DNA of 64,000 nucleotides from Bacteroidota bacterium (GCA_963169745.1 CAUJCU010000002.1:496001-560000), one strand, 5' to 3'; positions 1 to 64,000 are shown, counted from the first letter of the stretch. Notes: generated by a model from the letters alone, not told the origin. Made by a program: numbers and translations.

Positions 1-1
1 T

Positions 2-199
2 TGGAAAAAAGTAGGGAAAAATCATTTTGAAAGTGTTGCGGTGCAAACAGGTGTAGAAACCAGCTCCTATACCCAAATAACAGCAGGTTTAAATAATGGC
101 GACACTGTAGTTATATCGGGAGCTTACTTGATGAACAGTGAGTACACCTTTAAAAAAGGTTTTAGCCCTATGGAAGAATCTGATGCTGCCAAAATGTAA
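2..199 (+). CDS. C-terminal end of an RND efflux periplasmic adaptor (partial)
   Basis: The reading frame is open from the window edge and ends at TAA 197-199, so only the last 65 residues are visible. The segment GLNNGDTVVISGAYLMNSE resembles the C-terminal beta-barrel/membrane-proximal end of CusB/HlyD-type membrane fusion proteins, where a 'GL..GD.VV.SGA.L..SE' pattern is usual. Such proteins link an inner-membrane RND pump to an outer-membrane channel in heavy-metal or drug efflux. The partner pump would lie to the left of the window and is not seen. The family call is by pattern only; substrate cannot be judged. Confidence 0.6.
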   Translation, partial: WKKVGKNHFESVAVQTGVETSSYTQITAGLNNGDTVVISGAYLMNSEYTFKKGFSPMEESDAAKM

Positions 200-303
200 G
201 TGCACAAGAGCATACTGAAGCACTTTAATCAGACCTAAATTTTCATTTAAATAACTGAAAAATAAATACATAAGAAATTAGACCGGGTAAACAAATGATT
301 TTT

Positions 304-334
304 TTTTGCAAATTACTTTTAAAGCCTATATTTG
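304..334 (+). promoter_or_regulatory. Bacteroidota-type promoter of the tRNA-Val gene
   Basis: A -33 element TTTTG (304-308) and a perfect -7 element TATATTTG (327-334) are separated by 18 bases, matching the TTTG/TAnnTTTG consensus of the Bacteroidota primary sigma factor. Transcription would begin around 340, about 14 bases before the mature tRNA. Confidence 0.75.
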
Positions 335-353
335 CAGTCCCAAAAATAACCAA

Positions 354-428
354 GGGAGATTAGCTCAGCTGGTTCAGAGCACCTGCCTTACAAGCAGGGG
401 GTCACTGGTTCGAACCCAGTATCTCCCA
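354..428 (+). tRNA. tRNA-Val (anticodon TAC)
   Basis: A full cloverleaf can be folded: acceptor GGGAGAT (354-360) pairs with ATCTCCC (421-427), the D-loop carries AGCTGGTT, the anticodon stem CCTGC/GCAGG flanks CTTACAA with anticodon TAC, and the T arm is ACTGG-TTCGAAC-CCAGT. Discriminator base A is at 428. The CCA end is not encoded, since the sequence continues CTCAAA. TAC reads GUA/GUG valine codons. It is a single-gene transcription unit with its own promoter and terminator. Confidence 0.95.
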
Positions 429-432
429 CTCA

Positions 433-468
433 AAAGGGCAACAATTATTAAATTGTTGCCCTTTTTTA
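433..468 (+). terminator. Rho-independent terminator after tRNA-Val
   Basis: A perfect 14-base stem (433-446 with 451-464) rich in GGGCAACAATT/AATTGTTGCCC and a 4-base loop is followed by a T-run. It begins five bases after the tRNA discriminator. Confidence 0.9.
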
Positions 469-662
469 TTTGAAATTACACTCCGGCTTGTACTCGCAAA
501 ACCCACCTACAAGGGCGACATTCTATAACTAGAAAAGCCATAAAATGCAAAAAAGTATATTTTAATAAAAATATTGTTTATTATCGTTGCCTGATTAACC
601 AAATTAAATTAATACCCGTAACGTTTTTAAACGCTTACAGAAACATAACATATAAAAACCGT

Positions 663-2894
663 ATGCATAATTTGAAAACAATATCTTTATTTTTTATTCT
701 TTTTACAGGTACTTTTTTATCTCCGGTATTTTCAGCCGAGCCTTTATGGCAAAGGATTTCGGCCGATAAGGTTTCGGGTTTAAAACCTGCTATTTCGGCT
801 CATAAATACAGTTTGTTTGAGCTCCAAACTTCACTTTTACAAAATTTGTTAGCTTCCGAAAATGCTTATTTTGAACTTCAAATACCGATGCCTGACGGCA
901 CTTTGCAACGCTATCGGGCCAGCTTGGCTCCGGTAATGGCACCGGCTTTAGCTCAAAAGTATAAAGCCATTAAAACGTTTAATTTACAATCGTTACATGA
1001 AGCCGGAGTATATGGCAAAGCCGATTTTACTCTACAGGGCTTTCATGCCATGATAAAACGAGGCAGTGAAACTGTTTTTATAGACCCTTATGCACAAGGG
1101 AATACCCAATACTACATGGTTTACAACGTGAGCGACTTTGATTCGCGTGCTAAAAAAGCGGCAGCCGCCTGTAAGGTATTTGAACATCCTGATTATGTTC
1201 CTTCTACCTCAGATAAAAATCGTTCGGCAGCTTGTGTGGGTGAGGAATTGCGTACCTATCGTTTGGCGGTAGCTTGTACCCATGAATATGCTTTGGCGGC
1301 TACAGGTTTATCGGCTCCAACTAAAGCCGAAGTACTGTCGGCCATTGTTACTTCTATTAACCGTGTAAACCAGGTTTATGAAACAGAAGTAGCTATTCAT
1401 TTGGAATTAATTGCCAATGAAGACACTATTATTTTCAATACCGCAGCTTCTGACCCATTTACCGGGAACAACGATGGGGGTATTTTGATTGATGAAAGCC
1501 AAACCGTAATTGATGACCTAGTAGGAAATAATAACTACGATATTGGGCATACATTTAGTACCGGAGGTGGCGGGTTGGCCTATTTTCAAAGTGTATGCGA
1601 CCCTTACTATAAAGCCCGTGGTATTACCGGTGGCTCATACCCTGTAGGCGACCCCTACGATATTGACTATGTATGCCATGAAATAGGGCATCAGTTTGGC
1701 GGGAGTCATACATTCGCTTCTAACACCGGAGGGTGTAATGGTAATGGGAATTCAGGGACACGTGTAGAACCCGGAAGCGGTGTCACTATTATGGCTTATG
1801 CCGGTTTATGTGGGGCCAATGATTTGGCTGTTCACAGTATTCCTTATTTTCATGCCGTTAGTTTTGATGAAATTGTTGATTTTTCACAAAACAACGATGG
1901 TAACAATTGTGCTGTTATTAGTGCAACAGGGAACCATCCTCCAAGTGTTACAGTAAACACTCCTCTTAGTGTTATTCCGCTCGGAACACCATTTGTGCTG
2001 AATGGCACAGCTACTGATCCGGATGGCGACAGCCTAAGCTACCAATGGGAAGAAACCAATGTAGGCGTAATGGGGAATTGGAATAGTGGTGAACTGCCCT
2101 ATTTCAGGTCGTACAGCCCGGTAGCTACCGGAAAACGGTTTTTTCCAAGAGAAGATGTGGTTTTGAGTAATAATTACACCGGAACCATTGGAGAGTATTT
2201 ACCTAATATGGCAAACACTTTAAATTTTAGGCTAACAGCACGTGATAACAAGCCCGGGGGTGGGGGTGTTTGCAGTGCTGAAACCGAAGTAGAAGTTGAC
2301 TTTTCGGGGCCCTTAGAAATTACCTATCCAAGTACTGGCGTTACGTGGTACAGCGGAGGGCAAGAAAATATCCTCTGGAATGTAAACAGCACCAATTTAC
2401 CTCCTGTAAGCTGCCAGCTTCTGAATATCTATCTCTCAACCGATAATGGTGTAACCTACACCCAACTGACTGTAAATACAGCGAATGATAACAATCAGAT
2501 AGTTAGCGTTCCTGTTCAGGGGGTAACACAAACAAATTGTCGAATAAAATTAGAGAGCGTTAATAATATTTTTTACACCGTTAGTAAAAAGTTTACTATT
2601 TCGTCCAATCCGGCAGCCATAAACGAGCGTGTAGTTTCGGGAAATATTCAAATTGGCGGTGCTCCAAATCCATTTAAAGAGCAATTTACTTTAGTATGCA
2701 GCGGATTAGAAGAAAACTCACTTACGCAGTTTATTTTAAGAGACCTTAATGGGAAAATTATACTTGAAAATTCCTACACTTCTACCGCGTTAGAACATCT
2801 TGTAATAGACACACAAGCATGGGCTATGGGTATGTATATATTAGAGCTTAGAAATGCGAAACAGCAAGCTTTTTATAAGATGATAAAACAATAA
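663..2894 (+). CDS. Secreted reprolysin-like (M12B) zinc metallopeptidase with T9SS type A sorting domain
   Basis: A 743-residue exported protease. It has a signal peptide (residues 1-25, hydrophobic FFILFTGTFL, cut after FSA), a long N-terminal propeptide-like region, and a zinc site H339-E340-x-x-H343-x-x-G346-x-x-H349 followed by a Met-turn candidate in TIMAYAGLCG. This is the HExxHxxGxxH signature of metzincins. After the catalytic domain come an Ig-like/PKD-type region (about 430-480, DPDGDSLSYQWEE), a second beta-sandwich (about 560-650), and a C-terminal region starting GAPNPFKEQF and ending KMIKQ, which fits a T9SS type A sorting domain. Likely role: surface or extracellular proteolysis. 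Convergent with the following gene. Substrate unknown. Confidence 0.85.
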   Translation: MHNLKTISLFFILFTGTFLSPVFSAEPLWQRISADKVSGLKPAISAHKYSLFELQTSLLQNLLASENAYFELQIPMPDGTLQRYRASLAPVMAPALAQKYKAIKTFNLQSLHEAGVYGKADFTLQGFHAMIKRGSETVFIDPYAQGNTQYYMVYNVSDFDSRAKKAAAACKVFEHPDYVPSTSDKNRSAACVGEELRTYRLAVACTHEYALAATGLSAPTKAEVLSAIVTSINRVNQVYETEVAIHLELIANEDTIIFNTAASDPFTGNNDGGILIDESQTVIDDLVGNNNYDIGHTFSTGGGGLAYFQSVCDPYYKARGITGGSYPVGDPYDIDYVCHEIGHQFGGSHTFASNTGGCNGNGNSGTRVEPGSGVTIMAYAGLCGANDLAVHSIPYFHAVSFDEIVDFSQNNDGNNCAVISATGNHPPSVTVNTPLSVIPLGTPFVLNGTATDPDGDSLSYQWEETNVGVMGNWNSGELPYFRSYSPVATGKRFFPREDVVLSNNYTGTIGEYLPNMANTLNFRLTARDNKPGGGGVCSAETEVEVDFSGPLEITYPSTGVTWYSGGQENILWNVNSTNLPPVSCQLLNIYLSTDNGVTYTQLTVNTANDNNQIVSVPVQGVTQTNCRIKLESVNNIFYTVSKKFTISSNPAAINERVVSGNIQIGGAPNPFKEQFTLVCSGLEENSLTQFILRDLNGKIILENSYTSTALEHLVIDTQAWAMGMYILELRNAKQQAFYKMIKQ

Positions 2895-2917
2895 TTGCAA
2901 AAGGAAAGTGCAATTTA

Positions 2918-3667
2918 TTAATCTATTTTTATCAATTTGCCCGAGCCTTCTCTAATTTGGCTCACCTGAGCCGGGTTTCCCTTGTAGTAGATGCTTCCTG
3001 AATACTGGATATGTGCATCGAGTTCATTTTCTACCCACAAGTATTGATTGCCCGTACTTATATTCCGGGCAAAAGCACGCTTACAATTAAAGTTTTGAAG
3101 GCGCAAAACACCACTGTTTTGGGTATAGGTATATAATTGCCGGCAGGAGCCCGTCAGCATTAAATCGGCCACACCGGTGTGAATGTTCGCAAAAACCGTA
3201 TCGGCCTGTAACTGAAGCTTAACCGTATCGGTACCATCCCAACTATTAAACGTAAAAACAGAACTTTGCAGGGTATTTAACGAACTTACCGGCCCCGATG
3301 CTTTGTATAGCAACTCATGAAGCGCAGTGAGATGTACAAAAACTTTAATCTTTTTTTTATAACTACGGGTAAAATTGCATGTATTCTTGTTTTTCAGAAA
3401 CAAGGTCTTGTTTTCGACCCTTGTTTCGATTGCCGGGAGCAAATTTTCGCCCCCTTCTAAAAGAATATAATTGAGGGTGTCTTGAATTAAAAAGACCTGC
3501 ATGTTGTTATGCACCTCCAGGATATTAAAATCAGGCAAATCTCTTTTTTGTGTACTTATTTTTCCTGTTCTTTTAAAACAATCAAAGCCTTCTGATTTTC
3601 GGCATCCGTAAAAAACAAAAAGGCCCAAAAAGCTTCCTATACAAATACATTTTAAGCCCATTTTCAT
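2918..3667 (-). CDS. GIN-domain (DUF2807) putative lipoprotein
   Basis: A 249-residue protein of the 'head GIN domain' (DUF2807, putative autotransporter-adhesin-like) family, recognised from the opening KRDLPDFNILEVHNNMQVFL and the following beta-helix-like repeats of short strands. The N-terminus is hydrophobic and ends FYGC (Cys22), an imperfect lipobox, so it is probably an exported lipoprotein. Members are common in Bacteroidota; their function is not established. It lies tail-to-tail with the metallopeptidase gene (23 bases between stops), so the two are not co-transcribed. Confidence 0.75.
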   Translation of the reverse strand: MKMGLKCICIGSFLGLFVFYGCRKSEGFDCFKRTGKISTQKRDLPDFNILEVHNNMQVFLIQDTLNYILLEGGENLLPAIETRVENKTLFLKNKNTCNFTRSYKKKIKVFVHLTALHELLYKASGPVSSLNTLQSSVFTFNSWDGTDTVKLQLQADTVFANIHTGVADLMLTGSCRQLYTYTQNSGVLRLQNFNCKRAFARNISTGNQYLWVENELDAHIQYSGSIYYKGNPAQVSQIREGSGKLIKID

Positions 3668-3985
3668 TCTCTGGTAAAATTCCCCTGGTTTTTGGTTTAT
3701 ACTTTCATAAAACTACGAGCCTGATGTACCCGTGCGATTTACAATAACTCATAAAACAAAAATAAGACAAAAAGCGTAATCATATCGCGAAAATTACATT
3801 TTCTGGATTCGTTTCCAAATGCGATTAAAACAAATCATACCATAAAAAGTTTATTTACTGATTGATGTTTCAAGGTTTAAGCCCCTTATTCCTTTTTAGG
3901 TTAAACCTTACGTTTAAAATCGAACCAGTATGCAGCCATTAGCACACTTTACTTTTGATAATAAAAGCTAAAGTTATGGTGTCAA
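3668..3985. other. Intergenic region left of the miaB promoter
   Basis: AT-rich spacer between the GIN-domain gene (leftward) and miaB (rightward). I find no coding frame of convincing composition and no stable hairpin with a T-run. A leftward -7-like box (CAAAAATA on the + strand, 3757-3764) lies about 90 bases upstream of the GIN-domain gene but has no matching -33 box, so it is unproven. Confidence 0.5.
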
Positions 3986-4017
3986 TTTGTCATACAATCA
4001 TAAAATATGTACCTTTG
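3986..4017 (+). promoter_or_regulatory. Promoter of the miaB-secG operon
   Basis: TTTG (3986-3989), a 20-base spacer and a perfect TACCTTTG (4010-4017) match the Bacteroidota -33/-7 consensus. The predicted start near 4023 gives an untranslated leader of about 100 bases, longer than for other promoters in this window. I see no riboswitch or attenuator fold in that leader. Confidence 0.75.
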
Positions 4018-4124
4018 CTTGTTGGAATGCAAACTAAACTGCCGGGTTGTTTCTTTAATTCAAGTAAGTTGAGTAAGACAAGCACCATGGCTTTTGAAAA
4101 CTATTTTTATTGAGATAACAGCAA

Positions 4125-5552
4125 ATGATTGGAAAAGACATTGATGAAAGCAGGCAAGGTGAAGTGCTTGATATGCCAGCCGAAGTTCAGGGAGAAGGGA
4201 AAAAACTATATTTAGAGAGTTATGGCTGTGCTATGAATTTTTCGGACAGTGAAATTGTAGCGGCCATTTTAAAAGAAAAAGGCTATACAACAACTACCGC
4301 CATGGCCGATGCCGATGTGATATTTGTAAACACCTGTGCAGTTCGAGATAATGCCGAACAGCGTGTGCGACAGCGCTTAAATGATTACCGTAAAATAAAG
4401 CGAACAAAGCCCGGATTAATTATTGGGGTATTGGGCTGTATGGCTGAGCGCATAAAATCAAAAATTTTAGAAGAAGAAAAGCTGGTAGATATTGTGGTGG
4501 GTCCTGATGCCTATCGTGATTTACCCAACCTTTTAGAAAGTGCCAAGGACGGGCGTAAAGCAGTTAATGTAATTTTGTCGAAAGAAGAAACCTATGCCGA
4601 TATTTCACCGGTACGCTTACAATCGAACGGAATTACTGCGTTTATTAGTATTACACGAGGTTGCGACAATATGTGTACTTTTTGTGTAGTGCCTTTTACA
4701 CGAGGCCGTGAGCGAAGCCGCAACCCTGAGACTATTGTAAAAGAAGCGACCGAGCTTTTTGAACAAGGGTACCGAGAAGTTACCCTGCTGGGGCAAAACG
4801 TAGATTCCTACTTATGGACCGGAGGCGGATTAAAAAAAGACAATCTTAGTAAGGAAGAGTTAGCACAGGCAACAAGCTTTGCCCAACTTTTAGAGCAGGT
4901 TGCTCTTATTCACCCTGATTTACGTGTGCGCTTCAGCACCTCACATCCCAAAGATATGAATGATGATGTACTGCATACCATGGCCCGCCATGAAAATATT
5001 TGCAATTATATTCATTTGCCCGTGCAGTCGGGGAGTACCCGTTTGCTTGAGATGATGAACCGTGGGTACACCCGGGAGTGGTATTTAGAGCGAATTGAAG
5101 CTATCAAAAACATTATACCGGACTGCTCCATCTCTACCGATACGATATCGGGCTTTTGTTCCGAAACAGAAGACGACCACCAAGACACTTTGCGCTTAAT
5201 GGAAGATGTAAAGTATCATTTTGCCTATATGTTTTCATACAGCGAAAGGCCCAAAACTATGGCCGAGCGTCAATTTGATGATGATGTTGCAGAGGAGGTT
5301 AAAAAGCGCAGATTGAAGGAAATTGTGGACTTGCAACTCCTACATTCAGCAATACGTACACGTGAAGGTTTAGGCAAGGTACACCGAGTACTTATAGAGG
5401 GGGTTTCAAAAAAGTCAAAAGAACAATTTTTTGGCCGAAACTCTCAAAATACGACTGTGGTATTTCCTAAGGGAAATTTGAAGCCGGGCGATTATGTTAA
5501 TGTTCTGGCCACCTCCTGTACATCAGCCACATTAATTGGAAAAGTGGTATAA
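4125..5552 (+). CDS. miaB: tRNA-2-methylthio-N6-dimethylallyladenosine synthase MiaB
   Basis: Radical-SAM methylthiotransferase that adds the methylthio group to i6A37 of tRNAs reading UNN codons, in the cytoplasm. The 475-residue protein shows all three domains: an N-terminal UPF0004 domain with cluster cysteines C35 (SYGC), C71 (NTCAVRDNA) and C105 (GCMAERI); a radical-SAM core with C180-x3-C184-x2-C187 ([10 protein letters not shown] followed by FTRGRERSR); and a C-terminal TRAM-like domain (GFxRN-type stretch [13 protein letters not shown]). The presence of three N-terminal cysteines and the [12 protein letters not shown] segment fit MiaB rather than RimO. It is the first gene of a tight operon with a sigma-54 activator 15 bases downstream. 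Confidence 0.93.
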
Positions 5553-5567
5553 CCCAACAAAAAAGTA

Positions 5568-6809
5568 ATGACAATTCAAGAAATAAAAAACAGATTTGGG
5601 ATCATAGGCAGTGCGCCTAATCTGGATCGTGCCATAGATATAGCGGCACAGGTAGCTTCAACCGATTTAAGTGTGTTAATTAGTGGTGAAAGTGGTTCGG
5701 GGAAAGAAGTCTTTCCGCAGATAATTCATACCTTAGGAGCACGCAAACACGGCTCTTATATTGCTGTAAACTGTGGTGCCATACCTGAAGGAACTATAGA
5801 TTCTGAATTGTTTGGGCACGAAAAAGGCTCATTTACCGGAGCTCATGAGGCTCGCAAGGGTTATTTTGAAGTAGCCAACGGAGGAACTATTTTTTTAGAT
5901 GAGGTGGCCGAAATGCCCATGGCTACCCAATCGCGCTTGCTTCGTGTGCTGGAAAGCGGAGAGTTTATCAAGGTGGGTTCTTCAAAAGTGTTGAAAACAG
6001 ATGTTCGGGTTGTAGCAGCCACAAACGTAAACATACCACAGGCTATTGAAAAAGGGAAATTTCGCGAAGATTTATACTATCGTTTAAATACTGTTCCCAT
6101 AGTTGTTCCGCCCCTACGGGAACGTAAACAAGACATTTTTTTGCTGATGCGAAAATTTGCAGCCGATTTTGCTGCCAAGTATCGTATGCCCATAATAAAG
6201 CTTGATACGGAGGCCGAGCATATTTTGGTAAATTATTACTGGCAGGGCAATGTAAGGCAGTTAAAGAATATTACAGAACAAATTTCGGTCATTGAGCGCA
6301 ATCGAGAAATAGATGCCGAAACACTACTCAAGTACCTGCCTGCTGTTGCCGGCAGTCAAGGAAGTTTTCCGGTGGTTTTGAAAGGCGAAAGTACAGGAAA
6401 TGATTTTTCGGAACGTGACCTGCTTTACAAGGTATTGTTTGACATGAAGCGTGATTTGGCAGAACTAAAAAAATTGGTTGTAAATATTATGCAACATGGA
6501 GATGCACTCCCTTCTAACTTTTCAGGCGAAAGCAATCAATACCTGAAGCAAATTTACCAGGAGGTTAATCAATTAGATAACGAAACAGCTTTGATACATC
6601 CGGCAGCTAAGCCTACAATGCAAACCCCCATACCTCAAGCTATTGATTTACCTGTTGAAGAATCATTATCGTTGGAAGAACGAGAAGTAGAACTCATTAA
6701 AAAAGCGTTAGAGAAAAATAAAGGGAAGCGAAAAAGTGCAGCTAAAGAGTTGGGTATTTCTGAACGAACTTTGTACCGTAAAATTAACGAATACCATATA
6801 AAGAAGTAA
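5568..6809 (+). CDS. Sigma-54-dependent transcriptional activator without receiver domain
   Basis: A 413-residue bacterial enhancer-binding protein that starts directly with the AAA+ domain: Walker A GESGSGKE (40-47), sigma-54 contact loop GSFTGA (87-92, with Ser where GAFTGA is the commonest form), Walker B FLDE (109-112) and a sensor-type segment RLNTVPIVVPPLRER. The Fis-type HTH occupies the last 35 residues (KSAAKELGISERTLYRKI). There is no receiver, GAF or PAS domain, so activity must be set by expression, an unknown ligand or a partner. A linker of about 110 residues (255-365) of unknown function separates AAA+ and HTH. It sits between miaB and lptE with gaps of 15 bases and 1 base. Confidence 0.9.
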   Translation: MTIQEIKNRFGIIGSAPNLDRAIDIAAQVASTDLSVLISGESGSGKEVFPQIIHTLGARKHGSYIAVNCGAIPEGTIDSELFGHEKGSFTGAHEARKGYFEVANGGTIFLDEVAEMPMATQSRLLRVLESGEFIKVGSSKVLKTDVRVVAATNVNIPQAIEKGKFREDLYYRLNTVPIVVPPLRERKQDIFLLMRKFAADFAAKYRMPIIKLDTEAEHILVNYYWQGNVRQLKNITEQISVIERNREIDAETLLKYLPAVAGSQGSFPVVLKGESTGNDFSERDLLYKVLFDMKRDLAELKKLVVNIMQHGDALPSNFSGESNQYLKQIYQEVNQLDNETALIHPAAKPTMQTPIPQAIDLPVEESLSLEEREVELIKKALEKNKGKRKSAAKELGISERTLYRKINEYHIKK

Positions 6810-6810
6810 A

Positions 6811-7344
6811 TTGAGAAAGATAAAATACCTTATATTATTTTTTTATCTGAGCCTCAGTATGGCATTCCTGTCGGGATGTAAGGTAAGTTACTCGTTTACC
6901 GGTGCTTCTATAGCTCCTGATGTAAAAACCGTATCTATACCCTATTTTTCGAGCTATGCTCCATTAGCTAAACCCACATACAGTCAGTCTTTCACAGAAG
7001 CACTAAAAGATATTTTTGCATCGCAAACCAATTTATCATTTGTTCCGAAAGGAGGCGATTTAGAGTTTGAAGGGGCTGTAACCTCCTACAATGCAGCTCC
7101 TGTAGCTATTCAGGGAACCACAGCAAACGGATTAAATCAGGCTGCTCAAAATCGTCTTTCAATTACGGTAAACGTTAAGTTTGTGAACAATAAAGACGAG
7201 AAACAGAATTTTGAAACGACTTTTACCCGGTTTGCAGATTTCCCCACTACTAAAACCCTGGCTTCGGAAGAAGAACGGCTAATAAAGGAAATTAATGCCC
7301 AATTGGTTCAGGATATTTTTAATAAAGCGGTAATTAACTGGTAG
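6811..7344 (+). CDS. lptE: LptE-family lipopolysaccharide assembly lipoprotein
   Basis: A 177-residue outer-membrane lipoprotein of the Bacteroidota LptE family, the partner that plugs the LptD barrel during LPS delivery to the cell surface. It has a hydrophobic signal segment followed by the lipobox LSGC and the family-typical start KVSYSFTGASI..DVKTVSIPYF, then the conserved SFTEALKDIF.SQT segment. The start is TTG at 6811, one base after the preceding stop; the only nearby ATG would remove most of the signal peptide, so TTG is preferred. Tight coupling with the sigma-54 activator makes translational coupling likely. Confidence 0.85.
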   Translation: MRKIKYLILFFYLSLSMAFLSGCKVSYSFTGASIAPDVKTVSIPYFSSYAPLAKPTYSQSFTEALKDIFASQTNLSFVPKGGDLEFEGAVTSYNAAPVAIQGTTANGLNQAAQNRLSITVNVKFVNNKDEKQNFETTFTRFADFPTTKTLASEEERLIKEINAQLVQDIFNKAVINW

Positions 7345-7345
7345 C

Positions 7346-8551
7346 ATGAACAGAGAGCGTTTTATCAGCATTATTCACAATCCTGAGCTGCTTAAAGCAG
7401 AAGATGCTCCCTTGCTGGAATCGGTTTTGCAGGAGTATCCCTACTTTCAGGCTGCCCACTTATTAGCAGCACGATGCTCTAAAATTAGCGACAGCATACA
7501 GTTGCAAAACCAAGTTAAACGTGCTGCTGCTCATGTTGTAAACCGTAAGGTGCTCTATTATTTGTTAGAGACCCCTTTGAAGCCGCAGAGTACCGCTGTA
7601 AATGAAACGAAAGAAACGGCTGTAAACAGTGCAAAAAATGAAGCAACCGCCTCAGTCAGCGAAATAAAAGAAGTATTTTCATCACCTCCCCTTGTAGATG
7701 TAACTGTGGGGCAGAAAGAGCCGGAACAAACAGCAAAACAAGAGGATGTACTCCCTGCTTTAGTGGAACGTGTTGAAAGCTTAACAATGCCACTATCTGC
7801 TTCAGTGACGAAAGAAAATGGAATAGAGGGCACAGAAAAATATGCCTCTTTTGAACGTTCAAAAGAGGTTGATTCTTTACCCGTTTTAGAATCTATTACA
7901 AATGCAGAACAGGAGCATACCAGCCCGAGTAAAGAGCAGCCAGTTCAATCTGACAACATAGCCGATAAAGCGCAAACGGAAGCAGAGAAAGCAAATTTAA
8001 AGGTGCCGTTAGAAATTCCTATGGAACAAGAAATTAAGGAAGCAACAGCGAGCTTAAAATACAGTCAGGAATTTGAAGAACAATTTGCTCCTGTTCCAGA
8101 TGCCCAAGCTCTTCCGGCACCCCAAAATAGTGAAGTAAAAAGTGACGAAAAATCTGAACACACCTCAGCACATCCTGTGGGATTTGTGGCCTGGTTAAAA
8201 GCCTTAAATACAAGTGAAAGCAAGATAACAGAATATTTATCCAAGGAGGCAACGACAGAAAAAAGCATTTCAAAAAAAATGGTAGAAAATTTTGCCAATC
8301 AGCATCTTAGCCTAAAAAAGCCTGAAAAGCAAGAATTTTACAAACCTTTAAATATGGCCAAACAAAGCGTTACCGATAACGATTTTTTTGTAACCGAAAC
8401 ATTAGCTAAAATATATATTAAACAGGGCAATTTAACCAAAGCCATTAAGGTATATCAAAATTTAAGTTTGAGTATTCCCGAAAAAAGTTCTATATTCGCA
8501 GCCCAAATAAAAATTTTAAAAGAACAACTTCAAAATAAAACAGGAAAATGA
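7346..8551 (+). CDS. Conserved hypothetical protein with C-terminal TPR-like motif
   Basis: A 401-residue protein of unknown function. The N-terminal 75 residues are helical and conserved-looking (LLESVLQEYPYFQAAHLLAAR), the middle (about 80-270) is acidic, glutamine/glutamate-rich and probably disordered, and the C-terminus has one TPR-like helix pair (TETLAKIYIKQGNLTKAIKVYQNL). No signal peptide is seen, so it is probably cytoplasmic. It starts one base after lptE and its stop overlaps the secG start (ATGA at 8548-8551). To my knowledge similar TPR-type proteins are found between lptE and secG in other Bacteroidota; a link to envelope assembly is inference. Confidence 0.7.
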   Translation: MNRERFISIIHNPELLKAEDAPLLESVLQEYPYFQAAHLLAARCSKISDSIQLQNQVKRAAAHVVNRKVLYYLLETPLKPQSTAVNETKETAVNSAKNEATASVSEIKEVFSSPPLVDVTVGQKEPEQTAKQEDVLPALVERVESLTMPLSASVTKENGIEGTEKYASFERSKEVDSLPVLESITNAEQEHTSPSKEQPVQSDNIADKAQTEAEKANLKVPLEIPMEQEIKEATASLKYSQEFEEQFAPVPDAQALPAPQNSEVKSDEKSEHTSAHPVGFVAWLKALNTSESKITEYLSKEATTEKSISKKMVENFANQHLSLKKPEKQEFYKPLNMAKQSVTDNDFFVTETLAKIYIKQGNLTKAIKVYQNLSLSIPEKSSIFAAQIKILKEQLQNKTGK

Positions 8552-8916
8552 GTGGATTATTGACAGTATTGGTTATGTTGGTAGCAGTACTACTAATTTT
8601 GGTCGTATTAATACAGGACAGCAAAGGCGGTGGATTAGCCTCTAACTTTTCGGCTTCCAATCAAGTAATGGGGGTACAAAAAACTACGGAATTAATTGAG
8701 AAAATTACCTGGGGGCTTATTGTGGCTCTTTTTACTTTATCAATTACACTTTCATTTGTAGTAAAATCGGGAAGTGGTACCGGTAAAGCAAAAGATACCG
8801 AGCTTCGTGAGCGTATTAACAATATAGCCACTCCGGCTCCGGTTAAAAATGCTCCGGTAGCTCCTATTGAAGGTCAACCGGCTGAAGGCTCAGCAAATCC
8901 TACAGAAGCTAAGTAA
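8548..8916 (+). CDS. secG: Preprotein translocase subunit SecG
   Basis: A 122-residue SecG, the accessory membrane subunit of the SecYEG channel. It has two membrane helices (residues 3-22 VLVMLVAVLLILVVLIQ and about 52-72), joined by the hallmark loop DSKGGGLASNFSASNQVMG. The Pro/Ala-rich C-terminal tail (about 85-122) is longer than in Proteobacterial SecG and is typical of Bacteroidota. It overlaps the previous gene by 4 bases and ends the operon, being followed by a strong terminator. Confidence 0.92.
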   Translation: MSGLLTVLVMLVAVLLILVVLIQDSKGGGLASNFSASNQVMGVQKTTELIEKITWGLIVALFTLSITLSFVVKSGSGTGKAKDTELRERINNIATPAPVKNAPVAPIEGQPAEGSANPTEAK

Positions 8917-8929
8917 ATTAAATCTTCGT

Positions 8930-8975
8930 TCAAAAAAGAGGCTATCTCCAAAATGTGGATAGCCTCTTTTTTTAT
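8930..8975 (+). terminator. Rho-independent terminator of the miaB-secG operon
   Basis: The stem GAGGCTATC/GATAGCCTC, extended by A-run/T-run pairing with one internal mismatch near the loop, is followed by TTTTTTTATA. It starts 15 bases after the secG stop. The A-run on the left would let it act on the opposite strand too. Confidence 0.88.
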
Positions 8976-9112
8976 ATTCTGTTTGATATTTTACTCCCTT
9001 TTTCATTATATACCGCTCCATTTACGCATTAAAAAACAGGTATAAAAGCATACGAATACCGCCTCAAATCTATACTTTGAATACCTTTGTTTTTAGCAGA
9101 GGGGCTCTTGGG

Positions 9113-10330
9113 TTATTTATTAACGTACTGTTGGGCCCTTCTTAACAAATCAATTCTATCGCTCTGTATTACGTATGATTCCCCTCCAAATTTAATTTGT
9201 GTACCTTCTGCCATACCCTTTAAAAACTGTAAATCTTCGTGCATGGTATGTATCGATCCCTTTGTTTTATAGGCTAACCATAGGTAACTGTAATTGAAAA
9301 GCCCAAATTGTGTACCGCATAACACAACATGAACAGGAACTTTTATTTGATCTAATAATTTATAGTCACGCATACCCGCATAATTATCAGCAATCAAGAT
9401 AATTTCTTTTGAATTAGGGAACTCATTCTGAGCATTTAAAATGGCCTCTACAACATTTTCAGCTATGTCGCCACTACAGCCCTTGGAAGTTGACTGTCTT
9501 AATAATCCATAAAAACTATCATAATTATTTGTTTCCATACAATATATCCCTCCGGTAGCACCATTTATTTTCTTTTTATCAGCAATACCATCACCGTCAT
9601 TAAAAAAAACAATATTCGTTTTTCCATTTAAACTAATCTTATATAAAAACCACAATGCCATTTGGCAAACATAGGGGCTCATGCTACAAGTTACATCAGC
9701 TACAACCGTGGCGTTATTATTCCATTTTTTATGCCTTCTAAAAACAGCAATTACCGTTGAATCAGCTAACATTTTAAACTTTTTTTCTATTTTAATATTT
9801 CTGCCTTTTTGAGTTTCACCCGGTTTTAATTCTTCATATTTCTGCGGCAAGGAATCATAATTACTCAATTCACTTAAATAATATGCCCCATTCGTTTCTG
9901 GAATATAGTAAATCACAATACCATGAAAATAAGTTTTTGCCTCTGCCTCTGACCTGCACTTCATTTGCCGGACTAATCTCCACTGAATTGACTCATTATT
10001 AATCAAGGTGGAGTTTACCTCTAATGCTTTATTAATTCTTCTTCGATTTAATTCTTTTAGGTCAATGCCATTAGGAAAATCGGTGTACACTAAATCCACT
10101 TGAATAATTTGAGCTTTTCTCAGGTTTGACTTATCCATTACAGAAATAATAGCCTCTTGTCCATAAGTCATATTGATTACAACAGCCTCCAAAAAACCAG
10201 CCCGATAAGTATAGACCGAGCTTTTTGTTTCTTTTAAATTTAAAATATCTTCAATCGTTCTGGTATCTGATTTAGAGTATGCTGTAATGGCATTACAAAA
10301 TAGCATTAGGGTTAGAATAAGTGCTTTCAT
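9113..10330 (-). CDS. Secreted protein with von Willebrand factor A-like domain
   Basis: A 405-residue exported protein (signal peptide 1-19, LILTLMLFCNAITAYS). The N-terminal 190 residues match no family I recognise. From about residue 205 the order of elements suggests a VWA fold: strand VVADVTCSMSPY with metal-site residues D212-x-T214-x-S216 (a Thr variant of the MIDAS DxSxS), strand NIVFFNDGDG (239-248), a GCSGDIAENVVEAILNA helix with possible MIDAS threonine/serine position near S286, and strand EIILIADNY with D315. The last 60 residues (KTKGSIHTMHEDLQFLKGMAEG) are specific to this protein. A VWA domain would bind metal and protein partners outside the cytoplasm. It points the same way as the giant adhesin upstream, but 440 bases and a terminator lie between. 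Confidence 0.65.
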   Translation of the reverse strand: MKALILTLMLFCNAITAYSKSDTRTIEDILNLKETKSSVYTYRAGFLEAVVINMTYGQEAIISVMDKSNLRKAQIIQVDLVYTDFPNGIDLKELNRRRINKALEVNSTLINNESIQWRLVRQMKCRSEAEAKTYFHGIVIYYIPETNGAYYLSELSNYDSLPQKYEELKPGETQKGRNIKIEKKFKMLADSTVIAVFRRHKKWNNNATVVADVTCSMSPYVCQMALWFLYKISLNGKTNIVFFNDGDGIADKKKINGATGGIYCMETNNYDSFYGLLRQSTSKGCSGDIAENVVEAILNAQNEFPNSKEIILIADNYAGMRDYKLLDQIKVPVHVVLCGTQFGLFNYSYLWLAYKTKGSIHTMHEDLQFLKGMAEGTQIKFGGESYVIQSDRIDLLRRAQQYVNK

Positions 10331-10717
10331 AATAACGATTATTTTTAATGAACAATACGAGTTGAATTATGAATGTAACGGCTAAAAAAAGAAACAAGTT
10401 TTCAATTTAACCTATTTTATAATTAGTAGCTTTTTATGTAATGAGGTGTCTTCGGTGCTTAAAATACGTTGAAAGAGATGATGCTGCAGCACTTTAGTTT
10501 AGCTAAAATATAGGCCTGAGTATGCCCGGTCTCTTTGGGTAATGTTTGTGTTTTGTGGATTTAAACACCAGTATGAAAAGAATAAAATTTAGCCGAACAA
10601 ACTAATTTAATTGATTTAATAGGGCGTCTTTCTTAAAAAGCTTCAAAGGAGTACTAATATTAGGCATTATTAATAAAGGTATTATTCCCAATAGACAGCT
10701 TCATTGATGATAGCTGT
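10331..10717. other. Intergenic region upstream of the VWA-like gene
   Basis: About 390 bases with no convincing open frame on either strand and no clear TAnnTTTG box facing the VWA-like gene. It must contain that gene's promoter, because the adhesin transcript is stopped by the terminator at its right edge, but I cannot point to it. Confidence 0.5.
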
Positions 10718-10752
10718 AAAAAAAAGCCCCCTGAAAAATTTCAGAGGGCTAT
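10718..10752 (-). terminator. Rho-independent terminator of the giant adhesin gene
   Basis: Read on the minus strand, AGCCCTCTGAAA pairs with TTTCAGGGGGCT (one mismatch) around an AATT centre, followed by eight T residues. It lies 18 bases past the adhesin stop codon. Confidence 0.88.
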
Positions 10753-10770
10753 TAACAAACAAATAATAAT

Positions 10771-13700
10771 TTACTGAGTTTTTACAAATCTAAATGTTCT
10801 TCGTTTGTTTTTTTGATTCGTAGCTACCATAATATATGAACCTTGAGCAAAGGATGAACCTATGTTTAGCTTATTATTAGAAATAATTTCTTGACTGAAA
10901 ACAATGTTGCCGATAACATCATATACTTTAACGTCAAAAACTTCATTGATATTTGTGTTAATCAATACGGTAGTTTCTTCATTAAAAGGGTTAGGCATTA
11001 CCATCAGATCGAAGCTTGTTGCGTCATTTGCTATGTCATCCAATAATGCTGCTGCTTCATTATTTGTATCATCTTCTCTATTCATACCAATAATACCAAT
11101 TAAACAAGGTGTTCCGAAAGCACCCCAGGTACTTGCAATACGTGCTCTTACTCTTACATTATATTGTGCCGGGAATGATAAAGCAGGGCTAACCGTATTC
11201 AAGAACAATACATTATTTGTTTGTAGTTTTGTTGCTACTACGGCTCCACTTATGGCATCTGAGAACTCAAACTCATATTGAATTGCTCCTGAAACAGGAT
11301 TTGCAATTAATCTATTATCGGCATTAATTTTATAGTTTTGTTTATTGCAATCTTGTATTCTGAGTGTAGTTTGAGGCACACCGTAAATACTTGGATCTAA
11401 CATTATTCCAATGGAGCAATCGGAGCTGTATGGCCCCACATTATTACCAATTTTTGCACGCACCTTAATATTCCAATTGGTTCCCCAATTTATTATAGGG
11501 CTTACACTATGAAGTAATATATAACTGGTAGTGGTTATTTTTGTAGCATACACCCCAAAGCTATTGCTAAATTGCCATTCGTATTGGGTAGCTCCGCTAA
11601 CCGGTAAACATGATATTGACGAAGTTTTAACATAGCTCATATTACCGCAAACGCCATTACTCATTTGTGTGGCAGGAACACAGTTCGTACCGGCTGATAT
11701 GGTAATTGATGTGCTTGCACTACATCCATTCAACTCAGTAACTGTTAAAGTATATGTACCTGCAGATGTTATATTCGTGTTGAAGCTTGTCCCCCCATTG
11801 CTCCATACATTTCCTGTAATATAATTACTGTTTAATACAATGGTTTGACCCGGACAGATACTCGTTGAACTTGCAGTAATTACTGGTGTTGTATTGCAAG
11901 GTGCACTGATTACCGTTATGTATTCAACATCAGAACAGGTGCTCCCATTACTTGAAATAGTTACCCTGTAATTACCCGGTGCTAAGCCTGTAAATTGTGT
12001 ACTGAGGACCTCCGTATAAGTTGTTAAATTGGAGTAATTGCCTGAAGATATTTCAGCATCAAGTGCTATTGAAACTATTCCGCAATAAGTACCTGCACCG
12101 TTTACGTTGATTGTTCCGTTGTTACCATTTGACGGTGTTGATGTTATGGCGGCAATATTTAATGTACAGGTTTGTGGCAGTACAGTAAAATCATAAGTAC
12201 CCGTGCAAAAGCCATAAAGTCCCGAACCTCCATCAATTGTGTAATTACCCGGAGCTAAATTATTGAATTCAAAAGTTGGCGAAGTGTTCATTGGCCACGA
12301 ATGAAAATCAATAAAGTCACCATTTAACCATAAAAAAACAGAACCATTGCTGCACATATACCCTGAAGGTGTAAAGCTTACCTGAGCAAGAGTACAACTA
12401 TCGGAGCCCGAAACGTAACTTACCTGAACATTGTTAATGCTGATATTACATGGATTAGGAGTAATGCTAAATGATTCTGTAATAAAATCCGATTCACCAA
12501 AATTAATAATATAATTTCCAGGGGCTAATGCGCCAACTGTAATACTTTGGTTGCCACCACCAGTATATGTAGAAGAGTAAACAAGATCATAAGATTCGTT
12601 GTAAACCTCAACTCCGGCAGCGTAACAAATTTGTCCATTTACAACAAAATTTACTGTTCCTTCAGTGCATGATGAAACACCAATTGAACTAGTGGTTATA
12701 TTACTAATTGTGTAAAGGGGGGCTACAGGGTCAATTGTAAAACTCAACGTATCGCCACAAGTAACATTTAATAAATTATTTACTGCTACTATTGAGTAGT
12801 TACCCGGTGCTATATTATCAAAATATAAACCTGTGCCATTACCTGTAGTCCAGTTTATCGTATTTAAAATGGTTCCGTTTTGAATTAGTGCCACAGCGCC
12901 TGTACCGCAGGTAGTTCCTGTAACATCAAAATCTATTTTGCCTTGAACACAATTAGACACCCCTGTTGATGAAACAGATGAATTAGCAATATTAATATTA
13001 CATGCTGCGGGAACTACTTCGAATGGATAATCAATTTCGCAGCCAGCACTGCTTAAGTGTAAGTTATAATTTCCTGTTGAAGCGATGTATATTTCTGTAC
13101 TCACACTTCCTGTTAAGTAATATGTTTCGAGAGTTGAACCATTCTGATTTAAGGTAAGAACACTTCCGGGGCAATTGCCTAAATTTAAATCATAGCCAAA
13201 TGCATAATAACAACCATTGGTTTGTGAAGGGTTAATGGTTACATTGTTAAATTGCAAATTGCTGCAAGGAGCCGGATCGATACTAAAATTATATGTTTCG
13301 CTGCATGTTCCCGAGGTGTTGAACACTTTTAAAGTATAGTTTCCTACAGGAATGTTTTCAATAGTGTTGGCTACAATGCCATCAATACTTGGAATATTGC
13401 TTTGATACACCACTGTTGAAGTTGTATTATTTGTTAACCTTACAAATGAAACAGAACAATCGGTGGAAATTACATAATACGAAAGTTTACCTATGGTGCA
13501 AGAACCAGCGCCTACAAGGCTTACTGTTTCATTATACAAATTGATATCGCAAATAGGGCTAATCGTGAATGGGTAATTAAAACTGCAACCGCTCGCATTA
13601 GTAACTTGTACACTGTAACTTCCAACATTCAAGTAGTTGAAATTATAATCACCTGCTGCATTAATTTGTACTATTGAAAGAACTAATCCGGTATTGTTTA

Positions 13701-16700
13701 AAAGTTGCATTGATGTATTATTACAAATATCACCGGAAAGGTTAAATGCAATTGCTCCATTATCATCTTCATCACAAGCTTGTGTGAATACTGCATTACT
13801 AATTGCAATATTGCAGAGCGAGGAAGCAATGCTAAATGTTGCAATAGCTCCACAATAGTGACCCGCATCAACATAATTTGTAATGGCCTCTATACTGTAA
13901 TTACCTGCAGGTAGTGGGCCAAAGTTAATTGTACTTCCTGGTGTCCATGATTGTTGACCAATATTATTATTTAAACCATCATACAGAACTACCTGATTTG
14001 TAGTACCGCATTGAGTTCCTGTTACATTAAATGAAACAGTTCCGGCACTGCATGAAGCAGGTGTTGTGCTTACATTATTAATTGCAATATCGCAGGGCGA
14101 TGAAGCAATGCTAAATGTTGCAATAGCTCCACAATAGTGACCGGCATCAACATAATTTGTAATGGCCTCTATACTGTAATTACCAGCAGGTAGCGAACCA
14201 AAGTTAATTGGAGCACCAGAAGTCCATGATTGTTGACCAATATTATTATTTAAACCATCATACAAAACTACCTGATTTATGGTACCGCATTGTGCCCCGG
14301 TAACATTAAATGAAACTGTTCCGGCAGTGCATGAAACAGGTGTTGTGCTTACATTATTAATTGGAATATCGCAGGGCAAATTGGTTAATGTATAATTTAC
14401 TGTTGATAAGCAAGTGCCTGAGCCAGTATATGACAATGTAATTACATAATTGCCTGCACTCAAATTCTGAATAACTTCAGCAAGTGGTGCAGCAGATGAA
14501 TAGTCGGCAATCAGAAGATTTGAACCGTCTTTAGTTATATTTAAAATATAATTATTCCCATAGGCATTGCCACTCATGTTTATTGTTAATGAACCATTTG
14601 AACAGCCATTATTGGGGTCAATATGATTGGTAACACTTACATTTAAGGTGCACGTAGAGGCCCCTGCAGTAATGGTAAAATCTTGAGTAACTTCACAAAT
14701 ACCGTTGCTAAAAACAATTTGATAATCATCGGGCGGAAGACTTGAAAAACTTACCGGAGTTGATGAACCCGATGGTGTAACATTATTTGAAAAATACGCA
14801 AATCCATCTTTCATAATTGTTACTGTATAGCCGGAGCATTCGGCACCAGACACATTGAAATTGGCACTCCCCAAATAACTAAGATCGGCAGCAGCATTGG
14901 TTATAACCAAATCCGTAATTGCCAAATTACAACTACTTGGAGGGTTAACAGTAAAATTGCTTTCAACAATGCAAGTGCCCGGTGTTAAGTGATCTGCATA
15001 AGCTACTACAGTATAATTTCCGGGTTGAAGATATGAAAACCCTATTAGCCCGGTACCATAAGATTCATAAATTGAGAATGATTGTATCCAAGTACCATCC
15101 ATGTATAGATCCACTAAATATTGTCCGTTGCAGGTTATTCCATTTATTTGGGCAGTGTAATCTGTCCCGCTGCATCCAGTGTTAATAACTTCATTAATTA
15201 TTGATAGATTACATCCGTTATTGGGTATAGTAAAACTACCTGTTATCGGGCATCTTCGCTCTGATAAAGCTGCTGTATAGGATCCTATGGTATAAAAAGT
15301 GTAGGTGTAATTCCCAGCAGGAAGGTTTACTTCAGCCGTTACATTATCTCCCGCAATATATGATGTATTTAAAACTCCAACTGTATCACCGCCATTAAAA
15401 ATATAGCCAATGTATGTTTGAAAAATACAGCGTTGAGGATCAACAATGTTTAAGGTAAATTTTCCATTACTACAATTGTTTGAAGCGGCTTCTGTTGTGG
15501 TACTTAAAGTATAAGCATCGCAATAATTTAAATACACGTTAAATCCTGTTGTGGCTGCACACAGATCTACAACAGCAAGTGGTCCGCTTCTTACTTCATA
15601 AGAGCCATCAACGCCTGTATTAAAAACTACAGTTCGCCCACCAGGTGCCCCAAAAAAAGTTGGATGTGGTTGCCACGGTCCGCCATCAACACGGGATTCA
15701 AATTGGTAAAGAGTTGAAGGATCTGTTGCATCGGCTACAACTGCTGTCACTACTACATAACCACAAGGAGCCAAACTGGTATCTAATGAAACCGAGATAT
15801 TACCAACAGGACAAGGGTCAATCAACAAAAATCCGTACTCGTTAAAACAAGTATTACCCACGTTTTCACCTGAAAATGCTTGTATTTGATACAAGCCGGC
15901 ACCCAGATTTTGAAATTCAAAAACCGGACTAGACACAGGTACTACCTGACTTGTAATAAAATTACCGTTATCAAATAATTTTACTAAATAGTTTCCGGAA
16001 CAAGTTGTTCCGGTAACAGTACCCGTAACTGCACCATCATGGTTTCCGGTAATTGAAACTTCAGTTAATACTGGATTAAGAATGAGCACATCGCAAGTTG
16101 TTTCTGAAATACTTATACTTTGCTGTACTGTACAGGGGGTTGTAGCGTCATCACTTAATGTTATTGTATAAACACCAGCAGGTACATCATATATTTGTAC
16201 AGCCGAGTAGGTTTGGGTTTGTGTGGCGTAAAAGCTGCTAAAATAACTGCCATCTTTTTCAATTAACACATAATAATTACCATTAGCCGTATTGCCACTT
16301 GCATTAAAGTAGATAGAACCATTGTTGCAACCGCTCGAAATATTGTTGGCAGTTAATGAACTAATTGCAACATAGCAAGGCAAATTGTTTAAAGTAAAGA
16401 ATTGACTAGTAACACAAGTTGAACCATAAGCTGAGAATAATTTTAGCTCATAAGTACCCGCTTCTAAACCCCAAATTGTTTCTGGGCCTGAACTACCAGT
16501 TACTGGAATATAATCTGTGAGTTGAAGCACTGATTCTTTATATAGCTCATAGTAATAACTTCCTCCACAATTTGAACCTTGTGCATTAAAAAAAACTTTT
16601 CCGTTGTTCCCAACATTTATTGTTGGTTCGATAAAACTAAAGTCTGCAATTGTTGTATTGCATGTTGGCTCTGTAAGGGCAAATGTTTGTGTTGCAATAC

Positions 16701-18030
16701 AACCTACAGAACCGTTAGTAATTTCGATGGAATAACTGCCCGCAGGCATTGATGTTAGATTTAAAGTTCCGGCTCCTGCTGTTTCACTGGGATAATAGTC
16801 TCCAAAAAAGTTACCATCTTTTGAAAGAGAAACAGTATACGAGTTGTTGCAGGTAATACCTGTGAATACCGCATCTAATGCTCCATCATTACAGCCAGCC
16901 CCACTTAGATTTGTTGGTAGTAGATTAGAAATGGAAATATCACAGGCAGGATCTTCTATGGCAATTACTTCTTCATGTTGGCATTCATAACTGTTAGGGT
17001 CATCATTATTTAATACACTTACGTAATAAGTGCCAGGGGCTAAATTATCAATTTCAAATACTCCTGCTCCGTTAGTTTCATAAGCATAATAGATGGCTGG
17101 AGTACCCCCGTTAAAGTTTATTTTTACAAGATAAACACCAGCTCTAGATTCTCCGGTAATATCCAAGGTAATTTTTCCATTATTACAACCATTTGCACTA
17201 GGCTGAATTGTTGATGATGTGAAATTCATATCACAGGGAGGTTCTCCTACAGTAATATTACCTGAGTAAAAACAAGCACTTGGATAAGACATATTGCCAC
17301 CATTAGTAATTTTAAGGGTGTAATTACCTGGGTGTAAGTTGGTTTGTGTTGCAGTTAAAATACCGGGGGCAGGAGCCGGTTGTCCTAAAGCGTCCGTAAT
17401 AGTACCTGAGCTACTAATTAGGCTATAAAACCAATTGTCTAAGCATGGATACCCGGCAGTAAAACTAAAGCTTATCGCTCCATCAAAAGAACCATTGACT
17501 GAAGAATTTGTAACATTTATATCAGGCAAAATGGCTGGGCAGGGCGGTTGATTTATTGTTACATCAGTGGTTCCCGTACAGCCCGATTCGGTAACTACAA
17601 AAATCCTGTATGATCCAGCCATAAATGATGCTAAATGTATTGAACCAGGAGCTTGAAGCCCCCCATATGAAGCAATTATACTTAAATTAAACAAGGGTCT
17701 TATTTCCCATGAATACCACTCAGCAGTTTGTGGTGTAAAATAAATTTCACCATCCATGCAACCGGGGTTATTTACATGTACAACGCTTGCAACGATGCTA
17801 ACCGTACATGCATCATCTTGTAATTCATCCTTTGCATTAGCAAACTCAAAATTAAATATTTGCATTATCAACAAAATTGGAATTACCATCTTTCGATTAA
17901 AAAAACAGACTGTTCTTTTAATACTTTTTTCGGGTAAATTAATTTGGGGCAACCTTTTGTGGTCATCTCTGAGGCTAATGCTATTTGAATTATAATGTTC
18001 AAATAGTTTTAATAGATTGGCTACTTTCAT
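10771..18030 (-). CDS. Giant T9SS-secreted repeat adhesin (2419 residues)
   Basis: A very large surface protein built almost entirely from about 21 tandem beta-sandwich repeats of 85-110 residues. Each unit opens with Cys-x-[ILV] and a strand such as ISINNV, has a Gly-rich turn near 'C.NG.I.F...G..C', and closes with a turn of the type LAPGNYTI followed by a Cys and a strand ending in Pro-Cys, which starts the next unit. Four or so cysteines per unit suggest disulfide-stabilised rods. After the repeats come an Ig-like domain (CPGQTIVLNS), two related domains of about 90 residues (VSGATQYEWQFS, VSGAIQYEFEFS) and a T9SS type A sorting domain (VMPNPFNEETTVLI...). The first ATG is supported by a -7 box 27 bases upstream; a second Met (residue 48) just before the hydrophobic signal segment MVIPILLIMQIFNF is the alternative start at 17889. 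Probable role: adhesion or matrix. No enzymatic domain is seen. Confidence 0.85.
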   Translation of the reverse strand: MKVANLLKLFEHYNSNSISLRDDHKRLPQINLPEKSIKRTVCFFNRKMVIPILLIMQIFNFEFANAKDELQDDACTVSIVASVVHVNNPGCMDGEIYFTPQTAEWYSWEIRPLFNLSIIASYGGLQAPGSIHLASFMAGSYRIFVVTESGCTGTTDVTINQPPCPAILPDINVTNSSVNGSFDGAISFSFTAGYPCLDNWFYSLISSSGTITDALGQPAPAPGILTATQTNLHPGNYTLKITNGGNMSYPSACFYSGNITVGEPPCDMNFTSSTIQPSANGCNNGKITLDITGESRAGVYLVKINFNGGTPAIYYAYETNGAGVFEIDNLAPGTYYVSVLNNDDPNSYECQHEEVIAIEDPACDISISNLLPTNLSGAGCNDGALDAVFTGITCNNSYTVSLSKDGNFFGDYYPSETAGAGTLNLTSMPAGSYSIEITNGSVGCIATQTFALTEPTCNTTIADFSFIEPTINVGNNGKVFFNAQGSNCGGSYYYELYKESVLQLTDYIPVTGSSGPETIWGLEAGTYELKLFSAYGSTCVTSQFFTLNNLPCYVAISSLTANNISSGCNNGSIYFNASGNTANGNYYVLIEKDGSYFSSFYATQTQTYSAVQIYDVPAGVYTITLSDDATTPCTVQQSISISETTCDVLILNPVLTEVSITGNHDGAVTGTVTGTTCSGNYLVKLFDNGNFITSQVVPVSSPVFEFQNLGAGLYQIQAFSGENVGNTCFNEYGFLLIDPCPVGNISVSLDTSLAPCGYVVVTAVVADATDPSTLYQFESRVDGGPWQPHPTFFGAPGGRTVVFNTGVDGSYEVRSGPLAVVDLCAATTGFNVYLNYCDAYTLSTTTEAASNNCSNGKFTLNIVDPQRCIFQTYIGYIFNGGDTVGVLNTSYIAGDNVTAEVNLPAGNYTYTFYTIGSYTAALSERRCPITGSFTIPNNGCNLSIINEVINTGCSGTDYTAQINGITCNGQYLVDLYMDGTWIQSFSIYESYGTGLIGFSYLQPGNYTVVAYADHLTPGTCIVESNFTVNPPSSCNLAITDLVITNAAADLSYLGSANFNVSGAECSGYTVTIMKDGFAYFSNNVTPSGSSTPVSFSSLPPDDYQIVFSNGICEVTQDFTITAGASTCTLNVSVTNHIDPNNGCSNGSLTINMSGNAYGNNYILNITKDGSNLLIADYSSAAPLAEVIQNLSAGNYVITLSYTGSGTCLSTVNYTLTNLPCDIPINNVSTTPVSCTAGTVSFNVTGAQCGTINQVVLYDGLNNNIGQQSWTSGAPINFGSLPAGNYSIEAITNYVDAGHYCGAIATFSIASSPCDIAINNVSTTPASCSAGTVSFNVTGTQCGTTNQVVLYDGLNNNIGQQSWTPGSTINFGPLPAGNYSIEAITNYVDAGHYCGAIATFSIASSLCNIAISNAVFTQACDEDDNGAIAFNLSGDICNNTSMQLLNNTGLVLSIVQINAAGDYNFNYLNVGSYSVQVTNASGCSFNYPFTISPICDINLYNETVSLVGAGSCTIGKLSYYVISTDCSVSFVRLTNNTTSTVVYQSNIPSIDGIVANTIENIPVGNYTLKVFNTSGTCSETYNFSIDPAPCSNLQFNNVTINPSQTNGCYYAFGYDLNLGNCPGSVLTLNQNGSTLETYYLTGSVSTEIYIASTGNYNLHLSSAGCEIDYPFEVVPAACNINIANSSVSSTGVSNCVQGKIDFDVTGTTCGTGAVALIQNGTILNTINWTTGNGTGLYFDNIAPGNYSIVAVNNLLNVTCGDTLSFTIDPVAPLYTISNITTSSIGVSSCTEGTVNFVVNGQICYAAGVEVYNESYDLVYSSTYTGGGNQSITVGALAPGNYIINFGESDFITESFSITPNPCNISINNVQVSYVSGSDSCTLAQVSFTPSGYMCSNGSVFLWLNGDFIDFHSWPMNTSPTFEFNNLAPGNYTIDGGSGLYGFCTGTYDFTVLPQTCTLNIAAITSTPSNGNNGTINVNGAGTYCGIVSIALDAEISSGNYSNLTTYTEVLSTQFTGLAPGNYRVTISSNGSTCSDVEYITVISAPCNTTPVITASSTSICPGQTIVLNSNYITGNVWSNGGTSFNTNITSAGTYTLTVTELNGCSASTSITISAGTNCVPATQMSNGVCGNMSYVKTSSISCLPVSGATQYEWQFSNSFGVYATKITTTSYILLHSVSPIINWGTNWNIKVRAKIGNNVGPYSSDCSIGIMLDPSIYGVPQTTLRIQDCNKQNYKINADNRLIANPVSGAIQYEFEFSDAISGAVVATKLQTNNVLFLNTVSPALSFPAQYNVRVRARIASTWGAFGTPCLIGIIGMNREDDTNNEAAALLDDIANDATSFDLMVMPNPFNEETTVLINTNINEVFDVKVYDVIGNIVFSQEIISNNKLNIGSSFAQGSYIMVATNQKNKRRTFRFVKTQ
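13802..14359 (-). repeat. Two near-identical tandem 279-bp units inside the adhesin gene
   Basis: Unit 1 (13802-14080) and unit 2 (14081-14359) are in register with a period of exactly 279 bases, or 93 codons. Both encode the block with VLYDGLNNNIGQQSW and SIEAITNYVDAGHY, differing at only a handful of residues, while the neighbouring adhesin repeats have diverged far more. This points to a recent in-frame duplication of one repeat module. Confidence 0.92.
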
Positions 18031-18056
18031 TGTTAATAAATTTTATAAATTATTGT

Positions 18057-18064
18057 CAAAAATA
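18057..18064 (-). promoter_or_regulatory. Candidate -7 box of the adhesin gene
   Basis: On the minus strand this reads TATTTTTG, a full match to TAnnTTTG, 27 bases upstream of the adhesin's first ATG, the same spacing as for several other genes here. No TTTG -33 box is found at the usual distance, so the promoter may depend on an activator. Confidence 0.5.
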
Positions 18065-18220
18065 TTGTGGATACCCCTGTAAGTAAAGCTAGAATTAGTG
18101 AAAGGGGAAATAATAACAGTAAGTTGCCCCCAATGAAAAATAAAAGGGAATTTTGATAGTATTTTAGATATTTTCTTTAATATTGCTAATAATCTATAAT
18201 AAGGCTCAACATAATTTACT

Positions 18221-20173
18221 ATGTTAAAAAATACACTTTTTTATCTTATGTTTTGCCTAATAACTTGTGTACAAGTTAGAGCTGATGAGCAACGTGAAAT
18301 AGATTCACTTGAATTGCTTTTAAAAAATAAATCAGCAGGTATTTATTTGGAGCCATTAAAAGATGTTAAAGGTATAGATACCTCAGAAATCAAAATTTTA
18401 CTACGGCTTTCAGAACTCTACCGTGAAAATAATCTCAATAAAGCTATTGATTACACCGCAATTGCTTACATTATTTCAAAAAAGATTAATTACAAACTAG
18501 GAATTGCCAAATCATTAAATTCTAAGGCAAGTAATTATTATTATCAATCAAACTACGAGGAATCCAATAAAACCTATTTAGAAGCAATTGCATATTGTAA
18601 AAAACATGCCTTATTTGAATTAATGGTAAAGTCCTATAAAGATTTGGGAAGCAATTACATTGAATTAGGAAAATATCCAGATGACTATAGCAATTATATG
18701 CTTGCTTTAAGGGCAGTCGAAAAGCACCATTTAACAAAGAGAAAAGCTGAAATAAGAGTGAGTTTAGGTTTATTTTATTATTACCAGCAAAAACTTGATT
18801 CAGCCTTATTGTATATTAAAAAAGCACAAGAAATTTTTATTCATAACAACAACTCTAAGGAAGTGATGCGTACTAATTTTTACATTGGTGCCATTTATTT
18901 CGCATGAAAACAATATAATGAAGCTATTTATCAATATAAGAATGCACTTGGCATAGCCAAAGAAATAAATAATTTGCCCAAAATTGCTGAAACATATAAC
19001 TACCTGTCAATGGTTTATATGAAAATGGAAAAACTAGATACCGCTTTGGCAATGCAGCTTAACGCATTAAAAATTAGAGAGCAATACAATAACATAAGTG
19101 ACCTGAATAATAGTTATAGCAGTCTGGGTATGATTTATTTTGCACGAGGAAATTACAAACTAGCCGACAAGTATCTGAAAAAAGCATTAGATAATGCAAA
19201 AATAGCAGGCAACTTGTTTACTATGAATAACTGTTATTTGTTTTTAATATCCAATGATAGTGCAATGGGCAATTATGCTTCTGCTCTCTCATATTTGAGA
19301 GAGCAGATTAAAGTAAGAGACAGTTTATATAATAAGGCTAACACAGAAAAAATTCTACAAACTAAAATACAATATGATTTCGATAAAAAAGAAGCTGTTG
19401 TAAAAGCACAGCAGGATCTTAAAGATGCCGTATCAAAAGTAAAAATTAAGCAGCAAAAAATTATCATTATAGCAATTCTTTTAGGGAGTAGCCTATTACT
19501 TATGGCATTATTATTATTCATTAATCGAAGAAGAAGTAAACATGCCCTAGAAGTGAATAAACTCGAAAATAAAACTTTACGTTCACAGCTCAATCCTCAC
19601 TTTATCTTCAATGCTTTGGCTTCTATCCAAAAATACATGAATGAAAACCCGGAAAAGGCTGAAAATTATTTGGCCAAGTTTGGAAAACTCATGCGTGAAG
19701 TGCTCGAAAATTCAGAGCGCGATTACATTACTTTAGATGATGAAATTGCTATGCTCAAAAAATATATGGATCTAGAGAAACTGCGTGTAAGCAATGGCTT
19801 TAATTATCAATTCAACATTGCTGAAGATATAGATACAGAAGCGTTTAAACTTCCTCCATTGTTGCTTCAACCCATTGTTGAAAACGCCATTTGGCATGGT
19901 GTTGCTAAAAGTGAATCATTAGGAGAAATTAATGTAACCGTTGAAAAGGAAAATGAATATATTAAAATTGAAGTTGAAAATAAATCTGAGTCTCCACCTA
20001 AAAATTTAATTGAAAGCACAGCCTCCGAAGCTGGGAAACGAAAGTCATTCGGACAACAAATTGTAAAAGAGAGATTGAGTTTATTATCTAAAGAAAAGAG
20101 CAAAAAATGTAAGATTGAAATGAATCCTACTCCCAAAGGCATGAAGGTAGAAATCCTAATTCCCCAAATTTAG
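18221..20173 (+). pseudogene. TPR-containing LytS-type sensor histidine kinase interrupted by an in-frame TGA
   Basis: The sequence encodes one kinase of 650 positions if the TGA at 18905-18907 (codon 229) is read through; both halves are in the same frame with no indel. Order: signal peptide (MLKNTLFYLMFCLITC...), about six TPR helix pairs (periplasmic, residues 40-370), a short coiled coil, one membrane helix (about 412-434), then the His_kinase domain with phospho-acceptor His460 in LRSQLNPHFIFNAL, an N-box (PPLLLQPIVENAIWHG) and a G-box (SFGQQIVKERLSLL). The stop falls in the loop between the two helices of a TPR (GAIYFA-stop-KQYNEAIYQYKNAL). All kinase motifs are intact. Without readthrough the first product is a 228-residue secreted TPR fragment, and the second could only start at an internal TTG (18974) or a later ATG, without a signal peptide. 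It could be a young pseudogene, a recoded gene or a sequence error. Partner regulator follows 13 bases downstream. Confidence 0.8.
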
Positions 20174-20186
20174 CCAAGCTCATTAT

Positions 20187-20936
20187 ATGATAAGAGTTAT
20201 TATAGTAGAAAACGAACAAGTAATTGCAGATAACTTTGTTAAGTTAATTAATAAATTATTTGATGATATCGAAATAATAGAAGTTTGCAACTCCGTAAGT
20301 CAAACAATAGTTTCAATAAAAAAGCATACTCCTGATTTGATATTTTTAGATATTGAACTAAATAATGGCGAATCAGGTTTTGATATATTAAAACAAATAC
20401 CGCAAATCAATTTTGAAATTATTTTTGCAACAGCGTATGATAAATATGCATTACAAGCAATTAAGTTCAGCGCCCTTGATTATATACTCAAACCAGTTAC
20501 TGAAGAAGATTTAACAGATGCCGTTTATCGCTTTAGACAGAAAAGAGGGACTATAAATACGCAACAATTGCAAATATTATTTAATAATCTTCAACGTGGC
20601 CCGGCAATGCATCAGGTGGCATTACCAACTATGAATGGGCTTGATTTTGTACCGGTTGATCATATAATTTATTGCCAAGGCGAAGGAAGTCAAACTGCAG
20701 CCTACCTCAAAAATCAAAACTTACCCACCATACTCAGTAAAACTTTAAAAGATTGTGAAGAGCTATTTCACAACAATGGCTTTTATCGCATCCATAAGTC
20801 GTACTTGGTCAATCTTAATCATATAAAAAAATACCTGAAAGGAAAAGACGGGCAGGTAATTATGAGCAATAATAAAACACTGGAAGTTTCACGTAATTAT
20901 AAAGATGCTTTTTTAGACCTACTCAGAAAAAGTTAG
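20187..20936 (+). CDS. LytTR-family response regulator
   Basis: A 249-residue regulator with a receiver domain (1-120) and a LytTR DNA-binding domain (about 145-245). The phosphorylation site is Asp55 in LIFLDIEL, with Thr82 (FATAY) and Lys102 (YILKPV) completing the switch residues; the acidic pocket is E8-N9-E10 rather than the usual two acids in a row. The LytTR part shows DHIIYCQGEGSQTAAYL, FYRIHKSYLVNLNHIKKY and the end EVSRNYKDAFLDLL. It is the cognate partner of the preceding LytS-type kinase and remains intact although that kinase carries a stop. Its target is unknown; the divergent adhesin gene is the nearest candidate. Confidence 0.9.
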   Translation: MIRVIIVENEQVIADNFVKLINKLFDDIEIIEVCNSVSQTIVSIKKHTPDLIFLDIELNNGESGFDILKQIPQINFEIIFATAYDKYALQAIKFSALDYILKPVTEEDLTDAVYRFRQKRGTINTQQLQILFNNLQRGPAMHQVALPTMNGLDFVPVDHIIYCQGEGSQTAAYLKNQNLPTILSKTLKDCEELFHNNGFYRIHKSYLVNLNHIKKYLKGKDGQVIMSNNKTLEVSRNYKDAFLDLLRKS

Positions 20937-21236
20937 GTTACATCAAGCAATAGTGTGCAAACACCTGCCACATACAACATTGAATGTTTATTAATAGTAC
21001 TTTTATAGAGAAACATCATTTGTGAATACAAGCTTTATTTATTTTCCATTTTCTTATTTTTTAAACTAAAGAAGGCTTGATTTTCTGATAGCTATTATAC
21101 ATCAATAAGCATAGCAATAAAAGAAGTAAAACTTGAGGCACAGCTATTTACCACTCAAGAACAATATTCAAAACAAGCAAAAAAGATTCACCATTGTGGC
21201 TATACATTTTTTATTTTTAATGAGCATAGGGGTGTA
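20937..21236. other. Spacer between the LytTR gene and the DUF2141 gene
   Basis: About 300 AT-rich bases between two convergent genes. A short forward frame that begins here and runs into the opposite strand of the DUF2141 gene has no recognisable features and is not called. No terminator hairpin with a T-run is evident. Confidence 0.5.
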
Positions 21237-21683
21237 TTATTTGGGCTGTATAAGTCGTACTTCAATATGTTGCGTATGTTTAAACTTAAAATGCGTTTCC
21301 TCAAATGATGGGGCTGAAATTATTGGTTTCTTATTATTTGAGAATGCGTATGGTTCTTCGGGGATTCCAAAAAGATTACGATTGCATACTCCATCACCGT
21401 TAACATCATGATACAAAGCCACGCTATAGTGTCCCTGTGGCAGGTTTGTAAAAACACAGGATAGGGCCTGTTGGTCAACCGGGATACGCACTTTTCGATA
21501 TGCCTTTTCATCAATTAAATAATCTTTTTTGTTGTTAAATATGGAAACTACAATAAAACCTTGTGTTTTTTTTATATTACTAACCTGAATAACTAATTGA
21601 GCGGGCTGTATCATTCCCTTAAACAATAATCCCATACTCATAAGCAGAATGATTGAGAAAGCCGAAAAAATCTTACATTTCAT
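21237..21683 (-). CDS. DUF2141 domain secreted protein
   Basis: A 148-residue exported protein (hydrophobic N-terminus FSAFSIILLMSMGLLF) of the DUF2141 family. Recognised by the run LVIQVSNIKKTQGFIVVSIFN and the hallmark ALYHDVNGDGVCNRNLFGIPEEPYAF, where the DxNxDG segment resembles a calcium loop. DUF2141 proteins are widespread in Bacteroidota and Proteobacteria and are of unknown function. It is a single gene, convergent with the response regulator and divergent from dnaG. Its own promoter was not identified. Confidence 0.85.
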   Translation of the reverse strand: MKCKIFSAFSIILLMSMGLLFKGMIQPAQLVIQVSNIKKTQGFIVVSIFNNKKDYLIDEKAYRKVRIPVDQQALSCVFTNLPQGHYSVALYHDVNGDGVCNRNLFGIPEEPYAFSNNKKPIISAPSFEETHFKFKHTQHIEVRLIQPK

Positions 21684-21852
21684 AAAAATGTATAAACGTA
21701 AGTTAAGTATATAAATTGTATAAAACGGATAAATTAAGTTTCTTAAATTTTATGGTTATGCCTGTTTATTTTTTACTGTTAATTAACAAGAGTATATAAA
21801 AGATTGTCCTTTAAAATAGCCTAAAATCGTTCTATAATCTTATTTTTGTAAT

Positions 21853-23817
21853 ATGATTCCGAAAGATACCGTTGCCAAAATTTTAGATGCAGCCGAAATA
21901 ATAGATGTTGTAAGTGATTTTGTAGCCTTAAAAAAACGTGGAGCTAATTATTTGGGTTTATGTCCTTTTCACAATGAGAAAGGTCCCTCATTTACGGTTT
22001 CGCCCGCTAAAGGTATTTTTAAGTGCTTTGGTTGTGGTAAAAGTGGCACCCCGGTTAACTTTATTATGGAGCACGAAGGCCTAAGCTATCCCGAAGCCTT
22101 GCGCTTTTTAGCACGGAAATATCATATCAAAATTGAAGAGATTGAGCAAACAGCCGATGAAATAAAAGAGCAAAATGCCAAAGAAAGCATGATGTTGCTT
22201 AGTGCTTATGCCCAACAACAATTTACAAAAAATCTTTTAGAAACAGAGGAAGGCAAAAGAATTGCTTTATCTTACTTTAAAGAGCGAGGTTTTTCTGTGT
22301 CCACCATAGAAAGATTTCAGTTAGGATATAGTTTAGAAAACCGAAAGGCCTTTTCTGATCAGGCATTAAAAGATGGTTATCTGATTGAGTATTTAGTAAA
22401 AACCGGATTAACCATAGAAAAAGAAGGGCGCTATTTTGACCGCTTTGCTGCCCGGGTTATATTTCCAATTCTCAACATCAGCGGGCGGCCTATAGCTTTT
22501 GGAGGGCGTATTTTGACAAACGATAAAAAGTTGGCCAAATACTTAAACTCTCCTGAAAGTGAAATTTACCATAAAAGCAATGTCTTATATGGTTTGTACC
22601 AGGCTAAAAAAAGCATTGTTGAACAAAACAACTGCTATTTGGTTGAAGGTTATACCGATGTGATCAGCTTATCACAAGCCGGAATTGAAAATGTAGTAGC
22701 ATCGGCAGGCACATCACTTACGGTTGATCAAATTCGCCTTATCAGACGCTTTACATCGTTGATTACCGTAATGTATGACGGAGATGCTGCTGGTATTAAA
22801 GCATCTTTTAGAGGTATTAATTTAATTTTAGCCGAAGGGCTTCAGGTTAAAGTATTGTTATTTCCGAATGGCGAAGACCCTGACTCATTTTCCAGAAAGC
22901 ATAGCAGTGACCATATACAGACTTTTTTACAGGAACAAGTTACCGATTTTATAAGTTTTAAAACAAAGTTATTGCTTGATGAAAGCAAAAATGACCCCAT
23001 AGCAAAAGCCCAACTAATACATGAAATTATTGAAAGTATTAGTCAGATACCCGATGTCATTGCCCGGTCTCTATACATTAAAGAATGTAGCCGTCTGATG
23101 CAGGTAGAAGAGCAAATGCTGATTCAAGTATTAAACAAAGCCCTATGGAAACAAAAAAGCAAAGACTTAAAAGAGTCCGAAGGCCATACTGATGTAGCTG
23201 CATTTGAACCTATTGTTACGCTTCAAAACAGTCAAGATCAAAAATATCTGGAACTTGACCTCATGGAACAAGAGGCCGAAATTATTCGCTTATTACTAAA
23301 CTATGGAAATCATGAAGTGGATTACAAAGAAGAATCTGAAGGTCAAGAAGTGAACTTTATTAGAATGCACCTCGCCTCATTTATATGTGGGCATTTGTCA
23401 CAAAATGGTATTGAGATGGAAAATCAAAGTTTTGCGACAATTTACAATACTTATTTTCAGAAAATGGAAGAATTCGGAACGATTCCAGATATACAAGAAT
23501 TTATTAGTCATGACAATGAAGAGATCAGAAATGCCGTTACAGAAGCGCTGGTAGAGCCCTATCAATTAAGCCCAAATTGGAAAAGCCGCTTCAAAATAAC
23601 ACCACGCGAAAAAGATACAGACTTACTGAAAGTTGCCGAGACAGCTATTGATAGACTAAAGCAAAAACACGTTATTAAGCATATTCACAGCCTCTATGAA
23701 AAAATTAAAACGTGTACAGATGAACATAAGTTGGAGGATTTGATGATTGATTTAAAAAAATACCAAGAATCGAAAGACCATTTTTTTAGAGAAACCGGTA
23801 CAATTATTTCACACTAA
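21853..23817 (+). CDS. dnaG: DNA primase DnaG
   Basis: A 654-residue replicative primase that makes RNA primers at the fork. The N-terminal CHC2 zinc domain shows C37-x2-H40 and C58-x2-C61 (LCPFHNEKGPSF...FKCFGCG); the TOPRIM core has E265 in VEGYTDVISL and the metal-binding D309-x-D311 in MYDGDAAG. The C-terminal 220 residues are a helical helicase-interaction region, poorly conserved as usual. The first ATG is only five bases after a TATTTTTG sequence, so the transcript start is uncertain. It is followed after 7 bases by lnt, suggesting an operon dnaG-lnt-SpoU methyltransferase. Confidence 0.95.
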   Translation: MIPKDTVAKILDAAEIIDVVSDFVALKKRGANYLGLCPFHNEKGPSFTVSPAKGIFKCFGCGKSGTPVNFIMEHEGLSYPEALRFLARKYHIKIEEIEQTADEIKEQNAKESMMLLSAYAQQQFTKNLLETEEGKRIALSYFKERGFSVSTIERFQLGYSLENRKAFSDQALKDGYLIEYLVKTGLTIEKEGRYFDRFAARVIFPILNISGRPIAFGGRILTNDKKLAKYLNSPESEIYHKSNVLYGLYQAKKSIVEQNNCYLVEGYTDVISLSQAGIENVVASAGTSLTVDQIRLIRRFTSLITVMYDGDAAGIKASFRGINLILAEGLQVKVLLFPNGEDPDSFSRKHSSDHIQTFLQEQVTDFISFKTKLLLDESKNDPIAKAQLIHEIIESISQIPDVIARSLYIKECSRLMQVEEQMLIQVLNKALWKQKSKDLKESEGHTDVAAFEPIVTLQNSQDQKYLELDLMEQEAEIIRLLLNYGNHEVDYKEESEGQEVNFIRMHLASFICGHLSQNGIEMENQSFATIYNTYFQKMEEFGTIPDIQEFISHDNEEIRNAVTEALVEPYQLSPNWKSRFKITPREKDTDLLKVAETAIDRLKQKHVIKHIHSLYEKIKTCTDEHKLEDLMIDLKKYQESKDHFFRETGTIISH

Positions 23818-23824
23818 ATTATAT

Positions 23825-25414
23825 ATGAAAGGTTTTTTATGGAGTTTATGTACAGGCTTATTGCTGAGCATGGCATGGCCCGTAAGTGGTTACTTCCCTC
23901 TTGTTTTTATTGCCTGGATTCCATTATTAAAAGCCGAAGCCGACTTAAACAGCCCTAATAAAACGCAACCCGTGTTTTATATGTATGCTTTTGCAGCCAT
24001 GTTGGTTTGGAATATCCTTACTACTTGGTGGATAAAAAATGCTTCATTTGGAGGGGCAATTTTGGCCATAACAGCCAACAGCCTATTAATGGCAATGATA
24101 CTTTACCTTTTCCACTTTGTTAAGGTAAAGAAAGGACCCGTTACAGGGTATATTGCTTTTATCGCTTTTTGGATAAGTTTTGAATATATTCATTTACAAT
24201 GGGATATTACATGGCCTTGGTTAACATTAGGAAATGTATTTGCCGGACATATAGAAATAATTCAATGGTACGAATTTACGGGAGTTTTTGGTGGTAGCTT
24301 ATGGGTATTAGGGCTAAACCTATTTATTTTTTTATTGATACAACATTGGCAGGAGCGCATTTTACGAAAAAAACTAAGTATCCTAATTAGTGTTCTGATT
24401 GTATTTCCTATAATGCTCTCATTAGCCATTTATAAGAGTTACGAAGAAGTACATAATCCCATGCAGGTAGTTATTGTACAACCCAATATTGACCCTTATA
24501 CCGAAAAGTTTGACAATATGACCTCGGCCGAACAGCTCCACAAAATGTTTGCTCTTACACAAGGGTTTATAAATTCTACAACCGACTACTTGATATGCCC
24601 TGAAACTGCTATTGTAGATTATATTGTGGAAGATCGCCCTGAGGAATCTGAAGATTTAAAAATTATTGATTCACTCTTACACCAGCATAAAAGGCTAAAC
24701 ATTTTGATAGGGGCTTCAACCCTTAAATTTTTTAAACCTAATGAACCGCTTTCGGTAACGGCACGTTCATACGGCAACGGAAATGAGTATTATGATTCGT
24801 ACAATACCGCTTTACAAACCGACACCTCAGGGCAGTTGCAGTTTTATCATAAATCAAAATTGGTACCCGGAGTAGAAAAAATGCCTTGGCCGGGTGTTTT
24901 TAAATATTTTGAGCGTTTTGCTATTGATTTGGGAGGTATAAGTGGCAGCTTAGGCATGCAAAAAGACCGAGTTGCCTTTTTTACAGCCAACAAAAAATTT
25001 GCTGCAGCTCCTATTATTTGTTATGAGTCTGTTTATGGCTCTTATGTAGGAGATTATGTAAAAAAAGGGGCTAATTTTTTAGCTATTATCACCAATGATG
25101 GTTGGTGGGGCGACACTCCGGGGTACAAACAGCACCTTAAGTACGGAGCCATCAGAGCCATAGAAACACGCAGATGCATTGTACGATCAGCCAATACCGG
25201 GATATCGGCTATAATCAACCAAAAAGGAGAAATAAAACAATTCACTGCATGGTGGGAAGAAGCTGTAATTACAGGAACAATCAACGTCAACAATAAAATT
25301 ACTTTTTATACACGCTTTGGCGACTATATTCCCTTATTTACCAGTATAATTTCAATAGTATTGCTGTTTTCCCTTTTTCTAAAATCCTACACAAAACTAA
25401 AAACACCTTTCTAG
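23825..25414 (+). CDS. lnt: Apolipoprotein N-acyltransferase Lnt
   Basis: A 529-residue inner-membrane enzyme that N-acylates the diacylglyceryl cysteine of lipoproteins, the final maturation step before sorting to the outer membrane. The N-terminal half has about six membrane helices; the periplasmic nitrilase-like domain carries the catalytic triad Glu260 (ICPETAI), Lys343 (FYHKSKLVPGVE) and Cys399 (PIICYESVYG), followed by the conserved NDGWWG and RAIETRR segments; one C-terminal helix follows. Presence of Lnt fits the many predicted lipoproteins nearby. Confidence 0.93.
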   Translation: MKGFLWSLCTGLLLSMAWPVSGYFPLVFIAWIPLLKAEADLNSPNKTQPVFYMYAFAAMLVWNILTTWWIKNASFGGAILAITANSLLMAMILYLFHFVKVKKGPVTGYIAFIAFWISFEYIHLQWDITWPWLTLGNVFAGHIEIIQWYEFTGVFGGSLWVLGLNLFIFLLIQHWQERILRKKLSILISVLIVFPIMLSLAIYKSYEEVHNPMQVVIVQPNIDPYTEKFDNMTSAEQLHKMFALTQGFINSTTDYLICPETAIVDYIVEDRPEESEDLKIIDSLLHQHKRLNILIGASTLKFFKPNEPLSVTARSYGNGNEYYDSYNTALQTDTSGQLQFYHKSKLVPGVEKMPWPGVFKYFERFAIDLGGISGSLGMQKDRVAFFTANKKFAAAPIICYESVYGSYVGDYVKKGANFLAIITNDGWWGDTPGYKQHLKYGAIRAIETRRCIVRSANTGISAIINQKGEIKQFTAWWEEAVITGTINVNNKITFYTRFGDYIPLFTSIISIVLLFSLFLKSYTKLKTPF

Positions 25415-25442
25415 TTTTTTCTAATATTAAACGTCAAATACT

Positions 25443-25985
25443 ATGAGAAAGTTAAGTAACTCAGAGCTTAATAGGAAAACGCCTGAGGCTTTTAAAAAGG
25501 CATTAAAAACCCCTCTAATTCTAGTTCTTGACCAAATACGAAGTCTTAATAATGTAGGCTCTGTATTTCGCACAGCCGATAGTTTTTTATTAGAAGGTGT
25601 TTATTTGTGCGGAATTACCGGAACTCCCCCGCACAAAGACATCTATAAAACCGCATTAGGAGCTACCGAAACAGTACATTGGAAGTATTTTAGCAGTACT
25701 TTAGATGCTGTAGAAAGTCTTAAAAGTAATGGATACCGAGTTTTTGCTTTGGAACAAGCCGAGAACAGTATTCTTTTACAGCATTTTAAAATAGAAAAAG
25801 AGCAAAAAACTGCTTTTATTTTAGGAAACGAAATATACGGAGTGGCACAAGAAGTTATACATCACTGCCACGGGGTTATAGAAATACCTCAATCAGGCTT
25901 TAAACACTCTTTAAATATAGCTGTGGCTACGGGAATTGCCTGTTGGGAAGTTTACCGGCAATTGCTCTTGCATGATGAATTATAG
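25443..25985 (+). CDS. SpoU/TrmH-family RNA methyltransferase
   Basis: A 180-residue SPOUT methyltransferase that would 2'-O-methylate a ribose in tRNA or rRNA using S-adenosylmethionine. Motif 1 is LDQIRSLNNVGSVFRTAD (catalytic Asn/Arg region), motif 2 FILGNEIYGVAQEV, and motif 3 IEIPQSGFKHSLNIAVATGIACWEV, together forming the knotted SAM site. The length is minimal for the family, with no extra RNA-binding domain, so the target base is not deducible. Last gene of the dnaG-lnt group, ending two bases before the convergent DAHP synthase gene. Confidence 0.88.
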   Translation: MRKLSNSELNRKTPEAFKKALKTPLILVLDQIRSLNNVGSVFRTADSFLLEGVYLCGITGTPPHKDIYKTALGATETVHWKYFSSTLDAVESLKSNGYRVFALEQAENSILLQHFKIEKEQKTAFILGNEIYGVAQEVIHHCHGVIEIPQSGFKHSLNIAVATGIACWEVYRQLLLHDEL

Positions 25986-25987
25986 TT

Positions 25988-27088
25988 TTAATTCTTACCT
26001 TTAGTTTCCGGATTTTCATTACCAAAACGGCTTTGCACTGTTATGGACTCGTCATGTATAATTTGATAAATAGCTTTAATAAAATTTTCGCTAAGTCCTG
26101 TTGTTTTTCCGTTTTGAATTTGCGACTGAAGCGTTTTTTTCCATCGGCTAAGTTGAAGTATGGCTATATTATGCTCAAATTTATACTGCCCAATTTCTTT
26201 AGAAAGTGCCATCCGTTGAGCTAAAAGGTTAACAAGTTCATCATCAATAATATCAATTTTATTACGTAAAATATTTATCTCTTCACATTTACGTTCCGAT
26301 TCTTCTTCTGATTGAGATACTCGGATATTAGAAATGAGTTGATGAAGCTCTGCAGGAGTAATTTGTTGCTGGGCATCGCTAAGTGCTTTAGCAGGTAGGT
26401 GGTGGGTTTCAATCATAAGCCCATCCATAGCCAAATCTATAGCCAATTGCGTAATATAAGGAATCAATTTTTTGTTTCCTGTAATATGGCTTGGGTCACA
26501 AAATAAAGGCAAGTGGGGTAATTGTGTTTTTAATTGGATAGGAATATCCCAAGCCGGATTATTTCTGAAGTCTCCATTTGAGTATTTGTGGAAGCCTCTA
26601 TGAATAGCCGCAACTAAATTTACTCCGGCTTGTTGAATACGTTCTATGGCTCCTATCCATAAGTTAATATCGGGGTGTACCGGATTTTTAATGAGTATAG
26701 GAATGTGACTCACTCCTTTCATAGCATGAGCTAATTCCTGCACTGAAAAAGGATTTACAACCGTGCGAGCTCCAATCCATAGGGCATCGGCCTGATGCTT
26801 TAAGGCTATTTCGATGTGCTGTGGAGTAGCCACCTCAACCATAAACCGCAATCCCGTTTGTTCGCGCATGGCTTTAAGCCAAGCAAAAGCTGAAACACCG
26901 GCTCCTTCAAAGCTACCCGGTCGTGTACGTGGTTTCCACACCCCGGCACGGTACAAAGCTTTAGGATAATGCTGGGCTATACCCTGGGCTGTTTCTAAAA
27001 CCTGCCTGGCACTTTCAGCACTGCATGGCCCTGCAATCAGAAAAGGCCTTCCGGACTGGTTTAACCAATTTAAAAAATCATTTTTCAC
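25988..27088 (-). CDS. Bifunctional DAHP synthase / chorismate mutase (type II)
   Basis: A 366-residue fusion that condenses phosphoenolpyruvate with erythrose 4-phosphate at the entry of the shikimate pathway and also converts chorismate to prephenate. Residues 1-255 are a KdsA-like/AroF type I-beta DAHP synthase barrel (LIAGPCSAES, RAGVWKPRTRPGSFEG, NPVHPDINLW, FCDPSHITGNK). Residues about 270-345 are a helical AroQ chorismate mutase (LRNKIDIIDDELVNLLAQRMALSKEIGQYK). In this fusion order, known from other Bacteroidota, the mutase domain often acts in feedback control as well as catalysis. It stands alone and no other aromatic-pathway gene is in the window. Confidence 0.92.
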   Translation of the reverse strand: MKNDFLNWLNQSGRPFLIAGPCSAESARQVLETAQGIAQHYPKALYRAGVWKPRTRPGSFEGAGVSAFAWLKAMREQTGLRFMVEVATPQHIEIALKHQADALWIGARTVVNPFSVQELAHAMKGVSHIPILIKNPVHPDINLWIGAIERIQQAGVNLVAAIHRGFHKYSNGDFRNNPAWDIPIQLKTQLPHLPLFCDPSHITGNKKLIPYITQLAIDLAMDGLMIETHHLPAKALSDAQQQITPAELHQLISNIRVSQSEEESERKCEEINILRNKIDIIDDELVNLLAQRMALSKEIGQYKFEHNIAILQLSRWKKTLQSQIQNGKTTGLSENFIKAIYQIIHDESITVQSRFGNENPETKGKN

Positions 27089-27213
27089 TTAGCGTACATT
27101 AATCATACTGCTGCTCATCAAAAAAAGCAATGTTATAAGCAGCTTAAACAGAAACAATAGGTTTAATTTATATCTATTTAGTAATCGGTTTTGATTTTTT
27201 TGGAGTATTCTAT

Positions 27214-28188
27214 TTACCAGCCGAGTATCCAAGCGAACATTAAAGGAGCAACAATAGTAGCATCACTCTCAACAATATATTTTGGTGTATGAATATCTAA
27301 CTTACCCCAAGTAATTTTTTCATTTGGCACAGCCCCTGAATAAGACCCATAACTAGTAGTAGAATCACTTATTTGGCAAAAATAAGACCAAAAAGGGACA
27401 TCATGCCAGCCCAAATCTTGATACATCATAGGAACCACACAAATAGGAAAATCTCCGGCTATGCCTCCTCCAATTTGAAAAAAGCCAACACCCTTTCCAC
27501 CTGAATTATGACGATACCAGTCGCTAAGCCAAACCATATATTCAATACCGCTTTTCATGGTGTTTGCTTTGAGCTCATTTTTGATAACATAAGAAGCAAA
27601 AATATTACCCATGGTGCTGTCTTCCCATCCCGGTACCACAATAGGTAAATTACGCTGAGCTGCGGCTAACATCCAACTGTTTTTAGGGTCTATTTCATAA
27701 TATTGCTCCAGCTCACCACTCAACAACATTTTATACATATACTCATGCGGAAAATAGCGTTCTCCTTGGTCATTTGCCTCTTTCCAAACTTTGTGGATGT
27801 GTTTTTGCAAACGTCTGAATGCTTCCTCTTCAGGGATACAGGTATCGGTAACTCTATTGTAATGATTCTCCAGCAACTCCCATTCCTCTTGTGGTGATAG
27901 GTCACGGTAATTAGGCACTCTTTTGTAGTGGCTGTGGGCCACTAAATTCATAATATCTTCTTCCAAGTTAGCTCCGGTGCAACTGATTATATCCACCTTT
28001 CCTTGACGAATCATTTCTGCTAATGATTTTCCTAACTCTGCCGTACTCATGGCTCCAGCTAAAGTAATCATCATTTTACCTCCGTCAGTAATGTGTGTTT
28101 CATAACCTTTAACGGCATCCACAAGGGCTGCAGCATTAAAATGTAAAAAATTATTTTCGATAAATTGTGAAATAGGTCCTTTTTGCAT
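27214..28188 (-). CDS. Deoxyhypusine synthase-like protein
   Basis: A 324-residue NAD-dependent enzyme of the deoxyhypusine synthase family. It has the family elements ITLAGAMSTAELGKSLAEMI, SCTGANLEED, the GGGIAGDFPI loop and, near the C-terminus, the ITWGKLD motif with Lys296 at the position of the enzyme-intermediate lysine of eukaryotic DHS (SWGKIR). Bacteria lack eIF5A, so bacterial homologues are thought to work on polyamines, for example as homospermidine-synthase-like enzymes; the substrate here is not established. It is a single gene preceded by a near-consensus -7 box. Confidence 0.85.
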   Translation of the reverse strand: MQKGPISQFIENNFLHFNAAALVDAVKGYETHITDGGKMMITLAGAMSTAELGKSLAEMIRQGKVDIISCTGANLEEDIMNLVAHSHYKRVPNYRDLSPQEEWELLENHYNRVTDTCIPEEEAFRRLQKHIHKVWKEANDQGERYFPHEYMYKMLLSGELEQYYEIDPKNSWMLAAAQRNLPIVVPGWEDSTMGNIFASYVIKNELKANTMKSGIEYMVWLSDWYRHNSGGKGVGFFQIGGGIAGDFPICVVPMMYQDLGWHDVPFWSYFCQISDSTTSYGSYSGAVPNEKITWGKLDIHTPKYIVESDATIVAPLMFAWILGW

Positions 28189-28210
28189 TTTCTATAATTT
28201 TTAGAGCGGG

Positions 28211-28218
28211 TAAAGGTA
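28211..28218 (-). promoter_or_regulatory. Candidate -7 box of the deoxyhypusine synthase-like gene
   Basis: On the minus strand this reads TACCTTTA, seven of eight matches to TAnnTTTG, and lies 23 bases upstream of the start codon, the spacing typical in this window. Confidence 0.45.
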
Positions 28219-28347
28219 GCTTATTCCGCGGTTAGAAAAAATATTCAATGCTATTTGCTTTAAGAAAAGACTTGCTGTTTTTGTAAGGAAAGAGCTATCA
28301 GGATTGAAAATTTCTGCTATTATAGGTCATTGTTAAAAGTTGAAACC

Positions 28348-28379
28348 TTGATTAGAGGCTAAAAAAAAGATTATATTTG
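28348..28379 (+). promoter_or_regulatory. Promoter of the lamin-tail/TonB-receptor/endonuclease locus
   Basis: TTG (28348-28350), 21 bases and a perfect TATATTTG (28372-28379) fit the Bacteroidota consensus. The predicted leader is about 17 bases. Confidence 0.7.
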
Positions 28380-28401
28380 CCTCAAATTTAAAATTGAAAC
28401 A

Positions 28402-29457
28402 ATGAAAAAAACTTTACTTGCTATTACTATCATTACTTTAAGCCATTTTACATTGCAGGCGCAAAATCCTATTGCTCCATGCAGCGACTTGTTTATATCA
28501 GAGTATGTAGAAGGCACTAATAATAATAAAGCACTGGAGCTATACAACCCTACGCTAAGTCCTATTTCGCTAGCAGAATATCGTATCATTAGATGGGATA
28601 ATGGAAATGTTTATGTTGACCCTTTTCCAGCGGAGAATGTACTTAACTTACCGGCAAATATTACCCTACAACCTAATACTACGTATGTTATTGCACTCAA
28701 CCTTACCGACCCTACAGGTACCGGACAGAGTGCCCCTATTGATGTGGCTTTGCAAGCTGTAGCCGACACCTTGTTATGCCCGGGTTGTGCCACAGGAACA
28801 GGAGAATCACGAGTAATGTGTTTTAACGGTGATGATGCCCTTTCGTTGCAAAAATTAAAGAGTGGCACCTGGGTTGATATAGATATTTTTGCCTGTATTG
28901 GTGAACGTCCATCAAATAGCGCAGGCGGATATAGCCCAACAGCAGGATGGACTATACTTCCACCCTACTCTGCAATGCCCACAAATTATGACGCATCAAC
29001 ACAAGGGCCCTATTTTTTTCAATACTGGACTCAAGACAAAACCCTTAAACGTAAATTCTCAGTAAAAGCTGGTGTTAATACAAACCCTTCTCCTCAAACA
29101 TTCAATGCCTCAGTTCAATGGGACTCTTTACCGCAAAATACGTATACCGGACTCGGTTCACATTCTTGTGAATGTTATCCTCAAAACATCAGCAATAATT
29201 ACATAAACAGCCGTACCCAAGTTTATCCTAACCCTTCTTCAGGGATTATTACTGTAAATACCCGTCAATTCAGTGGCTTTGTGGTACTCACAAACATAGC
29301 TGCTCAAACAGTAAAATCAATTGAAATAAGTTCACTTACGGATTTCTTCTCTATGGATATTTCAGATTTACCAAAAGGGGCTTACACATTAACCTTATTA
29401 TCTAATCAAAAAAGTACAGCAACACCGCTTGTTCACAAGAAAGTAATTCTACAATAA
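28402..29457 (+). CDS. Lamin-tail domain T9SS-secreted protein
   Basis: A 351-residue exported protein: signal peptide (residues 1-20, LLAITIITLSHFTLQAQ), a lamin-tail domain (about 25-170) recognised by LFISEYVEGTNNNKALELYNPT, SLAEYRIIRWDNG, LQPNTTYVIA and MCFNGDDALSLQK, and a T9SS type A sorting domain at the end (YPNPSSGIITVN ... KGAYTLTLL). Bacterial lamin-tail domains often accompany or are fused to secreted nucleases and phosphatases, and may bind nucleic acid or anchor such enzymes; this is family-level knowledge. First gene of the group that ends with endonuclease I. Confidence 0.85.
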   Translation: MKKTLLAITIITLSHFTLQAQNPIAPCSDLFISEYVEGTNNNKALELYNPTLSPISLAEYRIIRWDNGNVYVDPFPAENVLNLPANITLQPNTTYVIALNLTDPTGTGQSAPIDVALQAVADTLLCPGCATGTGESRVMCFNGDDALSLQKLKSGTWVDIDIFACIGERPSNSAGGYSPTAGWTILPPYSAMPTNYDASTQGPYFFQYWTQDKTLKRKFSVKAGVNTNPSPQTFNASVQWDSLPQNTYTGLGSHSCECYPQNISNNYINSRTQVYPNPSSGIITVNTRQFSGFVVLTNIAAQTVKSIEISSLTDFFSMDISDLPKGAYTLTLLSNQKSTATPLVHKKVILQ

Positions 29458-29477
29458 CAGATCAAAATTTGATTTTT

Positions 29478-29506
29478 AAGGAGCTTGTTTATTTAATAAG
29501 CTCCTT
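29478..29506 (+). other. Intercistronic hairpin before the TonB receptor gene
   Basis: A perfect 9-base stem AAGGAGCTT/AAGCTCCTT with an 11-base AT-rich loop lies between the lamin-tail gene and the receptor gene. There is no T-run after it, so it does not look like a simple terminator; it may be an mRNA-processing or partial-attenuation structure that sets the expression ratio of the two genes. Confidence 0.45.
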
Positions 29507-29531
29507 CTATTAAAAAATATTCTGCCTTTTT

Positions 29532-32276
29532 ATGATCAGGTTTCTATTCTTTATAACAGCTTTTTTAACCCATTCAATATTGCTTGCTCAAAACAGCGGT
29601 ATTACCGGTCAAATAAGCGATGTTACTACCGGTGAGTTGTTAATTGGGGCTGTAGTAGCTGCTGAAAACGGGAAAGTGGCTGCCACCGATTTAGATGGGC
29701 ATTATAAATTAGCTTTAGAGCCTGGCGAACATGTAATAAAGATAAGTTATGTTGGCTATCCTGCTCTGGAACGCAAAGTTGTAGTTCCCGAAAATAAGTT
29801 TATTCCCTTGATTATTGCTATGGAAACAAAGGTTTTACGTGAAGTAGAGGTTGTTTCGGATATTGCCATTGCCCGTAAAACTCCTGTAGCCTTCTCTAAT
29901 ATCCCTACTCAAAAAATTCAGGAAGAATTGGGTTCGCAAGATTTGCCATTACTTTTAAATTCAACCCCAGGGGTGTATGCCACGCAACAAGGTGGTGGTG
30001 ATGGAGATGCACGGGTTTCTATTAGAGGCTTTAACCAACAAAATGTTTTGGTGCTTATTGATGGAGTTCCTATGAATGATATGGTAAATGGTCGCGTTTA
30101 TTGGACTAACTGGTTTGGACTCGACAATTTGACTAAAGGAGTGCAAGTACAACGTGGTTTAGGATCGTCCAAATTAGCTATTCCTGCCTTGGGCGGCACT
30201 ATTAATATTCTTACTTCGGGCATTGAAGCTACTAAACAAGTAGTAATTAAAGAAGAGATTGGTAACAATTTTAATTTCCGATCTACGGTTTCGGCTAGTT
30301 CAGGTCGTTTGAAAAAAGGATGGGGTGCTACCGGGGCACTTTCGTTTAAGCGTAATGATGGCTATGTCGAAAACTTAGGTTCCCGAATGTTTTTTTACTT
30401 TTTAAAAGTAGATAAATTAATGGGTAGTCATGCCCTCAGTTTCTCTGCTATGGGAGCTCCACAAACCAGTGCCCAAAGAGATTTCAGAACACAACAAAGG
30501 TTATCGGTTTACAGTCGTAGTGAAGCTAATAACTTAGGCGTTGACACGAGTGCTACTTCAGACAAAATAGAGCGTGGTATCAGATACAACCCAAGCTGGG
30601 GGTATTTAAGAAGAACACGTGATAATCAGTATGGAGCCCCTCAAGAAATAGTAAACACCAGTGTTAATCAGTTTCATAAACCCATTATGAGTTTAAAAGA
30701 TTTTTGGACGGTTAACGACAAAATAGCCATTTCTAATATTCTTTATGCTTCTTTTGGGCGCGGTGGCGGTACACAACCCAATAACAATATCCCTAACTCC
30801 GTTAAAAACTTAAATGGCGAGCAGGATATACAAGGAGTTTATGATGCTAACGCCTTTAGCCCTATTAATGCCGGTATTATTCCTGAACATCCGGATTTAA
30901 GACGATCAACTAATTTTTTAAGAAAAAACTATAACGAACATGATTGGTACGGTTTGCTTTCTACTCTTAATTATGCTCCTACAAACTCCTTAGACATTTC
31001 TGGAGGGTTTGATTTAAGAACTTATCAGGGTCGTGTATTTAGCCGTATTCATGATTTATGGGGAGGTGATTTTATTCAGTCAAATATAAACCCTAATGAA
31101 GAGTCAAATGCCCTAAAAAAAGAAGGTGATATTATTACACAAAACATTCATCGTCATGTGCGTTGGGCCGGTGTTTTTGGAACAGCCGAATATAAAGCCG
31201 AAAAGTTTACTGCGTTTTTAAATATAAGTGCCAGCATGAGTGCTTATAAACAAACAAACTATTTTTTAAAGAAGCAACTGGATTTGGGTGACACCACCTT
31301 GAGTGTTGGCTATAACGACACCATTCAATATCAGGGCAATACTTATACCCGAGATGCAGCCAATCTTAAGTACAACACAACCGACTGGAAAAAACTTTAC
31401 GGATATGTAAGTAAAGGCGGATTTAACTATAATTTAACGGAACAAATGAATGCCTTTGTTAATATTGGGTACTTTAGTCGTGCCCCTTTAATTGCAAGTG
31501 TTTTCAGAACCGATAACAAAGAATTTAAAAATATTAAAAACGAAGAAATAAAATCCTTAGAACTGGGGTACTCATTCAAATCAAAAATGTTTTCGGCCAA
31601 CCTCAATGGTTATTATACCATTTGGGACAACCGACCTACTCGTGCCAACTTTACCGTAAATGGAGAAGCTATAACAGCAAATGCCGAAGGTATGCGAGCC
31701 ATTCATAAAGGCGTAGAACTTGATTTTGCCTTTAAGCCAATTAAGATAGTTACGCTTGAAGGAATGGTTTCTTTGGGCGATTGGCGTTGGGCCAAAGCTG
31801 CTACAGCCACTATCTTAGCAGAAGATGGCTCAGTCTTAGCAGAAACCAAATTTGACCCTTCGGGAGTAAGAGTAGGAGATGCCGCTCAACATGTATATTC
31901 AGCCTCTATAAGGATAGAACCCATAAAATATTTATATTTTAAGCCACAATATACCTACTTTACACATAATTTTTCCAATTTCTCTCCCGAAGATTTAGTT
32001 ATTACTGATATCTCAAAAAACTGGGGACCTAATGTTGGAAGACAGAGCTGGAGAATGCCTGATTACGGGAGTTTAGACATAAACTTGGGTTGGGGATTTT
32101 ATCACAACAAAGTAAAATACGATATTAGAGGTACTATTCTTAATACTTTAGATACTTTTTATATTACCGATGCCCAAAACAACAACTCAATTGGCGGTGG
32201 CTATAATGCCGCTTCGGCAACTGTAAACGTAGGAATGGGACGTAGGTGGGTTACTTCAGTGTCTGTTACTTTTTAA
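29532..32276 (+). CDS. TonB-dependent outer-membrane receptor with carboxypeptidase-like N-terminal domain
   Basis: A 914-residue outer-membrane transporter. The signal peptide (1-19) is followed by a CarboxypepD_reg-like domain (about 22-105, GITGQISDVTTGELLIGAVV), a plug domain (about 115-235, PLLLNSTPGVYATQQGGGDGDARVSIRGF ... VLIDGVPMNDM is the conserved core) and a 22-strand barrel ending in the outer-membrane signature residue Phe (SVSVTF). Tyr/aromatic-rich strand ends are as expected. The substrate is not readable from sequence. Its position between a lamin-tail protein and a secreted endonuclease suggests uptake of DNA breakdown products. The next gene begins directly at its stop (TAAATG). 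Confidence 0.92.
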   Translation: MIRFLFFITAFLTHSILLAQNSGITGQISDVTTGELLIGAVVAAENGKVAATDLDGHYKLALEPGEHVIKISYVGYPALERKVVVPENKFIPLIIAMETKVLREVEVVSDIAIARKTPVAFSNIPTQKIQEELGSQDLPLLLNSTPGVYATQQGGGDGDARVSIRGFNQQNVLVLIDGVPMNDMVNGRVYWTNWFGLDNLTKGVQVQRGLGSSKLAIPALGGTINILTSGIEATKQVVIKEEIGNNFNFRSTVSASSGRLKKGWGATGALSFKRNDGYVENLGSRMFFYFLKVDKLMGSHALSFSAMGAPQTSAQRDFRTQQRLSVYSRSEANNLGVDTSATSDKIERGIRYNPSWGYLRRTRDNQYGAPQEIVNTSVNQFHKPIMSLKDFWTVNDKIAISNILYASFGRGGGTQPNNNIPNSVKNLNGEQDIQGVYDANAFSPINAGIIPEHPDLRRSTNFLRKNYNEHDWYGLLSTLNYAPTNSLDISGGFDLRTYQGRVFSRIHDLWGGDFIQSNINPNEESNALKKEGDIITQNIHRHVRWAGVFGTAEYKAEKFTAFLNISASMSAYKQTNYFLKKQLDLGDTTLSVGYNDTIQYQGNTYTRDAANLKYNTTDWKKLYGYVSKGGFNYNLTEQMNAFVNIGYFSRAPLIASVFRTDNKEFKNIKNEEIKSLELGYSFKSKMFSANLNGYYTIWDNRPTRANFTVNGEAITANAEGMRAIHKGVELDFAFKPIKIVTLEGMVSLGDWRWAKAATATILAEDGSVLAETKFDPSGVRVGDAAQHVYSASIRIEPIKYLYFKPQYTYFTHNFSNFSPEDLVITDISKNWGPNVGRQSWRMPDYGSLDINLGWGFYHNKVKYDIRGTILNTLDTFYITDAQNNNSIGGGYNAASATVNVGMGRRWVTSVSVTF

Positions 32277-32729
32277 ATGAGAAAGGCTATGAAAAAGTAT
32301 AAAATATTACTCTTCACTTTAGTTGTGGCAACGTCTTTAATTTGGAGCGCATGCAGTAAGGAACAAAAATGGAGTGATAAGCTAAAAGGGAAATGGAATG
32401 TTGAGGCTATTAAATTAAATAATACCACAGATGTTGACCTATCTGATGCAAAACACACCATTGAATTTTTAGGCGGGAAAAGAGCCTACACGGCTTCTTT
32501 TAAAGGAATTTATACCATTGACTATAACGATCAGTTACTAAAAGACATTTCAGATACTTTTCGTTATGATATTAAAGATAATCAAATAGCCATAACCAGT
32601 ACCCAAACGACTAAAGTAAGAACCCTAATTCGTTTCCGTTATATTTTGGAAACTCTAAACGGTTCTGAATTATTCTTTAATAAAACACCTTTAGATACAA
32701 CAACAGCTTATTTAAAAGCTAACCGATAA
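32277..32729 (+). CDS. Lipocalin-like lipoprotein
   Basis: A 150-residue lipoprotein: signal sequence KILLFTLVVATSLIWSAC with the lipobox cysteine at residue 26, then a small beta-barrel-like domain starting LKGKWNVEAIKLNN, the usual opening of Bacteroidota lipocalin-like/DUF proteins, and alternating strands to the end. Translation may begin at 32277 or at the second Met (32289), which gives a more ordinary signal peptide. It follows the TonB receptor without a gap, so it may be its surface-side or periplasmic accessory lipoprotein; the function is not known. Confidence 0.7.
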   Translation: MRKAMKKYKILLFTLVVATSLIWSACSKEQKWSDKLKGKWNVEAIKLNNTTDVDLSDAKHTIEFLGGKRAYTASFKGIYTIDYNDQLLKDISDTFRYDIKDNQIAITSTQTTKVRTLIRFRYILETLNGSELFFNKTPLDTTTAYLKANR

Positions 32730-32747
32730 TAATTAACCTTATAAGCA

Positions 32748-35054
32748 ATGACAAAAAAAATTTCTTTATTAATTTTAGCCCTTAGTATAAGCTTGGCAAA
32801 ATTGTTTGCTCAGGCAAGTATTCCAACTTCATTCGATTTTGAAGATTTTAGTGCTATTCCGGCTGGTTGGACAATAACAGATATTAGTACTTCTGGAGGG
32901 CTTACCTATACCGGACCTAACTCATGCGGTACGCAGGCGTTACGTTTAGATGCAAATAACGAAGCTTTAACCATCTGGTGCGGGCTTCAACCAGGGCCGG
33001 TTACATTCAGCATCAGAGCTACAGGTCCGTGGAATAATGGCAAATTTAATATCCAGGAATCAATTGATGGAACGAGCTATTCCAATTTATTGACTTTTAA
33101 CTCTGCAAACCCTATGCCTAATACCAGTTGCACTACACTTACTGCTATTCCAAGCAATGCAGCTATTCGTTATATCCGTTTTTTTTATGAGCAAAAAGTA
33201 TCCGGAGCTAATACTGCTATTGATGATGTAAGTATTGCTGCTCCATTAATTACAACTGCCACACTGGGCATTCAAGAAAACGGTAATGCCATTTTCAACA
33301 ATACTTTTGCCAGTCCGGTTACAGCCGCTGTTGGAAGCAGTACACCTATTGGGATGACGATGTATAATATTGGAACAATAGATACTTTACAAATTGATAC
33401 AATCTTTTTTAGTGGTGCTGATGCAGCCGATTTTACGCTCGTAAATCCATCTGTATTCCCATTCAGTATTTTACCCTCAGGCAACTCCGCATTAAATTTG
33501 AATTTTACACCAACAGCACCCGGAACTCGATTAGCTGATTTACATATTTTAAGTAACGATACGCTGCATCCGGAATATAAAGTTAAACTTTATGCTGCTG
33601 GTGATGGATTGGCTACAGAGCCTTCGGCACAAGCAAGCTCTCTTACCTTTCCGGTAAACAAATCATATCGCATTATCGGAAGTTTTAACACCGCCAATCC
33701 GGCTCCTGATAATCTTGGAGGGTATTTAATATTGCGACATGATAACACACCCGGAACAGACATTCCTATTGACGGAACAGTTTATCAAAGAGGTCAAACT
33801 ATAGGTACATCTAAAGTGGTTTATGCCGGTTCTATAACCGGAAATACCTTTAGCTTCCGTCCTACCTGGATATTAGCCGGAAAAACATATTATTTCAGTA
33901 TTTTTACTTATAACGGAAATGGAACCGTTACCAATTACAGAACATCTGATCCCCTAACAGGAAATGTTACTACACCGTCAACTATGGTTGCTGCTAACGA
34001 GTATAACACCATAAATACAACTGCACCAACCTTTGTATCTGACCTAAGTGCATTAATAAATCCACACACATCCAAATTTTACTCAACCTACGCCCCTACT
34101 ATGATTGCTTTATTCCAAACACGAGACACCTTTGCTTTGGTTGGGGCTAATACCTTTACCAAGGTAATTACTTGTGCCTATAGTCAGGAAGAAAAACTTT
34201 ATAACGAACCTTTTGACTGGGGTGCAACCGGTTACAGCAGAGAGCATACGTATGCGCATACTTGGATGCCAACTTACCCGGCTGATAATCCTGAAAAACC
34301 AGAATATAACGACCAGCACCACCTCTTCGCTACCCGTCAGGCTAATGTTAATGCTTTGCGTTGCAATTATCCATTTGGTGAAGTTGTAAATGTTATTGGT
34401 AATTATATGGAAGGAAAATTAGGAACAGATATTCATGGAAACCGTGTGTATGAACCTTCAGACAAACAAAAAGGGAGAACGGCACGGGCCTTAATGTATA
34501 TGGCTACTTGTTACAACGGAATAAGTGGTAACAGCTGGGCTTTTAAAGACAGCATCGGAAACTGCTCAGGCTTCAACATTAATTATGGACAAGATCAGAA
34601 TTTATTAAAAAAATGGCACTATGAATTCCCGCCTGATGCTTTTGATATGGCTCGTAATGACTTTTTAGACTCCTTGCAAAACAATAGAAATCCTTTTGTA
34701 GATCACCCTGAATACGCCTGCTATATCAATTTTGACAACATGACTTATATTGCTAACCCTACAATCCCATGCAATACATTAGGGATTCGTGAAAAGACCG
34801 GTTTTAGTCAGGTATATATAGCCCCTAATCCTGTTCAAGATAACTTTCAGGTTTATATAAACGTTGCTGAAAAACAACAAGTACAAGTAACCCTTACAGA
34901 CATGACCGGAAAAACAGTCATGGAAAGCAATTTACTCCTTGCTCCTGGAAACAATCAAAAAGAAATATCAATAAATCAGTTAAATAAAGGAGTTTATACT
35001 TTACGCATTAAAGGTGCGAATCAATTATTTACTCAAAAAATAATTAAACAATAA
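32748..35054 (+). CDS. T9SS-secreted endonuclease I family nuclease
   Basis: A 768-residue secreted nuclease. Signal peptide (1-21, LLILALSISLAKLFAQ), an N-terminal jelly-roll-like region (25-165), a choice-of-anchor D/ASPM-type domain (about 170-285, MYNIGTIDTLQID ... LADLHILSND), a linker Fn3-like domain (290-410) and an endonuclease I domain (about 415-670) with YSREHTYAHTWMP (His500) and NDQHHLFATRQANVNALRCN (His524, His525), close to the EndA/NucM/Dns pattern of metal-dependent nonspecific nucleases. A T9SS type A domain (APNPVQDNFQVYIN ... IIKQ) follows. It would degrade extracellular DNA or RNA at or beyond the cell surface. Last gene of the locus. Confidence 0.9.
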   Translation: MTKKISLLILALSISLAKLFAQASIPTSFDFEDFSAIPAGWTITDISTSGGLTYTGPNSCGTQALRLDANNEALTIWCGLQPGPVTFSIRATGPWNNGKFNIQESIDGTSYSNLLTFNSANPMPNTSCTTLTAIPSNAAIRYIRFFYEQKVSGANTAIDDVSIAAPLITTATLGIQENGNAIFNNTFASPVTAAVGSSTPIGMTMYNIGTIDTLQIDTIFFSGADAADFTLVNPSVFPFSILPSGNSALNLNFTPTAPGTRLADLHILSNDTLHPEYKVKLYAAGDGLATEPSAQASSLTFPVNKSYRIIGSFNTANPAPDNLGGYLILRHDNTPGTDIPIDGTVYQRGQTIGTSKVVYAGSITGNTFSFRPTWILAGKTYYFSIFTYNGNGTVTNYRTSDPLTGNVTTPSTMVAANEYNTINTTAPTFVSDLSALINPHTSKFYSTYAPTMIALFQTRDTFALVGANTFTKVITCAYSQEEKLYNEPFDWGATGYSREHTYAHTWMPTYPADNPEKPEYNDQHHLFATRQANVNALRCNYPFGEVVNVIGNYMEGKLGTDIHGNRVYEPSDKQKGRTARALMYMATCYNGISGNSWAFKDSIGNCSGFNINYGQDQNLLKKWHYEFPPDAFDMARNDFLDSLQNNRNPFVDHPEYACYINFDNMTYIANPTIPCNTLGIREKTGFSQVYIAPNPVQDNFQVYINVAEKQQVQVTLTDMTGKTVMESNLLLAPGNNQKEISINQLNKGVYTLRIKGANQLFTQKIIKQ

Positions 35055-35173
35055 ACCTGAGGTATTGTGATGCAATTAAAAATATATCGTTCAACATTAT
35101 CGAAAGATTTTTTAAATGACCTTATTTTTTAATTGTAAAATAGTAAACGTTCAGAAATATAAAGTTTAGAAAG

Positions 35174-36109
35174 ATGGTAAAAATTTTAATTACAGGTGGT
35201 GCTGGCTTTATTGCCAGTTATCTATCGGAGAAACTAGCTGAAAATCCGGAAAATTATATTGTTATAGTGGACAACTTTGTAACTGGTGTAAAGAGTAAAA
35301 TTCCAAAATCAACACACAACAATATCAAATTCATAAAAGCCGATTGCAATGATTTTAGAGATATTGCCGGAGTATTTTACAGTTTTCATTTTGATTATGT
35401 TTTTCATTATGCCGCATTGGTTGGTGTACAACGAACATTAGAAAATCCCGTAAAAGTGCTTCAAGATATTACGGGGATCAAAAACATTTTGACACTCTGT
35501 AAAAACTCGGGTGTTAAGCGTGTTTTCTATTCTTCATCTTCCGAAGTATATGGCGAGCCGGTTGAGTTTCCACAAAATGAAGACACCACTCCACTTAACT
35601 CCCGGTTACCTTATGCCATAGTTAAAAATGTGGGAGAAGCTTATCTGAAATCATTCAAACAGGAATATGGGTTAGATTATACGATATTTCGTTTCTTTAA
35701 CACCTATGGCCCAAAACAAAGTAAAGATTTTGTAATCTCTAAGTTTATTTTTAAAGCCTTAAAAAATAAACCTATTACTGTTTATGGTAATGGCTTGCAA
35801 ACGCGTACTTTTTGCTTTGTTGAAGATAATATTACAGCCACAGTAAACGCCTTTTACAAAAACATGTATATTAATGATGTAGTTAACATTGGAGGAGAAG
35901 ATGAAATTACCATATTAGAATTGGCCAATATTATTTTAAAACTTACCCAATCTCAATCAAAAATTATACATCAAGCAGCTCTTGAAGAAGGCGATATGAC
36001 TCGAAGAAGACCAGATACTAAAAAAATGAAAAAGCTGCTTAATCGTCCGATGATTCCATTAGAAGAAGGAATGAAAAGAGTTTTAAATCAGCTTGACTGG
36101 ATTGTGTAA
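35174..36109 (+). CDS. NAD-dependent sugar epimerase/dehydratase (extended SDR)
   Basis: A 311-residue nucleotide-sugar enzyme. Rossmann motif G8-GA-G11-FI-A14 (TGGAGFIASYL), SSSSEVYG (residues 120-127) and the catalytic pair Tyr147/Lys151 (PYAIVKN) place it with UDP-glucose 4-epimerase and dTDP-glucose/UDP-glucuronate dehydratase-decarboxylase relatives; the segment FRFFNTYGPKQ is shared by the group. The exact sugar cannot be told. It precedes a polysaccharide deacetylase, which fits cell-surface polysaccharide metabolism. Confidence 0.88.
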   Translation: MVKILITGGAGFIASYLSEKLAENPENYIVIVDNFVTGVKSKIPKSTHNNIKFIKADCNDFRDIAGVFYSFHFDYVFHYAALVGVQRTLENPVKVLQDITGIKNILTLCKNSGVKRVFYSSSSEVYGEPVEFPQNEDTTPLNSRLPYAIVKNVGEAYLKSFKQEYGLDYTIFRFFNTYGPKQSKDFVISKFIFKALKNKPITVYGNGLQTRTFCFVEDNITATVNAFYKNMYINDVVNIGGEDEITILELANIILKLTQSQSKIIHQAALEEGDMTRRRPDTKKMKKLLNRPMIPLEEGMKRVLNQLDWIV

Positions 36110-36139
36110 GCAATAACAATTGGGCTTTCGAATAATAAG

Positions 36140-36775
36140 ATGAAAATAATAAGCCCTCCGAAGATTATTTCCCGTTTGTATTATTCTATGGAATGGGAAA
36201 AAACAGTCATGGGAAGAAAACAGGTGTACCTTACCTTTGATGATGGTCCTACGCCCCAAGTTACTGATTTTGTATTGAATCAGTTAAACCAACATCAGGT
36301 TAAAGCTACTTTTTTTTGTGTTGGAAAGAATATTGCCTCTGAACCTCAGATTTTTGCAAACATACTAAATGAAAAACACCATATTGGCAACCATACTCAA
36401 AATCACCTCAACGGCTGGAAAACTTCTTGTTCTTCTTACATTGCTGATATTTTAAAATGTACCGATACGATGAATCTGCAAGGATACCTGCCTGAAAATA
36501 AGCCTTTATTTAGGCCTCCTTATGGGAAAATTACACGGGAACAAATAAAAGCTCTTAAAGATCAATATCGTATTGTGATGTGGAGTATACTGGCCTACGA
36601 TTGGATGCCTCATAAGTCGCAGTATTATTGTTTAAACACAATTTTATCTCATTTAAAAAACGGGGCCATAATAGCCTTACATGATAGTCATAAAGCGGCT
36701 CCCAATATTACTAAAACACTCCCTTTAATGCTGCCTGCCATTAAAGATAAAGGTTATGATTTTGCATTACTTTAA
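36140..36775 (+). CDS. Polysaccharide deacetylase family protein
   Basis: A 211-residue NodB-homology enzyme that removes N- or O-acetyl groups from a glycan. The metal and catalytic residues are present: LTFDDGPTP (D34, D35), H85 and H89 in NHTQNH, RPPYGK near residue 142, and LHDSH near the C-terminus. There is no clear signal peptide, only the catalytic fold, so its location is uncertain. It is 30 bases downstream of the SDR epimerase and 11 bases upstream of the methyltransferase. Confidence 0.9.
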   Translation: MKIISPPKIISRLYYSMEWEKTVMGRKQVYLTFDDGPTPQVTDFVLNQLNQHQVKATFFCVGKNIASEPQIFANILNEKHHIGNHTQNHLNGWKTSCSSYIADILKCTDTMNLQGYLPENKPLFRPPYGKITREQIKALKDQYRIVMWSILAYDWMPHKSQYYCLNTILSHLKNGAIIALHDSHKAAPNITKTLPLMLPAIKDKGYDFALL

Positions 36776-36786
36776 GTTTCGAAAAC

Positions 36787-37695
36787 ATGAGTCAAATATA
36801 TTGTTTGCCCCCTAAAAATTTTACAAATTATGAATTACTCGATTGCGGTAATTTTGAAAAATTAGAACGATTTTCAGATGTTATTACAATTCGCCCCGAG
36901 CCGCAAGCTGTATGGAGCAAGCAATGGGATAATAAAGAATGGTTAAAACAGGCTCATTATAAATTTATTCCTACTTCTAGTTCATCAGGCCAGTGGAAAC
37001 AGCTTAAAAATGCTCCCGAACAATGGGTTCTCGAATATCTGTTAAGTTATAAAAACAAACAAAGTGCCATCCGCTTTCGCCTCGGACTTACCTCTTTTAA
37101 GCACGTAGGTGTATTTCCTGAACAAGCATCAAACTGGGACATTATTTACGAGCATATTCAAAACTTCAAAGTATCGGGGCTTGCCACTCCTAAAGTACTC
37201 AATCTTTTTGCTTACACCGGAGGAGCTTCTTTGGCAGCAAAAGCTGCAGGTGCTGATGTTATTCATGTGGACAGTATTAAGCAAGTAGTTACCTGGGCAA
37301 ACGAAAATAGCCAGCTATCAAAACTTGATAATATTCGTTGGGTGGTAGAAGACGCCTTGAAGTATGTAAAACGTGAATTAAAAAGGGGAAATAAATACCA
37401 CGGTATCATCTTAGATCCTCCGGCATTTGGACATGGCCCCAATGGTGAAAAATGGAAACTTGAAGAACACATTAATGAAATGGTAAGCCATGTTCTGGAA
37501 CTTTTGGATCCACAAAAACATTTTTTAATCTTAAATGCCTATTCATTGGGTATGTCGAGTATTATTATTGAGAATTTATTAAAAGCCAAAGCTACAGACT
37601 CACTCCAAATTGGAGAACTATACATATCGGCCGCATCGGGAGTTAAACTTCCTTTGGGAGTATTTGGTCGTTTTGTAAAGAACAACCATTTGTAG
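36787..37695 (+). CDS. Class I SAM-dependent (rRNA-type) methyltransferase
   Basis: A 302-residue methyltransferase of the COG1092/RlmI-like group. The SAM site is VLNLFAYTGGASLAAKAAGA, with the acidic strand IHVDSIKQVVTWA and the DPPAFGHG motif characteristic of RNA cytosine/guanine methyltransferases of this type; the N-terminal region lacks a full PUA domain. Probable substrate is 23S rRNA, but this is by family resemblance. It follows the deacetylase closely. Confidence 0.82.
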   Translation: MSQIYCLPPKNFTNYELLDCGNFEKLERFSDVITIRPEPQAVWSKQWDNKEWLKQAHYKFIPTSSSSGQWKQLKNAPEQWVLEYLLSYKNKQSAIRFRLGLTSFKHVGVFPEQASNWDIIYEHIQNFKVSGLATPKVLNLFAYTGGASLAAKAAGADVIHVDSIKQVVTWANENSQLSKLDNIRWVVEDALKYVKRELKRGNKYHGIILDPPAFGHGPNGEKWKLEEHINEMVSHVLELLDPQKHFLILNAYSLGMSSIIIENLLKAKATDSLQIGELYISAASGVKLPLGVFGRFVKNNHL

Positions 37696-37776
37696 TGCCT
37701 TATTTTTTATAGCGTGTAACACTAATTTAATTCGTTTGCATTTTGAAAAATAGAGAATATTTATTTGATTTGGGTT

Positions 37777-38538
37777 ATGAAACATAGTGTTGTAATTTTA
37801 TTTTTTGTCGCTGTTTCGCTTTTCACTTTTGCCCAATTCGCTAAAGGAACTAATCCTCAAGACAAGCCTCAATTTAGTTGGAAAAATAATTTGTATAGTC
37901 TCAGCTCTTATTCACCCGATATTTGCTTTATAACTATTAAAGAAAGACCTATCGATTCCGGAAAAATGCACAATTGGGAGCATTACTACACCAATCAAAA
38001 AGTAGGTAACGGATATCGCTACTCCCAAATGCTAGGTTGGCAAAAAAATAATAAATGGGCTTTTGAAACCGGTATTGAGCTTTTGCAAAAGATTATGTGT
38101 ATTGATTTTACCAATTTTAAAAATATACCCGAGGTTAAAGTAAAGAATAACCACTCTGATCCAGATTTTTTTCGTACTCGTATACTCGCCTTAAATATTC
38201 CGTTACGAGTAGTCTATACACAAGGAAAAAATAAGCTTAAGTTTTTTAGCTACTTTGGTATTAACAAAACCTTTAGTTTTAATATTTCTCAAGAGCGACT
38301 TAATTATAATTCGCAAAACAAGTTGTATGTTGTAGAAGAGAATACAGGGCATACTGAAATAAAAAAAGTATTTTCGGCATCAGATTGGGGTGCTGGCATA
38401 AAGTACACCCTTAACAACAAAAGCCATTTACGTATGAATGCTGCTGTGCAACGTAGTTATGCCAGTTTAAAATCATACCATAAAAAAATTCTTTTTTGGA
38501 ATACCGGACTAGCCTTAGCTTGGTGCTATGTATGGTAA
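37777..38538 (+). CDS. Predicted outer-membrane beta-barrel protein
   Basis: A 253-residue exported protein of unknown family. The chosen start is ATG 37777, which gives a compact signal peptide (MKHSVVILFFVAVSLFTFAQ); an in-frame TTG 12 bases upstream is less likely. The mature part alternates aromatic and polar residues and ends in the barrel-like CYVW (IHSGLALAWCYVW-type strand), as in small 8-10 strand Bacteroidota barrels. It converges with the next gene, with 7 bases between stops. Confidence 0.55.
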   Translation: MKHSVVILFFVAVSLFTFAQFAKGTNPQDKPQFSWKNNLYSLSSYSPDICFITIKERPIDSGKMHNWEHYYTNQKVGNGYRYSQMLGWQKNNKWAFETGIELLQKIMCIDFTNFKNIPEVKVKNNHSDPDFFRTRILALNIPLRVVYTQGKNKLKFFSYFGINKTFSFNISQERLNYNSQNKLYVVEENTGHTEIKKVFSASDWGAGIKYTLNNKSHLRMNAAVQRSYASLKSYHKKILFWNTGLALAWCYVW

Positions 38539-38545
38539 AAATTTT

Positions 38546-39211
38546 TTATCTGGAAGTGCCCCATGAGAGCTTATATCCTAAGCCCACTCCGAATATTGCC
38601 GAAGGGTAAATATGTGTCCCTTCATTATTTATACCTAAAATTAAATCAGCACCTATCAAATCTCCCATATCTTCAGGAGTATTGTTTTTAACTACATATA
38701 CATCTTTATATCTCAAACCTGCTGCTACAAATAAATCAATAAAAAAGTTACTGCTGGGAAGTATTACTAAATACCCAAATTTTAGATGCCCAACGAGTGT
38801 GTTTATTTGCTTTTGCATCAAATATAACTCGGAATAACTACCTCCTTGTCGGGTAAAAAATCGATTTTCGAAGCGACTATAATTATTCCAAAATAACTGA
38901 GCCCCAATGTAAACATCCGGCAGCACAAAGTATTTTAACTCGGTATTTATTTTAAACCCCGAATTATATTTCATATTATAAATAGTGTAATCACTTATAC
39001 GAAATGAATAAATATATCCGGCTTGTATTTCGGCATAAAGCTTTTTTTGCAATTGCACCATTATTCCGGCTGTTGCATTAGTTGTAATAGGATTAATTAA
39101 TCCCAAAGGCTTGCAGGTTAAATTAAACTTCTTTAGAGAAAGGCTATCTTGTGCCTGCAATAAAGAGGTATTCGTAAAAAAAATAAAAATAATAACTAAG
39201 GCTGCACGCAT
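38546..39211 (-). CDS. Predicted outer-membrane beta-barrel protein
   Basis: A 221-residue exported protein (signal peptide LVIIFIFFTNTSLLQAQ). The mature sequence begins KPLGLINPITTNATAGIMVQLQ and has repeated amphipathic strands, including IFGVGLGYKLSW at the end, like DUF3575-type small barrels of Bacteroidota. It is the third gene of a leftward operon with two LVIVD-like lipoproteins (4 bases from the preceding gene). It could be the membrane anchor or channel of that complex; this is inference. Confidence 0.65.
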   Translation of the reverse strand: MRAALVIIFIFFTNTSLLQAQDSLSLKKFNLTCKPLGLINPITTNATAGIMVQLQKKLYAEIQAGYIYSFRISDYTIYNMKYNSGFKINTELKYFVLPDVYIGAQLFWNNYSRFENRFFTRQGGSYSELYLMQKQINTLVGHLKFGYLVILPSSNFFIDLFVAAGLRYKDVYVVKNNTPEDMGDLIGADLILGINNEGTHIYPSAIFGVGLGYKLSWGTSR

Positions 39212-39215
39212 AGGA

Positions 39216-39986
39216 TCAATACAAACTAAAGGTACTCAAATAATGGGTTTGCAAGGGTTGCGAATAGTTAAATAATTGATAATCTGTTTTTGTTGACACT
39301 ATCATATACGGGTAATTGAGAATAATATCTCGGGGGTCCGGAATCATAATAATTCCCTTTTCTTCAGGTTCTTTTTTATTTGTGGTATCATATACTATTA
39401 TTCCTCCCTTACCGGCATCACATACAAACAGCCATGACTCTTCAACAGCCAAGCCATAAGGCTCACTAAGTGAAATTGCATTTAGCTCATAAGCTTCAGT
39501 TGGGTTCGACACATCATAAACAACTAAGGCACTCCTGGAATTCCCCGAGCCACATGCTGCCCCCATACGCTGTGTAGAGTATGCTATGTTATTTTGAACC
39601 ACTATTGGATCGCAACTAATCTGATGTGTTACTTTTTTGACTAATGACGGGGTTTCGGGCAGGGTAATATCAATAATGTACATTCCATCAGAAGCACCCA
39701 TATATAAATAAGAGCCGTAATCAAAAATAGTTTCTATCCCAAAGCCTACTTTAAGTGCGCCTTTTAAAATAGGGTTATCATTATTGCTGATATCAAAAAC
39801 CTTCAATAGGTTAAAGTCAATGGCATACATATAATGGTCTTTTACCAAAAAGCGAGTTAAGGAACCGTTTTTACCATTTATTGAGTTACTTACTGACAAA
39901 TCTGAAGAGTTCTTATCACATGCTGTTTGAATAAACATAAAGCCCAATAATAAGAATGAGTATTGGAGTTGTTTAATAGTTTTCAT
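39216..39986 (-). CDS. LVIVD-repeat lipoprotein
   Basis: A 256-residue lipoprotein. The start is set at ATG 39986: it overlaps the upstream stop (ATGA) and directly precedes a signal peptide ending IQTAC (Cys23), whereas the longer frame would put 17 charged residues in front. The mature protein is made of bladed repeats with the pattern 'LKVFDISNNDNPILKG', 'MYIIDITLPETPSLVKK', 'ALVVYDVSNPTEAYEL', typical of LVIVD repeat proteins that form a seven-blade beta-propeller at the surface. It is translationally coupled to a shorter paralogue upstream. Confidence 0.85.
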   Translation of the reverse strand: MKTIKQLQYSFLLLGFMFIQTACDKNSSDLSVSNSINGKNGSLTRFLVKDHYMYAIDFNLLKVFDISNNDNPILKGALKVGFGIETIFDYGSYLYMGASDGMYIIDITLPETPSLVKKVTHQISCDPIVVQNNIAYSTQRMGAACGSGNSRSALVVYDVSNPTEAYELNAISLSEPYGLAVEESWLFVCDAGKGGIIVYDTTNKKEPEEKGIIMIPDPRDIILNYPYMIVSTKTDYQLFNYSQPLQTHYLSTFSLY

Positions 39987-40519
39987 TTTCTGCATTTTGG
40001 GTTTGTAATCATTTCTTTCCTCCAGCCAATAAGCCATTGTTCATTAGTATAGTTAGCACATTCAAAATAACCGTTATAATCTGGCGGGGTAAATTCCGAA
40101 GGTTGAAATACATTTTGGATACGTTCAATTAAGACAATGTTATTTATTTGTGAAATATCAAATACAAGCAAATCAGGGCCATTATCACAATATAATCGAT
40201 TATTTTGAGACGTTACATCCTTGTTCCCGGGTATTCTTAAAAATGATATTTTCTGAGGTTGCAGGGTATCACGCATATCAATAACGTGTATACCTTTATT
40301 CAAGTCAACTAAAAAAAGATATTGATTATGCCAGAGTATCTTACCCGCATTCTCAATGGTTTGTGGAGGTAATTGCGCAACTATTCTCAAATCATTTCTA
40401 TTCATATAATAGGGTTTCATACCTTCAAATTCACTTGGTATTTCTTTGGCACACGACATCAGAAATATCGATAGCAAAATCACACAAAATCCTGATTTAT
40501 TTGATCTTAGGCGGCACAA
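39983..40519 (-). CDS. LVIVD-like lipoprotein (short paralogue)
   Basis: A 178-residue lipoprotein with signal sequence SGFCVILLSIFLMSC (Cys23) and propeller-type strands YLFLVDLNKGIHVIDMRDTLQPQKI and DLLVFDISQINNIVLIE, so a shorter relative of the downstream LVIVD protein. The start is TTG 40519, since there is no ATG before the signal peptide and an in-frame stop lies two codons further upstream. First gene of the three-gene leftward operon; a perfect -7 box lies 33 bases upstream. Confidence 0.75.
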   Translation of the reverse strand: MCRLRSNKSGFCVILLSIFLMSCAKEIPSEFEGMKPYYMNRNDLRIVAQLPPQTIENAGKILWHNQYLFLVDLNKGIHVIDMRDTLQPQKISFLRIPGNKDVTSQNNRLYCDNGPDLLVFDISQINNIVLIERIQNVFQPSEFTPPDYNGYFECANYTNEQWLIGWRKEMITNPKCRK

Positions 40520-40551
40520 TACTTATCGTTATAAATAAGAAAAACAATAGT

Positions 40552-40559
40552 CAAATATA
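40552..40559 (-). promoter_or_regulatory. -7 box of the LVIVD operon
   Basis: On the minus strand this reads TATATTTG, a perfect TAnnTTTG, 33 bases upstream of the TTG start of the first LVIVD gene. No -33 TTTG is found at the right distance. Confidence 0.5.
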
Positions 40560-40653
40560 AAAGAAATACGCATAGTGGCGTGTTATTGTTAGCAAATATT
40601 TTACCCGTTTATATGGTAATCTGCTGTAATTAATGCCATCATGGGGATAAAAA

Positions 40654-41640
40654 ATGGATAAAAATTTGTCCAAAAACTTCCCCTATTTTAACATTCCTTA
40701 TTTACAGTCCTTTTCATTAAAACCAAAATATAACGATATTCGCAAGCTATTTGCCCTCATGATAAAAAATAAGCGAGATACAAATTTTAGCCTTCTGCAT
40801 AAGCTAAAAAATAAATATCGGCTTGTTATAATGAATGATAATACTTTTGAAGAAAAGGCTTCGTTCGTTGTAACTCCTCGTTCGGTGTTCGTTACTTTGG
40901 TTATTTCTGCTCTATTGTTAATTATTGGTGTTATTTACTTGATTGCTTTTACTTCATTACGCGAATATATTCCAGGTTATGCTGATATCAATACACGCAG
41001 AAATGTCATAAAATTGCTGGCTAAAACAGACAGCCTTTCACAAGAAATAAATGCTCGCGATTTGTATCTAGATAACTTAAAAGCTGTACTCACTGGTAAT
41101 TTTAAAGATACTACTATTAGTCCGGAAGTATTAAAAGACACTTCGCGTAAGTTTGAAAATATTATTATTAAACCCTCTGAAGAAGACTTAGCTATGCGTA
41201 AACAAATTGAAGAAGAGGAAAAAAATTCACTTTATTTTACCGAAAAAAAAACACCAGCAACAGGAATTAGTTCATTCTTCTTTTTTGTTCCTTTAAATGG
41301 AATTGTAACCAATCAGTTTAAAGCTACTCCCGACCATTTTGGTGTGGATATTGTTTCGCAACGAAATGAAGCCATAAAAGCTGCGCTAGATGGAACAGTT
41401 ACCTTGGCCTCATGGACTACCGATGCCGGAAATGTGATTCAGCTACAACACGATGATAATTTAATAACTATATACAAGCACAACTCGGTTCTGCTTAAAA
41501 AAGCCGGACAAAGGGTAAAAGCCGGAGAGCCTATTGCCATTGTTGGCGACTCAGGCGAACAGAGTAGCGGCCCACATTTACATTTTGAACTCTGGTACAA
41601 TGGAAAGGCCATGGACCCACAAGATTATATGAGCTTTTGA
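40654..41640 (+). CDS. Membrane-anchored M23-family peptidase
   Basis: A 328-residue protein with a cytoplasmic N-terminus of about 75 residues, one membrane helix (about 77-98, VTLVISALLLIIGVIYLIA), a coiled stretch, and a LytM/M23 domain at residues 210-328. Zinc-site residues are complete: H228-x3-D232 (HFGVDI) and H308-x-H310 (HLHFEL). It would cut or regulate cutting of peptidoglycan cross-links or act as scaffold in cell division or envelope growth. The stop is followed after two bases by dxr, suggesting co-transcription. Confidence 0.88.
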   Translation: MDKNLSKNFPYFNIPYLQSFSLKPKYNDIRKLFALMIKNKRDTNFSLLHKLKNKYRLVIMNDNTFEEKASFVVTPRSVFVTLVISALLLIIGVIYLIAFTSLREYIPGYADINTRRNVIKLLAKTDSLSQEINARDLYLDNLKAVLTGNFKDTTISPEVLKDTSRKFENIIIKPSEEDLAMRKQIEEEEKNSLYFTEKKTPATGISSFFFFVPLNGIVTNQFKATPDHFGVDIVSQRNEAIKAALDGTVTLASWTTDAGNVIQLQHDDNLITIYKHNSVLLKKAGQRVKAGEPIAIVGDSGEQSSGPHLHFELWYNGKAMDPQDYMSF

Positions 41641-41642
41641 TT

Positions 41643-42836
41643 ATGGAAAAAATGGGAAAAAGGAATATTGCCATTTTAGGTTCCACAGGCTCTATAGGGA
41701 CACAAGCAATTGAGGTTATGCTAGAGCAAAAAGAGTACTTTGATGTCACATTATTAGCTGCCTTTAATAATGCCGAATTACTTATTAAACAAGCTCTACG
41801 AGTGCAACCCAATGCTGTTGTTATTGGAAACGAGCAGAAATACAAACAAGTTAAGGAGGCCTTAATTCCTCATGACATTAAAGTTTTTGCCGGAGCAGAT
41901 GCTTTGGAACAAGCCGTTGCTATGGATAGTATAGACACTGTGCTTACCGCAATGGTTGGTTATGCCGGATTAAAGCCTACATTAGCTGCTATACAAGCCG
42001 GAAAAGATATTGCCTTAGCAAATAAAGAAACACTTGTTGTTGCCGGTGAGTTAATTACCTCTATCGCACACCAAAAAGGAGTTAATATCTATCCTGTTGA
42101 TTCTGAACATTCGGCTATTTTTCAATGTATTGCCGGTGAGTTTGACTATACCATAAATAACCAAACAGCTATTGAAAAAATATATCTGACTGCTTCGGGA
42201 GGGCCTTTTAGAGGAAGAAATAAAGATTATTTAGCACAAGTTAAAAAAGAAGAAGCCCTAAAACACCCCAACTGGGATATGGGGGCTAAAATCACTATTG
42301 ACTCGGCTTCACTCATGAATAAAGGGCTTGAGGTAATTGAAGCACATTGGCTTTTTGGACTTAGTGCTGAGCAAATTGATGTAATTGTGCATCCACAATC
42401 TATAATCCACAGTATCGTGCAATTTATTGATGGGAGTATGAAAGCACAAATGGGATTGCCCGATATGAAACTCCCAATACAATACGCTTTAGCTTATCCA
42501 TACCGCATGCCTGCTTCTTTCAAAAGGTTTGATTTTATGCACTATCCATCATTAACTTTTGAGAAACCGGATACCGAGAATTTCCCTAACTTGAACTTGG
42601 CTTACGAAGCATTGCGTCAAGGAGGCAATATGCCTTGTGTTATTAATGCCGCAAACGAAGTTGCAGTAGCCTATTTTTTGATGGATAAAATTAGCTTTCT
42701 AGCTATGAGTAAACTTATCGAAATTTGTATGCAAAAAGTTTCTTTTAAGAAGAATCCTACTTTAGACGATTTGGTTCAAACCGACAAAGACTCTCGTGCC
42801 ATAGCACACGAATTAATAAAAAAAAACAACTTGTAA
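41643..42836 (+). CDS. dxr: 1-deoxy-D-xylulose 5-phosphate reductoisomerase Dxr
   Basis: A 397-residue NADPH-dependent enzyme of the MEP isoprenoid pathway, converting DXP to MEP. Visible are the nucleotide-binding LGSTGSIGTQAIEV, the LANKETLVVAGE loop, the metal site VDSEHSAIFQC, the SGGPFR loop, and HPNWDMGAKITIDSASLMNKGLEVIEA. The start is ATG 41643; an in-frame TTG that overlaps the preceding stop is less likely. Followed after 16 bases by rseP, an arrangement common in bacteria. Confidence 0.95.
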   Translation: MEKMGKRNIAILGSTGSIGTQAIEVMLEQKEYFDVTLLAAFNNAELLIKQALRVQPNAVVIGNEQKYKQVKEALIPHDIKVFAGADALEQAVAMDSIDTVLTAMVGYAGLKPTLAAIQAGKDIALANKETLVVAGELITSIAHQKGVNIYPVDSEHSAIFQCIAGEFDYTINNQTAIEKIYLTASGGPFRGRNKDYLAQVKKEEALKHPNWDMGAKITIDSASLMNKGLEVIEAHWLFGLSAEQIDVIVHPQSIIHSIVQFIDGSMKAQMGLPDMKLPIQYALAYPYRMPASFKRFDFMHYPSLTFEKPDTENFPNLNLAYEALRQGGNMPCVINAANEVAVAYFLMDKISFLAMSKLIEICMQKVSFKKNPTLDDLVQTDKDSRAIAHELIKKNNL

Positions 42837-42852
42837 ATATACCTATCTATTC

Positions 42853-44181
42853 ATGGAAATACTCATTAAAGCTTCTCAATTATTAGTTAGTCTATCTATT
42901 TTAATTATTTTACACGAATTGGGACATTTTATCCCCGCCAAGTTATTTAAAACCCGGGTAGAGAAATTTTACCTCTTTTTTGACTGGAAATTCTCTTTAT
43001 GGAAGCATAAAAAGGGAGAAACAGAATACGGCATAGGCTGGATACCTTTAGGAGGCTATGTAAAAATAGCCGGAATGATTGATGAAAGCATGGATAAAGA
43101 ACAAATGAAACAAGCACCACAACCATGGGAATTTAGGAGTAAACCAACATGGCAAAGACTCATTATCATGATAGGTGGCGTTACTGTAAATGTACTTCTA
43201 GCTATTGCTATTTACATTGGTATGATGTTTTACTATGGCGAAGAAGTATTGCCTACTGCGAATTTAACATACGGAATTAGTTGTGACAGTTTGGCTTTAG
43301 AAATGGGGCTGCGTAATGGTGATAAAATTGTTTCCATAGATGGTAAAGAAGTAGAGAATTTTAAGAAAGTTATTCCTGAAATAATTATGAATGAAGCTCG
43401 AACTATTCAGGTTTCTCGTAACGGAGCAATTGAAAATATTGTTATTCCTGCCGGTTTTATTGGAAAAATAATTAATCAAATAAAAGGCGGGGAAATTATT
43501 GCTCCACGCTTTCCTTTTGTAATTGAAGATTTTGGCCCCGAGTCGGCTGCTAAAGTTGCAGGAATTAAGGTACAGGATAAAATTGTTGGTTTAAATGATA
43601 TAAAAACTAATTTTTTTGATGAATTTAAAACCGAAATTCAAAATCACAAAGGTGAAGTAATTCAAGTACACTTATTACGTCAAGGCCAAGAACTTACTAT
43701 ACCGGTAAAAGTAAGTAAAGAGGGTTTTATTGGTGTTGTGCCACAATCTTTAGACCACTTTTTAAAAGTTGAAGATAAAAAATATAGTTTTTTTGAAGCG
43801 ATACCGGCAGGTACACAAAAAGCATTTAGCACAGTTTCTGATTATGTTGGTCAAATTAAGCTCATTTTTAATACCGAAGTGCAAGGCTACAAACAACTGG
43901 GAGGGTTTATTACGTTTGGAAAAGTGTTTGCTCCTCATTGGGATTGGATGCGGTTTTGGAGCCTCACAGCCTTTTTCTCCATTGCTCTTGCAGTTATGAA
44001 TTTACTCCCAATTCCTGCATTAGACGGTGGTCATGTACTATTTCTACTAATTGAAATGATTACTGGACGAAAACTTCCGGAAAAGTTTTTGGAATATGCC
44101 CAAGCAGTAGGTATGATTTTGTTGCTTGCCTTGTTGTTATTTGCCAACGGAAATGATGTAATTAGATTGTTTAAGCCTTAA
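42853..44181 (+). CDS. rseP: Site-2 intramembrane metalloprotease RseP
   Basis: A 442-residue membrane zinc protease that cleaves anti-sigma factors or signal-peptide remnants. The zinc motif H21-ELG-H25 (LHELGHF) lies in the first membrane helix, the second metal-ligand region is NLLPIPALDGGHVLF near residue 390, and two PDZ-like domains (about 130-210 and 215-300) are in between. Four membrane segments are expected. It forms an apparent unit with the M23 peptidase and dxr. Confidence 0.93.
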   Translation: MEILIKASQLLVSLSILIILHELGHFIPAKLFKTRVEKFYLFFDWKFSLWKHKKGETEYGIGWIPLGGYVKIAGMIDESMDKEQMKQAPQPWEFRSKPTWQRLIIMIGGVTVNVLLAIAIYIGMMFYYGEEVLPTANLTYGISCDSLALEMGLRNGDKIVSIDGKEVENFKKVIPEIIMNEARTIQVSRNGAIENIVIPAGFIGKIINQIKGGEIIAPRFPFVIEDFGPESAAKVAGIKVQDKIVGLNDIKTNFFDEFKTEIQNHKGEVIQVHLLRQGQELTIPVKVSKEGFIGVVPQSLDHFLKVEDKKYSFFEAIPAGTQKAFSTVSDYVGQIKLIFNTEVQGYKQLGGFITFGKVFAPHWDWMRFWSLTAFFSIALAVMNLLPIPALDGGHVLFLLIEMITGRKLPEKFLEYAQAVGMILLLALLLFANGNDVIRLFKP

Positions 44182-44327
44182 TAAACAGTTATTTAGGCTA
44201 TTTCATTTAATTTATCTTATAATGCTGTTCATTACTTTTCAACAGTCTGTTAGCGCTATAAGATATTGAAAAATAAACTCCTAATTGACTTCTCAAATTT
44301 ATACTGTTTTTATATCTTCTAAGTTGG

Positions 44328-44335
44328 TAATTTTG
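44328..44335 (+). promoter_or_regulatory. Candidate -7 box for the small unknown gene at 44.4 kb
   Basis: TAATTTTG is a perfect TAnnTTTG match 24 bases upstream of the start codon. No proper -33 box is seen. Confidence 0.45.
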
Positions 44336-44358
44336 TGTTTATATAAATAATTTACGTC

Positions 44359-44733
44359 ATGAATAACGAGAAAAAACCATCTGTAACCCTTAAGAAAAAA
44401 AACATACAAAATTTGTTGGATTTTTGTTTAGACACTAAACAAGAATTTACTGTATTGCCCAAACAGGGCAATGATGAATGGACAATTGAAATTAATATAA
44501 CAGATATTTTTAAAGCGATTTCCTTTGGTATGTTTTTAAAAGAAAATAAAATGGAAGCAAATGGTGTTACACCCTATATTTCTCCAGCTAAAGAAGCAAC
44601 AGCTAAATCGAAAGTAGAAAAAGCTACAGATATTAAGATTTTAAAAGACGCTCCTATTGTAAAGGAAGAAAAAGGAACCTTACTTGATTTAGAAACACCT
44701 TCCTTTGCATTTGATGATGCTTATCAGAAGTAA
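44359..44733 (+). CDS. Small hypothetical protein (124 residues)
   Basis: I do not recognise this protein. It starts with a basic segment (VTLKKKNIQNLLDFCLDTKQEF), continues with a compact alpha/beta-looking part to about residue 72 (EWTIEINITDIFKAISFGMFLKENKM) and ends in a charged, probably disordered tail with an acidic C-terminus (TPSFAFDDAYQK). There is no signal peptide, so it is probably cytoplasmic. It has its own -7 box and terminator, so it is a monocistronic unit, which supports its being a real gene. Confidence 0.65.
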   Translation: MNNEKKPSVTLKKKNIQNLLDFCLDTKQEFTVLPKQGNDEWTIEINITDIFKAISFGMFLKENKMEANGVTPYISPAKEATAKSKVEKATDIKILKDAPIVKEEKGTLLDLETPSFAFDDAYQK

Positions 44734-44762
44734 CTCCCATTGAGATTATTAAAATGTTAACT

Positions 44763-44800
44763 AAAAAAAGCTGAAACAAATAAGTTTCAGCTTTTTTTAT
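44763..44800 (+). terminator. Rho-independent terminator after the 44.4-kb gene
   Basis: A 15-base perfect stem AAAAAAAGCTGAAAC/GTTTCAGCTTTTTTT with a 6-base loop, ending in a T-run; it begins about 30 bases after the stop. The symmetric A/T runs could also stop leftward transcripts from the Nudix gene. Confidence 0.9.
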
Positions 44801-44874
44801 GCAACAACAGTTTTTTTCAGTTGGTCATTTATAAGCAAAATAAGTCATCTTCGTTTAGCTTATAACAGAAGCAA

Positions 44875-45450
44875 TTATTTATCTTTAATTGGAAGTATAA
44901 TTTTTTTATCTATTAAAAAATGAGTTTTATATACGGCTGCTATGGTTATGGCATCGGTAATTTTTCCCGTATTAACCCAATCAAAAAGCTCCAAAAAAGG
45001 AATTTTTTTTAACTGCAATTCTTCGGTTTCTTCTGGGTGCGCCAGCCCAAAACTTAAACCCTGCGCAACAAATACTATAGCCTCTTCATCACTGGCTGAA
45101 TTGCTTAGGTGCATCCGTAAAATCTCAGTATATTTTTCAGCTGTTATGCCGGTTTCTTCATGTAGTTCGCGGGCTGCCGATTCTTGATAAGGTACAGTAA
45201 GCACCCCACCACCTTCGGGTATTTCCCAACTGTAACAGTTAATCGGGAAACGATATTGCCCCACAATCCAAGTATTAAAATCAGCATCCAAAGGAATAAT
45301 ACCTATTGCTTTATTTTTAAAGTGAACGGTACTGTATGTTCCTGGGGTATTGGCAGGGGTAATAACCTCATGTTTATGAACTCCAATCCACGGAGATTCA
45401 TATACTTTTTCAGAATGTACTACTTTCCAGGGATTCTTGTCGTGTTTCAT
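44875..45450 (-). CDS. Nudix hydrolase (ADP-ribose pyrophosphatase-like)
   Basis: A 191-residue Nudix enzyme, probably acting on ADP-ribose or another nucleotide-sugar. The Nudix box core is SAARELHEETGI, within IPEGGGVLTVPYQ...; the first Glu of the consensus is Val here, whereas the catalytic REx2EE part is complete. The strand GQYRFPINCYSWEIPEGG is typical of ADP-ribose pyrophosphatases. The start is taken as ATG 45450, because the longer frame (to 45468) would begin inside the terminator hairpin of the neighbouring gene. That leaves the start codon immediately after the terminator's T-run. Confidence 0.88.
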   Translation of the reverse strand: MKHDKNPWKVVHSEKVYESPWIGVHKHEVITPANTPGTYSTVHFKNKAIGIIPLDADFNTWIVGQYRFPINCYSWEIPEGGGVLTVPYQESAARELHEETGITAEKYTEILRMHLSNSASDEEAIVFVAQGLSFGLAHPEETEELQLKKIPFLELFDWVNTGKITDAITIAAVYKTHFLIDKKIILPIKDK

Positions 45451-45480
45451 AAAAAAAAGCCGAAGCAAATGCTTCGGCTT
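45451..45480 (-). terminator. Rho-independent terminator of the PKD/T9SS gene, abutting the Nudix start codon
   Basis: Read leftward: AAGCCGAAGC-ATTT-GCTTCGGCTT, a perfect 10-base stem, followed by eight T. It lies 17 bases after the stop of the PKD-domain gene and its T-run touches the ATG of the Nudix gene, leaving no room for a separate Nudix promoter. Confidence 0.9.
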
Positions 45481-45497
45481 CCAATAAAATTATTAAT

Positions 45498-48400
45498 TTA
45501 TTTCATTAAGGTCACAGTTCCATGAAGCTGTTCATTTTCGCCCTTTAGATTTACTAAATCTACTATATAAAAATAAACTCCAGGTTCAGAATTTCCTCCA
45601 TCCCAGCCCTGTTTTGGATCTGTCCACTCATATACTTTTTTGCCCCAACGATTAAAGATTTGACCTGTAAAACTTTTTACGCTTAACCTATTTATCATAA
45701 ACTTATCGTTGCTGCCATCACCATTGGGTGTAAATATATTAGGAACTTCACCATCAACAACTATAGTTAAAGTATCAGAGGTAAAGCACTCGGAAGTGTT
45801 GTAGGCAGTTAATACAACTTGATAACTTCCCTGCACTTCAAATATATGGCTTGGCGACATAATAGAACTAGAATCACCATCACCAAAATTCCATTGATAT
45901 GTTAGTGCACCAGTGCTATTATTTGTAAAGGTAACATTAAGTGGGTATTGCCCTGACATTGGGCTTCCTTCAATTGAAGCCACAACCCCAAGTACCTGCG
46001 GTACAAAAACAGACTGAGTAGCGGTGCAGTTATTGGCATCAGTAACAGTAACAGAGTATGTTCCTGATAATAAATCGGAAATAGAATCGTTGGTTGAGGC
46101 TGTGGCATTATTCCATAAGTAGGTATAAGGTTGGTTGCCCCCAGTAACACTAGTTGCTACTGCAGTACCATTTTGCTCTCCACAGGTTTCGGCTTGAGCC
46201 AAAGCTAGATATCTAAGGTTTACCGTATCGATAACAGCCGAACCGGTAATAATTCCCGGACAGGCTCCTGTATCATTTAAGGTTACAATATTAAATGCTC
46301 CCGGAATGCTATCTTGGTAAACAAACGGAGAACTAATATTATTAACAGAAATGGTGTCGCCACCTACAGTGTATGTTAGGTTAAAAGGACCGGCTCCGTT
46401 CATTGTTAATGTAACAGGTGCGCTTGTTCCATTAGGACAAGAAGTGCCAGTACCGGTTTGTACTACACCACCTCCTGCAAATGAAACTGTAGGAGCCGGA
46501 ATAATAGTTACAACTGCCTGGCTCATTACACTTGAACATGGAGCCGGGGCAACAGCACTAAGCGTAAAATTGACACTTCCGTTTGTTATGTCAGCCGCAC
46601 TTGGTGTATATTGAGTAGAAACAGACGTTTGACTCGTAAAAGTACCCGAACCATTAGTAATCCATTGATAAGAACTTACTGTACCACTTGTTACGGCTGT
46701 TAAGTTAATATTAGAACCGGCACAAACCGAATTAGGGATTTGTATAGAAATAGTGGGTTGTACACTATAAGTAACCAATAATGAGTCTATGGCCGGAGGA
46801 CAATTTCCAGAAGAAGGTGTGGAAGTAAAATAAATAACTACACCACCATTAGTAACATCATCAGCACTTGGTGTATAAATGGTGCTTAATGCATTGGCGT
46901 TCCCAAATGATCCGGTACCATTGGTGGACCATGTCCCACTAGTACCTAAGCCGCCCACAATTCCATTTATAGTTATTGGAGCAGGGTTGCCATCACAAAA
47001 ATTTTGGTCAGCACCGGCATTGGCAAGTGCGCCTATTTCAACAGTTATAGGAACTTGATCAAAAACAGTAGGGCAAGCCGCTGTTCCGGTCATGGTGAGT
47101 GTTAAATTTACAAATGGAACACCTGCGTCATTCAAGCCCGGGTTGTAATAAGTTGTATCGTTATTGGGACTTGTAAAAGTACCTGAACCGCCCGACCATG
47201 TAACACTGCCACTATTTGGACCGGTAGCAAGCCCCTGAATCAACACTCCGGCTCCTGTGCATGTACTAATTGGGGGGCCCGCTTCAATAAGTTGTTGTGC
47301 TATTGTCACTGTTGATGTATCTACAGTTGTTGGGCAGCCAAAACCTGATATAGTGTTTGTAATAGTATAGGTTCCGGGAGCACTGTTAGCAACATCTATT
47401 TCACCTGTGTTTGCATTGTTAAACACTAATCCGGCAGGGCTACTGGTAAATAAACCGGCACTTGCTCCTTGTGTAAAAACCGGAGCAGGTACAATACCAC
47501 CCTGACAATAGACAGCAGAAGAATAAGAATGATTAGGATCTGGGGCATTTGTTATGGTAATTTGCACTGGAAGTGTGTCTATACATCCTCCAGGATTTGA
47601 CCCAACTCTAATAATAGTGTAAGTCCCCGGTGTGCTAGCTGTTAAATCTATTTCTCCGGTAGTGTTATTTGCAAACACCAAACCTGTTGGGGATGCACTA
47701 AAATCACCTACTGAACCGACACCTAAAGTTGGAATAGCATTAGTACTGCCTGCACAAAAAGTTGCAGAAGGGTACACAAAAGATAAATCGGGTGTAGGAG
47801 CTGCATTAACATTTACAGTATCATGATAAGTAAAACCACTGCATAAGTCACTTATTGAGGCTACATAACTAGTAGGTACGGTTGGTGAAACTGTAATATT
47901 AGAACCTGTTCCTATATTACCTCCCCCGGCTACACTCCAAGTAATGGTTCCCGAAGCACCTAAGGTTACCGGTGAAAAAGGAATATTGGTAATAAAATAG
48001 TTATTAGGGTCGTTAGGATCTGGGTCAAAACGTGTTCCTTCATTGTTGGCAGACCACTGTACACCTGCATTTCTTCCGGCATTCACAAAGGCAATAGTTC
48101 CATCAATATTTTGGATGCCGTGTATGGCTTGGCCAGAATTCCAGGTACTGCAAATAGGCTTACTGATAATATGAGATTCAATTTTGTTGCTTCCTTCAAA
48201 TAATTGAATTTGTGATGAAAACTGCATTTGCAAGCAGCTGTACATAGGAACATTACAATATTCTACCACAAAAATCCTATTAGGGGCTGTGCCTGTAGTA
48301 GCATAACGAATAACCCCCCCATTTACTGGTTGAATATCTTGCCAAGGAGCCATAATAGCATTCCAAGTATTGGTAGGGCCACCGGGAATTGGCCCTGTAA

Positions 48401-48743
48401 TAGACCAAGGCGAACCGCCACCCGGATTACCACCAGTACCACCAATAGTAAATGTAATGTAATTATTAGTAGATACTAAACATTGGCTATAAGTATTTCC
48501 AAAGTAGGTAAAGTTAAATCCTAAATTGATAGCAGTAGAATCAAATTGATCATCATTCAGTGTTTGACCTGGGTATGAGGAAAGAATTATCGGGTTTTGG
48601 TTTCCAATTGATGCGTGTAAATTAGCCGTACCCGGCAAGCAAATTGCAGTATCCAGACCAGCATTAATAATCCCCTGAGCATTTACAAAATTACCTATAC
48701 CAAGGGAAAAACCGAGACACAAAAAAGTTATTAGTTTCTTCAT
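45498..48743 (-). CDS. PKD-domain surface protein with T9SS type B (gliding-associated) C-terminal domain
   Basis: A 1081-residue secreted protein. The start is set at ATG 48743, giving the signal peptide KKLITFLCLGFSLGIGNFVNAQ; a longer frame adds 28 residues without support and would begin upstream of the -7 box. The N-terminal region (about 40-260, PGQTLNDDQFDSTAINLGFNFTYFG) resembles nidogen-like/choice-of-anchor domains. It is followed by internal repeats: two units ending GEID(L/V)..(S/A).PGTYTI, three Ig-like units with STxYTPSAxDxTNG, an SprB-like repeat (LSGTYSVTVTDANNC), and a PKD domain (PLNVTFTNNSTGALTYQWNFGDGDSS). The end VPNIFTPNGDGSNDKFMI ... FNRWGKKVYEW is the T9SS type B domain. 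Such proteins are exported to the surface or gliding track. Confidence 0.93.
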   Translation of the reverse strand: MKKLITFLCLGFSLGIGNFVNAQGIINAGLDTAICLPGTANLHASIGNQNPIILSSYPGQTLNDDQFDSTAINLGFNFTYFGNTYSQCLVSTNNYITFTIGGTGGNPGGGSPWSITGPIPGGPTNTWNAIMAPWQDIQPVNGGVIRYATTGTAPNRIFVVEYCNVPMYSCLQMQFSSQIQLFEGSNKIESHIISKPICSTWNSGQAIHGIQNIDGTIAFVNAGRNAGVQWSANNEGTRFDPDPNDPNNYFITNIPFSPVTLGASGTITWSVAGGGNIGTGSNITVSPTVPTSYVASISDLCSGFTYHDTVNVNAAPTPDLSFVYPSATFCAGSTNAIPTLGVGSVGDFSASPTGLVFANNTTGEIDLTASTPGTYTIIRVGSNPGGCIDTLPVQITITNAPDPNHSYSSAVYCQGGIVPAPVFTQGASAGLFTSSPAGLVFNNANTGEIDVANSAPGTYTITNTISGFGCPTTVDTSTVTIAQQLIEAGPPISTCTGAGVLIQGLATGPNSGSVTWSGGSGTFTSPNNDTTYYNPGLNDAGVPFVNLTLTMTGTAACPTVFDQVPITVEIGALANAGADQNFCDGNPAPITINGIVGGLGTSGTWSTNGTGSFGNANALSTIYTPSADDVTNGGVVIYFTSTPSSGNCPPAIDSLLVTYSVQPTISIQIPNSVCAGSNINLTAVTSGTVSSYQWITNGSGTFTSQTSVSTQYTPSAADITNGSVNFTLSAVAPAPCSSVMSQAVVTIIPAPTVSFAGGGVVQTGTGTSCPNGTSAPVTLTMNGAGPFNLTYTVGGDTISVNNISSPFVYQDSIPGAFNIVTLNDTGACPGIITGSAVIDTVNLRYLALAQAETCGEQNGTAVATSVTGGNQPYTYLWNNATASTNDSISDLLSGTYSVTVTDANNCTATQSVFVPQVLGVVASIEGSPMSGQYPLNVTFTNNSTGALTYQWNFGDGDSSSIMSPSHIFEVQGSYQVVLTAYNTSECFTSDTLTIVVDGEVPNIFTPNGDGSNDKFMINRLSVKSFTGQIFNRWGKKVYEWTDPKQGWDGGNSEPGVYFYIVDLVNLKGENEQLHGTVTLMK

Positions 48744-48772
48744 TTTTATGTAAAAATCATTGTTTAAGGGTT

Positions 48773-48801
48773 CAAAAGTAAAAAAAAAATAATACCTCCA
48801 A
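48773..48801 (-). promoter_or_regulatory. Promoter of the PKD/T9SS type B gene
   Basis: On the minus strand TTG (48799-48801), 18 bases, then TACTTTTG (48773-48780, perfect -7). The -7 box lies 30 bases upstream of ATG 48743, which supports that start over the longer frame. Confidence 0.6.
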
Positions 48802-48983
48802 TAAAATAGTTGCTTATTCCTTGGCAAATGTTAATTTATTTATTCTTATTTTCCTTGTGATTTCGTGATAATTTATTTCCGTAATGGTATAAAAATTGTA
48901 TTATTTTTTTGTTTTCCTGAATTATACTTTTAATATTGCGTGATTATATGACGTTGTAAATACTGTAAAAAGCACATCAAACG

Positions 48984-49775
48984 ATGAAAAAAATACTATT
49001 TATACTAGCTTTGTTAGTTCATGTTTCTTTACTTAAAGCAGGTGAAATTACATTAGAAGGAAATTTTATGAATAAGAATATTTTTGTTACAAACCCTTAC
49101 GCATCAAGCAATAATGTAGGTTATTGTGTAACTGAAGTATTTGTAAACGGAAAGCTAACTACTGATGAAATTCAACAAAGTTCATTTGAAATTGATTTAA
49201 TTTCACTGCAACTTGTAGTAGGTCAAAAAGTGGTAATAAAAATAAAGTACCGCGATGGATGTAAACCCAAAATTGTTAATCCTGAAGATTTAAAACCTAG
49301 AGCTACATTTGAAATAGTACCTGGAAGCATGAAAGTAAATAAAGATGGAAGTTTTGTATGGACAACTAAAGGAGAAACCGGAAAACTTGATTTTATTGTA
49401 GAGCAGTACCGCTGGAATAAATGGGTTACTGTTGCCAAAACCGAAGGGAAAGGAACTGCAGATCAACATTTTTACACAGTGAAATATGATCCTTTTAGTG
49501 GTGAAAACAGAATTCGAGTTAAACAAGTTGATGTAACAGGTTCAAAAGTATCTGAACCTATAAAATATCGTTCTATGAGCCCCGTAATAACATTTACACA
49601 GGGGAAAGATCAAAATATTGTATTTAGTTCCGACACCAAGTGGGAGGTGTACGATATGTTCGGTAACATTGCCAAACAAGGAAGGGGGAATGAAATTGAT
49701 GTAAGCGATTTGAAAAAAGGGAGCTATCAAATGAATTACGACAATAAATCAGGTGATAAGTTTTCAAAAAAATAA
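48984..49775 (+). CDS. Small secreted protein with degenerate T9SS-like C-terminus
   Basis: A 263-residue exported protein (signal peptide ILFILALLVHVSLLKA) with two beta-sandwich-like regions: residues 20-105 (GNFMNKNIFVTNPYASSNNVGYCVTEVFVNG, with a Cys pair) and 108-190. The last 65 residues (SDTKWEVYDMFGNIAKQGRGNEIDVSDLKKGSYQMNYDN) follow the T9SS type A pattern, but the final KxxK-type strand is short. I do not know its function. Divergent from the PKD gene, with a terminator after it. Confidence 0.7.
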   Translation: MKKILFILALLVHVSLLKAGEITLEGNFMNKNIFVTNPYASSNNVGYCVTEVFVNGKLTTDEIQQSSFEIDLISLQLVVGQKVVIKIKYRDGCKPKIVNPEDLKPRATFEIVPGSMKVNKDGSFVWTTKGETGKLDFIVEQYRWNKWVTVAKTEGKGTADQHFYTVKYDPFSGENRIRVKQVDVTGSKVSEPIKYRSMSPVITFTQGKDQNIVFSSDTKWEVYDMFGNIAKQGRGNEIDVSDLKKGSYQMNYDNKSGDKFSKK

Positions 49776-49789
49776 CCCTCTCTTTATAA

Positions 49790-49828
49790 CAAAAACAGGC
49801 CTTAGTTTTTTCTGAGGTCTTTTTATTT
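49790..49828 (+). terminator. Terminator after the small secreted protein gene
   Basis: The stem AGGCCTTAG/CTGAGGTCT (with G-U pairs) around a T-rich loop, preceded by an A-run and followed by TTTTATTTTT. It ends ten bases before the GTG start of the next gene. Confidence 0.7.
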
Positions 49829-49837
49829 TTAAACAAA

Positions 49838-50239
49838 GTGAATAAAATTGAACATATAGGGATTGCTGTAAAAGATATTGACCGTGCAAATAGTTTATAC
49901 AGCCAACTATTAGGAGAAGACCCCTATAAAACTGAAACAGTTATCAGCGAAAAAGTTATAACCTCTTTTTTTAAAAGTGGTCCCAACAAGATTGAACTAT
50001 TGGCTGCAACAGAAGTTGACAGTACCATTGCAAAATATATTGAAAAAAAAGGTGAAGGCATACATCATATTGCCTTTGCTGTAGATGATATTGTTGCTGA
50101 AATGAACCGTCTAAGAAAAAATGGATTTCAGCTACTTTCTGAACATCCTAAAAAAGGGGCTGATAATAAATTGGTGTGTTTTATTCATCCAAAATCAGCT
50201 CATGGTGTGCTCGTTGAACTGTGCCAAGAAATTAAATAA
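49838..50239 (+). CDS. mce: Methylmalonyl-CoA epimerase
   Basis: A 133-residue enzyme of the vicinal-oxygen-chelate fold that interconverts R- and S-methylmalonyl-CoA in propionate metabolism. The metal ligands H6 (IEHIGIAV), H76/H77 (GIHHIAFAV) and E127 (VLVELCQ) are in place, and the length is normal. The start codon is GTG 49838; there is no upstream ATG. It is followed after 15 bases by the GT9 glycosyltransferase. No mutase subunit gene is present in this window. Confidence 0.92.
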   Translation: MNKIEHIGIAVKDIDRANSLYSQLLGEDPYKTETVISEKVITSFFKSGPNKIELLAATEVDSTIAKYIEKKGEGIHHIAFAVDDIVAEMNRLRKNGFQLLSEHPKKGADNKLVCFIHPKSAHGVLVELCQEIK

Positions 50240-50254
50240 GAGTTTTGTGCCATT

Positions 50255-51244
50255 ATGCCCAAGCTGTTAGTAATCCGTTTTAGTTCTATTGGTGATATTG
50301 TTCTTACATCGCCTATAATTAGATGCGTGCAGCAACAAATACCAGATGCTGAAATCCATTTCCTCACCAAAAAAGCTTTTGCTCCTATTGTAGCGCATAA
50401 TACACACATCAGTAAGGTTTACAGTATCCAAAAAAGCATTCATGAAGTAGCCCCATTGTTGCAACAAGAAAAGTATGATTTTCTAATTGACTTACATCAT
50501 AACATACGCTCCAAACAAATTATTTGGACTTTACACAAACCGGCCAAAAGCTTTCCAAAACTAAATTTTAAAAAATGGTTGTTGGTTAAATTTAAAATAA
50601 ATAAAATGCCTCTTCAACATATAGTAGAACGTTATTTTAAGCCTATTGAAACACTTTCTGTAAAAAATGATTTTAAAGGACTTGATTTCTTTATCCCATC
50701 TCAAGATGAAGTTTTGTTAAACACCTTGCCTTTTGATCATACAAAGGGATATATTGCATTTGTGATTGGAGCACAACACTTTACTAAGCGGATGCCGAAT
50801 CATAAAATTATTGAATTGTGCCAGCAAATATCGTTTCCGGTTGTTCTTATTGGGGGGAAAGAAGACATCTCCAATGCTGCAGCTATAAAAAAAGAGGCCG
50901 GGAAGCATGTTTTTAATGCCTGTGGATTATTTAACCTTTTTCAATCGGCCTCTATCGTGCGGCAAGCTCGCTTAGTGATCAGTAACGACACAGGAATGAT
51001 GCATATAGCGTCTGCCTTTAACAAGAAAATTATTTCGGTATGGGGCAATACTGTTCCGGAGTTTGGAATGACCCCCTATATGCCGCAAAATGAGCAAAAC
51101 AGCTATGTTGCCGAAGTAAAAGGATTGTATTGCAGACCCTGTTCTAAAATTGGGAAGAACAAATGTCCTGAAGGGCACTTCAGATGTATGAATGAAATTA
51201 GTATTCCTGAAATTTTAGCTCAAATAACAAGATTCTGTTCCTGA
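50255..51244 (+). CDS. Glycosyltransferase family 9 (heptosyltransferase-like)
   Basis: A 329-residue GT-B glycosyltransferase of the WaaC/WaaF/RfaQ type. The start [20 protein letters not shown] is the family's N-terminal motif, and the C-terminal donor site shows [22 protein letters not shown] and [12 protein letters not shown]; the [20 protein letters not shown] cysteine cluster near the end is typical of Bacteroidota members. It acts in the cytoplasm on LPS core, but the sugar is not known. Probably co-transcribed with mce. Confidence 0.88.
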
Positions 51245-51251
51245 ATTAGTG

Positions 51252-51259
51252 TACCTTTG
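51252..51259 (+). promoter_or_regulatory. -7 box of ruvB
   Basis: TACCTTTG is a perfect match. The ruvB ATG (51276) lies 17 bases downstream; a longer reading frame starting at GTG 51249 would begin upstream of the -7 box and is rejected. Confidence 0.55.
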
Positions 51260-51275
51260 TACACTATTTGAGTCT

Positions 51276-52301
51276 ATGAACGAGAATTTAAATCCATCAT
51301 CAGATAAGCTAAGTCATACGGAGCGCGAAATAGAAAAAGTGCTTCGACCGGTAGAGTTCGAAGATTTTATGGGGCAGCAAAATGTAGTTGATAATCTTAG
51401 AATATTTGTAGAGGCTGCCAAACAAAGAAGTGAAGCCTTAGACCATGTTTTGCTACACGGACCTCCGGGATTAGGGAAAACTACATTGGCCAATATTATT
51501 GCTTATGATATGGGTGTTAACATTAAAACAACATCGGGTCCTGTGTTAGATAAGCCGGGTGATTTGGCCGGTTTACTAACTAACTTAGATGCTAATGATG
51601 TTTTATTTATTGATGAAATACATCGGCTTAGTCCGGTAGTTGAAGAGTATCTATACAGTGCTATGGAAGATTACCGAATTGATATTATGATTGACACGGG
51701 TCCTAATGCACGATCGGTTCAAATCAACCTGAATCCTTTTACTTTAGTTGGTGCAACCACACGCTCCGGACTGCTAACCTCTCCATTAAGAGCTCGCTTT
51801 GGGATAAACGCCCGTTTACAGTATTATGATGCAAAACTGCTAACTCAAATAGTTGAACGCTCGGCCACCATATTAAAAGTTCCTATCAATGAAGTGGCGG
51901 CATTTGAAATTGCCCGAAGAAGTCGCGGCACTCCACGTATAGCCAATGCCTTATTAAGAAGAACTCGTGATTTTGCCCAAATAAAGGGAAATGGCAGCAT
52001 TGATGTAGCTATTGCCCAATATGCACTAAATGCTTTAAACGTAGATAAGAACGGCCTTGATGAAATGGATATCAAAATATTGAGTACCATTATAGATAAG
52101 TTTAAGGGGGGGCCGGTAGGTTTAACTACAATATCAACAGCGGTAGGCGAGGAAGCAGAAACTATTGAAGAGGTATATGAACCTTTTTTAATTCAAGAGG
52201 GTTATTTGAGCCGTACTCCACGGGGAAGAGAGACAACCGAGTTGGCTTACCGTCATTTGGGTAAACTCAATGCTAAAGATAAAGGAACTCTTTTTGAATA
52301 A
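51276..52301 (+). CDS. ruvB: Holliday junction ATP-dependent DNA helicase RuvB
   Basis: A 341-residue AAA+ motor of the RuvAB branch-migration complex. Visible are the Walker A motif [12 protein letters not shown] (about residue 60-70), Walker [10 protein letters not shown], sensor motif [18 protein letters not shown], and the C-terminal winged-helix domain with [33 protein letters not shown]. Its end is one base from the convergent korB stop. Confidence 0.96.
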
Positions 52302-52302
52302 T

Positions 52303-53322
52303 TTATTTTATTTCATAAACGCTTTTTCCACGAAGCAGTGCATCTAAATTACCTTTTCCAAACTTATTTGTAACTTCCTCTACTTGCTCAATCATGAGAT
52401 CTTCATAGCAGGGTCTGTTCTCAGAATAAAATACTCCAAAAGGGCGCGGTAAACTGTCGTCTGATGGATTATCAAACATACGAACCAATATATTAGCCTT
52501 GTTTCGGTCTTGCTCATCATGTATCCACAAGTCATTAGTTGACGTGTTTTCAAGATCCACTACACGTGGTGTAGTGCCCTCTAAAACAATTCCTTTATTA
52601 TTACTTTCGCCAAATATCAAAGGTTCACCATGAGTAACAAAAAGTGTATTGCCTTTTTTGGTGGTCTTTTCTGTAAACACTTCAAATGCTCCATCGTTAA
52701 ACACATTACAGTTTTGATATATTTCAAGCACAGCAGCCCCTTGGTGTTCGTGTGTGCGTTTCAGCATTTGGCGCAAATGCAATGGATCTCTGTCCATGCT
52801 TCGAGCCACAAAAGAGGCATCGGCACCTAGGCACAAAGCAGCCGGATTAAAGGCATGATCAAGTGCACCGTAAGGGCTTGATTTGGTTACTTGTCCGGTT
52901 TGTGTGGTGGGTGAGTATTGTCCCTTTGTTAAGCCATAAATTTCGTTGTTAAATAAAAGAATATTCACATTAAAATTTCTGCGCAGGAGGTGAATAAAAT
53001 GATTTCCTCCAATGGAAAGTGAGTCACCGTCTCCAGTAATTATCCAAACACTCAAGTCATTTCTAACCGATTTTAAACCCGAAGCAATAGCTGTAGCACG
53101 CCCGTGGATACTATGCATACCATAGGTTTCCATATAGTAAGGAAAACGGGAAGAGCAACCTATTCCGGAAATAAACACAATATCTTCTCGTTTAAGGCCT
53201 AACTCTGGCAAAACTGTTTGAACTTGTTTTAATATGGAGTAGTCTCCGCATCCCGGGCACCAGCGCACCTCTTGGTCGGTAATTAAATCTTTAGCTGTAA
53301 AATTATTTATATCTGTACTCAT
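52303..53322 (-). CDS. korB: 2-oxoacid:ferredoxin oxidoreductase, beta subunit
   Basis: A 339-residue subunit that binds thiamine diphosphate and a [4Fe-4S] cluster. It has WCPGCGDYSIL (C22, C25) and the TPP motif GDGDSLSIGGNHFIHLLRRN...LFNNEIYGLTKGQYSPTT. With the alpha subunit it oxidises a 2-oxoacid, probably 2-oxoglutarate, to the acyl-CoA with ferredoxin reduction. It is the second gene of the korA-korB operon, 26 bases after korA. Confidence 0.92.
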   Translation of the reverse strand: MSTDINNFTAKDLITDQEVRWCPGCGDYSILKQVQTVLPELGLKREDIVFISGIGCSSRFPYYMETYGMHSIHGRATAIASGLKSVRNDLSVWIITGDGDSLSIGGNHFIHLLRRNFNVNILLFNNEIYGLTKGQYSPTTQTGQVTKSSPYGALDHAFNPAALCLGADASFVARSMDRDPLHLRQMLKRTHEHQGAAVLEIYQNCNVFNDGAFEVFTEKTTKKGNTLFVTHGEPLIFGESNNKGIVLEGTTPRVVDLENTSTNDLWIHDEQDRNKANILVRMFDNPSDDSLPRPFGVFYSENRPCYEDLMIEQVEEVTNKFGKGNLDALLRGKSVYEIK

Positions 53323-53348
53323 AATAATGTTCTCTATTGGTGGTCTGG

Positions 53349-55220
53349 TTAATTACAGACTAAATTTTCACTATGTTTTTTTAAAATTGCATATACGGCA
53401 TTTTTAATGTCGGTCGTATAAAAAGGTAAACCTTGAATTTTAGTAAGGCTTTGGGCATCTATTAAAAATTTGTCACGAATAATTTTTACTAGTTGTCCGT
53501 TATTCAGTTCAGGTATAAGAATGTATTTGTGTTTTCTTAAAAGGCTTTCCAAATTTTTTGGGAAGGGGTTCAAATAGGTTAAGTGTGCATGAGCCACGCT
53601 TAGACCTTCGGCCAGCAATTCTGAAACGGCATTTCTAAGGGCTCCGTATGTGCCCCCCCATCCCAACAATAGCACATCAGCGTTTTCAGCACCTTGGTCA
53701 ATTGTTTGTAAAGGAATGTAAGAAGCTATTCCCGCAATTTTTGCTGCTCGTGTTTTAACCATTTTTTCATGATTATCGGGGTCATATGAAATGTTTCCGG
53801 TAATATCTTCTTTTTCTATCCCTCCTATTCGGTGTTCTAATCCGGCAACTCCAGGAACAGCCCAAGGTCGTGCCAGTTTCTCATCTCTGAGGTATGGCAT
53901 AAATTTATCGCCTTGATTTTTTTCTTTAGCAAAGCTTACAGGAATCGCTTTTAAATCGTTAGCCAAAGGGAAACGCCATGGTTCTGCACCGTTAGCAATA
54001 TAGCCATCACTTAAAAACATAACCGGAGTCATAAACTCAAGGGCCAAACGGCAAGCTTCAAAAACCATATCAAAACAGTTGCTCGGAGTTTTGGCAGCCA
54101 CTACCGCTACGGGAGCTTCTCCGTTTCTTCCGTAAACAGCCTGAAGCAAATCGGCTTGTTCTGTTTTTGTTGGGAGCCCTGTAGAAGGCCCTCCTCTTTG
54201 CACGTTTACTATAACCAAAGGTAATTCCAGCATAAGAGCCAAACCAATTGCTTCTGTTTTTAAAGCAATTCCCGGCCCTGAAGAGCCTGTTACTCCTAAG
54301 GCTCCACCAAAAGAAGCCCCTATAGCCGCACAAACAGCAGCTATTTCATCTTCGGCCTGATAGGTTTTTACTCCAAAATTCTTGAATTTACTCAACTCAT
54401 GTAAAATATCGGAAGCTGGTGTAATAGGATAGGTTCCATAAAACAAATTTAGTCCAGATTTTTCAGCAGCAGCAATTAAACCCAAAGCAGTTGCCTGGTT
54501 TCCCATAATACCCCGGTACATTCCTTTAGGCATAGGAGCCGGTTTTACTTCATATCTTGTTCCAACTGCCTCACTCGTTTCTCCGAAATTAAATCCGGCA
54601 TGTAAAACTTTTAAATTGGCTTCTATGATATCCGGACGCTTTTTAAATTTCTCCTCTATAAATTTAATTGTATTATCTAAATTGCGATTGTACATCCAAT
54701 AAATAAAACCAAGTACAAACATATTTTTGGAGCGTTCGGCTTCTTTGGTTCCTAAGCCGCTATCTTGCAAAGCACTTTTAGTGTGTTTGGTAACATCAAT
54801 TTCATATACTTTAAACCCTTCAAGAGAACCATTTTTTAGAGGGTTAACACCCTCAGGATATTTGGCCAATTTTAAATTTTTAGGGTCAAACCCATCTGTA
54901 TTGGCAACAATAATTCCCCCTTTTTTTAGGTTCTTTAAGTTTACTTTAAGTGCGGCAGCATTCATAACTACCAGAACATCCAGTTCATCGCCCGGAGTAT
55001 TCATTTTTGCACTTCCAAAATGGAGCTGAAATCCTGAAACTCCGGCAACCGTACCTTGTGGGGCACGAATTTCGGCTGGAAAATTAGGGAAAGTACTGAT
55101 ATCGTTACCAAAAAGAGCAGTGGTGTCTGTAAATTGTGCACCTGTTAATTGTATTCCGTCACCGGAGTCACCGGCAAACATGATAGTTACATCTTCTTTT
55201 ACCTCTGTTGAAAAATTCAT
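53349..55220 (-). CDS. korA: 2-oxoacid:ferredoxin oxidoreductase, fused gamma-alpha subunit
   Basis: A 623-residue subunit combining the gamma domain (1-200, VTIMFAGDSGDGIQLTGAQF) and the alpha domain (about 210-623, GNQATALGLIAAAEKSGLNLFYGTYPITPASDILHEL, GITGSSGPGIALKTEAIGLALM-type core). Together with KorB it is the 2-oxoglutarate ferredoxin oxidoreductase type of Bacteroidota, which have no 2-oxoglutarate dehydrogenase in many lineages. The substrate assignment rests on the gamma-alpha fusion and operon order. A leftward TATCTTTG -7 box lies 26 bases upstream. Confidence 0.92.
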   Translation of the reverse strand: MNFSTEVKEDVTIMFAGDSGDGIQLTGAQFTDTTALFGNDISTFPNFPAEIRAPQGTVAGVSGFQLHFGSAKMNTPGDELDVLVVMNAAALKVNLKNLKKGGIIVANTDGFDPKNLKLAKYPEGVNPLKNGSLEGFKVYEIDVTKHTKSALQDSGLGTKEAERSKNMFVLGFIYWMYNRNLDNTIKFIEEKFKKRPDIIEANLKVLHAGFNFGETSEAVGTRYEVKPAPMPKGMYRGIMGNQATALGLIAAAEKSGLNLFYGTYPITPASDILHELSKFKNFGVKTYQAEDEIAAVCAAIGASFGGALGVTGSSGPGIALKTEAIGLALMLELPLVIVNVQRGGPSTGLPTKTEQADLLQAVYGRNGEAPVAVVAAKTPSNCFDMVFEACRLALEFMTPVMFLSDGYIANGAEPWRFPLANDLKAIPVSFAKEKNQGDKFMPYLRDEKLARPWAVPGVAGLEHRIGGIEKEDITGNISYDPDNHEKMVKTRAAKIAGIASYIPLQTIDQGAENADVLLLGWGGTYGALRNAVSELLAEGLSVAHAHLTYLNPFPKNLESLLRKHKYILIPELNNGQLVKIIRDKFLIDAQSLTKIQGLPFYTTDIKNAVYAILKKHSENLVCN

Positions 55221-55245
55221 TAAATATTAAATTTTGAATTGATTA

Positions 55246-55253
55246 CAAAGATA
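55246..55253 (-). promoter_or_regulatory. -7 box of the korAB operon
   Basis: On the minus strand this reads TATCTTTG, a perfect TAnnTTTG, 26 bases upstream of korA. A TTTG at 55278-55281 would give a 24-base spacer, a little long. Confidence 0.55.
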
Positions 55254-55434
55254 CTGATTATAAGCACTAATAAGCTACAAAGAGATAAGAATTTTCATTA
55301 TTTATTTTGGTTTTAAATTGTTTTATTTTTGGCGTTCCGGTTTTATTAAAAACACGTTGAAACAGCTATTATATAAGGTTCTTGAAGTATATACCTAAAT
55401 GTACTCAAAGTCGTAATAGAACTATTAACCATTT

Positions 55435-55468
55435 TTTGCTTTTGAATTATTTATTTAAGCTACTTTTG
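55435..55468 (+). promoter_or_regulatory. Promoter of sppA
   Basis: TTTG (55435-55438), 22 bases and perfect TACTTTTG (55461-55468), 22 bases before the ATG. The leader is about 16 bases. Confidence 0.6.
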
Positions 55469-55489
55469 TTTTCTTTCAATCTATCTTAA

Positions 55490-57265
55490 ATGCGCCAGTT
55501 TTTTAAATTCATATTTGCCTCCATGATTGGTTTTGTATTGGGGGGCATATTGCTTTTGTTTATTACAGGAGCTATTATATCAGTAGCCGTTAATTCACTA
55601 AGAAAAGAGGGGACTACAGAAGTTAAAAATAATTCCGTATTGTTTTTGGACTTTAAACAGCCAATTGTGGACAGGGCCTCTAAAAATCCTTTTGAAAATT
55701 TCAGTTTTACTAGTTTTGAAACTAATGGAAGCACTGGGCTTAATCAAATTTTACAAAGTATAAAAAAGGCACAAACCGATAAAAATATTAAAGGAATTTA
55801 TCTGGAATTAAGCACCTTAAACTCTGGTATTGCTACTGTTGAGGAGATACGAAATGCATTGTTGGATTTCAAAAAATCGGGAAAACCCATAATCAGCTAC
55901 AGTGAAGTATATACCCAAAAAACGTACTATTTGGCTAGTGTTGCAAATAAAGTTTATTTAAACCCCAAAGGAGCCATGGAGTTGAAAGGTTTGAATGCCG
56001 AAATAATGTTTTACAAAGGATTGTTAGACAAAGCTGATGTGGAGGCACAAATAATAAGACATGGCCGGTATAAAAGCGCAGTAGAGCCATTCTTTATGGA
56101 TAAAATGAGTGTTGATAACAGAACTCAAACCAGAGCTTTTATGCAAAATATATGGAATTATTTGGTAGAGAATATAGCCCAAGCTCGTCAACTTACAGTT
56201 GGAGAAATAAATACCCTTGCTGACAATTTAAGAATACGAGAGCCCGAAGATGCTTTACAGTATAAGTTTGTGGATAAGCTTATGTATAAAGATGACGTTA
56301 TTGAAGAATTGAAAACACTTACCGGTAAAACAAAAAAAGATGATGAACCGGAACTTATTTCATTAAAGAAATACAGTAACACGCCAGATACAGAAAAGAA
56401 GAGCTTAAAAGACCCTCAGGTTGCTGTAATATATGCCAGTGGTGAAATTGAAAGTGGAGATGGCGCTAGTGACAAAATTGGTTCTGAAACAGTTTCAAAA
56501 GCTATTCGTGAGGCGCGTTTAAATGATAAAGTAAAGGCTATTGTTTTACGTGTTAACTCACCTGGTGGAAGCGCTTTAGCCAGTGAAGTTATTTGGCGCG
56601 AAGCGGAGTTGGCCAATAAAGTAAAGCCTGTTATTGTTTCTATGGGAGATGTGGCTGCTTCGGGAGGGTATTATATTAGTGCTGCTGCTCGTAAAATTTA
56701 TGCGAGCCCTAATACGATAACCGGATCTATTGGTGTTTTTGGCTTGCTTTTCAATACACAGAAACTACTTAACAACAAATTAGGAATTACTATTGACACT
56801 GTTAAAACCAATCGTTTGGCTGATTTTGGCTCTATGACTCGACCTTTAACTGCCGAAGAAAAACAAATTTTTCAAGAAGGTGTAGAGCAGGTTTATGATA
56901 CGTTTACCAAAAGAGTAGCTGAAGGTCGTAAAATGCCTCAAGCCAATGTGGACAGTATTGGTCAAGGTCGTGTTTGGAGTGGTGTAGAAGCTAAACAAAT
57001 AGGATTGGTTGATGCCTTTGGGGGCTTGCAAGACGCCATAACAGAGGCCGCTAAATCTGCACAGCTAAGCAAATATCGTATTGTTGAACTCCCAAAACAA
57101 AAAGACCCTTTTAAAGAATTACTATCAACCATTGGTGAAGAAGCCGAAACTAAATACCTAAATTATAAATTAGGCGATGAGGCCAAATATTTTAATAAAT
57201 TAAAAGAAGTGCTCAATATGCAGGGCATTCAAGCCAGAATGCCATATAATATTGATTTCTATTAA
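55490..57265 (+). CDS. sppA: Signal peptide peptidase SppA (long, 67K type)
   Basis: A 591-residue inner-membrane serine protease that degrades cleaved signal peptides. It has an N-terminal membrane helix (residues 8-30), two SppA-type domains, the catalytic Lys195 in GRYKSAVEPF and the nucleophile Ser391 in GDVAASGGYYIS, the same spacing as the E. coli Lys-Ser dyad. ANTITGSIGVFG is the conserved follow-on segment. It is followed after 52 bases by a metallophosphoesterase. Confidence 0.94.
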   Translation: MRQFFKFIFASMIGFVLGGILLLFITGAIISVAVNSLRKEGTTEVKNNSVLFLDFKQPIVDRASKNPFENFSFTSFETNGSTGLNQILQSIKKAQTDKNIKGIYLELSTLNSGIATVEEIRNALLDFKKSGKPIISYSEVYTQKTYYLASVANKVYLNPKGAMELKGLNAEIMFYKGLLDKADVEAQIIRHGRYKSAVEPFFMDKMSVDNRTQTRAFMQNIWNYLVENIAQARQLTVGEINTLADNLRIREPEDALQYKFVDKLMYKDDVIEELKTLTGKTKKDDEPELISLKKYSNTPDTEKKSLKDPQVAVIYASGEIESGDGASDKIGSETVSKAIREARLNDKVKAIVLRVNSPGGSALASEVIWREAELANKVKPVIVSMGDVAASGGYYISAAARKIYASPNTITGSIGVFGLLFNTQKLLNNKLGITIDTVKTNRLADFGSMTRPLTAEEKQIFQEGVEQVYDTFTKRVAEGRKMPQANVDSIGQGRVWSGVEAKQIGLVDAFGGLQDAITEAAKSAQLSKYRIVELPKQKDPFKELLSTIGEEAETKYLNYKLGDEAKYFNKLKEVLNMQGIQARMPYNIDFY

Positions 57266-57317
57266 CTCCACAGGGTTATAGGAGGCGTTGCACTTTAAAA
57301 GAAGATTTAAAATATAA

Positions 57318-58574
57318 ATGACATTTTTACTTAGGGCACTGCTTGGTGTTATTGTTATTTTAATTATAGATATCTATTTCTATCAAGCCGTAGCATTATT
57401 AATAGCCAATTTAGGGCCAGCCAAAAAAATCATTATCCGTAATGTTTACTGGAGTTTTACGGGGTACACCATTTTTATGGGACTTATGATTTTAGTTGTT
57501 CCGATACATTCGTGGTGGCCTTTTGCCCGAGTGTACCTTTTTTCTTTTGCAGCCATTTTATTTATAAGCAAAGTAATAGGCATATCATTTTTACTGATTG
57601 ATGATATACTGCGCGTATTGAGATGGGTATTTCAAACTTTTTTTGATTCCAAAGCCGCTACTCACAGTCAAAATGCTTTTGGAATTTCTCGGTTACGATT
57701 TCTCAATGAAATGGCTCTTGCTATGGCCGCAATTCCTTTTGGTGCCTTTATTTATGGTATGGTAAAAACAGCAACAGATTATAAAGTACGAAAGATAAAT
57801 TTAATTTTACCCAAGCTTCCAGTGGCTTTTAATGGCTTAAAGGTTTTACAAATAAGTGATATACATATTGGAAGTTTCTTAACACAAGAACCCATACAAA
57901 AAGCACTACAATTAATAAAGGCACAAAAGCCAGATGTTATATTTTTTACCGGTGATTTAGTTAATACTCTTACAGAAGAAGCCAATTCGTTTAAAGAGGC
58001 ATTAAAACAGATTCAGGCCCCTATGGGCGTATTTTCAGTATTAGGGAATCACGATTATGGTGACTATGTAAAATGGCCAACAGCAGAAGCGAAGCGGAAC
58101 AATTTAAAGGCTATGGTTGATTTGCACCAAGAGTTGGGATGGAAGTTACTTTTAAATGAACACACTACGATTCAAAAAGAAGGAGCTGAAATAGCACTTA
58201 TTGGAGTTGAAAATTGGGGTGCTGCACTTAAGTTCCCTAAATATGGTGATCTGGAAAAAGCTTATCGAGGTGCTGAAAATTATCCCGTTAAATTTTTGTT
58301 ATCGCACGACCCCTCGCATTGGGACGCCCAAATACGAGTTCAGTTTCCGGATATAGATGTTACTTTTAGTGGACATACCCATGGAATGCAGTTTGGAGTA
58401 GAGATTCCGGGTATTAAGTGGAGTCCTTCTCAATATTTTTATAAGCAATGGGCGGGCTTATACCAGCAAGGTAATCAATATCTGTATGTTAATCGTGGCA
58501 TGGGGTATATTGGTTATCCCGGGCGGGTAGGTATATTACCTGAGATTACTGTTTTTGAGTTGCATAAATCCTAA
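57318..58574 (+). CDS. Membrane-bound metallophosphoesterase
   Basis: A 418-residue protein with about four membrane helices in the first 150 residues and a calcineurin-like phosphoesterase domain after them. Metal-ligand motifs are in order: SDIHIG (near 182), TGDLVN (about 214), GNHDY (about 244), LLSHDP and SGHTHGMQFG. This is the YkuE-like layout, implicated in lipid or nucleotide phosphodiester hydrolysis; substrate not known. Convergent with the OmpA gene. Confidence 0.88.
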   Translation: MTFLLRALLGVIVILIIDIYFYQAVALLIANLGPAKKIIIRNVYWSFTGYTIFMGLMILVVPIHSWWPFARVYLFSFAAILFISKVIGISFLLIDDILRVLRWVFQTFFDSKAATHSQNAFGISRLRFLNEMALAMAAIPFGAFIYGMVKTATDYKVRKINLILPKLPVAFNGLKVLQISDIHIGSFLTQEPIQKALQLIKAQKPDVIFFTGDLVNTLTEEANSFKEALKQIQAPMGVFSVLGNHDYGDYVKWPTAEAKRNNLKAMVDLHQELGWKLLLNEHTTIQKEGAEIALIGVENWGAALKFPKYGDLEKAYRGAENYPVKFLLSHDPSHWDAQIRVQFPDIDVTFSGHTHGMQFGVEIPGIKWSPSQYFYKQWAGLYQQGNQYLYVNRGMGYIGYPGRVGILPEITVFELHKS

Positions 58575-58612
58575 GTTTCAGATAGCGCTTCCTTTTTACT
58601 TATTTCATTCCT

Positions 58613-60616
58613 TTATTTATTTAGTATAATAAACTCTGTTCTGCGGTTTTTTGATCTTCCTTCGGCAGTATTATTATCAGCTATAGGTTGCGTATCGCCA
58701 AATCCTTTAAAGCTTATGCGTGATTTGGGTATATCTTGTTGTAACAAATAATCCATTACAGTAAAAGCCCGATCGGTGCTTAAAGCCTTATTGGAAGTGG
58801 GATTGCCAACGTTATCTGTATGTCCACGTATTTCAATTGCCAAACTTTTATTTTCTTTTAAGTAGGCAGCAAACTTTTGCAGTACTACTTTGCTTTCTTC
58901 TGTAATATCGGCAGCATTTGTTTTATAATTAATATTATTGATCGTAAAGGCTGCCCCCTTCTCAACTGGTTTTACATCCATATTTATTTTTATAGGTTTC
59001 CCTATTGTAGTGTCGCCCGCTTTAATGTAGGTACTGTAAAAACCATAATCAGGCTTTTTAATAGTTAATATGGCATCTTCTTCTCCTTTAAGAGTAACAA
59101 CTGTGGCATATTTCCCACTTAGTGAGTCAACCTGAACAGACGTTGTTTTTTTGGAGTTAACTGTTTCTATTTCTATTTTGGTATTGGTAAGTAAAGAGCC
59201 TGTTTCGTCTCGCAACTCCCCTTTAATAAACAAAATTTTTTCGGGGCGTGCCTCTTTATATAGTGGGAATGAAAATATATCCCAACCCCCTACTCCTTTT
59301 CCTTTTAAGTCTTTGGAACTGATATAGCCCAAATTCCCATCAGTACTTACAAAAAAGCCCACTTCATCTTTTTCGGTATTGATGGGCATTCCAATATTTT
59401 TTGGGGTAGTCCAGGTACCATCTTCTTTTTGTTTGGTGTAAAAAATATCATAGCCTCCAACACCCGGCCATCCATCACTGGTAAAATATAGGGTTTGACT
59501 GTCGCTATGCAGAAATGGTGATTTTTCATTTTTTTCGGTATTAATTTGACTGCCCATATTTTTAGCCGGTTGCCACTCTGCATAAATATTTTCACGTTCT
59601 GATTTATATAAATCCATTCCTTTTCCATCAGCTCTGGCTCCGGCAAATATTAGTGTTTTCCCGTCAGAACTTAAGGATGGTTGTGCTTCCCATCCATCAG
59701 GAGTATTTACATTAGGTCCTAAATTTTTTAAAGCCTCCCACTCTCCGTCACGATTTATTTTAGAGGTATAAATATCACAATTCACATAACCTTTCTTGTC
59801 CGGTTTGCATACGGTAATGAAAAGCTGTTGGTTATCTAGCGAAAAAGTTACACCCCCATAATTTTCACCGGGAATATTAAAGGGGGCTTCTAAGGTTATC
59901 GGTTTTGTATATTCTCCCTTTTTTTTGGTTGATTCTACCAGTTCTTCTACTTGTTGTGGAAAGAGGAGATCTTTACCTTGCTTCATATAGCGCTTGGTGA
60001 AATATAGTATCTCATTGTCGGGAGTAAGCATGGGTAAAAACTCATCTTCAAAGGTGTTGATGTTGTTAACGGGTTTAGGATCAAAGTTTACTTTATTTTT
60101 ATAAATCTGTTCAAAAAATTTTGCCTTTCGTAGCATCGCAATCGCTTTATCAAAATCTTCCGGCTTTTTAGCATTCTCAGGATTATGAGTAAACTTTTCC
60201 ATATAAGTTACTGTTTTTGAATAGTCGCTAGTTCCAAAGGCAATTTGACCCAAATAATAATAGGCATAAGGGTTTATTTCGGGACAAAGCTCTATGGCTT
60301 TAATCAAATATTTTTCGGCTGGTTTAAAGCTGGTCCCATTTCCAACAGCCAAAGTAATTTGCATGGTTGCCATTTCATATTGTGCTTCGGCAAAATCAGG
60401 ATCTTCTTCAAGTGCACTTTTAACATAGCCTAAACGCTCATTAAATTCATATTTCTTTTTATTACGAGCTTTTTCCAAAAAGGCTATAGCCTTTTTACTA
60501 TTCGATTCGGGGCAGCTTGTTTGCTTTTCTTCCTGCGCTTGAAGCAAGTATGAACTTAGCAAAAAACAAGTGAGTAAAATGTTCCGAACATACCGTATTT
60601 TATCCCAATTTCTCAC
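58613..60616 (-). CDS. PorE-like OmpA-family protein with TPR, PD40 propeller, CRD and OmpA domains
   Basis: A 667-residue cell-envelope protein. Domains in order: signal peptide (1-27); TPR region (about 40-180); WD40-like PD40 propeller (about 190-455, repeated 'DNEILYFTKR', 'LSSDGKTLIFAGAR', 'DSQTLYFTSDG'); a carboxypeptidase-regulatory-like beta-sandwich (460-545, IKGELRDETGSLLTNTKIEI); and an OmpA peptidoglycan-binding domain (560-667, IEIRGHTDNVGN, NKALSTDRAFTVMDYL, GRSKNRRTEFII). This combination and order matches PorE of the P. gingivalis type IX secretion system; many Bacteroidota also have paralogues of unrelated role. It is 21 bases downstream of the AsmA gene. Confidence 0.85.
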   Translation of the reverse strand: MRNWDKIRYVRNILLTCFLLSSYLLQAQEEKQTSCPESNSKKAIAFLEKARNKKKYEFNERLGYVKSALEEDPDFAEAQYEMATMQITLAVGNGTSFKPAEKYLIKAIELCPEINPYAYYYLGQIAFGTSDYSKTVTYMEKFTHNPENAKKPEDFDKAIAMLRKAKFFEQIYKNKVNFDPKPVNNINTFEDEFLPMLTPDNEILYFTKRYMKQGKDLLFPQQVEELVESTKKKGEYTKPITLEAPFNIPGENYGGVTFSLDNQQLFITVCKPDKKGYVNCDIYTSKINRDGEWEALKNLGPNVNTPDGWEAQPSLSSDGKTLIFAGARADGKGMDLYKSERENIYAEWQPAKNMGSQINTEKNEKSPFLHSDSQTLYFTSDGWPGVGGYDIFYTKQKEDGTWTTPKNIGMPINTEKDEVGFFVSTDGNLGYISSKDLKGKGVGGWDIFSFPLYKEARPEKILFIKGELRDETGSLLTNTKIEIETVNSKKTTSVQVDSLSGKYATVVTLKGEEDAILTIKKPDYGFYSTYIKAGDTTIGKPIKINMDVKPVEKGAAFTINNINYKTNAADITEESKVVLQKFAAYLKENKSLAIEIRGHTDNVGNPTSNKALSTDRAFTVMDYLLQQDIPKSRISFKGFGDTQPIADNNTAEGRSKNRRTEFIILNK

Positions 60617-60637
60617 TGTTGTTATATGTTGTAATAA

Positions 60638-63334
60638 TTACTTTCCAAAAAGTCCTTTAAGCTTTTTTTCTGCTTCTTTTTTAGCTTTTTCTTCAGCTTC
60701 CTTTTTCAATCGGTCTGCCTCGGCTTTAGCTTTAGCTTCTGCTTCTTTTTTTAATCTTTCGGCCTCGGCTTTGGCCTTAGCTTCGGTTTCTGCTTTGGCT
60801 TTATTTAATGCCGCTTCTGCTTCTTCTTTTTTCTTATTTATCTCCTCTTTTGCCTTCGCTTCCAATTCTGCTTTTTTCTTGTCCAGTTCTTCTTTAGCTT
60901 TATTTTTCAAATCATCACTTACCTTATTCATGGCATCTTTCAAATCTGTTTTAACTACAGGTTTTTGAGCTGTACCTGTAAGTAAGGCATTGAGTTTAAC
61001 TCTATCACCAAGACTAAAGCTAGCTCCTTTGCTATTGGCCTGAGTTACAAGGCTACTGAGCATGGTATTTGCTGCTGCACCAAAGTCAGCACGAGCAATA
61101 TCAAATAGTAAATTATAATGAATAGTTTGATCAAAATTACTGCGACCGGCAATGTTTAGCTTACTGTCACCCAGTTTTACATCAAAAGGATCTACGTCAA
61201 TTCCACCATCTTTAAATTTAAAACTGATGTTTGTATTCTTTAATTCTAAGCGTTTATATTGATTCATTTTTATTGCATCGGCTACTTTGTTAAGCGGTTC
61301 ATAATTTGACAATACTACATTTTGGGTTTGTAGTTTTCCCGAACCATTCAAGCTTTTCAACACGGGATCCATTTTTTCATCAAACATACCTGTGAAAGCC
61401 AAATTACAATTAAATTTACCTGTAGCGTATTGTGCAATGCCGGCCATTTTTTGTACGGTATTAAATGTTTTGTAGGTTTTTGGAATATCAAAATCTTTAA
61501 TAGCCATAGCAAATTCAATATTGGGTTGCTTAACATTTTTAGTTCCGTATAATCCATTTAATATCATGGAGCCATCAAGTAGTTCCATATTCACGTTGTT
61601 CATTTTAAGTTCACTATCTCTCATAGCTAAATTTCCATTCACGTTTTTAATTTCCATATTGTCGTAAATGAGTTTGGCAAAAGATGCATTTAATATAAAA
61701 TCAATATTAATCGGAATTTCAGCAACTGACATAGCAGCAGTGTCAGGTGTTTTAGACGAGGTGGAATTTTCATCATCAGTCATAAATTGATTCAAATCAA
61801 AGTAAGCAGAATTGAGGGAAAGCACGCCTGAAAGTTTTTCGTTATTGAGGGCATAAGGCAAGTAATTTTCTATTTTCCCTTTAGCCTGTAAATCAGATTT
61901 TCCTAACAAACAATTGAATGATGTTAAGTCGAGATACTGTGGAGTAAAATTTAAAACCGCTTTGCTTATACTAACTCCATAAGGTGTGGTATTACTTTGG
62001 TATTGCATATGCTCTACAGTCATGGAACCGCTGGCATTAAAATCTTTATATTGTTTTTTCTCAATGGCTGACATGCGACCTTTAAGAGTAACATCAGCAG
62101 TAATAACGCCATTCATTTTTTCATCGGGCTCAAGAGGAATAACATCCTTAATCGTGTTTAAATCAACACGCCCTTTAATCATACCGTCAATATTAGCATC
62201 AGATACCGGAGTGCTGATGAGCATACGTAAATCAATCGGGTTTCCGGCTATATCAATATGAAACTTTTTAAAGTGGATAATGGTGTTATCAGGAATACCA
62301 TTGCTGTTGCTTACCGCCAAATCAATATTAATGTTTTCTACTTTTTTAGGGAGTGCCGGGTATTGAAACATGGCATTATCGACTTTTAGATTAAGCCCAA
62401 AAGCCGGCATGGTTTTATCGCTATAAATTCCCTTGGCAAAACCATTGAATGCTAAATTTCCTGATGTTTTTACCTCTGCAAAATCTTTGGTATAAATTCC
62501 CGGAATCAAAGAAAGAAATTCTTTAAATGAAGCTTTCTTTGCTAAGAATTTCAAATCCATTTCAATATCTTCTTTAGGTATAGCCACAAAACCATTTAAT
62601 CCAAAAACCAAAGCATTCAATTTAAATTCATTTTCCTTAAAGGTGTATTTCGAGTTCTTCATGTCTATATCCAAATCAGCCTTAATTTCGGTATTAACCT
62701 TTTTTAGATAGGCAATTCCATCGCTATAATAGTCAAACGAAGCAATTTGGGTTAAGGTGTTCATTATAAAATTGTCTTGTGTAAAATCACCGTTCAGCTC
62801 ATGATTCAATTGGCGCATTTCAACACGCATGGCCGATTGCATATCGTTATAAAAAAGATATCCGTTTTGAATTGTAAATTTTTTTAAACTTAACTTAAAC
62901 TTACCCGACTCTTCAGGTGTTTTTGTAGTATCATTATCGGGTTTGGTAATATCCCAATTCGCTTTCCCATTCTTTAATACCAATGCTTTAATACGAGGTG
63001 ATTCTAAATTGATTGCATGTATTTTTATTTGATCTCCTTTTACAACACTCATCAAATTCATTTGCAGCTCCAAATTTTGTAATGAAAGAAGGGTGTCTTT
63101 TTCAAAGTCATTAACTCCAACAACCGATACGTTGTTAATACTAAATGTAAAATCAGGGAAGCTTTTTAGTATAGTCAAATCAAAATTTCCAAAATCAACT
63201 TTTGCATTCAGGTTTTTATTCACCTCTTCTTTAACCAACGACACTAATTTGTCTTTAAACAAGAAAGGTGTTGCTATTAATCCGATTATTAAAATGGTTA
63301 ATACAATACCGCTAATTTTAAGTGTTTTTTTCAT
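60638..63334 (-). CDS. AsmA-family inner-membrane/periplasmic protein with charged coiled-coil tail
   Basis: An 898-residue protein: N-terminal membrane helix (LKISGIVLTILIIGLIATPFLF), an AsmA domain opening with VDFGNFDLTILKSFPDFTFSINNVSVVG, long repeating beta-strands typical of the bridge-like AsmA/VPS13-type lipid carriers, and an AsmA C-terminal region (about 640-800). The tail (805-898) is Ala/Lys/Glu-rich with 15-residue repeats, strongly predicted coiled coil. AsmA-like proteins are thought to move phospholipids between membranes. Precedes the PorE-like gene in an apparent operon with a leftward TACCTTTG -7 box 27 bases upstream. Confidence 0.85.
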   Translation of the reverse strand: MKKTLKISGIVLTILIIGLIATPFLFKDKLVSLVKEEVNKNLNAKVDFGNFDLTILKSFPDFTFSINNVSVVGVNDFEKDTLLSLQNLELQMNLMSVVKGDQIKIHAINLESPRIKALVLKNGKANWDITKPDNDTTKTPEESGKFKLSLKKFTIQNGYLFYNDMQSAMRVEMRQLNHELNGDFTQDNFIMNTLTQIASFDYYSDGIAYLKKVNTEIKADLDIDMKNSKYTFKENEFKLNALVFGLNGFVAIPKEDIEMDLKFLAKKASFKEFLSLIPGIYTKDFAEVKTSGNLAFNGFAKGIYSDKTMPAFGLNLKVDNAMFQYPALPKKVENINIDLAVSNSNGIPDNTIIHFKKFHIDIAGNPIDLRMLISTPVSDANIDGMIKGRVDLNTIKDVIPLEPDEKMNGVITADVTLKGRMSAIEKKQYKDFNASGSMTVEHMQYQSNTTPYGVSISKAVLNFTPQYLDLTSFNCLLGKSDLQAKGKIENYLPYALNNEKLSGVLSLNSAYFDLNQFMTDDENSTSSKTPDTAAMSVAEIPINIDFILNASFAKLIYDNMEIKNVNGNLAMRDSELKMNNVNMELLDGSMILNGLYGTKNVKQPNIEFAMAIKDFDIPKTYKTFNTVQKMAGIAQYATGKFNCNLAFTGMFDEKMDPVLKSLNGSGKLQTQNVVLSNYEPLNKVADAIKMNQYKRLELKNTNISFKFKDGGIDVDPFDVKLGDSKLNIAGRSNFDQTIHYNLLFDIARADFGAAANTMLSSLVTQANSKGASFSLGDRVKLNALLTGTAQKPVVKTDLKDAMNKVSDDLKNKAKEELDKKKAELEAKAKEEINKKKEEAEAALNKAKAETEAKAKAEAERLKKEAEAKAKAEADRLKKEAEEKAKKEAEKKLKGLFGK
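60645..60895 (-). repeat. Low-complexity coding repeat (15-residue, 45-bp period) in the AsmA tail
   Basis: A run encoding Ala/Glu/Lys heptads. The clearest period is 45 bases: a repeat starting near 60708 and its copy at 60753 encode AERLKKEAEAKAKAE and ADRLKKEAEEKAKKE. An antisense open frame here is a by-product of the low complexity. Confidence 0.75.
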
Positions 63335-63360
63335 AATAATATACCTTTCTGGAATTTATA

Positions 63361-63368
63361 CAAAGGTA
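63361..63368 (-). promoter_or_regulatory. -7 box of the AsmA-OmpA operon
   Basis: On the minus strand this reads TACCTTTG, perfect TAnnTTTG, 27 bases upstream of the AsmA start codon. No good -33 match is present. Confidence 0.55.
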
Positions 63369-63521
63369 ATATTCTTCGGCTTATGTAGTATCGAAGTAGG
63401 GCTGTTAATAAACTCAAACAGAATAGAAAAACATAGTTGCTTAATATGACTTACTTCATAAGCAAAAAGATGATGATGAGAAGCTTATATGAATGTTGTG
63501 AAACGCTGCTTGTAGAACCGT

Positions 63522-63535
63522 CACAGCCAGCTGTG
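63522..63535 (-). other. Hairpin 3' of the partial right-edge gene
   Basis: CACAGC-CA-GCTGTG is a perfect 6-base inverted repeat, more GC-rich than its surroundings, five bases after the stop codon. There is no T-run, so it is only a possible transcript-end structure. Confidence 0.35.
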
Positions 63536-63540
63536 CCACG

Positions 63541-64000
63541 TTAGTACATCTTAAAATAACTTTCCATTTCGGCAGCCGGAATAGTTTTATAATCATCTTC
63601 CAAACTAAATTCTTCGGGAGCGGCTCCCTCAGGTGATACAGTTTTTGCAGTGAGATCCATAGTAATTCCGTAGCGTTTTACACGATATTTCATTAACATC
63701 CCTTGAATAGGTTTGTAATGATTAAACCAATTGGCTTGTTCTGTCTTGATGCCCTGTGTATAATAAACTTCATAGTTAATTATGGCTCCGCTTTCATCAA
63801 CTGTAGTGCATTTTGCCTTTTTACATTCGTATCCGGCAATCGTTTTTTTTGCCTCTAAAAACTCCATTTTCAACTCAGGCTCAGTTTTATTTATACTGTC
63901 AATTTGTGCATCGTTAAAAGAAATTTTATATTTTTTTCCGAGTAGATTTAATGTTTGAATTATCGTTTTTTTGTTTGAATCGGTGATTACTTTAGTTTTC
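63541..64000 (-). CDS. C-terminal part of a secreted GLPGLI-like protein (partial)
   Basis: The frame is open from the right edge (63999) to a TAA at 63541-63543, so at least 153 residues are present and the start is outside the window. The segment IAGYECKKAKCTTVDESGAIINYEVYYT resembles the GLPGLI family of Bacteroidota, where 'I.G..C.KA' precedes beta strands; the family is of unknown function. The remainder (YKTIPAAEMESYFKMY at the end) has no motif I know. Internal Met/TTG codons near 63873 are not the true start, as the open frame continues upstream. Confidence 0.55.
   Translation of the reverse strand, partial: KTKVITDSNKKTIIQTLNLLGKKYKISFNDAQIDSINKTEPELKMEFLEAKKTIAGYECKKAKCTTVDESGAIINYEVYYTQGIKTEQANWFNHYKPIQGMLMKYRVKRYGITMDLTAKTVSPEGAAPEEFSLEDDYKTIPAAEMESYFKMY

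Follow-up and report, generated by a model that had tools for sequence, protein, structure and literature searches.

A lamin-tail, TonB-dependent receptor and secreted nuclease gene cluster of Bacteroidia is a relative of the Riemerella-type DNA-uptake barrel

To our knowledge, little is understood about how DNA passes the outer membrane of Bacteroidota, and we know of one genetic screen on DNA uptake in this group, which pointed to a barrel and a partner protein unlike any known competence protein. In Riemerella anatipestifer, the CarboxypepD_reg barrel RA0C_RS04915 and the adjacently encoded RA0C_RS04920, a protein with DUF5689 and DUF5017 domains, are essential for natural transformation (PMC8459023), and TonB mutants of this species transform poorly (PMC8383284). 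The EndA1 and EndA2 proteins of Flavobacterium johnsoniae (Fjoh_4721/4723), with fn3, lamin-tail (LTD) and Endonuclease_1 domains, are induced by phosphate depletion and were listed as orphans outside the phosphate clusters; Pi-induced TonB transporters also exist (PMC8115612). Polysaccharide utilisation loci (PULs) and the PusCD phosphate utilisation systems combine a secreted hydrolase, a surface protein and a TonB-dependent importer in one cluster.

The window analysed here is a stretch of 64,000 nucleotides from the nearly complete 3.0 Mb genome (24 contigs) of a poorly known bacterium of the Bacteroidia, the order of which was represented by only 7 genomes in the collection examined. Positions 28402 to 35054 hold four open reading frames, all on the + strand and separated by gaps of 74, 0 and 18 bases. 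The first (28402..29457, +) encodes a 351-aa protein with Pfam matches to LTD (41.2 bits) and Por_Secre_tail (35.5 bits), and because the neighbouring gene upstream is divergent, the unit begins at this gene. The second (29532..32276, +) encodes a TonB-dependent receptor of 914 aa with a CarbopepD_reg_2 domain, a plug and a barrel (Pfam matches PF13715, PF13620 and Plug), the third (32277..32729, +) a lipoprotein of 150 aa, and the fourth (32748..35054, +) a secreted Endonuclease I of 768 aa (Endonuclease_1 105.7 bits, Por_Secre_tail 52.3 bits). The Por_Secre_tail matches of the LTD protein and the nuclease are over the Pfam cut-off, as in type A cargo of the T9SS. The nuclease carries the catalytic EH motif of Endonuclease_1, SREHTYAHTWMP, which places it with the Endonuclease I enzymes (EndA/NucM/Vvn); the REH motif was matched in most of 31 Endonuclease I relatives, and among the matches listed the window nuclease was the sole Endonuclease_1 of the host genome. 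The lipoprotein had no Pfam match. Its sequence has a lipobox-like start (..LIWSAC), and its predicted structure (pLDDT 81.5) is a lipocalin beta-barrel that follows the lipobox, with the lipocalin-like Bacteroides protein 4qrl as the best structural match (VIA Z 11.7, 99 residues, rmsd 2.5). The ORFs, the Pfam matches and the lipoprotein model therefore confirmed the set of genes in one direction, with its spacing, that had been claimed in an earlier note on this DNA.

The same note had described the locus as built like a PUL, and this holds as a loose analogy only, in that a secreted hydrolase, a surface protein and a TonB-dependent importer are again clustered. Unlike the PULs and the PusCD systems, the locus has no SusD-like lipoprotein (no SusD family was found in the four proteins), and the receptor scored 79.5 bits over its N-terminus, compared with the SusC/RagA (TIGR04056) cut-off of 368. 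With no SusD and a receptor that is not a SusC, the locus does not descend from polysaccharide utilisation loci, and the PUL reading was rejected. The locus resembles EndA1 and EndA2 of F. johnsoniae in the joint use of LTD and Endonuclease I domains in secreted proteins, but the F. johnsoniae proteins fuse the two domains in one polypeptide.

The conservation of the gene set was evaluated in two neighbourhood surveys. The first was a receptor-based search that gave 63 loci, mostly from Flavobacteriales MAGs; 61 had the receptor, with an LTD gene directly upstream in 55 of the 61, and downstream there was usually an Endonuclease I or another secreted protein. To avoid bias, the second survey used the receptor profile only, on 158 genomes sampled evenly across the class, and 60 regions were examined. 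Among the window-type loci, defined by a receptor score >900 bits (n = 42), 41 had an LTD gene directly 5' of the receptor gene, and in 35 a secreted nuclease was encoded at most three genes downstream. Two loci without a nuclease (L147 and L193) lie close to where a contig or region stops, and in five others (L141, L145, L155, L169 and L174) the three genes that follow the receptor include no secreted nuclease. In a locus from the window's own genus (L165), two genes are inserted before the nuclease, and in L168 a T9SS calcineurin-like phosphoesterase gene lies between the receptor and a PLD nuclease. The grouping of LTD, receptor and nuclease genes is far beyond chance and recurs across many families of Bacteroidia, and this survey, which the earlier note had proposed as a check, supports a co-selected set. 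The lipocalin lipoprotein was present in few of the loci surveyed, a subset of the relatives, and would be an optional accessory. No described locus of LTD, TonB and nuclease genes was found in the open-access literature, and the cluster is apparently undescribed as an assembly.

The nuclease at this position can be of more than one kind. In 21 loci of the first survey, this position was occupied not by Endonuclease I but by a T9SS protein that combines DUF5689 with two PLDc_2 stretches. The closest solved structures to the PLD part were MitoPLD/Zucchini chains, the Nuc endonuclease was also matched, and the HKD motifs were intact in the full-length examples. That one position can be filled by either of two nuclease folds with no relation to each other argues for nucleic acid as the substrate.

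The kinship of the receptor was evaluated in trees made by a quick method, with SH-aLRT support only. The LTD-associated receptors, that of the window included, formed one clade (support 98-99) that was separate from the SusC/RagA receptors and from the E. coli proteins BtuB, FepA and CirA. The window receptor has the plug and barrel fold of these E. coli proteins, but it is longer, carries an N-terminal CarboxypepD_reg domain and belongs to a separate clade. Clustering with siderophore or glycan receptors, which the earlier note had named as the outcome that would speak against it, did not occur with the siderophore/B12 and SusC/RagA receptors sampled. The next relatives of the LTD-associated receptors were lower-scoring receptors that we call PARA. 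Together with these and with barrels that we call transformation-type, which on domain content and gene order we regard as homologous to the Riemerella pair, the LTD-associated receptors (support 99) formed one clade with a support of 100, to which SusC and the E. coli receptors did not belong. The transformation-type barrels (13 barrels from ten families) in turn grouped together with a support of 100. PARA receptors had neither LTD genes nor these nucleases nearby in the second survey, and they were rejected as members of the same system, being without LTD in the loci examined, with the nucleases mostly absent. In L237 and L238, a PARA receptor gene lies upstream of a transformation-type barrel, in one of them with an Endonuclease_1 gene between the two (the order in L237 is PARA receptor, lipoprotein, Endonuclease_1, small gene, EEP, barrel).

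Loci with transformation-type barrels were compared with those of the window type. Another family, which we infer to be the Flavobacteriaceae, was represented by 13 genomes, and the best DUF5689 gene of each lies downstream of one for a CarboxypepD_reg barrel of ~930 aa; the partner in one pair is DUF5689+DUF5017, as described for R. anatipestifer (PMC8459023), and in another it is DUF5689+LTD. A DUF5689 partner was adjacent in 22 of 26 further transformation-type loci, and an EEP-family nuclease was in the region in 19 of the 26. A T9SS Endonuclease I (L241) and T9SS PLD nucleases (L242, L261 and L263) were also found beside the transformation-type barrel, and these are the same kinds of nuclease as in window-type loci. 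The window locus is like RA0C_RS04915/04920 and its type in having a CarboxypepD_reg domain on an outer-membrane barrel encoded next to a surface protein, a receptor from the same supported clade, LTD as a domain that occurs in a DUF5689 partner, and flanking nucleases that include the same secreted types. It differs in that the partner has LTD and a T9SS tail instead of being a DUF5689+DUF5017 lipoprotein, in that the receptor is in its own clade (support 99) outside the Riemerella-type clade (support 100), and in that a secreted nuclease is a core component in the window type and an occasional one in the other.

The cluster is, in our assessment, an LTD- and nuclease-equipped relative of the Riemerella-type DNA-uptake barrel. 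The recurrent gene set and a receptor that is a cousin of that barrel suggest that it probably catches and imports DNA, and the reading we favour, on sequence comparisons, is that the locus encodes an outer-membrane module for capturing extracellular DNA and bringing it in, either intact or in pieces. The earlier proposal of a DNA-utilisation locus retains its co-selected gene set and its DNA theme, by virtue of the survey, the nuclease exchange and the link to the transformation barrel; its likeness to a PUL is loose only. The module would work like the RA0C_RS04915/04920 pair, of which the receptor would be a distant cousin. The T9SS would deliver both the LTD protein and the nuclease to the cell surface, where the LTD protein, presumed to be a DNA-binding or organising partner of the receptor, may hold or present nucleic acid beside it. 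The nuclease, presumably specific for DNA, would nick or shorten it, and the receptor would move DNA or oligonucleotides inward to the periplasm with energy from TonB. The closest relative for which mutants have a phenotype suggests that DNA itself is what is taken up. Through this cluster, the Riemerella-type barrel is linked to a wider group, found in many families of Bacteroidia, in which surface LTD proteins are combined with secreted nucleases that can replace one another. The result is a short list of genes that can be tested for a part in the turnover of environmental DNA, the recycling of phosphorus or the exchange of genes.

The structure of the receptor was also modelled. The model (pLDDT 82.3) is that of an ordinary TonB-dependent receptor, nearest to BtuB (Z 37.6), and the small-ligand receptors BtuB and Cir are the nearest folds. 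Because many receptors score alike in such structure comparisons, the fold does not decide the ligand. Among the matches listed, the host genome had no other full-length receptor homolog. Net charge and pI, considered as a mark of DNA transport, did not differ between these receptors and others, and the mature LTD and nuclease proteins were acidic. The acidic proteins, the unremarkable receptor charge and the small-ligand-like fold count against DNA import. With these nearest folds, the receptor might import an unrelated small ligand such as a metal or a cofactor, with the nuclease serving in biofilm or defence and the genes adjacent because of, for example, joint regulation; the PARA receptors, which have no recurrent nuclease neighbour and in one scanned case have a cobalamin adenosyltransferase as neighbour, are in keeping with this. 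However, the adjacency is kept over many families, one nuclease type is swapped for another at the same place, and the same types occur beside the transformation-type barrel, and we consider an unrelated ligand improbable.

The distribution of the two types of locus bears on the size of the imported molecule. The window type was found in 44 of the 158 genomes and the transformation type in 35, and none had both, compared with 9.7 genomes expected (hypergeometric P = 1.9e-6, a statistic that ignores phylogeny). Only three families (f3, f18 and f24) hold both types, and they hold them in different genera. Among the matches listed, the host genome was without DUF5689 and without a transformation-type barrel, and it has ComEC, a 327-aa protein with two HhH motifs and a DUF1343 protein; because these families are common, their presence says little and is permissive only. 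The kinship of the receptors and the zero co-occurrence, the shared nuclease neighbours, the LTD common to the partners, and the ComEC and HhH proteins of the host would all suit a dedicated role in natural transformation, with the receptor replacing RA0C_RS04915/04920 and carrying double-stranded DNA to the periplasmic HhH protein and ComEC. This is rather unlikely in our view, because donor DNA would be exposed to, and degraded by, the cluster's own secreted nuclease, and in the Pfam neighbour tally (the 25 commonest of 132 families) no competence gene adjoined the locus. The tendency of such a nuclease to destroy transforming DNA also counts against the favoured reading of DNA import. In a wider form, which we offer as a tentative suggestion and hold to be doubtful, those lineages of Bacteroidia without a Riemerella-type pair would use the cluster as their DNA receptor in the outer membrane during natural transformation, and cluster and pair would be members of a single large family of TonB-dependent DNA importers, among which partner and nuclease modules are exchanged.

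The fate of the imported molecule could be food, phosphorus or transformation. In a purely nutritional role, the nuclease would digest environmental DNA, and the receptor would import only oligonucleotides, nucleotides or phosphate under phosphorus or carbon limitation; this differs from the favoured import of DNA, whole or as fragments, only in the size and fate of the cargo. The phosphate-induced LTD and Endonuclease I proteins of F. johnsoniae and the Pi-induced TonB transporters (PMC8115612), together with the L168 phosphoesterase, favour nutrition, as do the conserved catalytic-type REH motif of the secreted nuclease and the small-ligand receptors as nearest folds. On the other side, the relationship of the receptor to the transformation-type barrel and the mutual exclusion of the two types speak for uptake of longer DNA and suggest a cargo longer than nucleotides, and no phosphate gene or PHO motif was shown in the locus. 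We regard a purely nutritional role as possible, if not what we would expect.

Signals for transcription were evaluated in the window and in the related loci. The good promoter that had been reported in front of the genes was supported in part: a Bacteroidetes-type -7 promoter box, TATATTTG (28372..28379, +), lies 30 bases 5' of the LTD ATG, and such TAnnTTTG boxes were found upstream of 26 of the 42 LTD genes compared with 4.8 expected from shuffles, but a scan for sigma-70 promoters gave 21 against 24.2 expected, which is chance level. The 74-nt gap between the LTD and receptor genes has no TAnnTTTG box in the window; it folds at -20.4 kcal/mol (z -4.6), with an RNA hairpin at 29478..29506 (+) that may be a partial terminator or attenuator. 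Because of this strong hairpin between LTD and receptor, the four genes may not all be transcribed together, as the claim of one co-expressed unit would have it, and a full terminator at this position would contradict the single-operon reading. A significant hairpin was found, relative to shuffles, in 16 of 20 LTD/receptor gaps of 35-130 nt, the window counted, and some of these hairpins are followed by a T run. The conserved hairpin after the LTD gene suggests that transcription is attenuated there, and as a partial terminator it would yield more LTD protein than receptor.

Upstream of the locus, window 25988-28188 (minus strand) holds a deoxyhypusine synthase gene, which is divergent from the locus, adjoined by a DAHP synthase/chorismate mutase gene. 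Both families were found again near the locus in several relatives, which represents conserved synteny. Within the locus, a strong RNA hairpin lies between the lamin-tail (LTD) and receptor genes (window 29478-29506), and hairpins were present in the corresponding gap of most relatives having gaps of at least 35 nt, with sequences unrelated between relatives. In one window-type relative, a T9SS calcineurin-like phosphoesterase is inserted (L168:9153-10385), with the receptor on one side and the PLD nuclease on the other.

At the transformation-type loci, in which a CarboxypepD_reg barrel adjoins a DUF5689 partner, the L220 partner (L220:5872-7248) was found by Pfam to have a lamin-tail domain, and the L221 partner has one by local profile match only. 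In L242 (at L242:3315-4694), L256, L257, L260, and L266, the partner gene is followed by one for another T9SS protein, which has roughly 450-470 aa and a weak resemblance to DUF5689. In L237 and L238, a gene for a PARA receptor, one of the next kin of the LTD-associated receptor clade, is located a few genes upstream of the barrel, and an unannotated lipoprotein of 372-387 aa and a conserved protein of ~145 aa are encoded between the two.

Elsewhere in the window, a T9SS reprolysin-like metallopeptidase is encoded at 663-2894 (plus strand), and a 2419-aa ORF at 10771-18030 (minus strand), with a T9SS tail-like end and weak carboxypeptidase-regulatory/PEGA matches as its only matches, probably encodes a large surface protein.
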